The notes under the pieces were generated by a model. The model did no database searches. It was not told the origin of the DNA and worked only from the letters and a program-made list of their open reading frames with translations. 64,000 nucleotides of DNA, from positions 4,593,001 to 4,657,000 of the forward strand of contig NC_134679.1 in NCBI RefSeq assembly GCF_024713945.1. Reading direction: 5' to 3'. Source of the DNA: Dermatophagoides farinae (taxonomy: Eukaryota; Arthropoda; Arachnida; Sarcoptiformes; Pyroglyphidae). Each line of letters begins with the position of its first letter. The first letter of the stretch is position 1. A program made the position numbers and the translations under genes. Positions 1 to 64,000 of this stretch are shown piece after piece.

Positions 1-90
1 CGGTACCAATTTATTGAATTGTTCAGCCGAAATCGGAACATTTGCATCCAATGGGATGGCAAATTTATATCTACCACTGCCGCTATTCAT
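1..90 (-). CDS. N-terminal 30 codons of an unidentified protein (cut by window edge)
   Basis: The reverse strand has an ATG at 88-90 followed by 30 open codons running to the left edge. The peptide begins MNSGSGRYKFAIPLDANVP and continues ISAEQFNKLVP. The composition is ordinary, not repeat-derived, and the ATG has A-rich flanks, so I read it as the start of a real gene. A possible donor (TTG followed by GTACCG) lies at the very edge, so the exon may end there. I do not recognise the family. The gene lies downstream of PHTF on the same strand. Confidence 0.45.
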   Translation of the reverse strand, partial: MNSGSGRYKFAIPLDANVPISAEQFNKLVP

Positions 91-466
91 TATTGATTAT
101 GATTCAAAAAAAAATTCATTTTTTGATCAACAAAAAAAAGCATAAATCGGCCAGCTGATTGAAGACGTGGAAAAAAATTGTAAATTTTGTAAGATTCAAA
201 ATTAATAGCACCATCTGGTGCAAAATACCAAACGAATTCAATGATAAATTCAAAATTATTTTGAGCTCATTTTTTTTATTTTTAATTCATAAAAATCTTT
301 TCAACAATTCAACAAAAAAAATAGACTTGATTCTTTTCAATTCAAACCATGATCACATAAAATAAATTGTACGACAATCACAATTAGTTATTTGTTAGTG
401 TAATTAACTAGCTTGGTAAAAGTTGGTGGTGTGGTTTGGAACAATATCACAAAACGGAAAATGTGT
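91..466. other. Spacer between PHTF 3' end and the left-edge gene
   Basis: AT-rich spacer with A and T runs. By position it should hold the PHTF 3' UTR and the promoter of the left-edge gene. No coding signal is convincing; the short plus-strand open frame inside it has a biased, AT-driven composition. Confidence 0.5.
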
Positions 467-3674
<3,208 letters not shown>

Positions 3675-4918
3675 GATTGTTTATTATACCAAAACATTTG
3701 CACCGACAATAATTCAGTTGATGAATGGCATTATACGATCTAAAAATGACAACAAAATTCAAATGATTAATTTAGAGAAAACATTTTTTTTTATCAGTAT
3801 GAAGAAAAAATAGAAATTTTTTCTATTTTGTCATATAAATTACGAAGATTCCGACGACGACGGTGGTGATGGAAATAAGCAAAAAAAAAGAGTTGTTGAA
3901 ATCGATCAAAAAAGGCAGGACTTTCGATTTCGTCAATCACCACGCACACATACACACACACAAACACATGTCATCGAATGGCAAGATTCACCACCAATCA
4001 CCAATCACCGCCACTTTTTTTTGTAAAGCTATTTTTATTTCAATCAATATATATAAAACAAAAATCCAGTAATTGAGGACAAGATCAAGTTCAGATCAGT
4101 TGTCTCTTTTCATTTTTTGTTTAGACAAGTAATATATATTGGATTGGATTTTAATGTTATTGCAACATAAAAATACACACAAAGACACATGTGGATTTAG
4201 TGTCGAAATAAAATGCATATATAAGATATGAGACCAAAAGTGAAAAACAAATTCCAATGATCCATACATCGATCCAAGTGACTGCAACTTTGATTTTCTT
4301 CTTTACATTACCTGTGCTTGTGTAATGTTTCAAATTTGCAATGGCGAAAATTTTTTTTTTGCAGACAAACACACACACACACAAAAACATTTATATATCA
4401 TTGCTATCAAAAATATTCGAATCGAATGATTCGAATTGGCAATGATGATGATGATAATGATTATGATTATGATGAAGAAGGGAATTGGATATGAATTAAA
4501 TATAGTAAAAGATGACAAATCACAATACGAAAAAAAAATAAATAATAAATCACTCCGGATTTACACAGACGACAGATTCGAATGTCACAAACAATTTAAC
4601 ATTGACCTAATCGAATGAAATTGAAATATATATTCAGCAATATTCTTGGTCAATAAAAATTGATAATGATTTCGAAATCGACTCACACACTCACACATGA
4701 AGGTGATGAAAAAATTGAGTTCAAGTTTGTCAAAATTGGTAAAGAATTTTTACAAAAAGTGAAAAGTACACAAATGTTTATAGACAAACTTACCAGTAAA
4801 GATGAAAATGGAAAAAATGACAAATTTTTCACAGATTACAGAATTACTGAATTAATTTGATGAATATAGAAAAAAATAACAATTCTTGTTCAAATCATTC
4901 ACTGTATGAATATGTGAA

Positions 4919-4945
4919 TGTGTGTGTGTGTGTGTGTGTGTGTGT
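4919..4945. repeat. (TG)n dinucleotide microsatellite
   Basis: Uninterrupted TG repeat of about 13 units in the PHTF-Argonaute spacer. A second TG array of similar length is at 7044-7066. Confidence 0.95.
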
Positions 4946-5952
4946 TATGATGATAATATTTTATCGACGTCATTCTCCACATTTATGTTTGATTTTTTTT
5001 TTTTGTTCACCACTCACACCGAAAAATTTTTCTTTTTCCAAACACAAACATATTCGACGTTCAATTTTGTCATATCCATATATATTACATACAAGCTGTA
5101 TGAATGGCTTGATGTTGTCCTTGTAAAATAGAAGCTAAAAATATCATGATCATCATGATCATCATTGAATAGCCGAATTTTCATTCAACACGGACACAGA
5201 ATATATATAGGCTGGTAGTATATTGAAAAGTAGTGTGCCGTGTTCATGCGTTATGAGTTGTGTGTGAATAATTTTTTTTTGTTCATTTTGATTCATTCAT
5301 CGAAAAAAAAATTCTTGCTCTTGTTATTTGAAATTTCATTTTTCATAAAAAAATCGAATGTTTCATTGTTTATTTTCGAAAAAAAAACAAATTGCCATTA
5401 TCATTGATATGGTTGAAAAAATGTAGCGTTTTTTTTTTATTTACCCGATTGATTTTGATTGAATGTTGTTGTTGTTGTTGACGTTGTTGAATGTTGTGAT
5501 TCGTTTTCGATGCAATCAATTGATAATGGATTTTTGGACAATAATCTGCCAAAAAATATACATTCGAATTATAAAATTTTACACTTTTTAAAACGGAAAT
5601 CAAAAAAAAAAAAAATGACATACGTCTTTTTGTGTCAGTAGCGACATCTTTCGAAGATTGTCTTCAACTATTTGAAAGTTTGAATAATAAATTTTTTTTT
5701 TCACTTTCATGTGACCAGAAAGGAAAGAATGGAAAGAAAAATTGGGTCATAGACACATATGACTTATCAATAGATTTTTGAATAGCCTTGAATATGTTTC
5801 AAAAACAAACCCAAAACTATATTGACCGGATGCTTGGTTGGTTTGATCAATAATGTTTAAGAAATAGTAAAATGGGAAAAAAAACAACCAGATGTGAATG
5901 TGCGTTGTGTATACCTAGAAAAAAAAATCCTTGAAACATAAATCTGGCCTTG

Positions 5953-5970
5953 ATCATCATGCATGATGAT
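5953..5970. repeat. 18-bp perfect palindrome
   Basis: ATCATCATGCATGATGAT equals its own reverse complement. It is built from the CAT/ATG trinucleotides that pervade this genome, so it may be chance. It lies in the spacer upstream of Argonaute. Confidence 0.8.
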
Positions 5971-8426
5971 TGTAGGAACTCTAATTTGTATTTTCAAGAG
6001 TTAAGAGAGGTCCGACATTCGATTTCAATTTTCTTTTATACACAGGTTAGATTTTTTTTTTTTTTAGCTATAGCCTTGATTTTTGACGACGAATTCCATG
6101 GAACGTGAAATCCAAGTGACTAATATATTGTGTTTGTGATTCATGTTCACATTGACATCCAATGGAATTATACAATGTGAAAAATCAAAACTGGCTTTAA
6201 TTTAAAACGAGGGGTGTTTGTCGGGTTGGGTATTTTTTTTTGTTATATAAAAATTCACTATGTCAAATTTTGGTAACACAACTATTTTTTTTTTCTCTAT
6301 TGATTTCTTTGCCGTTACTATTCTTGTTGATTTTTTTTTTGTTTAATTTATTTGATAGTAGCATTATTAATGTTGAAATAAATACGCATGCTCATTATAA
6401 ACCAAGATTCATAGAAGTAGCACATTTAAAAGTAAAAAAAAAAAAATGGCGGCCATTTTGATTCATTAATAAAATGGATTCACAACCACTTGATCAATTG
6501 CTGTGCTACTCTCATCATCAATATTTTATTAGCGTGTGAAAAAGTAGCAGCATAACTATTGCCATTGCCACTGCCACTTTTATTTATATATAGCTAACTA
6601 TATATATATTTGTATATGCTGCTTGGCTTTGTCGTTAGATTTTTTTTGCTCATTTTTTTTTTTTTTTTGTTAATACATTTTGAATATATTTGGAAAGACA
6701 AAAAAAAAACTAGGCGTCATATTTGTAAATTTTCATTTGGAAAGGGGCGCCACCATCTTTCATTGGTGAAAAAATTTTGATTTTTTCTCTTAAGAAGACT
6801 TCATGCTCATCATCATCATCATCAATCGTATACAACTAATGAAATTGAAATGAACAAACCAATTGTATGAGCTGCAGCACAGCTCGAACTTTTTACATAT
6901 CACTATGGGCTATCCAAAAAAAAAAAAAACTATACAGCCAACAACAACACAACCAGATCAATGCTGTTTGTATGTGTGAGTATTGTGTTGTACAGGAACA
7001 ATAATTCCTGGTTGTAAATTTGAGTGGATTCAAGTGTGGTTTTTGTGTGTGTGTGTGTGTGTGTGTATGGCTGATTATTGTATTGTCGTTGTGTCATCAA
7101 AATTTTTGTTTCATCTGGCCAAAATATATCAACATAAAATAAAATAAAAAAAAATTGAGCCTTTGGGCCCAGTATTTGTTACGTTGACTTTTTATTTAGA
7201 AAAAAATTAAACAACCACATTCACTTATTGATAATTGAATGTTTTATTCAAGATCATCATTATCATCATCATTGAAGCGACTAAATTTTCCTATTTTGTT
7301 TACTCGGGCTCGACTATATTTTTTGTGTGTGTGTGTGTTCCATATAAATGGATCTTTGTGTGTGTGTAATTGTGTTTGAGGTATGTGGGTGTATTATGAT
7401 GGATGAAATCCTATTTATACATTTATTTTCATAGGGATTGTATCAAGCCTCATTTTAATTATTAATCCCAACGATCAAATCACCACTTTACGACAATTTT
7501 GTGTGTGTGTACGTGTGTGCTTTAGTTAATTTGTTGTTGGGTTGGTTTGTGTGACTTGAAGAATCAATTTTGTTTTCTTTTTGTCGGAATTTCAATAGTC
7601 AAATCGTCAAATCATCCACACTAAAACACAAATAATTATACACCGATTAAACATCAATTATTGTTTATTGTGCCCTTTCCCTCTAATTCTTGGCCAAAAA
7701 AAAAATACGAATATTTAGTCAAATAACACAACATTCATAAATTACAAGTCGTCAACCAATCAAACATATTAATGTCTAATCGATAATCAAATCCGAAATA
7801 AGAATTTTTCAAACTATAGTAGAATAAATTGCCAAAGATAGACACAACTTTCGAATTTTTATTGTCTACGTTTTTAACTGGTCTAGTTTATTTCTTTCTT
7901 TTTATTGAATGATTTTTTGTTTGTTCTGGTCTTTTTCAGAAAAATAAATCAAGTCTTCCCCTTTTCACAATCATGAATAACCTAATATCGTCGAATCAAT
8001 CAATCGTTCTAAGTCAAAATCGAACCTACGAATCATAAATATAGATGCTCTGATTTTATTTACCATCATCCATTTATTTCCACATTGAATACATTCATCA
8101 TAATCTCATCGACTTTTTATAACCGAATATTACGACGATAATCTAATCCACAAATAAAAAAAAATACCTAGAATATTCTCTTTCTTTTTGCATGTCTATA
8201 TATATATAGAATTTACACAATTCCATCTATTTGAATTTAATTTCGATTTTCATTCCCTTTCATTTGTGAAACAATTGAATCATCTGATACATAAAAAAAA
8301 TTGTTGATAAAATTAATCAGTGCTTGCTTTGATTGTCCAGACAAAAAGAATTATATGTGATTCTTAAAGAAGCATTCTTGTTTTTGTTCACAAATAATTG
8401 TATCAACTTTTATAATTCCGGATTAA

Positions 8427-8735
8427 ATCCGTACGTTTCAACAAAAATCATTCAACACGGCTTTCGCACATTTAAACGGTATATCGACGAGTGCAGTCGT
8501 CTTTGACGATATTTTTTCTACATCGATACCATCGGCTGCTTGTGCCGCTGCTGCTGCTATAACCGGATTGTCGCCATCGATTGCTGCTGTTGCCACCGGA
8601 GGACCACCACCATCACAGCCACTGCCGCCACCACCAATTGGCTCGAGCTCGTCATCATCGTCAACATCAACATACTCGCCGCCATTATTATCAAACCAAA
8701 TTCAGCAGCACCCAAAACAGACAATTGTGCCCAAC
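8427..8735 (+). other. Open frame in phase with Argonaute, upstream of its first ATG
   Basis: The Argonaute frame stays open back to a TAA at 8424-8426, for 103 codons without any ATG. Its translation is Ala/Pro/Ser-rich (for example GGPPPSQPLPPPPIG), which resembles Argonaute N-terminal leaders. It may be coding sequence continued from an upstream exon that carries the real start. Otherwise it is 5' UTR and translation starts at 8736. Possible acceptors include GTGCAG at about 8496; none has a strong pyrimidine tract. Confidence 0.4.
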
Positions 8736-12059
<3,324 letters not shown>

Positions 12060-13703
12060 ACGATTTTAACTAAAGATAATTGGCGAATACTTAATAATGA
12101 CCAGAATTAAAATCCGAAAGAACCGAAAATATTAATTTTTTCTAATCATCATGACCATCAAACATTATATTCACTATCATATCTTCATTTCACATTTGAC
12201 AACCACTACAACCGTGCCCTGCACACACACACACACCTACCTATTAATGGTCATCACATTTGTAGAAAACAAAGCAGCTATATATAAAATATTTTATTTG
12301 CTTACGAATCTCATCAAATCTATGCATGCAAGCATGAACACAATCGTCTTTATTTTCGCATTCATCTAATCAGACATCAAACACCAGTCCACAACCACCA
12401 CCGTCCGTGCTCCATAAAGAAGGAAATGAATACTATTTCGAAATGAGTCAAAAAGAAAAATCAACAATTTTTAATTGTTTAATTTAAAATGATAATTATT
12501 GGATGAATTTTCTGTCATTGACGAAAATCTAACCTCACTACGTATCATATATAATATTCTTGATGCTGATTTTTCATCTGATGAATTTTCAATAATTTAC
12601 TTATATCCTCATAATTCATATTTTATCAACTTCTGATGATAAGGATAATATCTGATTCTGCAATCAATTACATACAACAAAAAAAAATATTGGCTTTCCT
12701 CATATCTTTCAAATTTTTGCTGTCCGAATTTTTTTTTTCAATCAATCAATCGTCCAGAACAATAACACACTCGTCGACACACATGTTACATTTAAATATT
12801 TTTAAGTAGATGCATTTAGTCAATTTTTTTTACGTCCACTTATTCGCTACAAATAAATTTTTCATCTTGTCTTGTGTTTTAAAATCTTCAATTATTTATC
12901 ATGTTTGACAATAATAATTTCATTGATCTTCTGTTCATTATTACCCAAACAATTCACGCTCTGACACAACATGCTCTTGTTTTTCCCAAATCTCATTATA
13001 ACTAATTTTTACATCATCATTGTTTCTTTTTATTGAGCTATCAAAGTTATTTGAATTTTTTTTTCTTATTCTAATCAAGAACATCAATTTTGCCATTTAC
13101 ATTTGTGTTTGTGTTTATTGAGAAGATATATATATTTCATAGATAATTCATATGCCATTTTTTTCGACCACCATGATTCGAATCAATGAAATCATCGCAT
13201 ATCATAAAAGTTGTTCTTAAGTCATCGATTCTAACCAGAGATAGACCAGGGACACAAATAAGTCGACCTGAATTATTGTTTCGAATTTTGTTGTCGAAGA
13301 TTTCGGATTTGTGTATATCTATGATCCATATCTTTCCGGTATACATGCATACACACACACACACACACACATGAATAAACATACCACTCATGCACAAAGA
13401 CATTTGATTGTCTGTCTCAAACAATCTATAATAAAATGATTTTAAAAAGTTCAGAAAAATAACGGAAGCCACATACACACACACACACACAACACAGATA
13501 CACGATTACATACAATTGTTCCAAACAATGGATATTTTCTCTATCCTTATCAAGAACATTCAAAATATTAATTATTTTAATCTAAAATTTCAGCACCTTA
13601 TTCGATAATTATAATAATTGAAAACGAATAAAAATATTTTTCATTTCATTTTTTATTTTGATGAATTTTTATGTTACTATTTTCAATGTGCATACAACAA
13701 GAT
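12060..13703. other. Convergent 3' region between Argonaute and CHID1
   Basis: About 1.6 kb of AT-rich sequence that should carry the Argonaute 3' UTR and, at its right end, the CHID1 3' UTR. It contains (AC)n at 13351-13371 and shorter CA runs near 12220 and 13480. No gene is supported. One minus-strand open frame at 13137-13490 is partly CA-derived. Confidence 0.5.
13351..13371. repeat. (AC)n dinucleotide microsatellite
   Basis: About ten AC units, in the Argonaute-CHID1 intergenic region. Confidence 0.95.
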
Positions 13704-15097
13704 TCATAGAATATCATAGAAATAATCTAATCCTTGACCGAGTTCCCATATGGATAATCCGGTGCCCATTTTTATTGCCAATTCGATACGTTTTCGTATG
13801 GAATATAAAGTCGGATAAAATACACGATTACGACCAGAAGATTCTCTGTACATTTTTTCATTATTAAATTAAAAAATGTTTAATTCAAAAAAAAAAAACA
13901 ATGACAACTTACTTGTATTCAAAATAATGTTCAGCTGATGATTCATCCCAGAGAATTTTTGGTCGGTGTTTGTTCAAAATTTCTATGTATCGTGTGCCAA
14001 GAATTGGTCCTCCACCAGTGATTGAATAATCATTACCATAGAAATTTAATCCGATTAGAATTTTTTTTAGTACTGGACTTGTATCTTTTGGTGCTAAAAG
14101 TCGAATACATTTTTGTATCCAATTCAGTGGACTATTAGGACCCGGTCTTGATGGATCAGAATAATCATATGTCATAACGGAAAATCCCTGAATATATGGT
14201 GCTAGACGTTCAATGTCATCTTTTTGGAATGTGCTAAGAGAATCGCCATAATAAATGGGAGGTGGGACGGCAATATGAAGCTCAAGATTTGATAGCGACA
14301 GCGCGTCAGTAATCCATTCAAACATTCGTGCAAGATCTAATCGATGTTGACCGGCATATGCCCGCCATATCTCTATCACATAACCATCGAATTCATATTT
14401 TCGTGCAAGATCTGCTAAATGTCGACCAATTTGTCGTGCTAATGAAGAATCGGTGATCAATTGTAAATACTGTGAATGGGTCATCCGTTCAAAAAGAACA
14501 CGTGGTACAATTTTGATTCGATCGTTTTCAGTGCGTAATTCTTGCATCCATCCATAATCAATATCATGTTTTCCTTCGACAATAATATCATTTTCCTCTT
14601 TATTCAATCGGGCTTGAAGCCATACGGGTGAAATATGAGTGAATTTTTGCGCAAACAATTTAGCAATATCGTAACCATGTGAATTCCACTGTGAAATCAG
14701 ATAGATTTTTTTAAACGGATTGAATCAAAAGATTAAAAAACAATACATACAGGCGTCACGTAGGCCAGAACGGTTCCGTTGAAATTTTTTGTTTGTCGTC
14801 CATTAAGACTATAGGATTGATGTTCGCGTATAATATCTTTTGGTTTGACATTCGAAACGACCAATGATCGTTCCTGTACAGTCTCCAGTACTGGTGGATT
14901 TGGTTCAATTGGCTGCCGATAAATTAGAAATATTCAACATCATCAATAATGTCTTTTTTGAGAAAAATCGGAAATACCTGATGTGTTTTTGAGGGGCGAC
15001 GATCAGATCGGCTTAATGTTGATTGTCCGAATCTGGGTGTAATTATTAACAATAACAAAGACAATAGAATAAATGATCGGTTACTTTCGGAAACCAT
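13704..15097 (-). CDS. CHID1: Chitinase domain-containing protein 1 (CHID1/SI-CLP), GH18 pseudoenzyme
   Basis: Exons: 15097-14978, 14912-14751, 14688-13913 and 13845-13704, giving 399 aa (human about 393). An in-frame ATG at 15130 would add 11 residues, but the inner start gives a cleaner signal peptide (hydrophobic [12 protein letters not shown]), so I chose it. Landmarks are VLAYVTP joined to [82 protein letters not shown] and the C-terminal [15 protein letters not shown]. The GH18 active-site motif DxxDxDxE is degenerate: FDGYVIEIW has Trp where the catalytic Glu should be. The family is a secreted or lysosomal saccharide-binding protein with no chitinase activity, and the same is inferred here. 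It is divergent from the V-ATPase D gene. Confidence 0.95.
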
Positions 15098-15544
15098 GTG
15101 TTTATCACCACGTAGCCAATGGATTATCATGGCTACAGCATAAATAATTCAACGATACTTTAATTATTGAACCAATTATCAATATTGATAATTTTGTTCT
15201 ATTTGTTGTTTCCAGTTCTCAAGTTTCTTTCAATGACAATCAAATAACAAACGACCTGGTGTCATAACAACAGTACGATTCTCATTTATTATATATTGCA
15301 AACAGATTCAATGAGTTTTAACGATCAATAATCGATAAATAATAATAATAATAATAATAATAATAGACGAATTTAAATAAATCCAATATATATCTAAAAA
15401 AATTAATAATTACCTATTTAAACATTTAAGACTATTTTAGTAGAAATAGATAAACTTGATCATTAAAAGGCTCATCTTTTTTGTTTATTTTTTGGCTGTT
15501 CGAGTAAAAAAAAATTTGTCATTTATGACAATTAAAAGAACAAA
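15098..15544. promoter_or_regulatory. Shared promoter interval, CHID1 / V-ATPase subunit D
   Basis: Only 447 bp separates the two divergent start codons (414 bp if CHID1 starts at 15130). Both promoters must lie here or inside the 5' UTRs. An (AAT)n array at 15338-15365 lies in the middle. I see no clear TATA box. Confidence 0.5.
15338..15365. repeat. (AAT)n trinucleotide microsatellite
   Basis: About nine AAT units between the divergent CHID1 and V-ATPase D genes. Confidence 0.95.
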
Positions 15545-16294
15545 ATGAGCTCCAAAGATCGTATTAATATTTTTCCATCACGAATGGCCCTAACAACGAT
15601 GAAAGGTCGTTTGAAAGGAGCACAAAAAGGTCATTCTTTACTGAAGAAAAAAGCCGATGCATTACAAATTCGATTCCGAAGTATATTGAAAAAAATCATC
15701 GAAGCAAAAAATCTGATGGGAAATGTAATGCGTGAAGCATCTTTCAGCTTGGCCGAAGCTAAATTCACTGTCGGTAGTGATTTTAATCACATCATCCTGC
15801 AGAATGTAACGAACGCACAGTTCAAAGTTCGATGTAAAAAAGATAATGTTGCCGGAGTGAATCTACCAATTTTTGAAACTTTTCAAAATAGTAGCGATGC
15901 AAATGAATTTGCTGGCTTGGCTCGTGGTGGACAACAATTGACGAAAATCAAGAAAAACTATGCCAACGCGATTAAACTATTGGTTGAATTGGCGTCATTA
16001 CAAACTAGTTTCATTACATTGGACGAAGTAATCAAGATAACAAATCGACGTGTGAATGCATTGGAATATGTTGTCATCCCTCGTTTCGATCGAACGATCA
16101 ATTATATTATTTCGGAATTGGACGAAATGGAACGAGAAGAATTTTATCGTCTAAAAAAGATACAGGAAAAAAAGAAAAAAATTCGAGCAGCTCATGAAGC
16201 TGAAATTCGTTTATTGAAAGATAAAATGGGTGATCAATTTAAGGAACCCGCCAATATTCTCGAAGATGAACATGACGAAGATTTGCTTTTCTGA
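15545..16294 (+). CDS. ATP6V1D: V-type H+-ATPase subunit D (V1 central stalk), single exon
   Basis: Uninterrupted 249-aa frame, matching the usual family length (human 247). The N-terminus [20 protein letters not shown] and the following [13 protein letters not shown] are the conserved first helix. The central part includes RREASFS-like [13 protein letters not shown], and the C-terminal coiled coil contains [13 protein letters not shown] and [17 protein letters not shown]. Subunit D forms the rotor shaft in the V1 sector and couples ATP hydrolysis to proton pumping across endomembranes. The start has an AACAAA context. An AATAAA at about 16450 is a candidate poly(A) signal. No intron is needed, which is unusual among its multi-exon neighbours. 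Confidence 0.97.
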
Positions 16295-16697
16295 TAATTT
16301 GCATAATTTCCAGGTTATTATTGTTTGTTTATTCTAAATACTGAGTATTGTATTATTGTATTTATTATCCAAATATGTTCTTGGTTTTTTAATCTTCCAC
16401 TATTGATTGCTTTAGTTGGTCAGTATTACTTTTTTCTTAGTTGTCGAGCTAAAAATAAAATTTTTGCATTGTTTGTGTGTTTATAACGATTGTCGGGGCT
16501 CGATTGATTAACAATGATTTTTACCTTCAAATCAAAATGAAACTGAATTCAAATTTAAAATTATCCTGAATGGACGTACTTTATGAACAGATGATTTCCA
16601 CGTGTTTTTGAGTTTTCATTGATTTCAATTTTTTAAATTGTTTATTTTTATTTTATTCTAACATCATCGTTTTTGATTTATTTTAAATCAAAACAAA
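16295..16697. other. Spacer between V-ATPase D and LLPH
   Basis: 403 bp containing the V-ATPase D 3' UTR and the LLPH promoter. No other feature is visible. Confidence 0.5.
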
Positions 16698-17051
16698 ATG
16701 GCCAAAAGTATTCGTAGTAAACAGAAACGAAAAATGCGTGCCATTAAACGTGTTCGATATGGACAAAAAGAATTGAAACGTTTGGTTGAAATGGTAAAGA
16801 AATCCGAACAGAATGAAAAACAAGCACAAGAAGAAATGCAAGCGATTGCTGTAAAAAAATTCCAAATAGATGTGGACGAAAACCCGAACCAAAATTCTGA
16901 TTACATTTCAATGGAAACTGATCAAAATGAACGTGATAAGAAAACTTTGCTAAACAAATTCGGACAATATCCTGACTGGATGAATGGACGTCGATTAAAG
17001 CGACAAAAAACGTTGGTGAAAAAATTGAAGAAAAAAAGATCCAAAGTTTAG
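16698..17051 (+). CDS. LLPH: LLP homolog (LLPH), nucleolar ribosome-biogenesis factor
   Basis: A 117-aa, strongly basic protein (human 129 aa). It starts MAKSIRSKQKRKMRAIKR, the family signature, and keeps the C-terminal block KKTLLNKFGQYPDWMNGRR followed by a Lys/Arg-rich tail. LLPH proteins (also called learning-associated protein homologues) are nucleolar and associate with pre-60S particles. Single exon. Only 160 bp separates its stop from the RPAP1 start. Confidence 0.9.
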   Translation: MAKSIRSKQKRKMRAIKRVRYGQKELKRLVEMVKKSEQNEKQAQEEMQAIAVKKFQIDVDENPNQNSDYISMETDQNERDKKTLLNKFGQYPDWMNGRRLKRQKTLVKKLKKKRSKV

Positions 17052-17211
17052 ATTTTTATTTTTGTAATATAATCTTATGATTTATACGAACAATAAAAAA
17101 AATAATAATAAAACATTCTTGAATTCTAATCACTTTATTCATGAACGGTCATTGCGATTTTGTTATCATCGAATTTGAACTCGTGAGAATTTGAATTCAA
17201 CAAAATAAACA

Positions 17212-20200
17212 ATGTTTGTTAAACGACCAAACGTTTGTGAAAACGAAGATGATCTTCTTCGTCAACAGAATAAATTTCTAGCTCAAAACCAAAAGATCGA
17301 AACAAACAAGACAGAATCTGTCGATCAAAATGATGACGAGAAGAAAAATCTGAAAGATAATCATGATATTGTTGAGCTAGAATTTAAAATTATCGAAAGA
17401 AATTATGATCCAACTTCGATTGATAAACATATTGATGATGAAGCTAATCATAGTGGATTTCCTGAGGCTCCTTGTCTGTTTCTTGACAATAAATCCTTTG
17501 TTGATTCATCTGTAAAATCTTCTCGTACATTAAGTTTATATGCTCAAAGATGTTCGAAACAGGTGCATAAATCAACATATGAGAATAAAGATGAGAACTC
17601 GTCTGGACCAGATTCGATAGTCACTGGGATTGGTCTTGGTTCAAAAAATTGGCAAAAAGATATTTCAGAAATTAAACGAGAAAATCAAAAACTGCTGGAT
17701 GATATGAGCTCGGATGATATTGAAAAGCTTCGAAACGAAATAATGAAAAAATTGAGTTCAAAAACTGTAGAATTTTTAAAAAGTAAAAAATTTTCATATC
17801 GATCAAGTTTACCAAAGACTGCCGAACCCATCATTGAAGCAAAAACCAACGATAATGAAGAAGCGATAAAGACTGTCGAAGACATTGCTGAAAAAATTCC
17901 TATCAAAATGGCAGAAATTAAAGCCGGTAAATATATACACATGGATGTAATTGAAAAAGAAAAACTTGAATGGATTGGCGATCTACATTCAGGTGAGAAT
18001 AGCCAAGAACATAATCAAAAATCGAAAAATCCCGATTCCTTTGCTGCACGGTTCGATTTTGAAGGCATTCTTCTTACCGATGGACATGAAGAAGAAAGTG
18101 ATACCATACATCAAGGCCTTCATCATCATGGCGATGAACCTGAACGTCCGGGCTATACAATCAACGAATTGTTCACCTACTTGCAAAGTTCATTTTCTTC
18201 ACAGAAACAAATTGGATTAAAAGTATTCGAAAAAATCGTTACAAAAGCCTATCAAGGTTTTTATGATTCCTGTTTCAATATGAACCTGGTCGAATATTTA
18301 TTAAAAGAATCTCCACTCGTTTTAATCGTTCGAACATGTTTGGATGAAACGGCCGATACTGTATGGAAATCAGCCATACAAACCCTTAAAGCATTGATAT
18401 GTAATACCATCTATGATGAAGTATTTCTTGATCGTGGTTATATAATATTCGAAGATTTTCTTCATCATGGCCATCAAATTGACTTGAATCTGAAACCAAC
18501 TAATGTAGAAATCCATGAAAATGATGATGAGTCATTTTCCGATAAACAATATCTTTTCTATGATATTATCGGCTGTCTATTGAATCGAACATCCATATTA
18601 CAACGGTTTGCCTATTTGCTCAATAATCAACTGACTAATGAATCATCAGATGGACCATTTCGAGAAGATATTTTTGACATATTGATTCGATTTGCACGAC
18701 ATTCACCTGAATCTTCGGAGAAAATTATTCACTGTTTTGATTTAATTGATGCTATTGCAATGAATTTGAATCTTCATAGGCAACAATCATTGTCTGAGAT
18801 TAATGGTGCGAATGTCAAAATTTTCAAATTATTTCGTTGTTGCATTACATCTATCCAAAATAAATTGCCCATCACTTTACGACGATTGTTTGATGTATTG
18901 GATAGAATAGCGGTTATTGATTCGATAAATTTCTTTTTTCTTTTAGTTCCAGAAGATTTTGTAGCTGGCGATGTTAATAATTTTCAAAAAGTTGTACCGA
19001 TTGTCAGCATTGAAGCTTTAAGATTGTGGATCAAATTATTATCTTTTTGTGAACAGAATCAAGAACATAAACTAATGAAAATGGTGAAGCAAAATTTTTT
19101 TGAAATGTGTCCATTTTTATTGAAAACATTGGGCTATTGTCGACGATTGACACCAACAGAACCATCATCATTAGATTCGGCTATGAAAACATTCGATTTT
19201 AAATTTGCATCATCTTTAATTCTATTGATTAAGATGTATCATGAACTACTGGATTGTCCAGATGATTATGCTAATCAATATTGTTTCGATCTGTATGATA
19301 TTGCAATGAAATGGTTCATCGTCATCCATAATGAAACAATCGTTCCTGGTTTCGATTGTAGCCTCTGCATATTGGTTCTCGTTGAGTTCATCATCAAACA
19401 TTTAAAACTCGATAATCAATTCATCAAATTAACATTGGAAAAATTGCTAGGCAATAATCATCGATTTGTTTCGAAATTGATCAATTCTTGTCAAAAAAAT
19501 TCAAATACAACAAAACGAGAAATCTGTGGTCATGTTCGCGATTCACCAAATCTACCATCATATGGTTCAATCTATCTAAAAGGATTTGATAGCGTGCCTT
19601 TATTTCGCCATGATTCGGCTATCTGTTTATTGCAAAGTTTAATTCGAATTGCATGGACAGCTGATGTAAATATCTTGCGAAAATTTCCGGTAAAAACATT
19701 TGGTTATTTGTTCGATTACATTGATCTTGTTACGGCCAATATTGATGGAACATTTTCATCTAATATTTTCGATCTAATCGAAATCAATATTGTGGCACAG
19801 GCATGTCTTGTTACAGGCGAAGCTATCCGTTCAATTGATTGTGATCTCAATGATAATGACCGAAAATTCTCCAGATCCATATTGAATTTTGCTCTCATGA
19901 TAAACGTTATGAATAATAATCAAATCAAACAAGAATTATTGCAGAAATGTCTATTCAATCAATCATTTTATTATGATGCTGATAATTTAGATTTTAAAAT
20001 GATAAGAAAAACTTATGAAAATTATTCTCAATTCGATCATCGTTATTGGCTTTTCGATCCATTATTGACACAAGTGAAAATCATTTTCAATAAAAAAAAT
20101 CAAAATAATGAGGAAAAATCCAAAATAGAATTGGAAGAATTAATATCTCATTTATTGTTTATTGAACATCTTGAACACAATTTCAATGAACATTTTCGCA

Positions 20201-20960
20201 AAAAAATTCATGTCACCAAAACGTTAATGTTTGAAATTCTTTGCACAACATTTTTGATCAATGAAGATTATTTTTTTGACAATCAAATTGATCAAATATT
20301 ACGGCGATTTTTCGTTCGATTTATTGAATCCGATTCACCAGTTCAATGTTCGAATGAAGATAGCTTACCTTCCGGAATGGGTACCATAATCGATTTGTTC
20401 AATATGTTTGCCGATCAATTTGTTAATTCATCATACTATAATCAAATATTTTGCAATTATCTTTTTGTTTATTTTAAACCAAATTGCTCAAATTATTTCC
20501 GTTGTCATTTTTTATCAGAATATTCATTTTCGGTTAAAATGTCTTATTTTAAATTCGATGAGGTATGAGATTTTTTTTTACTTATGTACTTTCAATTTTT
20601 CATCCTATCCGTTTTCATTTTTAGTTGCTGATGCCTATTCAATTATTATTGAATCCAATTGAAACCAATCTGGAAACATTGGAAGTTTATCTCAAAACAT
20701 TATTATCCGAAAGTTTTCAATCGCCTGAACAATCGGTTTTATACTGTTTTCTTATCCATCATTTGTATCGAGCTTTATTGGCAGATGATTCTCCTTTGAA
20801 GCTTAAATTTTCTAAAAACAATTACGTTGACGATGAACATCTCAAAACTCAAATGCAAAAATATCATAAACTAATACGATCAATCGAAATGTCAACAAAT
20901 GACAAATTGAAAACACATTTGTATAACTGTTCAAATCGAACATTTCCCAGGAGGGTGTAA
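17212..20960 (+). CDS. RPAP1: RNA polymerase II-associated protein 1 (RPAP1)
   Basis: Two exons, 17212-20562 and 20625-20960, giving 1228 aa (human 1393). The N-terminal third is charged, with a block around KLEWIGDL. The RPAP1 C-domain hallmark is FAARFDFEGILL followed by GLHHHGDEPERPGYTINEL (about residues 280-325). The rest is an alpha-helical, ARM-like region. RPAP1 bridges RNA polymerase II, Mediator and assembly chaperones (R2TP/GPN pathway), and supports polymerase assembly and nuclear import. The single 62-nt intron has donor GAG|GTATGA and acceptor TTTTTAG; the frame runs FDE|LLMPIQLLL across it. It lies between LLPH and DPM2 with very short gaps. Confidence 0.93.
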
Positions 20961-21085
20961 AATGGTTTTTGAAAAATACAAAAAACGGATTGTATGAATG
21001 ACTCCAACTTTTTGCAATGTGCTCTTTAATCAAATGAAATTTCATGAATACATCATCAAATATATTCAAATTCACAACCGAAAAA

Positions 21086-21346
21086 ATGATTTTAGCTGGC
21101 TATGATCGGCCACTTGGAATCACTATTTTGTTCATTACATCATCCATATTGATCTATTATAGTCTATGGATCATCCTTGTACCTCTATTGTATGAAAATC
21201 ATATTATCGCACGATTTTTTCCAGCTAAAATTTCATTTCATCTCTTGCTGGGCATTCCAGTCACCATTATTACTACGATAATCATTATTATTGTCTCATA
21301 TTCAATAATGAAGTTAAATACATATAAATCAATTAAATTGGAATGA
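21086..21346 (+). CDS. DPM2: Dolichol-phosphate mannosyltransferase subunit 2 (DPM2)
   Basis: 86 aa from the ATG at 21086; the upstream in-frame ATG at 21044 would give 100 aa. I prefer the inner one because human DPM2 is 84 aa and the extra 14 residues look unlike the family. Two hydrophobic helices are present: ILFITSSILIYYSLWIILV and LLGIPVTIITTIIIIIVSY. The loop LYENHIIARFFPA matches the family's short lumenal loop. DPM2 is the small ER membrane subunit that stabilises the DPM synthase; the complex makes dolichol-phosphate mannose for N-glycans, GPI anchors and O-mannosylation. Its stop is 16 bp from the stop of convergent SURF6. Confidence 0.9.
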   Translation: MILAGYDRPLGITILFITSSILIYYSLWIILVPLLYENHIIARFFPAKISFHLLLGIPVTIITTIIIIIVSYSIMKLNTYKSIKLE

Positions 21347-21362
21347 AATTAAATTTATCATT

Positions 21363-22347
21363 TTATTCATTTGTCTTATTTTTAAGTTTTCGGTTCTTTT
21401 GAAAACGTTTCAAGCGTCTTTCTTTATGTTTATTTTTTCGCTCTTCCAACATTCGTTGTCGTTGATTTTGTCGGCGTTGTTTTAGATTTTCTATCGATTC
21501 TTTTCGTTCGGTCCATTTTTTATTTCTTTTGGACTTCATTTTTTGTTGTTTTTTCAATGATTTTTTAAGCAATTGTGGATCATCACGAACTTTGTTGCCT
21601 TCACTTTTTTCCAGCACTGTTTGCCATATTTTTTCTTTTTTAAATCGATCAGCGGCCCTCGAATCGGTGACTTGTAATTGAGAAATTTTTTGCTCGTCTT
21701 TTTTTGCTTTCAGCAATAATCCTTGTAATGAAGATTTGCCACTTTGTTTTCTATTTTCTCGATCTTTGTTAATTTCACGTTCGGCAGCCAAATCCACCTG
21801 TGAGGTGAGATCAAATTTTGAGAATACCAAGTTGCCTGAAAAAATAAAGTAATATTGCTTAAAAATTCGATTGAAATCATTCCCTACCTTTTTTATTGAA
21901 TATTTTTGGCATATTTTTATTCGATATAGTTTCTGATTTATTATCGTCATTATCCATTATTGTAGGGCTTGTTTTCTGATCATTTTTGCCACCAGTTCTC
22001 GATTCACGAAGTTCTTTAATTCGTTTTGCCAATTTTTTACGCAATTCATTAATTTTTCCATCACTTTCTTTTTGTTCAACGAATTCCTGTGCAACATCTG
22101 AAACACTTTTCTGATTACTAGGATCTAATTTGATTCGTTTATGTTTTGATTTGTTCGATAGATCAGAATTGTTTGAAAATTTTTTTCTCTTTGCATTTTC
22201 GATTGTTTGAAGAATTTGTTCGTTTTTGTTGAAAAAAATTTTCGCTGGAATTTGATTGATTAGATCCCTGAAATAATCATTCAATTTTTTAACTTCATCC
22301 AATAATATCTTATTTGGCATTGTCGATTTATCACAAGTTGGTGACAT
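21363..22347 (-). CDS. SURF6: SURF6 nucleolar protein
   Basis: Exons 22347-21888 and 21835-21363, giving 310 aa (human 361). The C-terminal SURF6 domain starts at GNLVFSKFDL and contains LQGLLLKAKKDEQKI, then WQTVLEKSEGNKVRDDP and LLKKSLKKQQKMKSKRNKKW, followed by a long basic helical tail. The N-terminal part is Lys-rich with a predicted coiled coil. SURF6 is a nucleolar factor in ribosome biogenesis that binds nucleic acid (yeast relative Rrp14). The 52-nt intron is spliced AAAG|GTAGGG to TTTCAG|GC. The start at 22347 is the first ATG in frame. Confidence 0.92.
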
Positions 22348-22660
22348 TTTATCATTCAAGAACAAAATAAATTTAAAAAACAAAAATTTAAATCAATGTG
22401 TAAACACGCTGCATCAATGAGAGCATGCATGCATGGAATATTAGAATCCTTTCATAAAGGACATGACATGGAATTTTAAAATTTATTTATTATTGTTATT
22501 ATTCCATAGATTTTTTTTTTTTTTGTACAAAAATAAATAGAATCAAAATTTCTTTTTTATCTTATAATACAAACATTATCATAAAGGTAAATTTGTGAAA
22601 TAAATAAATGAATAAATAAATTGACTAGATTATTGAGCATCAAGATCATTTTTTTTTATA
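22348..22660. other. Spacer between SURF6 and HEY
   Basis: 313 bp of AT-rich sequence holding the SURF6 promoter and HEY 3' UTR (both genes on the minus strand). It includes a poly-T run near 22511-22523. No gene seen. Confidence 0.5.
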
Positions 22661-25207
22661 TCAATATGCCAATTCGGTGCCCCATGGACGATAGTGTTTA
22701 ACTGAATTCACATTTGTTTGTCCATTTGATTGTCCAGTTTGGCCTGGAATGCCAGGTTGATTGCTACCGGAAGCAACAGCCATAGATGCTGCACCAGGCA
22801 TCATTGTTGTCATATAACTGGCAGCAGTAGCTGTTGGTGCAAAATATGAACCGCCCACACCAGCAGCCGGATATGAATATGAATACGAATTGGTCGTTGT
22901 CGATGGGGAATTAGGAATGGCTACGGTGGCTGAAGAAGCACCTGGATAATTCAATGTCGTGAATGCAGGTGACATTGGTGATTTAATTCCGGTATTATTA
23001 CAAGACATTGAACTAATGCCATTTATCTGATCCAATTTTCCAGTGGTATCATATTGTCCATAATAACCAGTGCTATATGAGGAATGTTGTGTATTAGATG
23101 GATTAGAATCGGATTTGACGTTGGATGTTTGTTGATATGAGGATGGCATGGATGTTTGCATGTTATTATTTGAATCGCTACAACCGGAATTAGGTGCCTG
23201 AGAAGTTGTATTAGTCGTTGTTGATGACGATGATGATGAATGAAATGTACTGCTACTATTCGTGATCGTAGCTGAAGTTGTTGATGCTGCCAATGTCGAG
23301 CTGGTCGATGTTGATGTAGCTGATGAAGACGGTTGTGCCGAATTATTCATAGGTGTTGTGAACAAACTTGGATTCCATCCGGTACTAGATTTGAGGCTAA
23401 TTTCACGCTGTGCGGAATAACATTGAAGATGACTGATTAAACGAAGTCGAAGTGGATCCTGAAAATCCAATCCTTCATGTACGACAAGATAACGTGCACA
23501 TTCGGCCGCACATTCACGAAATCCAATGATATGATAATCGGTGGCAAATTTATGCGGATCAAATGAAAATGCATCGAATCCTTTCGAATGTAGCATCCTT
23601 AAATGATCGACAGTCATCTGAAGAATTTCGGCCTTTTCCAATTTGGCTGAACCTTGTTTTTCGAATGCAGCAGGTACTAGACGTTTCAATTCATGTAATG
23701 AATTATTGATACGATCTCGTCGACGTTTTTCAATCATCTATCAATATAAAAAACCGGAACAATGAGAAATAGTCGCCAACAAATGTTGAATATTAAAACA
23801 CTTACGCCTCGTCGTTTTTTTCGGCTCATCAAATGACAATTACTATCCAGGCTATTTGCATCGCCCATTTGTATGCTGAAATTACAAAATAAAAATCATT
23901 CATTAATGTAAAGAAAAAATACGACAAAATCAACTATTCAAAATTAACGTCATTTTTGTTTTTTTTACACCTGTCTTCCTGTTTGTGTATTGTATAATCC
24001 CTGAACTGACCTAAACTTGTCATTAGGTTGTGTAAATGAATTTGATGAATGATGTTGTTGTGGTTGATGATGTGGGTGGGTAAGGTGATTATTTGCCATG
24101 CTTTGTACATGATGGCTCGCTTGTTGCTGCTGTTGTTGGTGATGATGATTATGATCATGGCTATGGTGATGCTGATGATGATGATTTGAATTTGTCGTTT
24201 GAGCGTTTTTACGCCACATGTCCATCACCTGATAACTACCGAAACTATCAAAACACACACACTAATGATACTAACAAACAAATTTTTTTTATTGTAAATA
24301 CAAACAAAGCAGATGATACACAGCAATTAGAGTATCGACACGTGAGAGTTGTTACACAATACGTCTTCAAGGAAACGCCGTACGCCTGCTGGACAGACGT
24401 ACGGATGATGATCCGACACACGCCAACTTTATACTTTTAAAAGATCTAAAAGAATAAATGATTTGTCACAGACAAACACACACACACACCCGCACATGTA
24501 TACACTAACAATGTGTCAAACACACGGCCGGACACGATCAGAGAAAAAGTGCTAAGTCAATCTTAAAGACTTAATCATCAGGATTGCAACATCACCACCG
24601 ACATATCGACCAACTAAGCAATATTAAAACCAAAGATATCGACTAAAGGCAACTGTTCGGGCGCAAGACTGGACACGAGACTGACATGCGACCAGCGTGA
24701 GCTCAATATGAATGTGTATATGTGATGTGTGTTTGTGTTCCAAGACTTCCTCTGGCTACATGGAACTATTCACGGGCACGACAATGTGTCACGTGTTTGA
24801 TGTGTGTAATACAACCAGAGGCGGATCCCTTAGTTCGAGAGAAAAGAAAATAATATAAAAAATACCGCTTACCTCTTATGACTGCTACTATGGCTTATTG
24901 TTTCCAATTCTTCATCCGTTGATGTTGTAGCCATTGAATCATCGCCATTACCACAACCATCTATCCCACGAAGTTTAATTCCCGATGATGCTAGTTGTTG
25001 TGGTGGTGGAACTAATGTTGTATATGTTGGCTGTTCGGAATCGTTCATCATGGAAAAATTACCACTGAAAGAAGATGAGCTTGCTGTCGAGGGTGGTATC
25101 GTCGAATTATTATAATGCTGAGCAGTAACAACCGGATTCGCCATCATCATAGTCAATGGATAGACTTGTGTTTGATGATGTCCATAATGTTGTGGCTGTG
25201 GATACAT
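22661..25207 (-). CDS. HEY: HEY (hairy/E(spl)-related with YRPW) bHLH-Orange repressor
   Basis: Exons 25207-24873, 24244-24011, 23875-23806 and 23737-22661; all junctions are in phase, giving 571 aa. The basic region [20 protein letters not shown] has Gly where Hairy/E(spl) proteins have Pro, diagnostic of the HEY branch. The helix-loop-helix continues through [19 protein letters not shown], then an Orange domain ([13 protein letters not shown]). A Ser/Thr/Asn-rich tail ends in [10 protein letters not shown], the HEY-specific variant of WRPW plus its trailing GTE motif. HEY factors bind E-boxes and repress transcription downstream of Notch. Exon 1 ends with an acidic Ser-rich piece ([11 protein letters not shown]) like vertebrate HEY N-termini. 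Exon 2 is His/Gln-rich and frame-neutral, so it may be skipped, giving 493 aa. Confidence 0.93.
24011..24244 (-). other. HEY: Frame-neutral 78-codon His/Gln-rich exon of HEY (candidate cassette)
   Basis: Bounded by acceptor GATAG|T and donor TTTAG|GTCAGT. Both junctions split a codon after its second base, so the exon can be included or skipped without a frame change. It encodes [16 protein letters not shown], a run rich in His and Gln, then a segment ending QPNDKF. Exon 1 spliced straight to exon 3 also keeps frame. Confidence 0.6.
24378..24404. repeat. GC-rich inverted repeat in HEY intron 1
   Basis: CCGTACG (24378-24384) and CGTACGG (24398-24404) are exact 7-bp inverted arms around a 13-nt loop. 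The surrounding few hundred bases are more GC-rich than the rest of the window. Confidence 0.6.
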
Positions 25208-28200
25208 AATTTGAATGATGGACCAGTTTTTCTTAGACTGAAAAAATACGCCAAGTTTTTTTCAACGTTCAGGGAGAATAATATATGAAGAACACGTGAC
25301 CGAACGTATGCAAGTCACTTGATCAAATGAATCGACGATTGGTGATTGTGTATGATTCTTAAAATGTAAATGTTTGGACACACGCTTACTGTTGCTGGCC
25401 GCCTGTATATGACACGCGGTCGGAAGCTAGACCTTCATATGTATGTATGTTTGAATCTGGTGTGTGGATGCGGCTGTTGCCCTGAAACTGTTTCATTTCA
25501 AATTTACAGGGTGGTTCCAATTGCTCTATGCTCAACCAATTGGTGGAAACATATAGCATGTGGGCCGGTCTATTACGTTTCGAATGGACCGCCCTTTGTT
25601 TCCCACGAATATTTCCGAACCATTTTATTCGAATTTTTTTGATGTAATTTTTATCGGGGGTAGAATATTTCATCATCATCGTCATCATAAAATAAATCGT
25701 GGGAAAATCCCATTTTTCGATTCCTTCATAACATTTGCAGTTCTAAGAACCATAATTTGTGAAGTTTACCGAATTTGGGTATTTCTTTTTTCTGGTATTT
25801 TCCTAGCCATAATGATAAATACGAACACAACATGTAAATGGCACGTGTCATCTTAATCAAGGTCATCGTCATCATTTATGAATCGAAACCTATTTTCGGA
25901 CTGGATCAAATTGTAATTGTCAAGTGTCCGTTAGTCGTGATGAGCTATCGAAATTTTAAAATTAATTTTAAATTAAGAATAATTCTTTTCTAATTTGACA
26001 ATAACAAAAAGCTATAAAGAAAGAGAGGTTGTCTTCTTCCGCTGCCAGTCTTTTCAGCTGCATTTCCTGTCCTGTGGTCATATAGTCATACTAAATAGCT
26101 TTAGACACGCGACATACACGCTCACACTAATATAATGATTGAAATGCCAATTTTTGTTTGTTTGTTTGGTGTGGTGACATCATACCTGGTTCATTGGTTA
26201 GAGGTGAAAAAAAGTTTTGCTCTTTTTTCTGTTAATTGAATAATAAAATTTTTTTTTTTATTAGCGAAATTGAAATTTAAAGTCCAAGTCTTCTCATTGA
26301 AATGAATTTTTAAATTAATAAAAATCATTGTAGATCAAAAAAAAATTGATGGACAACTTTTATGCCACACAGGAATTAGTCGATTATTGATTAGGCTTGG
26401 GATGCTAATGTAAATACACATTCACACACACACACATGGTCCAATAGCCAATAATCGAGAACCAAATATCACAGTGGGAAAATGGCTTTCATTTTGTTCC
26501 CATAGTCAAACCGCTTCTATTCTATTCATGCTCGATTTGTACAATTAGAGCTGAACCATTTGGATCACTTCAAACACGTATATTTGTCCCAGTTCCATGC
26601 TCTCACCTCTCTCTCTTTTTCTCACTCACACGCGACCGGCATCGAGTCTAGGATCTGGCTTCGATGAGATCGTTTCGTTCGATTTGAGCCATTCAGACAC
26701 TTTTTATACCACCGTAAAGTACAGTTATTAAGTCATTTATGACATTTTTTTTTCTTCCCGTCGTTGTTGTTGATTGGGTTCTCACGGTTGTTTGTGTGCA
26801 AAATAACATAAACCGATCAGTTTGGGTCTCGCGGGTTAAAAATTTGATCCATCAGATTTTGATGTTGTTTGCAAAAAAAAATTGTCATTTTTATTTGTTT
26901 ATCAATATGAGAAATTTTTATTTCATTCATTTCTCTGGTGATTGTAATCGAATACACTTTATTCACTCAATCGTATTGAATATTGACAATTTTTTTTTCT
27001 TATTCGTTTTTGGCATCTTAAAAACATGCATCCCGGAATTCGAAATTGTTTGGTCATTCATATAGCAGCTGCAGGAAGCCGAATTCTATTTTTTTATTTT
27101 TATTTTATTTTATTTTTTTTTTTTGTTAATCATTTCAAAACTTAATGTTATTCGAAAACAAGATTGACCAACCTAATAAATTGCGTGACAATTGTTCTCG
27201 ATGCGGCCGACCGGTCTAACCGTGGAAATGAGAAAAAAAACCTCTGTAATTGTGGTTTTAGTAGTTGGCCACCATAGTCATCATCATCATCGTTATAGTC
27301 ATGGCAGGTGGAGAATACCAACGCTCATCATTGTGTTTGGTTTAGCACAGCAAGTCAAATCATCATCAACAACAACAACAACAAAAATAATAGACCATAG
27401 GATCCGTCAATATGAACCACTTGGGACAAATTAAGTGTTTTTCATTCATTCAGAGAATTCAATTTTCTTTGTTTCCGACTTGTTTTGATAGCAACAAACT
27501 GTCCAATTTTACATGAGAGAGTAACAGTTCGGGCTTCATCAATCAAACGTTAGCAAATCAAAATATTGATGTCCATAATGAAAATGAAAGTTTTTATAAT
27601 TTTTAAAAATGAAATTTCAAAACAAATTTCAGAAATTTTTGATTGCTTGATCATCATCATCATCATCAACATCAATCGATCAATTAAAGTCAAATCAAGA
27701 TAATTGAAAAAAAACCATCCGAAAAGAATTGTGCTAGTAGTTTTTTTTAAATCTATTTTTGTTTGATCGATTTATTGATGAATCCTTTGAGACAACCACA
27801 ATTTGTATGAATAACAGTCATGAAAATATCAATTGTCCCAAGTGTAGTGTGGCTGGTATATGTTATAAACTAGAATCATCATCAAAACCTATAAAGGTGG
27901 TTAGAGAATATTTTTTTTCTTCTGTTTTTTGGTTCGGAATTGCGTGTTGACACGTCACAATTCGATTCTTGAAACAGAAAAATCCACCGAGAGACATAAA
28001 TAATCATGATCATCATCGAACGATACTGCGGTAAATCTGCTACAATGGTCACCGATTGTAATATGTGAATTTTTTATCGAACGATTTTTATATGCAAAAT
28101 AAAACATACCATACAACAAAGAACATTTATAATTTGGACACAAACAAGATTCTATGAGAATAATAGACAAGAAAAAAAAACATTAATTCCATTTGATAAA

Positions 28201-28306
28201 ATATTCATTATAGTACGCTGGTTCGTAATCACCAACGAATTTTTTTTTTGTTGCTGCTCAAATTAGATTTCAATTTTCAATGTTTCGAATATGTTTCGCT
28301 TATCAA
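25208..28306. other. Upstream region of HEY / 3' flank of PDSS2
   Basis: About 3.1 kb with no supportable coding exon. It holds the HEY promoter, the putative CSL sites and E-boxes, a CA run near 26426 and CAT repeats near 27650. The PDSS2 3' UTR lies at the right end. Short frames here are not conserved-looking. Confidence 0.5.
25600..25705. promoter_or_regulatory. Two Su(H)/CSL-type sites upstream of HEY
   Basis: The octamer CGTGGGAA occurs on the minus strand at 25600-25607 and on the plus strand at 25698-25705, 393-498 bp upstream of the HEY ATG. Both match the Notch effector consensus YGTGRGAA. A third match (CGTGAGAA, minus strand) is at 26779-26786. HEY genes are standard Notch targets. 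Confidence 0.5.
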
Positions 28307-29596
28307 TCATGGTTCCATTGTTTCCAATATGGATTTTATTTGCCCTTTTGCTTCAGATTCTGGAAATACTTCCAACGTTCGTAAGGATTTTTGTCGAAAA
28401 TTTTCCAAAATTGATCGTGATTGTCGCAGACCATTACCTTTACGTATGATGTCAATAAATTCTTGTTGATTCATAATAAATTCACCGGATTGTTTTTTGA
28501 ATGCATTCTTTTGAATCATTCGATCAAATGATCGGCCAGATTCAATGGAATGCATTATAACCGGTAATGAACATAGATCCAATGAATAACTATTGATTGG
28601 CTCTTCATAATTGCCATTATTGTCGAACCATTTGATCTCCTGATATGCTTTGTTAAAAAAGCCAAAATTCTGGCCAAAATCATACGCCTTTTTCTGCAAT
28701 TGTTCATCGAAACCAACCAATTTAAGTGTTGATCGGCAGCCGAATGCAGGTAAACAGGCATTTAGAAGGAAATTTTTCTCTAACCAATAATCAACGTTCA
28801 TTTTTCGGCTCAAATCAAGCGATTCAACTTCGGCAAGAAATTGTCCGGTAGAAGTGTTGACCAAAACCGATACCATCATATCAATAACTTCAATATTTCC
28901 CATATCGGCCAATTCTTTCCATGCTTTAGCCCAGAGAAAATCGCCATACAGAACGGAAATTTTATTACTCAGATTAAGTTGTGTTTCAATGGATCCAGAA
29001 TCCAATGTATTAAATGCAACGTTTCGTACCTGTCGATGTATAAGTACTGCCATATGTATCATTTCAACTATTTTAGCTAGACGCCATTGTATTGTTGAAA
29101 TATCTTTCTGTTCCAATTGTATTCCATTGTTGGATGATAAAGCTGCCTTTGAAATCAATAGAACAATCAAACCCCGTATAAAATGATCGGAAGATGATTC
29201 ATTCTCATATAATCTATCAAATATAATGTGAAAAATTGAAAAACAACATTTTTTTTTATAAAAGTTCACTTACTTTTGTATTTCCGAAAGTGAATAATTG
29301 GTGCCAACTAATTTCTGTAGAATTTGCGTTATGACCATCACTTCTTCAGCGATTAAATTCTGTAGATTTGGTTGTGTTTGATCATTTTGATCGCCTTTTG
29401 TCAATATTCGTTTTGCATTAGATAATGTTTGATCCAATCTGGAACTGATGGGAATTTCTTTCTCTACTTGTTGTTGATGCCGTCTAGACATCGACGTGGC
29501 AATAGATAGATGTACATTTCGAAATGATGTAAATTTCGTTGTAGCCAATTTGACCAGTAGCGATGAACGAATTGATTGCATTATTGATGAAGACAA
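28307..29596 (-). CDS. PDSS2: Polyprenyl (decaprenyl) diphosphate synthase subunit 2, mitochondrial
   Basis: Exons 29596-29274 and 29213-28307, giving 409 aa (human 399). The N-terminus is rich in Ser, Arg and Lys with no acidic residue for about 40 residues, as expected of a mitochondrial presequence. The family blocks LQKLVGTNYSL, FIRGLIVLLISKAAL, ISVLYGDFLWAKA and LEVFPESEAKGQI are present. The first Asp-rich motif of prenyl synthases is absent: the position reads EMIHMAVLIHR. This is normal for PDSS2, the non-catalytic partner that forms a heterotetramer with PDSS1 to make the ubiquinone side chain. The intron is 60 nt (AA|GTAAGT to GATAG|A). Confidence 0.94.
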
Positions 29597-30511
29597 AAAG
29601 CCAAAAATTCGAATTCAATGAAGTGATTTACATACAAACAAAAATTCCAATCAAATTTTAATAATTAAGTATATGTTGTTGTATGTCAATCGAACCGAAT
29701 TTTAGTTAAAGTTTTTTTTCAACATTTACATTGAAAAGAGAGTGTATATAACGGACACACAATAAATAGACTAATAAATGTGTGTGTGTGTGTCCAAATA
29801 GGTCACTAGGTAACAAACAAATTTTTATTTTTGTTATTTTTGATTGGCCGGTAAGTCGGTTAAGTCGAATGACCAGTATGCAAGAACATCGGTAACCTGT
29901 CAGACGACAATTCACATTTCTCTCTCTCTCTCTATCTCTTTCTCTCTTTTTTTGAAAAAAATAAACGATGATGATCATTTCACTTTGGTTTTCAATAATA
30001 ATGGTGAGAAATCATAATTTACGTAACTTGTCAACAATAAGTAACAACGAATATTTACATTTAGTCGAACCATTCATCAAATCATTATTGATAATAAATT
30101 ATGATTTAGTAAGAAAATTTGTTTTTCAATAATTGAATGTCATAATAATAATACCTGATGATGATGATGATGATGATTAAATACAGCAAACACACATTAT
30201 TTTTATGTGTTTATATGAGTTTTATTTCCGGATACTCAATTCGAAAAAATCGAATTTTTTTCAGAATAATGAAAATTTCATGGACAAATTACTGCCATCT
30301 AGCGGTCAATGTTTTTAGTCTTGATTTTAGAATTTATTTTCGAATTTTAAAAACTTGAATTTGAAAAAAAAATTTCGATTGATCATTTATGATAAATATA
30401 AATAAATAAATAAAAAAAAATAAAATTTGACAGTGAATTTAATTAAATTGGTATGTACAAAATTGGCATTTTAAATTGGTCTTTTTTTTGTTATTATTGT
30501 TGACGAAAATT
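29597..30511. other. Spacer between the secreted precursor gene and PDSS2
   Basis: About 0.9 kb holding the PDSS2 promoter and the 3' UTR of the next gene. It contains short CT and GT runs and a GAT repeat at about 30158-30177. No gene seen. Confidence 0.5.
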
Positions 30512-31272
30512 CTATGGCTGTGAGATACGAAATAATCGACCGAATAGTTGTCCCATAGTGACGAAATTTCGAGCGGTAAAATCTTTTGCATATTCACTAA
30601 ATGATTTACCAAATCCTTCGATTGATTCACGAATTTTGATGCCAATCAATTCACCGAGAACTTTGGCTGCAACACCGGCTGTTCCATGACGTTTAAGGTG
30701 TTTGTTACTGAAAAATCCATCATCGATATCTTCGTCCAGATCATGAGAATTTCCAAGGATTTTTTTCAATAAATATTTTTTCATATCATATCTTTTCAAT
30801 GCTGATCCAAACAGATTACTGGTTTCATCTTTAGCTGGCAAATTATTAATGACTGATGATTTATCAATACCAGACAGTCCCGATGCCATTAATGGTAATC
30901 GAGAATTTCCGAATGCATAATTTGGTCCAATAAATTGTGAAGGAATATTATCAAAATCGGGTGTTGCCATTTTACCAGTTGTTATAAAATTTTCAGGAAA
31001 AAATTCTCCAGAACGTTTTTCAGCTTTTTGATCAATCAGATATGGATTATTTAAAATTGGATTCGTTTCAACCGCCAATGAATTGGTCATAATTGTTTTT
31101 GTATTATGCAATTGATCTGTATTCATCATTGAATGATGAATAGTAGCTGCATCCGAAACGGCCAATATTATCACCATTATGAACACTGCTTGATGTGAAA
31201 AACATGAGTCACGGTTGGCAAAAAAAAATTCAAATTCATTTTACCTGAAAAATTATACAACAAATTCATCAT
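30512..31272 (-). CDS. Unrecognised secreted protein, prohormone-like, Cys-free
   Basis: Exons 31272-31245 and 31185-30512, giving 233 aa. Splicing joins MMNLLYNFS to VFIMVIILAVSDA, together a typical signal peptide; neither piece is one alone, which supports the intron. The mature part has no cysteine. Possible proprotein-convertase sites are K66-R67, K140-R141, K145-K146, K150-K151 and K174-R175. The last would release a C-terminal peptide of 58 residues (176-233), amphipathic and Gly-rich at the start (HGTAGVAAKVLGEL). An acidic stretch DLDEDIDD precedes it. I do not recognise the family. It could be a neuropeptide or other secreted precursor. No repeated peptide or amidation signal (Gly before a dibasic site) is obvious. 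Confidence 0.7.
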
Positions 31273-34200
31273 CTTCTTGCACAAATTAAATTTAAAGATT
31301 CGAAACGATGAAACAAAAAAAAAATTCAATCAGCACACAAAAAAATGATTCGAGCCGATGATCAAAATTGATTAAAACGTCGATTGTTGATAGTGATGTG
31401 AATATAATTCAATGGTGTAATCTAAACATGAAAATCTGTCTATCTCTCTTACAAAATACACTGTTGAACTCTAATAAATGAAGATGAATATTGTAGACAA
31501 CAACAACAACAACAACAACCAACCAACCAACAAACCAAGCAACAAAATAAAAACGGTATTCCCGTGTATTTTTGATCTATAGATTTGACTCTTTTTTTTC
31601 TCAATTTTCTTACCTGCCGTATTTGAAATTTGAATTCATCCATCATCATCACCATCACCATCACCATCATCATCTCTCTCTCTCTCTCTCTGTCTCTAAT
31701 AATGTACTTTATATCAGCATTATTCACCATCATCCAAATGACCAGCCATCCGAATTGAAAATGTCAAGTTCAAGGCTTGGTCAGGTCGGTCGGTCGGTTG
31801 GTCGGGTGATAAAGAGAAAATTCAGACCATATCAAAACGAAAATAGAAGATAATTAACTGAGATAGACCGAATTTACTGATGAAAAGCTTCTATTTGAAT
31901 TTTATGGACAAGATCTTTTTAAAGATTCTCAAATAAAACGAATGAACACAACTGACAATTGTTTGTTTGTTTGTTGGTTGATTGGTTGTAAACATTGTTA
32001 TTTGAAATTTGTCAGGTGGAAAAAAACTAGCTGATAATTAATGAAATATGAGTGAGAGAGAATGTAGAACAATCATAGCTATTCTATGTGTTGATATCCG
32101 GTTTTTTCGTTGTTGTTGTTGTTGCTGTTGTTGTTGTTTTCAAGAGGCCAAATGCACACAAACAAAAACATTTAGAATTTTTTTTTAGAAACATCATTAA
32201 TCTCTTCGATAATAACGATAATCCAAGACATTGATGACAAAATTCGTTTTTGAAGGATGATGATGATGATGATGCAAATTCATTTTGATTAATTCGTCTA
32301 ATTATTAAAAAGGAATTTAATCAGGTTTTTGAGAAAGAAACAAGCTTGTTAATGACATTTTTAAATCTTTTTTATCCGATAAACTGATATGATGGAAAAG
32401 AAAAATTTTTAAAGAATTAGGAAATTTTCAGTTTATGACAGGATAGATATTTTGGTGATTCAAAAGATTATGCAAGTGGTTGTTTAAATGATTATATATC
32501 CTATATATGGTTAGCAAATGAATAGCAAGAATGAAGATGACCTATGAATATAACCAATGATGAGATGACATATTCTATGTTGGCATTAATATTTCAAATA
32601 TCCAAACATTTGGACATTTGGAATTTCGACTAAACAGTAGTAGTCTGAAATTGTCTAACATCATCATCATTACAATAATGATCATTAAATAATATGAAAA
32701 ATAAAGGTAGATTATAATCAAGTTCAATTATCTCTTTTTTTTCTAAAATATTTTTTTAGCTATGAATGTAAAAATAATCGCATGGTAAAGGGGCATTTTT
32801 CATCATCATCATTATCATCAGCATAATAATAATAGGTAGCTTGTGGTTGTAAAGCATCAATTTCTTCTTCTTCTTAGCGAATTCTTCTTAGAATATTTTA
32901 TGCAAATCAATATAAGAGAAAACAATCAACCACATAGTTGGATGCCATTTAATGTTGCGTAGCATTGCCATTGCTATGATGGGGATGTCCAAACCCAAAT
33001 CTGTTTATTATTGTTTCGTGACTACAAATGATCATTATTATTATTATCATCATGAATTCATCCCTTTCTTTTTTAATCGTTCTTTGAATTGAACTGATTG
33101 ATTGATTGATCGATTGAAACCTGATGATTGTCACCTTTATTTTGTGGCTAATCATCAAACTTATAAAGAGAAATTGGGCCATTTTTTCTTCTTGATGAAT
33201 TTCTTAAGGCTATGAAAACAAAATTATCTTTGACTATATGTAGGGTTTAATAATAATTATAATCAACATCAATAATGGTAATGATTTCGATACGAATGGA
33301 CAGTAAAAGTAAAGTTTATTTATAGATTACTTTATAGATAATAATAAAAATAATGGACATTAGACAAAAAATACTTGAATCTATCAAAATCTGGTCAATC
33401 AAATTGTTTTTTTGGTTTTTATCAAATGAGTGGTTTTTTTTTGAATGATTTATAACGATATTTTGGTACCAATATATATTAGACTAAATGTGATAGTGAT
33501 TACCAAGGCCAATCATCATTCTTGGTTAGTAAACAACTTGTTGCCATCCAAACTTTCATATATATTTTATGGATTTATTTCAACAAAATAATAGACAGGT
33601 CGAGAAACAATAATATGAGGGAAAGAATTATATAATAATAATAATAATCATTAATTGTATATCAAATATAAAAATGTCAATTGTCGTATATTTGTGTGTG
33701 TGTGTGTGTGTATGATGTATGTATAAAAATGATGAACAATCCAATGTGGTAATATTGATATGTAATGAAATGTTATTATATATATCTTGTTGTATACACA
33801 TATTTATATTGAAGGTTTCTAAATATCGAATCAAACGAATCGAAAAAAAAATTTTATTTTTAAGCTTGATAAATTGAATGACAAAAAATTGTCAATTTAT
33901 CATTAAATGGAACTATCATCATCATCATCATCATCACTCTATGGTCGTAATAGAAACTTTGTAAAAAAAAGATTCAAGGCTCTGCTTCATCATCATCGTT
34001 TGATCCCTCTGTATGTTAACTTTGAAATTCAATCCATAATTATTATTTTGGTCTATTTCATATACCGATCAAATGAATGGATGGCATTTCAATGACGATA
34101 TTGAGATCGATCCGACAGACAAACATTGAAAAAGGTGACATAAATGATGGCAATGATGATGGCAAGCCACGACCCCCGAAATTAAAAAAAAAAAAATATT

Positions 34201-34579
34201 TAAAAAGTCTTAGCACAAAAGATTTGACAAAAAAAACAATATTTTCATAACAATGTAGACGTTTATAGTGAAGGTGCCTAGGTTTTCTAAACTTCAATAA
34301 AGACCACGACCACCACCACCACAACGGCCACCACAATCAAACTACCATAATCACCGCGCAATCATAAACCAACAATGATCATGATGATGAGTATATAAAC
34401 GAGGATCGATGATATTGGTTCAATCTCGTAATGTTAATATCAACGATATATGATATATATTTTTTTTTTTTTTGATTTTGAAGATTGATTTGATTATTAC
34501 ATCATCGTTTAGACGAATTACTTTCGGATTCGAAACAAAAATAAAAAGTGAGTGAAAGAGGAAATTTATTTTTTTTTTA
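31273..34579. other. Gene-poor spacer upstream of kynureninase
   Basis: About 3.3 kb between divergent genes, AT-rich, with CAA repeats at 31499-31520, a CAT/ACC then CT compound repeat at 31638-31692, GAT repeats, and GT near 33690. No coding exon is supportable. Promoters of both neighbours are expected here. Confidence 0.5.
31638..31692. repeat. Compound (CAT/CAC)n-(CT)n microsatellite
   Basis: An imperfect CAT/CAC trinucleotide tract runs directly into about ten CT units. Confidence 0.9.
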
Positions 34580-36780
34580 ATGAAAGAAAAAGTAACAATG
34601 TCGACCACAAAAATTACCAATAATGAATCAAGTCATCGGGACAATAATAAAATGGATGTAAAAACCAAGTGTAAGCAAAAAATCAAAGAAATTGTAAGTA
34701 GTTATTGATACATGGATCGATGACAAATGAAATTTAATTCATTATTCAAATCTATTAATTCATATATAGCAATCTAAATCACGAATAAATCCGGTGGCCA
34801 TCCTACAAAAAAATGCTCACGAATGGAACGTTTCAATTGAATCGGCTGAATTTGCAAGGTTAATGGATAAACATGATCCGTTGTGTTCATTTCGACAGAT
34901 GTTTACGTTTCCAAAAAAAGCTGATCTTCCCAATAGTGAGTTGATATATTAAATCAAATCATCATTTGATAGAGAAAAAGATAGAAAAAAAATCACTCGA
35001 TGATGATTGATTACATTGGTTACTAAAATTAATATTTTTGTTTTCTTCTCGATAAGTTGATAAAATCAATTTAAAAGATCCAGAGGAGGAATGTATCTAC
35101 TTATGTGGCCAATCATTGGGCCTGAAACCTAAACTATTGGATCAAAATGTACAAAAAGTATTGGATAATTGGGCAAACAAAGGTGTACACAGCCATTTTC
35201 ATGGATATCTACCGGCTGCATTATCGGATCTGCCGGCAAAAAAATTAATGGCACGAATGGTTGGAGCACAAGAAAATGAGATTGCCATCTTAAACGGTTT
35301 GACCGTGAATCTACATTTGCTACTGGCAACATTCTATCGACCAGATTCGAATCGATATAAATTGATGATTGAAGATCATGCATTCCCTTCTGATACGGTT
35401 TGTTTTTATTGATAAATCATATTTTAATATGATGATCAAAAATCTCCTGACTTTGTGGTTTTTCCTCTTTATTTCTATAGTATGTAGCTAAATCACAGCT
35501 ACGATCGCATGGAATATCACCGGAAAAGGGACTGATATTATTAAAACCTAGAAAAGTGAGTTTTATATTACTGATATTATCATCTTAAATACCATTAAAT
35601 GATAAATAAACAGGGAGAAAATTTATTGAACGAGGATGACATCATACGATTGTTCGATGAACAAGGTGATCAAATTAAAGTGGCATTACTTCCGGCTGTC
35701 CAATATTATACCGGCCAATTATTGAATGTGAAACGCTTGACTGAAGCAGCTCAAAAAAGAGGAATTTTAGTTGGTGTGGATTTAGCACATGCAGTTGGCA
35801 ATGTTCCAATATATTTGGATGATTGGAATGTTGATTTTGCCGCATGGTGTACATATAAGGTAAGAATTTTGAATCATTATGTTTTCTGTCATGTTATTTT
35901 AACCATATCTTATTATTCAAAAAATAGTATATGAATGCCGGTGCTGGAAGTATGGCAGGGATTTATGTGAATGAAAAATATTTTGCCAATTATAGCAAAA
36001 CATTTCCCATGTATCAAGGATGGTGGGGTAACAATGTACAAACAAAATTCCTGATGAAAGGTGATTTTGATCCTGCTTTAGGTGCCGATATGTTTAAATT
36101 AAGTAATCCATCGCCAGTGTTGAACGCAATGCTTATGACCAGTCTGGAGATATTTGAACAAACATCGATGGAAGAATTACGACAAAAAGAATACATATTG
36201 ACTGGATATCTAGAGTTTATGATTAAATCGTTTTTTCCACAAACCGATAAACGGCATACTCATCAGCAACAAGAATCGACAAATAATGACGGCGATAATC
36301 GATCATTATTGATACCATCCATCCAAATCATAACACCATCAGATCCGGAACAACGAGGAGCACAATTATCATTGATTTTTTCCGTACCGCTTTCAATCAT
36401 TCATGAACAATTTCAGAAACGTGGCATTGTGGTAAGAGATGAAATATTCAATTTGGTTTGGTTTGGTTTCTCTAATTTTGTTTATGATTTAAATATAAAA
36501 AAAATAGTGTGATATTCGAATGCCAAGTGTGATGCGTGTTGCACCGACCCCATTATACAATTCATTCACTGATGTTTATCGATTCATCACTACATTATAT
36601 GATATATTTCAGAATATGGATAGCCTATCCATTAGCCATACTGATGATGATCTTTCAATAATGACCAAAGAAACTGGTGGTGTCATAAACAATGAAATTA
36701 GCGATGATGGCCAAGGATCTTCTATATCCGGTTCAGATTCAGAAGCCGATTCGCTTGGTGGCAGTACAAACACGCTTTAG
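34580..36780 (+). CDS. KYNU: Kynureninase (PLP-dependent)
   Basis: Exons 34580-34693, 34770-34935, 35057-35397, 35481-35555, 35614-35859, 35928-36431 and 36508-36780, giving 572 aa (human 465). Splice phases are consistent throughout. It hydrolyses kynurenine and 3-hydroxykynurenine to anthranilate or 3-hydroxyanthranilate plus alanine in tryptophan breakdown. Landmarks: IYLCGQSLGLKPK, ILNGLTVNLHLLL, EDHAFPSDT, VDLAHAVGNV (PLP-contacting Asp), WCTYK with Schiff-base Lys314 at the end of exon 5, YMNAGAGSMAG, FKLSNPSP and RVAPTPLYNSF. It is longer than usual at the N-terminus, between TDKRHTHQQQES and the last domain, and in a Ser/Asp-rich C-terminal tail of about 55 residues. An inner ATG at 34598 is an alternative start. 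Confidence 0.95.
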
Positions 36781-37124
36781 AATAAAAAAAAATTTTTTAT
36801 TTTAAAACTATTAATGATATAACCTAATATAATTATGGCAATGAGAATTTTCAATTTTCTTTATAGAATATTTCCAAAGATAACAACAACCTGTGAATTT
36901 TTTTTTTTGAAAAAAATGTTACAATTAGCAAAAACAAATAAATTACGTTCAATTATTTTTTTTGTTTATAAATTCATTTGTGTGAAAAATTGTGAATTAA
37001 TTTTTGACTTTCCAAAATCATTGACAATTTTTTAGAACTGAAATTTTGCAATGAGGAACGGAAAAGTCAACAATTTGAATAGAAATAGTTAAGGACATTC
37101 GTCATTAATCTTACCTCATAAATT
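36781..37124. other. Convergent spacer KYNU / LIAS
   Basis: 344 bp between two stop codons, very AT-rich; it must hold both 3' UTRs. No gene seen. Confidence 0.5.
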
Positions 37125-38297
37125 TTATGATGATGATGATGATTTATTTTGGCGACGTTTGACAATCAAATTTTTTATGAAAAATTCACCAGCTTTATAT
37201 GAAGATCGAACTAATGGACCAGAGGCAGTGTAAGCAAAACCTAATTGATTACCATAATCTTCCCAAAAGGCAAATTTTTCGGGTGTTACATATTCGACAA
37301 CTTTTAGATGACGTTTTGTTGGTTGCATATATTGACCCAATGTAAGACAATCGACATTAGCTTGCCGTAGATCTTCCATTGTTTGTTTGATTTGATCATC
37401 TGTTTCCCCGAAACCAAGCATCAATGATGTTTTCGTTATGATTTCTGATTTAAATTCTTTAACACATCGAAGAACGTCCAATGATTGATCGTAATTGGCA
37501 CGTGGATCTCTTACAAATTTTTGGTAATCACGAACAGTTTCTATGTTATGTGCAAACACATCTAAACCAGATAATGCTACCGCACGAACATCAGTACGTT
37601 GGCCACGAAAATCTGGTGTCAGACATTCGACAAGAAGTTTGGGAGAAAGACGTTTGATTTCACGGACAGTACGGGCAAAATGTTCAGCACCGCCATCAGG
37701 CATATCATCACGATCGACCGATGTAAGAACAACATAATCTAAATCCCAAGCTGCGATAGCTTGTGCGGTATTAATTGGTTCATCTGGATCTACTGGCGGT
37801 GGTTTACGAGCAGTTTTCACGGAACAAAATCTACATCCACGAGTACAAGTATCGCCCATTAACATGATGGTAGCGGTTGCAGTTGAACTTTCCGATCCAC
37901 CCCAACATTCACCGATATTTGGACATTTAGCTTCCTCACAAACAGTGTGTAATTTAAGGTTACGAAGTGTCGATTTTAATCGATGATAATTTGGTCCAAC
38001 TGGAATATCTCGTTTGAGCCATGGTGGTAAACGTAGCCGTTCACTTTCACCTATTTCCCGTTTTAATTTTCCTTGATAATCACTAAATGTCTGTACATTT
38101 CGTGGTACGACACCAGCAATAAAATCGTCAAATCCAGGTCCTTTGTCGAGTTTTTCTTTGAATGTGGTTGAAATTTTATCATCAGTCGGGCTGCCATCAT
38201 TAGCATTCGATAGTGATGAGCCAGTCGAAAAACACATCCAACGTTGTATGGATAAAGAAACAGCTAATTTCGTTCGATGGCTCAATGTATGTTGCAT
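37125..38297 (-). CDS. LIAS: Lipoyl synthase, mitochondrial (radical SAM)
   Basis: Single-exon 390-aa protein (human 372). The N-terminus is basic and Ser-rich, fitting a mitochondrial presequence. The auxiliary 4Fe-4S cluster ligands are C120, C125 and C131 (CX4CX5C), and the radical SAM ligands C151, C155 and C158 (CTRGCRFC). The C-terminal RSSYKAGEF at 364-372 supplies the conserved serine ligand to the auxiliary cluster. It inserts two sulfurs into octanoyl chains on PDH, KGDH and GCV H protein to make lipoyl groups. It is convergent with KYNU and divergent from FAF2. A poly-Ser tail ends the protein, encoded by a GAT/ATC-type repeat. Confidence 0.97.
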
Positions 38298-38692
38298 TTT
38301 TGTTGTTGTTACAACAATAAATTTATTTGAACAAAAATTTAAACAATAATAATAATTCCAAAACCATTTAATTCGAACTTTGATCGCTTGCTTTTGTTAG
38401 CAATTTTACATTTGCAACCAAACGAGTAGAAATAGACTCGAGCGAATGTGTTTATATTGGATGTTTATGTTTATATCACAGCATTTTTTTTTTTGATTCA
38501 ATTCATCATTGCCATAATCTCATTATCATCAAACGACCATATAGCCATTTTATTCAGCTTGTCATCATATTATTTTTTTCTTTTGTTTTAATTATTATTT
38601 TGGACAACAAAAGCTTAATTCCAATTTACATGCACATATTTTGCTGTTATAAAAAAGTCATCAATCGTAATAAATTATTAGAATAATAAGAA
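38298..38692. promoter_or_regulatory. Shared promoter interval, LIAS / FAF2
   Basis: 395 bp between divergent start codons. Both promoters must lie here. AT-rich, no clear TATA or initiator that I would assert. Confidence 0.45.
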
Positions 38693-40316
38693 ATGGGTGA
38701 TCATCAACAACAAGATCTAATCGAACAAATCCGTGATCAATTGACCGAAGATCAACGGAAAAAATTGTCTCAATTTAAAGTGAGTTTCAAATTTTGTCTT
38801 TCAGAATAAATATTTATTTATTTATTTAAGGATATATCCGGAATGAATGATTTTGAATCCTATCATATATTGCGAGCAAATGAATGGAACGTTGAAATTG
38901 CTTTGGATCTTACCTTGGAAGGAGCTTATAATCGCGATGTCATTCAGAATATGATACAGCAATCGAACAGTAATAACAACGAAGAGCAGCCTGATACAAC
39001 AACATCTTCATTGAGACGTCGAAATGTTCCGACACCTCCGTCATCGTTTTCTTCCACGAGTTTTTCATCATCATCGACATTATTGCTTGATAATGATACA
39101 AATACAAGTGCAATAAATAACAATAGAAGTAACAATAATAGTAATAATGATAATGATAATGGTCTTCATATGGTACTATGGAATACGGCTACCTGGATAT
39201 TTAAATTACCATTTATATTGGTCATGAATACCTTGAATACATTTTATGATTTTTTCATCTCGATGATCTATCCGACATTAAGTAGGTTTACAATTTATAT
39301 TGCGATTATTTTTTTTTAAATTTGCTGCATTTTTTCTAGATTATGATCCAAATGGAACAGTCGAACTATTCATTCGTGAATTTGAGGAAAAATATGGACA
39401 ACAACATCCCACATTTTTTCGTGGTACTTATTCCCAAGTAATCGAACATGGTAAACGTGAGATACGTTTCGTATTAATCTACATTCATTCTCCATCATAT
39501 CGCGATATTGATAAATTTTGTACAAACGTTATTATCACACAAAAATTTATCGATTTAATCAATGGAGAAAATCTAATATTCTGGTCATGCTCAGTTGATT
39601 ATCCGGAAGGTTATAAAGCTTATCAATCGTTAAAGGTTAATCAATATCCTTTCATGGCATTGATTGGCCTTAAGAATCACAAAATGATTGTAATGAAAAA
39701 AATCGAAGGCTTCCACAATGTCGATACCATTGTGGCCACTTTACGTACTGCTATACAAAATAATGAATTTTCCTTGATGGCTGCCCGTCTTGATCGTCAG
39801 GAACGTGATATGGCAAGTTTGATTCGCGCTCAACAGGATGCTGCATTTGAAGAATCGTTGAAAGCCGATCAAGAAAAAGAACGCCGTAAACGTGAAGAAC
39901 GCGAACAAATTGAACGAAAAGAACTTCTTGAACGACAACGACAACAAGCTGAAGAGGAACGTAAACAACGGATATCAGATATGAAGAAATCATTGCTCGC
40001 AGACATATCAACCGAACCGGATGCTGATCAATCGGATGCATGGCGTATAATGTTCAAACTGCCTAATGGTACACGCTTAGAGCGCCGGTTTCTCCGTACA
40101 GATCCTGTCAAATATCTTTACTATTATGTATTTTGTAAAGAGATGGAATTGATAAATTTTAAATTGCGTACAAATTTTCCTACGCGTGATCTTCCCGGAC
40201 ATTCACCATCATTCGATGATAATAGATTGCCGAATTCATCGGATATGAATCTGCCATTAGAACAATGTAATCTTGACAATAATATCGTACTATTTGTACA
40301 TGATTTGGATTCATAA
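38693..40316 (+). CDS. FAF2: FAF2/UBXD8, ERAD and lipid-droplet p97 adaptor
   Basis: Exons 38693-38779, 38831-39281 and 39340-40316, giving 504 aa (human 445). Order: UBA domain (about 10-55, with SGMNDFESYHILRANEWNV), an Asn/Ser-rich linker, a hydrophobic hairpin (about 145-178, IFKLPFILVMNTLNTFYDF), a UAS thioredoxin-like domain (about 190-320, ending in the FHNVDTIVATL region), a charged coiled coil (about 325-400), and a C-terminal UBX domain (about 410-504, with RIMFKLPNGTRLERRF). FAF2 inserts its hairpin into the ER or lipid-droplet surface and recruits p97/VCP through UBX for extraction of ubiquitinated proteins. The extra length comes mainly from the Asn-rich linker (residues about 75-140). 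Confidence 0.95.
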
Positions 40317-40935
40317 AATTCCATCTTTTTTGAATGGAAACACCGTCGTTAATCCCCGATACATTGATTTTTTTTTAATATTCTAATTGTGAAAAATACA
40401 CCCATAATTATATGAATACTTATTGAAAATGTGGTAAAAAATTTTACTTTTATCGTTTATTTAGATTTTTTTTTATTTTTGTTGTTTATTGTTTGAAACC
40501 AGAAAATTCTGTTTACTCAAAAAAGACATATGCTATTCTCTATATTTTATTTTTCATTTTATGATTCATTCTCAAATCATAATATAATGATAAATGCTTT
40601 TACGAAAAGGACCAAGTTTTGAACAAATTTTAAAATAATCGATGTTTTCGTTCATTACACGATACTCGTACGGCCAGGTTTATTTTGTTCTTTTCTCGTT
40701 TTCATGCTTGTCTATGATTTTTTTTCCTTCATTCAAGTCATTTGCAAATTTTATAATCTTATCACGCAATTTATTTATTGCATAGTTGAGCTAATTAATA
40801 TGAAATGAAATGAAATCTATCATTATCAATAGCAATCAAAGAAATAATGGTTAAATGATTGACCCATTATTCATGATGAACAGTTAAAAGGGCATCGTTT
40901 CGAATCAACTATTGGCAATAAAATTGAATTTTTTT
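40317..40935. other. Spacer between FAF2 and SLC25A32
   Basis: 619 bp holding the FAF2 3' UTR and the SLC25A32 promoter. AT-rich; nothing else seen. Confidence 0.5.
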
Positions 40936-42843
40936 ATGGTCGCTAAAACGATGAATAAATTAAATTCACAACCATTTTCTAAATCAAATCCAGATCAATC
41001 ATCATCAGCGACAATGACTACAAAAAGCCAAAAAACATCAAAATCTGATATGACTTTATCATCGAATGTTAAATATGAACATCTAGTCGCCGGTATATCC
41101 GGAGGGGTAGCATCCACACTGGCATTACATCCACTTGATTTGCTCAAAGTTCGGTTGGCTGGTAAGACATATTGTTTTCACTTGAAAAATAATCGCTAAT
41201 TTTAATTTTTTTTATAATCAGTCAATGATGGTCAAGTAGCAACTAGACCACAATATAGTGGCTTAATTAATGCCGTTACGACCATATTTCGTCAAGAAGG
41301 TGTTCGTGGATTTTATCGAGGTGTCACACCAAATTGTTGGGGTGCTGGAACTTCTTGGGGTCTTTATTTTCTATTGTAAGCAAAAAAAAAATTTTTAGCC
41401 GTTTGTCCATTATTAAATATTTAAATTTTCATACAGTTACAATGCAATAAAATCTCACATGTCCAATGTCGGTGATATACAAATGAATTTGAATGCTGGT
41501 CAACATATAGTGGCCGCATCCGAAGCGGGTATTATGACCTTGGTGTTGACTAATCCAATATGGGTGGTTAAAACACGATTATGTCTTCAATACGGTGGTA
41601 TGAGCGAAAATGCTGTCCAACCTACTAAACGCTATAGTGGTATGTTGGATGCATTGACCAAAATCTATCGTTTTGAAGGCATTCGGGGCCTATATCGTGG
41701 ATTTGTACCAGGTATATTTGGTGTATCACATGGTGCACTACAATTTATGGCCTATGAAGAATTGAAACGATATTATATTGAACATTATGGTTTACGACGG
41801 GAAGAACGATTAGGGACAGCAGCCTATCTTGGTTGTGCTGCTTTAAGTAAATTATTTGCCGCAATCATCACATATCCATATCAGGTGGTACGTGCACGTC
41901 TACAAGATCAATATGCAAATTATAATGGCGTTGTGGATGTTATACGTCGTACTTGGAGGTATGTTTATCCAAAACATTTTTTCAATCTTTATAGTTTTCG
42001 ATCTCATTGGACGTCTCGAAAAAAATACCCATTCATAAATTCATGCTTCGCTGCAACTGTATAATTTGTTTTTTTTCATTTTTTGCATTAATATGATGTT
42101 GATTTCATTTTTTTAATCGGTAATTCGATTTAGTCGGTTCACCTTTTGCTTCCGGCATCAGAATTTTGTTTAAATACGTTGGTTTAATGATAACATGATT
42201 TTCTAATCAAATTTTTCATGGTTCATTCAAATTTCCGTTTTATTTTTGATTTTGTTGATGTTTGCGTGTGTGTGTGTATGTATGTATGTATGTATGTATG
42301 CATGTTTATGCGAATTCCTTAGAGCTTTTGTTTCCCGGTAATTCGAATTTGAACATGCACAAAACTCTTTCATCTTTCTATCGAATCCTAACCATCGGAC
42401 CGAGAGCAATGGAATCCGGTATGATGTAAGATGAATGACTGAATTGTGGTCTAATTTATGGAGCAACCATAAAACCTGATCCCATTTATATTTTTCCATG
42501 TTTTTTTTTCCTCTATTGTTACGCTTCTTTTCACCCCACATTTTTATGGTTCGTTTATCTTCATCTAGTGTAGGGCTACACTTTTCAATTATAGTTAACA
42601 CTTTCTTAAATGTTTGTGTGTCTCTATAAAAAAAACCTCTTTCCGTCTTGGTCTATTTTTTGTTTTATATCTTATTTCTCGGTCTTTTATATGTCAGGTA
42701 CGAATCGTTACGAGGATTTTACAAAGGTCTTGCTGCCTATCTACTTCATGTTACACCGAACATTTGCATCGTATTCATTATATATGAACATTTTTCTCGG
42801 CCATCTAAATTGGATTCGGTTGTTGATCATCAAATGCCATCAA

Positions 42844-42875
<32 letters not shown>

Positions 42876-45050
42876 CCATCACAACAACAAACATCATCAA
42901 CACAATCATTATCATCTTTAATAGCCACTGATATTAGCGCTGTGGAAACATCATCTTTTGTATTTGATGAATGAACATTGATCAAATTCTTTTTATGTGA
43001 TTACACCCTGTGTTAAAACACAAACAAAAAAACAAAAAATCGAACCAAATCTCTAGAACAAAACAACCACAATAATAGTGTGCGTAGGTTTTTGATGATG
43101 ATGATGGCCGAATTGATTTAAACCTGTGAAAATATTTATACAATTGATCTGAAAATTTAAAAATTCGAATCACTGTTCCGTCCTAATTATTTATCTTATT
43201 AATCAATTAAGCTTTAGCAATTATCCCTTTTTGTTAATTTATATTTATATATATTGTGAATGTGTTTGCAGCATTAATATTTTGTCGCTTTTTTTTATCA
43301 TTGTTAAAATTATTATAAATGTGAATATAATTGTTTATAATTATATATATATAGTTATTATTATTATGGGCAAAAAAAATTACGATCACACACACCCTTA
43401 CCTATCTAAATATCTTAAGATGCCTTTTTTAATATAATTCCTTGTTCTTTAAATATTTTCTTTGTTTGACTTTTGAAATTTGAATATGATGAACCATAAT
43501 TATAAAGAATGAATGAATGGATCGAATGAATTTAACCTGAATGATGATCATTTATTGTTTGCAAAGATGATTGAATTAATGAGAAAAATAGAGAGATGTA
43601 TATAGAAATGTCGAACGTAAAATGCAAATGAAAAAAAATGAAAAAAAATTTCTATTCCCTTGATTCTATTCTCTTGAACGTACGGTTCAATCGATTCATG
43701 CATGGATTGTTTCATTTTCATTCGTTTTTTTTTTATTCTTGGTTTTTTTTATTCTTTTTTTTTTTTTTGATTTTTGAATAAATTTTTCTTTGGGCTCTTC
43801 ATTTCTCCAATGATGATGATCATCATGTCTGGTTCATGTTTTTGATATATATAATTTCATTAACTTTTTATGCCTCTGTGCGTGTGTTTGTGTGTGTGTG
43901 TTTGCAAGATTTGACAGCCGTTTAATCATACATTTAGCTTATTGAAACGAAAAAAAAAACAAATACTTACCATTCTAATGGTTTATTTACGGATCGTGTT
44001 TATTCGTTTATAATTTATTATTTAACACGATGAACACAAGCAATATCATTAGAATACAAAACAAAACAAAAATGACTTACACATGTTAGATTCATTTGAA
44101 CAATAAAAAAAAAGTTTCATTCCAAAATTGTGATGTTACGAATTCTGTGATGATGATGATGATGATGATGATGATGCACACATGCTGTCATGCATATCAA
44201 TGTGAACAAAAAAAAACACCATCGTCTTTAAAGTTTCAAATCCCAAATGACAAAGGCGATTGGATGGATTTTTTGTTGTTGTTGTTGTTGCTTTTTGATT
44301 CAATCGATTTTTTTTGTCCTCACAGATTATTTTAAATTTTCATCGCAATCCGAAAACATGATGATGATGATGACGATGATGATGATATTGATTCGATCAA
44401 TTTTTTTTTTTTTTTTAGTTTTTATTTCATTCGTATTCTCAATTCTTCAAGGTTATTTTTATTTGAATATTCGTGTTTTTTATTCTGGAACAGAAAATTA
44501 TTATTGTTGATGATAATGATGATGGACAGAGTATAAAAAAAATAATTCTGAATGATTCGTTGTTACCACCGTGTTGTCTTCAGGTTTTTTTTCTGATGAT
44601 AAATAATTTATAATACAATCAATATATCTAAAAATAACATGAATTTGAACTAAAATTGATGCATGAATTTTTTTTTCTTGTCCATTTTATAAATATGTTG
44701 AAAAAGATTTGTTATTGTCTGTAATTCAGAGAAGAAAAATGGACAATCTTTTTTTTCGTTCGTTCTCGTTATCTATTTTAATTTTTGTTCCGGTTCTCTC
44801 TATTTATACAGAAAATATTCAGATCACCTAAATCTCAATTTATAATAAATTTTTTCTTTTTTTTTCATTGTCTAGATTGGAAGGTGCCAAAGGATTCTAT
44901 AAAGGAATCGTTCCAAATTTATTGCGAGTAACACCTGCATGTGCAATAACATTTGTTGTTTATGAAAATACATCACATTTATTATTGTATGGATGGTCAT
45001 CAACGGACAATAATAACAACAGTGACAACAACAACAAAACTGGTCATTGA
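40936..45050 (+). CDS. SLC25A32: Mitochondrial FAD/folate carrier SLC25A32, with alternative last exons
   Basis: Common exons 40936-41161, 41222-41375 and 41437-41958, then either 42698-42974 (392 aa) or 44876-45050 (358 aa). Human is 315 aa; the N-terminus is extended by a Ser/Lys-rich leader of about 45 residues. The three mitochondrial carrier signatures are [24 protein letters not shown] and [13 protein letters not shown]; Trp in the second repeat's PxW is typical of this subfamily. Other matches are [25 protein letters not shown] (split over exons 2 and 3) and [17 protein letters not shown]25A32 moves FAD, and by some reports folate, across the inner mitochondrial membrane. Exon 3 ends with AG of a split Arg codon, which both last exons complete. 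Confidence 0.93.
42698..42974 (+). other. SLC25A32: SLC25A32 alternative last exon 4a (divergent helix 6, poly-Ser tail)
   Basis: Acceptor TGTCAG|G, in the phase required by exon 3. It encodes [21 protein letters not shown] and then [12 protein letters not shown], a complete helix 6 of the carrier fold, followed by about 55 residues rich in Ser and Gln, partly from a TCA repeat, and a TGA stop. Residue 318 is His, where exon 4b has Arg. An AATAAA at 43777-43782 followed by T-rich sequence could end this transcript. Confidence 0.75.
43777..43782 (+). promoter_or_regulatory. Candidate poly(A) signal for the exon 4a transcript
   Basis: First AATAAA I find downstream of exon 4a, about 0.8 kb after its stop and about 1.1 kb before exon 4b, followed by a T-rich stretch. 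By position it would allow the short transcript to terminate before exon 4b. Confidence 0.35.
44148..44176. repeat. (GAT)n trinucleotide microsatellite
   Basis: About nine GAT units in the SLC25A32 interval between exons 4a and 4b. Confidence 0.95.
44876..45050 (+). other. SLC25A32: SLC25A32 alternative last exon 4b (canonical helix 6)
   Basis: Acceptor TGTCTAG|A, in the same phase as 4a. It encodes [21 protein letters not shown], then [17 protein letters not shown], which closely matches the end of known SLC25A32 proteins. A short Asn-rich tail and TGA follow. Over the first 34 residues about half are identical to exon 4a without gaps. Confidence 0.85.
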
Positions 45051-47624
45051 TGATAATGTGTTTCACGCTTGCACAACATCATCATCGAAATGTGAAAGCA
45101 GCAAAAAAAAACCTAGATAATATTTTACATGTCTCAAAACTCTTCTCTTATTTTTTCTGTTTCTGTTTTTTTTTCTCCACATTTCGATAAATATTATTTC
45201 GAATGTTTCGAATATTTTCATTCATCGGTTGATTTATGTATCTGAAATTTTTGTTTATTTTTTTTTCTTCTTCTTGCTGTCGTTATTTGTATCTCGTTTC
45301 ATTTTTATTATTTTGTGTCCATTTTCGGCAAATATTGTCTTTACCATATTTTTCATTTTGATGTAAACTCGATTAATGTAGAAAAAATTGCTATTTTTTT
45401 TGTTCATTTGAGAATTTGTAAAATTTATTAATTGATAATGGTGGTGGGCGACCATTTCACGTTTGAATGGATATCGAATTTCGAATGTTTTTTTTTGTTT
45501 TGTTCAACGGTGATTTATTGAACAGATGTTGTAAATGCCACCCCCTTATTATTATCATTATTATTATTGATAGAACCCTTGAACCTCATTGTTGATGATA
45601 ATCAAAAAAAATAAAAATAAAATAAAAAGGCCCTAGAGATTTTTTCTTTTATTCTTTTTGTGATAAATAATTGTATCCATTCATATAAACATCCATACAT
45701 TTGACACTTTGTACTTGATGGCAACATTAATTCTTATTGTATCTGTAGATTGTTTGTGTGTGTGTATGTGTGTTTGGCCAAGAGTCGGCGCATATCCATA
45801 AAATCTTGATTCTATGGTATCAAACGAAAAAAAAACGAATATTTGTGTATTCTCTCTGTTGAATGCATTCTTATTCTGGTTTTGATTCGAAACCCATCGC
45901 TATAATGTTGTTGTTCGTAATATCAAATTTCTTGATTTGTATTTGAACCGAAAAAGACAAAGAATTTTGCCATTGTTTTGCTTATCTAAACTACTATAGC
46001 TATCATCATTCTCGTCATTAATCTTTCCTCGATCAATTAATATTATAATTAGTATATTGTTTGTTTGTGTGTTCTGAAAACAAAAATTGTATGCATCGAA
46101 AATAATGATAATAATGGAGAAGAAAAAACAAATTCAACAATCAGATGAAATATTTTTCCATCTCTCCTTCTAAAATTCATCTCATTCAAATTCATTCATT
46201 TGAAATCATTAAATGAAAAAAAACCTTTTTGTCTCCATTTGTCCTGAGTGTATATTTGTGATTTTATTTTGTTTGTGAATTTCAAAAGTTTTTCAAGTGT
46301 TTTTCTTTTGGCTTTTTGATTCATAATCAAGTCTTTATTGTTATCATCATTTTTGGGTTAAAAATCTTGTAAGTTGGGTTAAATTTTCATTTTCAATTTT
46401 ATTTCCTATATTCGTCCATTTTTTATAGAAAACGATTTGTTTATGTAATTTCTATATTTTCATTTAGTGGATATTTTTTCCTTTGTTACAATGTTAGATG
46501 TGTTAAATGGAAACAGGAACATTATCATCGTTTGCAAACTAAAAGTTGTAGAACTTTTTGGCATTAGTTTAGTTCTGAGAATATCGAATTGTAATTTCAT
46601 CAATTTTGCAATTGATTTTTTTCATTTTGTTGCGTTTTTTTGTTGATGGAAGTAGTAACAAAAAACAATTGATCGATTTAAAGAATGGGAAACAAAATGA
46701 AAAAGAAAAAAAAATCTGCCCTTGGCAGAAAAATGGATAAAGAAATTTTATGTAATTTTCTTCTACTTCTGAAACCTGGTTTTTATCAATTCTGAAAGTG
46801 ATGACATCCATCCATCCAACCGAATATGATGTAAGAATATTTTCACAAGTCTTTACATTTTTTTGGGTAAAAATAGTAACGAAAAGATAAAAGCAGGAAA
46901 AAGACACCTGGAGCATTTTTTTTTCTTTATTTTCATGAAAATAGTTTCATTCAGAAAAAAAACAACAAGAGCAATGATGATGATGATAGCCATATGAATC
47001 TGCTGAATTGAATGTGAATTAGCTAAAAAGAATCAAAAGAATTTAATAGATTGAATGATGATGATGTAATATTCAAAAGAGAATTTTGAGAATTTCTGGA
47101 AAATGTTTCACATGCCAAATTTGTGTGTGTGTGAATATGGTTCCAACGAATGGAAATTTTTTCTCTCTCCCATCTCTTTCCATCCATCCGCTACCGATAA
47201 ACAAAAAAAATAAACGATTCACTAAAAACTAGTTTTGAGGCTAAATTGAATTTTTTTTATTTTTTTCATTTTTTATTCTTATTCTTCAATAATATTCATC
47301 ATCAACTTGTCAGAATGTTTGTTGTAATGATTTTTTTGTTTGCTTTCATTCTTTATTATTCTAGGTGACTGGTTTTATTTATTATTGTTTTTTCTTGCTT
47401 TCTTTATGTACTAAACACACACACACACACACACACGTTTGATTCTTGTTCGTTTTAGCAGGTTGATTATTCAATTTCCGCTTATTATTATTCTGTTATA
47501 CATGCTGCATATGTATGTGTGTGTGTGTGCCACTTGTATTTTTTTTATCGGCATTCATTCCATTTTTGTAATTCGTTAGAATCAATTCATGATGATGATG
47601 ACAGAAGACGAAAAAAGAATTTTT

Positions 47625-47650
47625 CATCATCATCATCATCATCATCATCA
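47625..47650. repeat. (CAT)n trinucleotide microsatellite
   Basis: About eight to nine uninterrupted CAT units. A similar array is at 55032-55059. Confidence 0.95.
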
Positions 47651-50600
47651 AACATATATATGTGATGTTTTTGGATGTGAAACTTGATGTTATTTGCAAA
47701 AAAAATAAAAACGACAACTACAGCAGCAACAACAACAAAAAAGGCTAAATTTTTTCTCATTTAAAAATATAAATAAATAAAAATCAACGAAAAAATAAGG
47801 AAAAGAGTTCAAAAGTGTTGAATAAAGAAAATGAAATGAGGGGAAGAAAAGAAAATTTATTTTCATATCCCTATTTTGTTGTTATTTTTTTTCTCATTCA
47901 TACAAAATTCTCTTATTCATCATTTTTTTTGTTCATTTTCTAAAGTTTTTTTCCCATTATTTTTTCTGGAAAGAATTTTTTTTTTCTATTTGTTTGTTTT
48001 GTTTACATTTATATAGGTGCAAGAATCTTATCCTATACACGCACGCACAAACCAAAAGTGCGGAAAAAGTTTGAATTATTAAATCAAAATATGGTCGTTT
48101 TTGCCAATGCATTGCCTTTTTTTTCTCTTCCTGTTGCTATTATTGCAATAATAATGATAAATTGAATGATTTTCAATCAAAACAAAACAAAACAAAAAAA
48201 AAACATTTTGCCTTTTGTGCAATGAATGAAAGAAAAAATAATGAACAAATGAATGAATGAATTAAATTGATTTGAGCTTAGTCTAGCAATTTTTTTTCCA
48301 GCTATTGAAAAAGCTTAAAAATAAAATTCTTTTCAGCTTTAAATACAAATTTTTTTTTAGATTCTGGTGTGTGTCGCTTCATTTCAAAATATATTCGACA
48401 TTTGCTAAAAGTTTTGTATCATACGAAAAGTGCATGATATAAAGTCAGTGATTCAATTATTCGGACAATAATCATCATCACAAGTTTTTTTTTTTTTTTT
48501 TTGGTTGTCAAAATTCTTCTCAACAATAATAATATTCTTTTTGTTCAAGAAAGCGAGAGAGAGATGGTGAAAAAAAAATCTTATTTTAAAGATTGAATGA
48601 AAAAAAAAGTTTAACTAATTTTATTTAGCCAATTTTACATTTGTATGAATTAAGGCAATTACATTTTGTATATAAATAAATATATATTTGTCACATCGTC
48701 GCTTCAACTCAACAGACTATGTGTGAAAGTGAATGCTAATATAATGGATCCATTTTCTGTTCATTTGAATTTACATTCTTTTTCCATTCTTATTCCAAGT
48801 TTTCAAGATTATATTATATCTTAATTTAATGACTGGACCAAGAAAATGTTGTTCAGTATAGAAAATTTCTATATTAACTTAAATGATGGTTGACATTTTA
48901 CATTACTATTATATTATATATACGATTCTATGGCTTTTTTTGGAGTTAACGATTTGAAACTTTTGTATTTTTTTTTCTTTGTTTTTTCAAGACATGGTTG
49001 ATTTTTTTTTTGCTTGTTTATAACTTGTTTTATCCACAACGGCGGTAATGGCCATTTTTCTATGTGAATCTTTTGGTTTTTTTCTCATCCAGTTTTTGTC
49101 ACTTTTATCTTATGTGCCATATGCCATATATATAAGAAAAACAATGGAATTATTCCGTATGCAACAAACAATGTTTTTGTCCAATTCCAAAACATCATTC
49201 CAAACAGACAAAGGAAGATTTTTGGGGCACATGATTTGGCCAAATCATTTCGATTTAATTAATCATTGACACTGACTTGGTGGGTGGGTGGTTAGGAAAA
49301 AAAAGGGAGAGAATGGATTCTGATTTCTACAATTCTGGTTTTGTCATCAATACGAATATGATATTTTCTTTTTTTTCAGGTTTTTTTATTTTTTTTTCTC
49401 TTATTTAATTGTCTTTGCTTGTAAACGATCGACATTGTTCAATTAAGTTTTTTTTTTTGCTTTGCTTTGCTCTGTTTTAGTCGATGACCACCATTAATTG
49501 GTGATGAAAATGTTAATGACTACTGGCTTCCTAAATAATGGATTCATCTATTTGCGGTAATGGTCTCGAATCAAACACCTTACACATATTTATTGATTAT
49601 TATTTAGTCCTATCACATGTTTTATTTTCATTATTTTCTGACTATTCACAAAAGTTTATTGCTTTCGATTTTTTTTTTTGGCTGTTTCCTATTCATCCAC
49701 TATTCATGATTATTTGAAGGTTTTGGTTTCCTTCTCTCTCTCAAATTTCTTTCATTTTATTTTAATGCATTCTATATATATAACCAGTTATATTCATTTA
49801 GTCAATTTAAAAAGTTTTTAGATATCATCCATCCATTTAAATTTCTAGTCTAATACTAAGCGATTTTGTTTTTATTAGCCTATTGAATTTGTCACTTTTA
49901 AACGCCTTTTCTATCCAATTCTTTGCTTACGAATATAGGGAAAATTTTTTTTTTTTTTAGCCTATTAAAGATTTATATATCTTTATCCTTTTTTCAGATT
50001 CGTATATTGAATTCCAAAGAATTTTATTCAAGTTACGTTTTCGTTTAATTTCGTTTTTTCCCTACACTAGTCCCTTTTCTTCTTCTTCTTTACAGTGTAA
50101 TCACAATGTAAATGAATAGGCAAGAAAATTATCTGCTTGAATATAAGTCAATTTTTATGAAAAAAAAACACACACACACACAGAGAGACAAAACGTAGCA
50201 ACAATGAAAAAAAAGAAAAAAGTCGGAAATCGAATGCCGTTTTCTTTCGTTATATTTTACGATCTTATCTTACTTTTTTTTTGCAATAATTTCGTATATG
50301 CTAATGTGGTTATTATTATCCATAATACGTTTGAGTTGGCAAATAATTGAATATTTTGGAAAAAAAAGATTCAATATCACCATAGTTTTTTTTTGACTGA
50401 ATTGTCATGAATGAATAAATAAAAAAAAATTGTAAAGTATTCCTTTTCCATATTTTTGAATATTCCTTATATAGTTTTCAACGATCATCGTTGTCATCAA
50501 GAATTCAGTCATTTATCCAGAATTTTTTTTTTGTGAATAAGAAAACAGAATTGTTCAAAGGTTCTTCATATTCTTACTTTCATTCTTCATATGTCCAATG

Positions 50601-52157
50601 GGATTATTGTTCAAAGTTTACGTACTTTTTTTTTGAAGAATTCTTCAATTTTTCTTTGTTTTGCTTTTTTCCACATTTTTTTCAGGAAAAAAAAGAACAA
50701 AACAGCAAAGAAAAAAAAATTATTCATATGAGCATCTCATCTCATCTCATGAATAGTCTGACTTTTCTTTCAGATTAATTCCTTTTTTGGTATTTTTCAC
50801 AATTTTCAGAAAATAAAAATCATGTGCCTTATTTTTATTCATATGTTCGATTCATGTATATACTGAAAATGAAACAATCTTTGAAAAAGAGCATGACAAA
50901 ATGAATCAATAAAAATAATCCAAACGAATAATAAGCTTCCTCATTATGTTATCTAGGGTGGTGGCATTAATAAAAAAAAAATCTACGCAATTTTCAATGA
51001 TTCTATCATCATGCATAATCATGAATTTGAAATAATAAAAAAAAAACAAAACTAAACAAAACAAAAGACGGATGAAATTCAAAGAAAAAAACTCATCATC
51101 ATCATCATTATTATTATAATCAGAATGAAATTCAATCAATTTAATTTAGAAATTTTTTCTTTTCTTTTAGTTATTGTTCATTTCATTGTTTTAGGAAATT
51201 CGTTTTTTCCCTCGTCTTCATTTTTTTTGTTCTTTATTTTGTCTAGTTTCCATTTAATTCTTCTTTTGAAAATCAAGCAAATTATAGCATTTGAAGTTAG
51301 AAACAAAAAAAAAGTTCTACATCTCTGCTATGTATCAATTCATTTTGCTTGTCTTGTATCTGTGATCTGAATTACCCTTTTTTTTCATTTTCTTGTTTTT
51401 TTTTCTTGTCAAAATGTATTTAGTTTTCGACAACTAACATACACACACACACACACATACAGAGCATAACCATTGGTTTTACGACAGTTACAAGTTATTT
51501 TTTTTTTTTGTGTTCGATTATATATATAAAAAAAATAGATATCATGTGACAATCGCTTTTTGGCCAAAAAAATCTATAGTGTTTGAATTCTAATGACGGG
51601 GACAGATGTTCTTTCATCAACCAATTCCAATGAAATTTTGTTCAGAACGCAAAAAAAATTTTTTTTTTTGACAGTTTTTTTTCCAATTTTTGTTCACATT
51701 TGATCATTTATAAAATTTTATTGGTTAACAATTTTTTTTTCCAAAAAAAAAAAATTCCTCACTACAATCACTCACTCACCATTATTCATGTTGATGGATT
51801 CTGATTAATCCATTTTGAAATTCTACTATATATATCAGCGGGTCTCTTCATTCTGCATTCCGTATTGAAACTTGAGAAAGAGATAAATATTTTCCTGAAT
51901 TAATGACACTGTTGATAGTTGATGATGATGATGATGGCAATCAATATCGAACATTTTTATGGTTCCAAATTTTCATAACCCTGAAAAATTATTCATGTGC
52001 AAAACAATAATGGCCATTTTATGGACTTTGTAAACTGCAAAATCGACAAATTTTTTTATATTTCCGTGTTTTTCTTTTATATTTTTAATGGAAAAACACC
52101 CGGCATATAACACCGACCACACCCACACACACACACGATTCATTCCTGTTCATTTTT

Positions 52158-52180
52158 AAACGTTGACGACATCAACGTTT
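52158..52180. repeat. Short perfect inverted repeat (9-bp arms, 5-nt loop)
   Basis: AAACGTTGA (52158-52166) and TCAACGTTT (52172-52180) pair exactly around CGACA. It could form a small hairpin. It is one of the few non-microsatellite structures in the 17-kb gene-poor region. Confidence 0.7.
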
Positions 52181-52682
52181 CTTTTTTTATTATGTCCACT
52201 ATTTTGCATTATCTTGACGAAAGAAAAAAAAAATATTTCGATTATCAATAAAAAAAAATTCCATCATTTCCAACAGATTGAGATTCAATTGATTCGAATT
52301 TCTAAAAAAAAAGAAGAAGAAGAAGAAATTAATCTGGCCATCAATTTGATCAGCTTCAGAAATTCTTCTCTTTCATTCATAATAATAATAATGAAACTCT
52401 GAAAAGAATCATTCATTTCACACTATTAATTTTTTTGTTGTTGTTGTTCTCTTTTTGTTCACCATCTCATTGTTATCGAAAATGCTAACGGAAAAATTTG
52501 AAATTATAGTAAAATTTTTGTGCAGGCTATATTCATTTCTTCATTTATAGCATATAAAGTTCCAATGAATTTCATAGAAAATGTATAGAATTTTCAATCT
52601 AAATTATTCTTCGTTTTGATTTCATTTTTAAACATCATTATTCAGAATGATGAAAAAAAGGATCGTAATAATGGTCTATAAT

Positions 52683-52710
52683 CATTCATTCATTCATTCA
52701 TTCATTCATT
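52683..52710. repeat. (CATT)n tetranucleotide microsatellite
   Basis: Seven CATT units in the gene-poor region. Confidence 0.95.
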
Positions 52711-55031
52711 ATTATTGCTAACACCATACTATCAAAGACATGGATCCAATATTTTTTTTTTTGTTTTGTTTTTTGTTTTTATTTTGAATTTAATGATCAT
52801 ATTGACTACGGACGGTTTTTTTTGTTGTTGTATCACCATATAAATGTAATTATATTACTTTGATTATCCACATAATGACTTTGCTGTATCTTAGACAGTC
52901 ATTCAATTTCCAAGAAATTTTATTCTGGTAATTTTCATCATCGTCCTTTTGTTCATTTATCCACGACCTGAATTGTTATTGATTCACATTAATAATGTGC
53001 ATGGATGTATATATGATGATGGACTATGGAGCAATAATTTGACATAAAGTGCAAAAGAAAAATTGTCACAATGCGTGACTATTTTTTTTCTGTTTTGTTT
53101 TATTTCACAATGGAATAGGTGACTTAGATGATGTCAGCTATTCAGTTATTCAATGGATAAAAACAAGGCCAAAAATGTGAAAAAAAAGTAGTTGAAAACA
53201 AAAATTCTGTTTTGAGAATTCATTTATTTATATATTTTTTTTGTTCAAATTGTGTTTGTTTGTTGTTTGCAACCAGAAAAAAATACATAATACGATGACT
53301 TTATTGCTGTGGATGAATTGCTTAGCCAGCCATTACAATGTGATGACAACATTTGATGATGATAATGGTAATGTTTTTTTTCTCTCTTCCAATTAATTCT
53401 GTCTGATTCAAGCTATTATATAACAATTATTTGTACAATAAAAAAAACTAAATGTCATTCTTACAGGAAAAAAATTCTTATCATATCACTGTTCATCATA
53501 TCAATGTTTTTATTTTGCATTTCATTCAATTTAAAGAATTCATGTCTAAGCTAAATATAAACAACGGATCAAATCTGAATGATTTGATTGAATCAAAACA
53601 AAATTAACAAAAATTAATCAATTCAATCAAACAAAAAAAATGATCGCCTTTATCATTTTTATTCTGACCGAAACTATTATTCTCAATAGACTTAAATTTC
53701 AGTATAATATTTTATCCGCTAATGTAGAGAACAAGTTTTGAAATTGATGATGATGATGATGATGATTATGTTGATGAACAAGTGAATGATCGATGTATTC
53801 GAGGTTTTTTTTTGTTGTTGCTTACTTACTTATCGACTTCATATTTCAAAGAATTATTGTTGTTATTCTTAGGTTTTTGTGATTACCATCAGAAAAACAA
53901 AAAACAAAAAAAAAACAAACTTGAAACTTTGTCATTACGAATTTTTTTTTCTCTTTTGTGAAATGGATCGATTACATGTGTGCAAAAGAAATGCTGTTTG
54001 CTGGCCGTACCTCGTTGCTAATATTAGGGATCGATGTGGCCATCATCATCATCATCAACAATCAATCAAAAAAAAATGTGAAATCGTTAGAATGAGAATA
54101 ATAAAATCATCAATCAAATGGATGAACAACGACAAGAAAAAAAACGAAATGCTTTTTATTATGGAAAAGAGACTAAAGTTATTATTTTTTTTTTTACTTT
54201 ACTTATTCATTTTTTATGCATTATTCAATCATCTGTGAAAAAGATAAAACAAAATTCTTGTCCATCCACATTTTTCAGTTTTTTTTTTTTAATTTTTGTT
54301 AGTAGCCAGTGTTGAATTTTTAAATTGTTAAATTCATGGATAATTTGTTGTTGTTGTTTTTTTTTTCATTGTTTGTATGTTGATTACGTTTATTGTTGTT
54401 TAGCCTAGAAAATTCATTGGAAAAAAAATAATGTCTAATGAACGAACATAAGCGGAAAAGGTTTGTGTAAATAGGATTAATTCATAACAATTATTCAGGA
54501 TCATCATCAACAACAACAACAACAACGACAAAAACATTTGACTGTCAGATAATCATTTTGGGATTCAAATGAAAATTAGCCTTGTATTTTAGTAAATGAA
54601 TTATCATCATCATCATCATCATCATGGTATTTATGTTGCTCAAATAATATCCATAGAGACTTTGCGGATTATTTTTTGTTATTATTATAGTTGTTGTTTT
54701 TTGTTTGTTTGTGAATGTTACAATTAATTTTTATCTTTTTTTTAATGTCATAATCCTTTTTCCGGTCAGGAATTTATATCAAAAAAAAAAAATTCACCAT
54801 AACAAATGATAATGACATTGATAATGGGTGTGTGTGTATTTTGATGGTAAAAAACATTTTAAATGTAGAAAAACTATAACTTTTTTTCGTGTTGATGATG
54901 ATTTCCGATGAAAAATTCATAGATTCAAACATTTTTTTTTCGATCAATTTTCTCATTTTTTTCAAGTTTATATAACTAACGTATAAATGACATCATTATT
55001 TAAATTGATCATTATGAATCATCTGAATAAC

Positions 55032-55059
55032 CATCATCATCATCATCATCATCATCATC
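55032..55059. repeat. (CAT)n trinucleotide microsatellite
   Basis: Nine CAT units, followed at about 55079-55130 by an imperfect array of TTTAATATTGA-like units. Confidence 0.95.
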
Positions 55060-57409
55060 GAAAAAAATATGGTGATGACAATATTTAATATTGATTTAAT
55101 ATTGATATTTAATATGGTAATATTTAATGACGATGATGATGATGATGATTTCAAGTGAATTTAAACAATTTTTGAATGTATATAAATTATGTGCATAAAT
55201 AAGATTCTCTTTCAACTTGATAATGATGTATGAGATGATCATCATCATCGTAAAGATTGACAGCTTTTTTTTCATCGACTATGAAAAAAATCATGACGAT
55301 GTATTTTTTTTTTTTTTTTTCATAAAAATGTAGATACAGTGTAAATGTCCATGTAACAGAAAGATGATAATTTGATTTGAAATTTGAAATTTAATTCTAT
55401 TCTATTCTATATTAGATTAGATATACAGTGATACTTCAGTTAAAGATTATTAAAGCCAAACATGCATTAACAACAACAAGTGAAAATAGCATTGATTTTG
55501 GTTTGAAATTCAATGGTTAACAAACTTTGAATGTATTCATTTTTTATGGATTCAATATTTATTTTTTTTTGACATCATAATAAATTTTCATTTTCTTTTA
55601 CTTACACTTGACTTGATTTGTGATTTTTTGGCTGTTTGTTTTGCACATAAATTTTGATTTTTTTTTGTTTTAAAAAAAATTTTAAAACACAGTGAAAGAG
55701 ATTGGAAACTTATAGTTTTTTTTTTTTTTTTTTTTGTTGGTTATCGGTATGTTGTGGTTTCTATTTTGGCCACCGTTTCTGAAAACCAAACGTTTTATTT
55801 ATTCTAGTTAATTTTTTCTTTGATGTTATTTATTTTTCATTCTCTTATTTTTGTGGTTTCATTGCCATTTTTCACATTTATGACAAAAAATTTTCTTTTT
55901 TGTTTTGTTCATAGTTTATATATATGATTACATCGTCATGGGTGGTTCCTGTGTCTGTTCCAATGAATGTGACCAATGAAATGTTGTTTGTAGTTTGGTT
56001 TTATGGTTGATTCGGTCCATTGTTTCTAGCATAATATTTGGTTCTGGTTTTTCTCCGAACACGCACACAGTGACAAATACAAATGTCTGATCATCATCAC
56101 AAATATATATATGGAATTCTGTATATGTGTTTATTTGGATCGAAAAATTCGCAATAATTATGGTTCCACAAAAAAAAACTTCCAATGAAATTGAATTTTC
56201 TTCCTATTTGATTGTAGCAGCAGTAGCAGCAGCCACAGCAAAACTTTGAAATGAAAGCTTTTTCGTTTCTCCATTCTAGTGATTGTTCTGATAATTCTGA
56301 TGATGATGATGATGATAATAATCGGATGGTGTTTATATTGATGTTGGTCATTCGTAAGGCAATTTGCGATATAACCATTGTATTTTATTGTTGTTCATCC
56401 ATTAATGGTGTGTGTGTGTGTAAAAAAAATTTCACTTTTTTCAATTTTTTTTTATATTTGTTATTTTTTAGATCCAAAGTTTTTTTCAATTTTAGTTTGG
56501 GCCATCACATTATGAACATTGACTTTTTTTTGCCATCATTATCATCACGATCATGATCATAATCATCCATTTCAAAATCAAATATTTATTTAGTTTTTTT
56601 TTCTCTCTTCTCTCTTGTTTATTAAAAGAATCATCATTATCATTATTATCATCATCATTATTATCATCGTCTTGATTATTATTATATGTATGAAAATCGT
56701 CACCTAATTCACACAAAGATAATGATAATGGTTATTTCAATTGACTTTAGTGAATTTAGAAGATAAAAAAAAATGAAGTCATACTAGGGGTTAGGTCAAT
56801 TGGCATCCAAAATTGATAAGGATGATGATGATGGTAATATGTGAGAATCACATACATTAATGGCCAAATTTAGGAGAAAAACTTCTTTTTTTTATTTACA
56901 CTTTCTCTTGATGATTTGCAACTAAAAATTGTAAAACTTTTTTCGCCAATTTTTTTTTGGTCATATGCCCGGCGGAAAAAAATACATTATAGTCCATATA
57001 ATATGTGATTAGCGTTAATTCGAATAGTTTGCGTTTTTGTTTGTTTTATGTTGGAGAATTTTTTTTATGAGTGTTAAAGTTTGAAATTTTGATAGAAATT
57101 TTCATTAATTTATCATGAAAAAGTGAATTTGTGTATTTGTGTATTCGACCACATATATAGAAATAATATTCTGTTACACGAGATCTATATATGATAAACA
57201 GGAAAAATAATTTCCTCATTTATGGTATTCAGGACAGAATCAGAGAGACAGAGGAAGAGAAATTCTTTAATCAAATTGATTATTTTTTAATTAAATCTAT
57301 CGAATTTTGTTTATTTGATTTTGACAAAAATAAAACTTTCCTTGTTTATAATGATGAACAGAATTCATTTATTCAAAATTTTTATTGGCTTCCTCTGTTG
57401 GAAAGAATC

Positions 57410-57435
57410 TTTTTTTTTTTTTTTTTTTTTTTTTT
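57410..57435. repeat. Poly-T tract, 26 bases
   Basis: Longest homopolymer I see in the window. No poly(A)-tailed element with target-site duplication is recognisable next to it. Other long T runs are at 48485-48502 and 61296-61315. Confidence 0.95.
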
Positions 57436-57673
57436 GATCAATTCGATTTCATAAACATCATCATCATCATCATCATCCCGATAGATAATCGGCTTTTCCT
57501 GAATTTTTTTTTATATTTCCATTGGAGTTTTATTTTTAGTTAGACATTTGAAAAAAAATAGAATCATCTTATTTTTCTTTTCTTTCATATGTATGTGAGT
57601 TCATTTTTATTTTTGTTTCCGTGAAACATTTCTTGTTTTGTTTAAAAATTTTATTTTTCAATCCTAAATGATG

Positions 57674-57706
57674 TATAGATAGATAAATAGATAGATAGAT
57701 AGATAG
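57674..57706. repeat. (TAGA)n tetranucleotide microsatellite
   Basis: Near-perfect TAGA repeat of about eight units with one substitution. Confidence 0.95.
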
Positions 57707-58985
57707 AAAAAGAGAAATGGAAAAAAAATTACAAGGAAGAAAATCTTCTTTGCAAAAAAAACCAAAAAATAATAAATAAATGGAAAAAATTTTCCCGAAA
57801 AGAAAAAATCAATAAATATGAACAAAACATGAAACATCAGAATCTGGATTTGAATGAAAAAGACATATTTATGTGTATGAGAAGTGATTTTATTATTGGC
57901 AAATCATCCAGAATATTCAATATGATAGAAATTATAATATCTGTCTCCATTGCTATTGAGTTTTCAAATAACAAAAATTTTTTTGGTCAATCTGATGATG
58001 ATAACAACATTATTGTAAATGATGATTTTGTTGTTGCCTGTATTTGTTTGATGGTAATTGTGTGTGTGTGCGTGTTGTTGTTTTTTTCGGGAGGGGGGGT
58101 TGTGCCAAAATGAATCGATGAATTGATTTTATTCGTGACAATCTGAATGATGAAAAAAAATCCATTAACGTAAATATTTTTTCCCTTTTCTCTCTCTCTC
58201 TCCCTCATTTTGTAGTCAAATTAAAGCAAAATATCAATCAAATTGTTTTATTTGATAGAATTATTATTAATCAAATCTGGTTATTATGTAGAATTTTTGT
58301 TGTTGTTTTTGTACGTACTTATTCCATATGCAAGCAAAAATTTAATTGAATTTCCAGATGAAATAATGATAGATGGTCGAATGATGTTATCCAATTAGTT
58401 TATATGGGAGGTACATTTTTTTTTGTTTTTTGTTTTGTTTTCGTTTTTCTCTCATCAATTCTCTACATTCATCGAATGAATTGATTGATTGTTTGTTTAT
58501 GTGCAAACTTTATTGTGATTCAATAAACAAATTGTCTCTATGTTTTTGTTTTCATTTGCATATAATCATAAAAATGTATGGACAGAAATTTTGGAAATTC
58601 TTGATTGTTTTTTGTTTTTGTTTTTTTTGTTGCTCTCATTTTTCTAAATGTAAAACTCTTTCGATGATTTCAGCTTCGATGGTCATTTAATTAATGGACC
58701 ATTTTTTTATGGATTCATTTTGATTATTAATTTGATATGAATATAAGTGGATGATGCAGCAAAGCTTTTTTTCTGTTTTCTTGTTTTTTTCTATCATTCG
58801 TATCATTAATTCTATAGAACAGCAATCGATTCATAATCAATGATGGTTATTACCATCGGTTAACCCATCATCTTCATGATCGAACAGAAGGCAAAAGATA
58901 ACACTGTAATGGAAATTGTTTTTTATTTTTTTTTCACTCGAAATTTTCAATTTTTTTCAATCAATGTGAATGAAAAATGAGAAAA

Positions 58986-59010
58986 ACAACAACAACAACA
59001 ACAACAACAA
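58986..59010. repeat. (CAA)n trinucleotide microsatellite
   Basis: About eight CAA units in the gene-poor region. Confidence 0.95.
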
Positions 59011-60164
59011 AAATTTTGATGGAAAAAAATTCGAAAAAATAAAATGCAATAAAGTGAAACGATCATTCGTTCCTGGTATGATTCTGATAACATTAACGGC
59101 CCTTTTCCTCTTTGTATATATTGAAATCAAGATCGAAAATAGATTCACTGAATATTGAAGAAAAAAAAATCTAATTCAAAATGATAGACACGTATACGAT
59201 TTTTTCCCTGTTGTTTTCTTTTTTTTTACTTTTGGTGATTCGGAAATAATGTCAAGTGATTTTCCTGAATGTTTGTCGACTTTTTTCTTGTTTTTTTTTC
59301 ATACAACCAACTGGAATGGTTGGTAGTTGTTTGGTTCGATTTCAATTTCTGTTTTTTTGACTTTCTATTCAGCAGTATTAATAGACGAAAAATAGTAGAA
59401 AAAATTCCAAGTAAATAAATAGAATTTTTCATTTCCTTCCTATTTTTCTTTCATTCATCTATCGATGAGAATCAATGAGAATTTTGCGGCCTGAGGCTTT
59501 TCATTATACTTTTCATCGATGAATAGTTTATAACCTCAGTCTTTGATTGAATTTTTTTTTTCATTCGTTAGACAATCTGTCATTAGTTGGATTTTTTTTT
59601 CTTCAATGAATGATAATTTGTGATATTTTGATGGTTAAAATGTCAATTAATTTCTGATTTATCTTTTTTTCTTTTTTGTTAATTGTGAATGAATGAATCG
59701 TTCTGATAATCATCATTATTCATTTATCATTTATTCTTGAATGTTCATCATCATCATTGTTTTTATATACATAATTGTAAGCAGAATTTTTTTTCTGTTT
59801 GAATGTTGTCGCCATTTTATTTGTCGATTTGTTTATTCTGTATCTCAAAAACGTTTAAGTTGTTTTTTTTTGTTGTTTCTGTTGTTGTTGCTGTTTGTTG
59901 TGTATTTTTGTATCATCCTATTATGACCATCTGGAAATTCATTCTTGACTTTGTGATCATCATCATTATTATCTCCCTTACACAAAAAAAAATGATTCCC
60001 ATCATTGGAAACTTGAATCCGGAAAGAAAAAAAAAATATCTGTTTATTTACTATGATTATCATTGGTGTTGTTGACATCAATTCCTTTTGTTGTTGTTGT
60101 TGTTGTTGTTATGCATCCATTTATAATATTCTGATGGTTTGTTAGTGTGTGTGGTTTGTTTTTC

Positions 60165-60214
60165 TTTTTTTTTTTTTTTTTTTTTGGTTTTTGTTTGTTT
60201 GTTTGTTTGTTTGT
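60165..60214. repeat. Poly-T followed by (TTTG)n
   Basis: A run of about 21 T followed by a TTTG array of about six units. Confidence 0.95.
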
Positions 60215-62160
60215 CAATTCTATAGAATTAATGCATTCCATCCATTCATACACATGAGAGATTCACATTCCATTTTTATTGAGAATATACTATGAATCGA
60301 ATGAATGATTGTGTTTGGTTAATATTTGCATACTAGAATATTCTTATTCTTATTATTATTATGAAAAATATGACTCCATATTTTCAATATGTGTGGATGT
60401 CATTCTGTTAGTTGTTAATTATTCATCCATCTTGATTCTATACAATACTATTATCGTTATTATTCCATTTGGTATGAATGAACAGCAACAGCAACAGCAA
60501 AAAAAAATATACTTGAATATTTATTATAAGGAATCCACACGTCACACATATGGATAGATCATTTTTCTTGTTGTATTCGATAATCGATTCCATTGATATC
60601 CTAAATAAATAGTTCTTTGATTTTTTTCCTTCCAATCTTAATAATGAAAAAAAATCACACTTTATTCTTCTTTCTATTCTGGTGTACAGCAAATCTTATA
60701 TTAATAATTTAGTTCGTGTTTGAACTAGAAAAATTAATTCAAATTTTGCGATCAATCCAGAAATGAAAAAAAATAATTCAACTAATCCCTTTTTCTGAAA
60801 ATAGAATTAGAATCCACTTGATTATGATACTAAACTCGATTGTTTGTTTATCGGTTAGACTAACGAAAATAAAAAATCCAATCAATCAGTAATGGAAATA
60901 CAAAAATACAACAAAAACAAATCCTCATGAATGTAATATGACCAATGACATCAAACCATTGAAGAAAACTCTTCAGTCATATTCACTAGAAATGATGATT
61001 CGAATGTTGAATTCATTATTCGAAAAGCAACAACAAATTCTTCCTGTTTGTCTCGAATTTTCATCAAGGAAAAAAAGACAGAAAAATTCAAAACATGGTA
61101 TCTAAATATTTACATTGTTTTTCATTGGATTGATTGTTGTTTCATGAATCATCATGTATATCAAATTTCTTCAGTTTCGAAACAATTTTTTCCATTAGCC
61201 ATAGTTTTTTTATCTGTTTGTTTGTACATTTCAAAATGATGATGTTTGATTTAAAAACTGAAGAATATTAGAAATGGCAAAAGAATTGTGATCATTTTTT
61301 TTTTTTTTTTTTTTTGGTTATGAGTAGCAAGATAGACGATAACTTGAAGTATTGAATAACCGTCAATTTAGGCTGTTGGTATGTGTGAGATAGATATATA
61401 GAGGGAGAGAGAGATAAAGTTGATTTTATCAATCCATAGGAAATTTCCGTTTAAAATCGATAACAGATATTTGTGGCCATTCGTTGTTGATTAGTTTGAA
61501 TCCTTTCATTTTCCATGTGTATGATCGATCTATCGAATAAATGAAATTTTTTTCCGCCATCGTTACTGTACTGATTGGCCACATTTTTTTTATCGATCAA
61601 TTATCAACGACAATATCGATATGTCTGGCCAAAAAAGATAATTTTCAATTGAATATCATATTCATTATCTAGATATTGCTGTTTGGTACATACACATGAT
61701 TTTTTATCGATAATTCTATTTCACAAAATAATGTATCGGTCAAAACCGATCGATTCAATTGAATTTTTCATTGTCCATATAATTTATTATAACCACTGTA
61801 TTTATATTTCGTTATTTATTTATTTTTGTTGTTGTTGTTGTTGTTTTTTGTGGTTTCTTTTCAAGATACAAAAATGAAAAAAAAGAATAAAAAATTTGCC
61901 ATTACCATTGAATGTGTAACATGATGATGAAATACATTGCAAATTGAATTTTTTTCGACATTCGTAAATTATCGATTCTCATCGCATACTTTTGTTTTTA
62001 TTTATTTATTTTTTTCCATTCCATTTCCCTTTCAACATTATTTGCAGCAATTCAACCGATAAAATTAAATTTTGTTTTGTTTTTGTTCATTTTCTCAAAC
62101 AAAAATCGAAAAAGAATCTTCTGCAACATTAATTTTCCTGTGTAAGAGAAAAAAAAATAA

Positions 62161-62900
62161 ATGATAAATAATCTGTCCACCATTCTATTGTTGCTAGTGC
62201 CTACAGTAATCATATCCACTACGAATTATCATAAATCAAATCATTCATTGTTTGATGATGAATTAAACACCATGATGTCGACGATCAAAACTACCGATAA
62301 TTATCATCATCATCATTATCATCATCATCAACATCATCATCATAATCAACAACAACATGAACTAATGTCATTATATTTGGCTGGAAAAAACTTCACTGAA
62401 TCTACAACATCCGGTACGATAATTCCGGAATTACATATGAATTTGACGATAATTGAAAGATTTATTAATATTGTCAATGATAATGCTATTTCATTACCAT
62501 CATATCCGGATCGACAAATATCGGCAACCGGAATTCATGGCAGCGGCAGCGGTGATGATCAATTTCGTAGAATCGATCGACTTGTAGAAATGTCGTATAC
62601 ATTCCGTACGGTTATGGTCGTCATCTATATGTTAACAGCTTTTGTTGCCTTTATTGCCAACATAATGGCCATATTAATATTAAACTATGGTCGCCGTACT
62701 AGTCGTCAATTGAATTTATTCTTATCTAATCTCGGCCTCAGTGATATTATCTTTGCCATATTCAACATTCCATTTACATATATTACATTAATTTATAATA
62801 CATGGTGGCTACCGGAATTTCTTTGTCCATTAACCAGTTTTGTACAGGTATTGGCACCAACTGTTGCATTTTATACACTCATTGCCATTGGTATTGGTCG
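62161..62900 (+). CDS. Class A (rhodopsin-like) GPCR, neuropeptide-receptor type, first coding exon only
   Basis: 246 full codons from the ATG, ending at donor CG|GTAAGT within an Arg codon; TM4-TM7 lie outside the window. Residues 1-20 form a possible signal peptide (hydrophobic ILLLLVPTVII). The extracellular N-terminus of about 145 residues has a His-rich stretch (49-61) and N-glycosylation sequons at N4, N27, N77 and N94. TM1 about 149-174 with N167 (position 1.50); TM2 about 187-212 with D195 (2.50); W215-W216 in the first loop; C222 (3.25) for the loop disulfide; TM3 about 226-247. The pattern LCPLTSFVQVLAPTVAFYTLIAI resembles peptide receptors, but I cannot assign a ligand. The DRY motif position reads G246-R247, so the Asp is missing. 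The third residue is in the next exon. Confidence 0.88.
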
Positions 62901-64000
62901 GTAAGTCAAATGTTTTACATTTTTTTTTTCATTGTAATTGAATTTTATTACATAATCATAATCAAATCAATTGGATCATAATGACGACATTTTGAAATAT
63001 TGTCAAAACACGAATGTTATCACCAACATTTTAGTGCTTCTATTATAAAAATTGGTGATGTTTCTGAATATTTTGCATCTTTTTTTTTCTTTAGAAAAAC
63101 TAATCCATTTATATGAATATATAAACAACCAATCATCATCGTTGACAATTTCCAATGAATAACAAATGATCGAATCTTTCATTGATGAAATGTCAGATTT
63201 TTTTTCTCTTTGCTTGACAATCGAACGATTTCTTGGTGCAAAAGAAAAGAAAAAAAAAGAAAAAATAAATATATATGAATCATTTGATTTGATTTCATTT
63301 GAATTGCCATTTGTTTAATTTTGCTATTTTGATCTGTTTTTGTCAATGGTGTAGGTTTGAATTCTTATTCTTTTCTCAAATATTCTTGTTTTGATTTTTT
63401 TTTCGAATCCATTTCATAAATCAAACTTTGTGTTTGTGTTTGTGCGTGTGTGTGTGTGTTTATATCGAAACACAATGGTGTTAACAACAAAACAATCAAG
63501 CCATTGATTCTATAATCTGAAAAAAAGAATTTTATTCATTGGAAAATCTATTTTTTCCTACTTCCTATTTGTTTGTTTGATTCCATTTTTTTCAATCTCT
63601 CTCTCATTTGAATTGAAGATGATTGCGACTGCATCATGTTGTTCAATGCTGATAAATTTAAAAAAAAAAATATTGTGAAACGAAATTAGTTGAAAGAAAT
63701 CAATGAAGATAGTGGTGGGCGTTTTGAATTTTTATTCTCTCTCTCTCTTTATTCTATTCTTCATATCGATCATATAGATCCATAAATGTGTGTGTGGTGT
63801 GTGTGTGTTTGTATGAATGAAAAATTCTGTATTGGTTGAATTATCGTTATTATCATTGTACACGCCTTTTTATTTGGCATTTACTATCAATTTATTATTG
63901 GCGTTGATTGTTTTTTTTTTGTTTTAAAGTATGGCTGGTTCAAATTCGAATTCCATTGAAAAAATAAATCATTAAATCAAAAAAAAAATGAAAAAAAAAT
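62901..64000. other. Intron 1 (5' part) of the GPCR gene
   Basis: After the GTAAGT donor at 62901 I find no acceptor followed by a frame that resembles TM4, so the intron runs beyond the window. It contains GT repeats near 63444 and 63787, and poly-A/T runs. Confidence 0.6.

What the first reader, a model, noticed from the sequence alone, without database searches (positions are those of the whole stretch)
41951..45050. SLC25A32 has two alternative last exons, each encoding a full sixth helix
Exon 3 ends TGG AG|GTATGT. Two downstream exons, 42698-42974 and 44876-45050, both begin after an AG acceptor in the matching phase. Both encode the terminal carrier segment (GFYKG, VTP and YE conserved) with no gaps over 34 residues and about half identity. 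Exon 4b is the canonical family end. Exon 4a differs at residue 318 (His for Arg in the LLxVTP motif of helix 6), at 313-315 and 322-324, and adds a Ser/Gln-rich tail. Helix 6 lines the transport path in mitochondrial carriers, so the two isoforms could differ in substrate, rate or partner binding. The likely origin is a tandem exon duplication, with choice by splicing or poly(A) site use. I know of no description of this arrangement for SLC25A32.
Basis: partly seen in the sequence, partly recalled or inferred. Interest (0 to 1): 0.82.

Follow-up and report, generated by a model that had tools for sequence, protein, structure and literature searches.

The report
Dust-mite vitamin carrier with two endings
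In what looks like a house-dust-mite genome, the gene for a mitochondrial flavin/folate carrier has two interchangeable last exons, each encoding a complete final membrane helix, and the extra one replaces the only charged contact residue of the predicted substrate site; it bears the mark of long selection, but no RNA evidence was at hand to show that it is used.

Summary
SLC25A32 (exons 40936-41161, 41222-41375, 41437-41958) can splice in phase to 42698-42974 (4a) or 44876-45050 (4b), giving 392- or 358-residue carriers that differ only after Arg301. 4a and 4b share 16 of 33 residues without a gap. At their nucleotide divergence (46 of 99) neutral decay reached that identity in 0 of 5000 runs and 3 of 36,000 under twelve other settings, so 4a was held by selection for most of its history.

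New point: residue 318 is contact point III of the substrate site. By motif, isoform B has Gly116/Gly222/Arg318 there and isoform A has His318. Four of five helix-6 positions that a review assigns to the site differ. The genome matches Dermatophagoides farinae in size and contig statistics.

Not shown: expression, function, conservation elsewhere; the scans found no relative. 4a's codon usage is weakly coding-like, and 4a is only the fourth-best genome match of 4b, so descent from 4b is likely, not proven. Swapped and duplicated exons are a known kind (SLC25A3), and I recall, unverified, two isoforms of fly CG8026. Verdict: probably a real alternative last exon, a new variant of a known kind, of moderate interest.

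The parts
40936..41161 (+). SLC25A32 exon 1 (first in-frame ATG, at 40936, taken as start)
   Evidence: GT-AG, open frame; start codon choice not tested
41222..41375 (+). SLC25A32 exon 2
41437..41958 (+). SLC25A32 exon 3, ends in phase 2 (AG|) before donor GTATGT
   Evidence: Pfam Mito_carr matches
41959..42697 (+). intron to exon 4a, 739 nt (2917 nt to 4b; the gene's other introns are 60 and 61 nt)
42698..42974 (+). alternative last exon 4a: helix 6 with His318, then a Ser/Gln-rich tail; stop codon included
42838..42916 (+). trinucleotide repeat (CAT/TCA) that encodes the Ser-rich part of the 4a tail
44147..44176 (+). TGA repeat, complementary over 30 of 30 nt to 42847-42876 in 4a; possible RNA pairing, may be chance
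44876..45050 (+). alternative last exon 4b: canonical family helix 6 with Arg318; stop codon included

Best explanation
The SLC25A32 gene of this mite (most likely Dermatophagoides farinae) has two homologous, mutually exclusive last exons. A transcript is either spliced to the proximal 4a and cleaved after it, giving a 392-residue carrier, or skips 4a and is spliced to the distal 4b, giving the canonical 358-residue carrier. Each protein is a complete six-helix carrier; they share helices 1-5 and differ from Arg301 on. Shown: matching splice signals and phase, homology, and a substitution pattern that excludes neutral decay over most of the divergence. Inferred: that 4a is expressed; that the choice is a competition between splicing and cleavage at 4a and splicing to 4b; and that replacing Arg318, the only charged contact-point residue, with His, along with changes at three other predicted substrate-site positions, alters substrate affinity, substrate range or pH dependence rather than folding.
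For: Same phase and GT-AG sites for both exons, intact frames of 91 and 57 residues. 16 of 33 residues identical at 46 of 99 nucleotide differences; pS 0.75 (saturated), pN 0.375; neutral decay gave at least 16 identical in 0 of 5000 runs and in 0 or 1 of 3000 runs for each of 12 other settings, 3 of 36,000 in all. No other part of the gene is seen duplicated between exon 3 and 4b: Pfam matches there are exons 1-3 and 4b, and the 4a query adds only 4a and 4b in this stretch. Introns before 4a and 4b are 739 and 2917 nt against 60 and 61 nt elsewhere in the gene. In all five printed third-repeat alignments (two yeast and one Thermothelomyces ADP/ATP carrier, UCP2, UCP1) Arg318 of isoform B lies over an arginine. 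The review passages name triplets 77, 80, 81, 84 and possibly 85 as substrate-site positions and 80 as the contact points; 4 of these 5 differ between 4a and 4b.
Against: No RNA, protein or population data. Codon usage of the 4a helix is barely coding-like (log-odds 0.007, reached by 7.4% of 605 overlapping open intron stretches, against 0.317 for 4b and 0.386 for exon 3). 4a alone scores under Pfam's cut-off. For the 33 helix codons alone an open frame is not surprising (11% by stop density). The excess of changes at substrate-site positions is not significant (Fisher p 0.15). AATAAA occurs 3 times between 4a and 4b, 3.3 expected, so no poly(A) site for 4a is demonstrated. 4a is only fourth among the matches of 4b other than itself. 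No relative was found in 2 scans of genome contigs and 3 of viral contigs; those collections are not expected to hold arthropods. A recent loss of function of 4a would leave the same substitution pattern.
Confidence: 0.72

Rival explanations
1. 4a is a relic: an old, once functional alternative exon that has recently fallen out of use and is now an unspliced pseudo-exon.
For: Barely coding-like codon usage in the 4a helix; the tail is a trinucleotide repeat; Pfam score below cut-off; no transcript evidence.
Against: No stop or frameshift in 91 codons, where the intron stop density gives 0.2% for 91 open codons (the low-complexity tail weakens this, and for 33 codons it is 11%); acceptor and phase intact; neutral decay excluded over most of the divergence.
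Confidence: 0.13
2. 4a is spliced, but its product is not a second transporter: the transcript or protein serves regulation, for example as a weak or inactive carrier or as a way to lower canonical SLC25A32.
For: Loss of the only charged contact-point residue and of the helix-6 proline at residue 314 could inactivate transport; a proximal last exon is a simple off-switch (inference).
Against: Long purifying selection kept GFYKG, VTP, YE and the helix, which a mere off-switch would not need.
Confidence: 0.12
3. 4a is a real last exon but did not come from 4b by tandem duplication; it was captured from another mitochondrial carrier. (Raised from 0.10 to 0.15 when one search was read again.) This rival concerns origin only and can hold together with the best explanation.
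For: 4a's second-best genome match, a carrier on contig C2, is close in score (25.4 bits against 28.4 for 4b), and 4b matches three other carrier places better than it matches 4a (30.7, 30.0 and 28.2 against 27.9 bits).
Against: 4b is 4a's best match, adjacent, in the same orientation, phase and register.
Confidence: 0.15
4. Chance open frame next to a chance acceptor.
For: AT-rich intron with 87 AGs examined, 11 of them passing a loose acceptor filter, and another 92-codon phase-2 frame.
Against: Homology to 4b (E 1.2e-4) and to Mito_carr, in register with the exon start.
Confidence: 0.01

Closest known systems
SLC25A3 (mitochondrial phosphate carrier) alternative splice variants A and B
   Same: A mitochondrial carrier whose mutually exclusive exons swap part of the folded transporter; the variants differ in kinetics and tissue (passages of PMC7611780, and PMC5740500)
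   Different: There the exons are internal (exon 3A/3B, as I recall it); here they are terminal, carry helix 6 and the stop codon, and need a choice of poly(A) site
SLC25A32 of other animals (mitochondrial flavin/folate carrier)
   Different: A second last exon was not seen in the listings or in the passages opened. I recall, without verification, that Drosophila CG8026 has two isoforms; a 4a-like end there would make this an old arthropod feature
Tandemly duplicated, mutually exclusive terminal exons, such as the Drosophila pip and PGRP-LC 3' variable regions
   Same: Alternative last regions chosen one at a time (passages of PMC9013439)
   Different: Other genes; there competing RNA structures are reported, here only a repeat-based pairing of doubtful meaning was seen

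Membership tests
SLC25 mitochondrial carrier family, SLC25A32 | Mito_carr repeats | tested here: met
   Pfam PF00153 over cut-off in the exon 1-3 stretch and in 4b; 4b 39.8 bits
SLC25 mitochondrial carrier family, SLC25A32 | Third repeat complete in the 4a isoform | tested here: met
   Third repeat with 4a matches solved carriers (best E 6.2e-11, against 6e-18 with 4b); 4a alone is below Pfam's cut-off
SLC25 mitochondrial carrier family, SLC25A32 | Orthology to SLC25A32 rather than another SLC25 | tested here: inconclusive
Mutually exclusive alternative last exons | Two homologous exons, each with acceptor, same phase, own stop | tested here: met
Mutually exclusive alternative last exons | Own poly(A) site for the proximal exon | tested here: inconclusive
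   AATAAA 3 observed, 3.3 expected
Mutually exclusive alternative last exons | Both junctions seen in RNA | not testable with these tools
   no RNA data
Mutually exclusive alternative last exons | Both exons conserved in relatives | tested here: inconclusive
   scans found no relative; the collections hold viral and prokaryote DNA, so absence says little

The most novel reading that the evidence does not exclude
4a is an ancient, arthropod-wide alternative end of SLC25A32. Through His318 in place of the only charged contact-point residue it makes a second carrier with a different substrate, so that one gene serves two transport tasks; this could bear on the dispute whether SLC25A32 carries folate or flavin.
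Probability: 0.25. Interest if true: 0.7.

Novelty: new variant of a known kind. Interest (0 to 1): 0.52.

Why it matters
SLC25A32's substrate is disputed between folate and flavin (PMC7611780 passages). A natural isoform pair that shares five helices and swaps contact point III, together with neighbouring substrate-site residues, is a ready-made comparison for which residues set its specificity. It would also add a terminal-exon case to the known exon swap of SLC25A3. If 4a proves conserved in other arthropods, gene sets that keep one isoform per gene miss one of the two carriers.

Tried and rejected
Relatives in public DNA: scans of viral contigs and genome contigs matched short patterns but no relative. 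Literature: ten searches. No listed title or abstract start described alternative SLC25A32 last exons. I saw only part of what some searches found (20 of 28 papers listed; 15 of 30; 15 of 349; 15 of 32) and opened passages of nine papers in all. The library is open-licence papers only, so this does not show that nothing is in print. The carrier match about 25 kb downstream of 4b (C3:4663068) was suspected to be a third last exon and rejected: the open frames there read as another, SLC25A44-like carrier (name from recall). Rfam search of 40300-47000: no match at gathering score. Poly(A) signals: uninformative. RNA pairing between 42847-42876 in 4a and 44147-44176: perfect over 30 nt, but the 64 kb hold 14 such tracts of six or more units, these two included (8 TCA-type, 6 TGA-type), so it is not claimed. 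Enrichment of changes at substrate-site positions: not significant. The test on first and second codon positions alone (27 changes, p 0.035) is weaker than the identity test.

Full report
What is there. The window lies on contig C3 (4593001-4657000) of a genome of 62,435,336 bases in 22 contigs. Total size, scaffold count (21 in the paper, so perhaps plus a mitochondrial genome) and an N50 of 7.11-7.12 Mb fit the 2024 chromosome-level assembly of Dermatophagoides farinae (PMC11074847, passages only; contig C4 is 7,117,990 bases). An earlier D. farinae assembly of 58.77 Mb in 10 contigs does not fit (PMC8487952, passages). The identification is by match of numbers, not by sequence. The gene on the + strand at 40936-45050 reads as SLC25A32, the mitochondrial flavin/folate carrier (motifs from recall). 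Exons 1-3 are joined by GT-AG introns of 60 and 61 nt. From exon 3, whose last codon is split in phase 2, splicing to 42698 gives 392 residues and splicing to 44876 gives 358.

Homology and age. The two helix-6 stretches are 16 of 33 identical, with 46 of 99 nucleotides different (16, 11 and 19 by codon position). Synonymous sites are saturated (pS 0.75), nonsynonymous sites are not (pN 0.375). Had either copy decayed neutrally to this nucleotide divergence, about 8 of 33 residues would still match on average; at least 16 did in 0 of 5000 runs and in 3 of 36,000 runs over twelve settings of ancestor, transition bias and base composition. 4a was therefore under protein-level constraint for most of its life. 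The simulation puts all divergence in one copy and ignores indels; it cannot see a very recent loss, nor tell whether the constraint acted while 4a sat in this gene. No other part of the gene is seen duplicated: Pfam finds no further carrier fragment between exon 3 and 4b. In a search of the whole genome 4a's best match other than itself is 4b, but only slightly ahead of another carrier (28.4 against 25.4 bits). In the reverse search 4a comes fourth among 4b's matches other than itself (27.9 bits, behind 30.7, 30.0 and 28.2). Adjacent position, orientation, phase and register make tandem duplication likely; the scores do not prove it.

What the swap changes. In all five printed third-repeat alignments to solved carriers Arg318 of isoform B lies over an arginine; in UCP1 chain 8g8w this is position 280 of 310, counted by me. 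In bovine 1okc the matching motif places it at position 279; there the printed alignment sets 1okc's third repeat against the query's second, with Arg279 over Gly222, so this match is by repeat motif. [quoted passage not shown] Read by motif, the contact points of isoform B are Gly116, Gly222 and Arg318, and those of isoform A Gly116, Gly222 and His318. Of the five site triplets on helix 6 four differ (77 Asn/Tyr, 80 Arg/His, 84 Ala/Asn, 85 Cys/Ile), against five of the 13 other helix-6 positions, which is not significant (p 0.15). The proline at triplet 76 is lost in 4a; the one at 83, GFYKG and YE are kept. For the other carriers of this genome I took the last matched repeat of 29 groups, made by hand from the 85 Pfam matches, leaving out this gene and the lone match at C3:4663068. 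The motif could be read in 27 of 29 (not in L030 and L036); where the script printed several strings I took the one with the family motif. Contact point III was Arg in 16, Lys in 5, and Val, Trp, Tyr, Met, Gln and Gly in one each; none of the 27 has His. Some of these may not be true third repeats.

Does it work as an alternative last exon? For: an intact acceptor with no AG in the 60 nt before it, and a frame open for 92 codons, joint longest of 87 AGs examined; long flanking introns in a gene whose other introns are about 60 nt. Against or neutral: 11 of the 87 AGs passed the same loose acceptor filter. The codon usage of the 4a helix is barely above the intron background (0.007; 7.4% of 605 overlapping open intron stretches score as high), while 4b and exon 3 score 0.317 and 0.386. 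The Ser/Gln tail is largely a TCA repeat and is probably under little constraint, although its codons score 0.278. AATAAA counts between the two exons are at expectation. No RNA data were available. I put a functional alternative last exon at 0.72.

Place among known things. Splicing that swaps part of a mitochondrial carrier is known for SLC25A3, with different kinetics and tissue expression (PMC7611780, PMC5740500; passages). Tandem duplicated terminal exons with mutually exclusive use are known in Drosophila (PMC9013439; passages). For SLC25A32 I saw no such report in the listings or in the passages opened; most listed papers were not opened. Two of the five papers that one search lists for CG8026, the fly homologue, were opened at the passages naming it, and those passages do not mention alternative ends. 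I recall that CG8026 has two annotated isoforms; if one ends like 4a, the arrangement is older than mites and already sits unremarked in annotation. This is a lead, not evidence.

Verdict. Observation confirmed; interpretation partly supported; the sharper point is that the alternative exon replaces contact point III of the substrate site. New variant of a known kind.

Noticed in passing
G000:C3:4663068-4663184 (L009, about 5063-5400): A carrier fragment downstream of the window on the same strand, SLC25A44-like by reading (name from recall); not a third last exon of SLC25A32.
   Followed up: partly
42847-42876 with 44147-44176; 42839-42873 with 44358-44392: The TCA repeat in exon 4a is complementary over 30 of 30 nt to a TGA repeat upstream of 4b and 94% over 35 nt to another; a possible long-range RNA pairing, but 14 such tracts lie in the window.
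   Followed up: partly
41959-42064: Reading on past the exon 3 donor adds 34 residues before a stop, so intron retention would give a carrier without helix 6.
   Followed up: no
37125-40316: Neighbours: an open frame on the - strand that reads like lipoyl synthase (37125-38396) and one on the + strand that reads like FAF2/UBXD8 (to 40316), head to tail with SLC25A32; names from recall.
   Followed up: no
8771-11557: Open frames that read like an Argonaute gene with a Gly/Ser-rich N-terminal part; name from recall.
   Followed up: no
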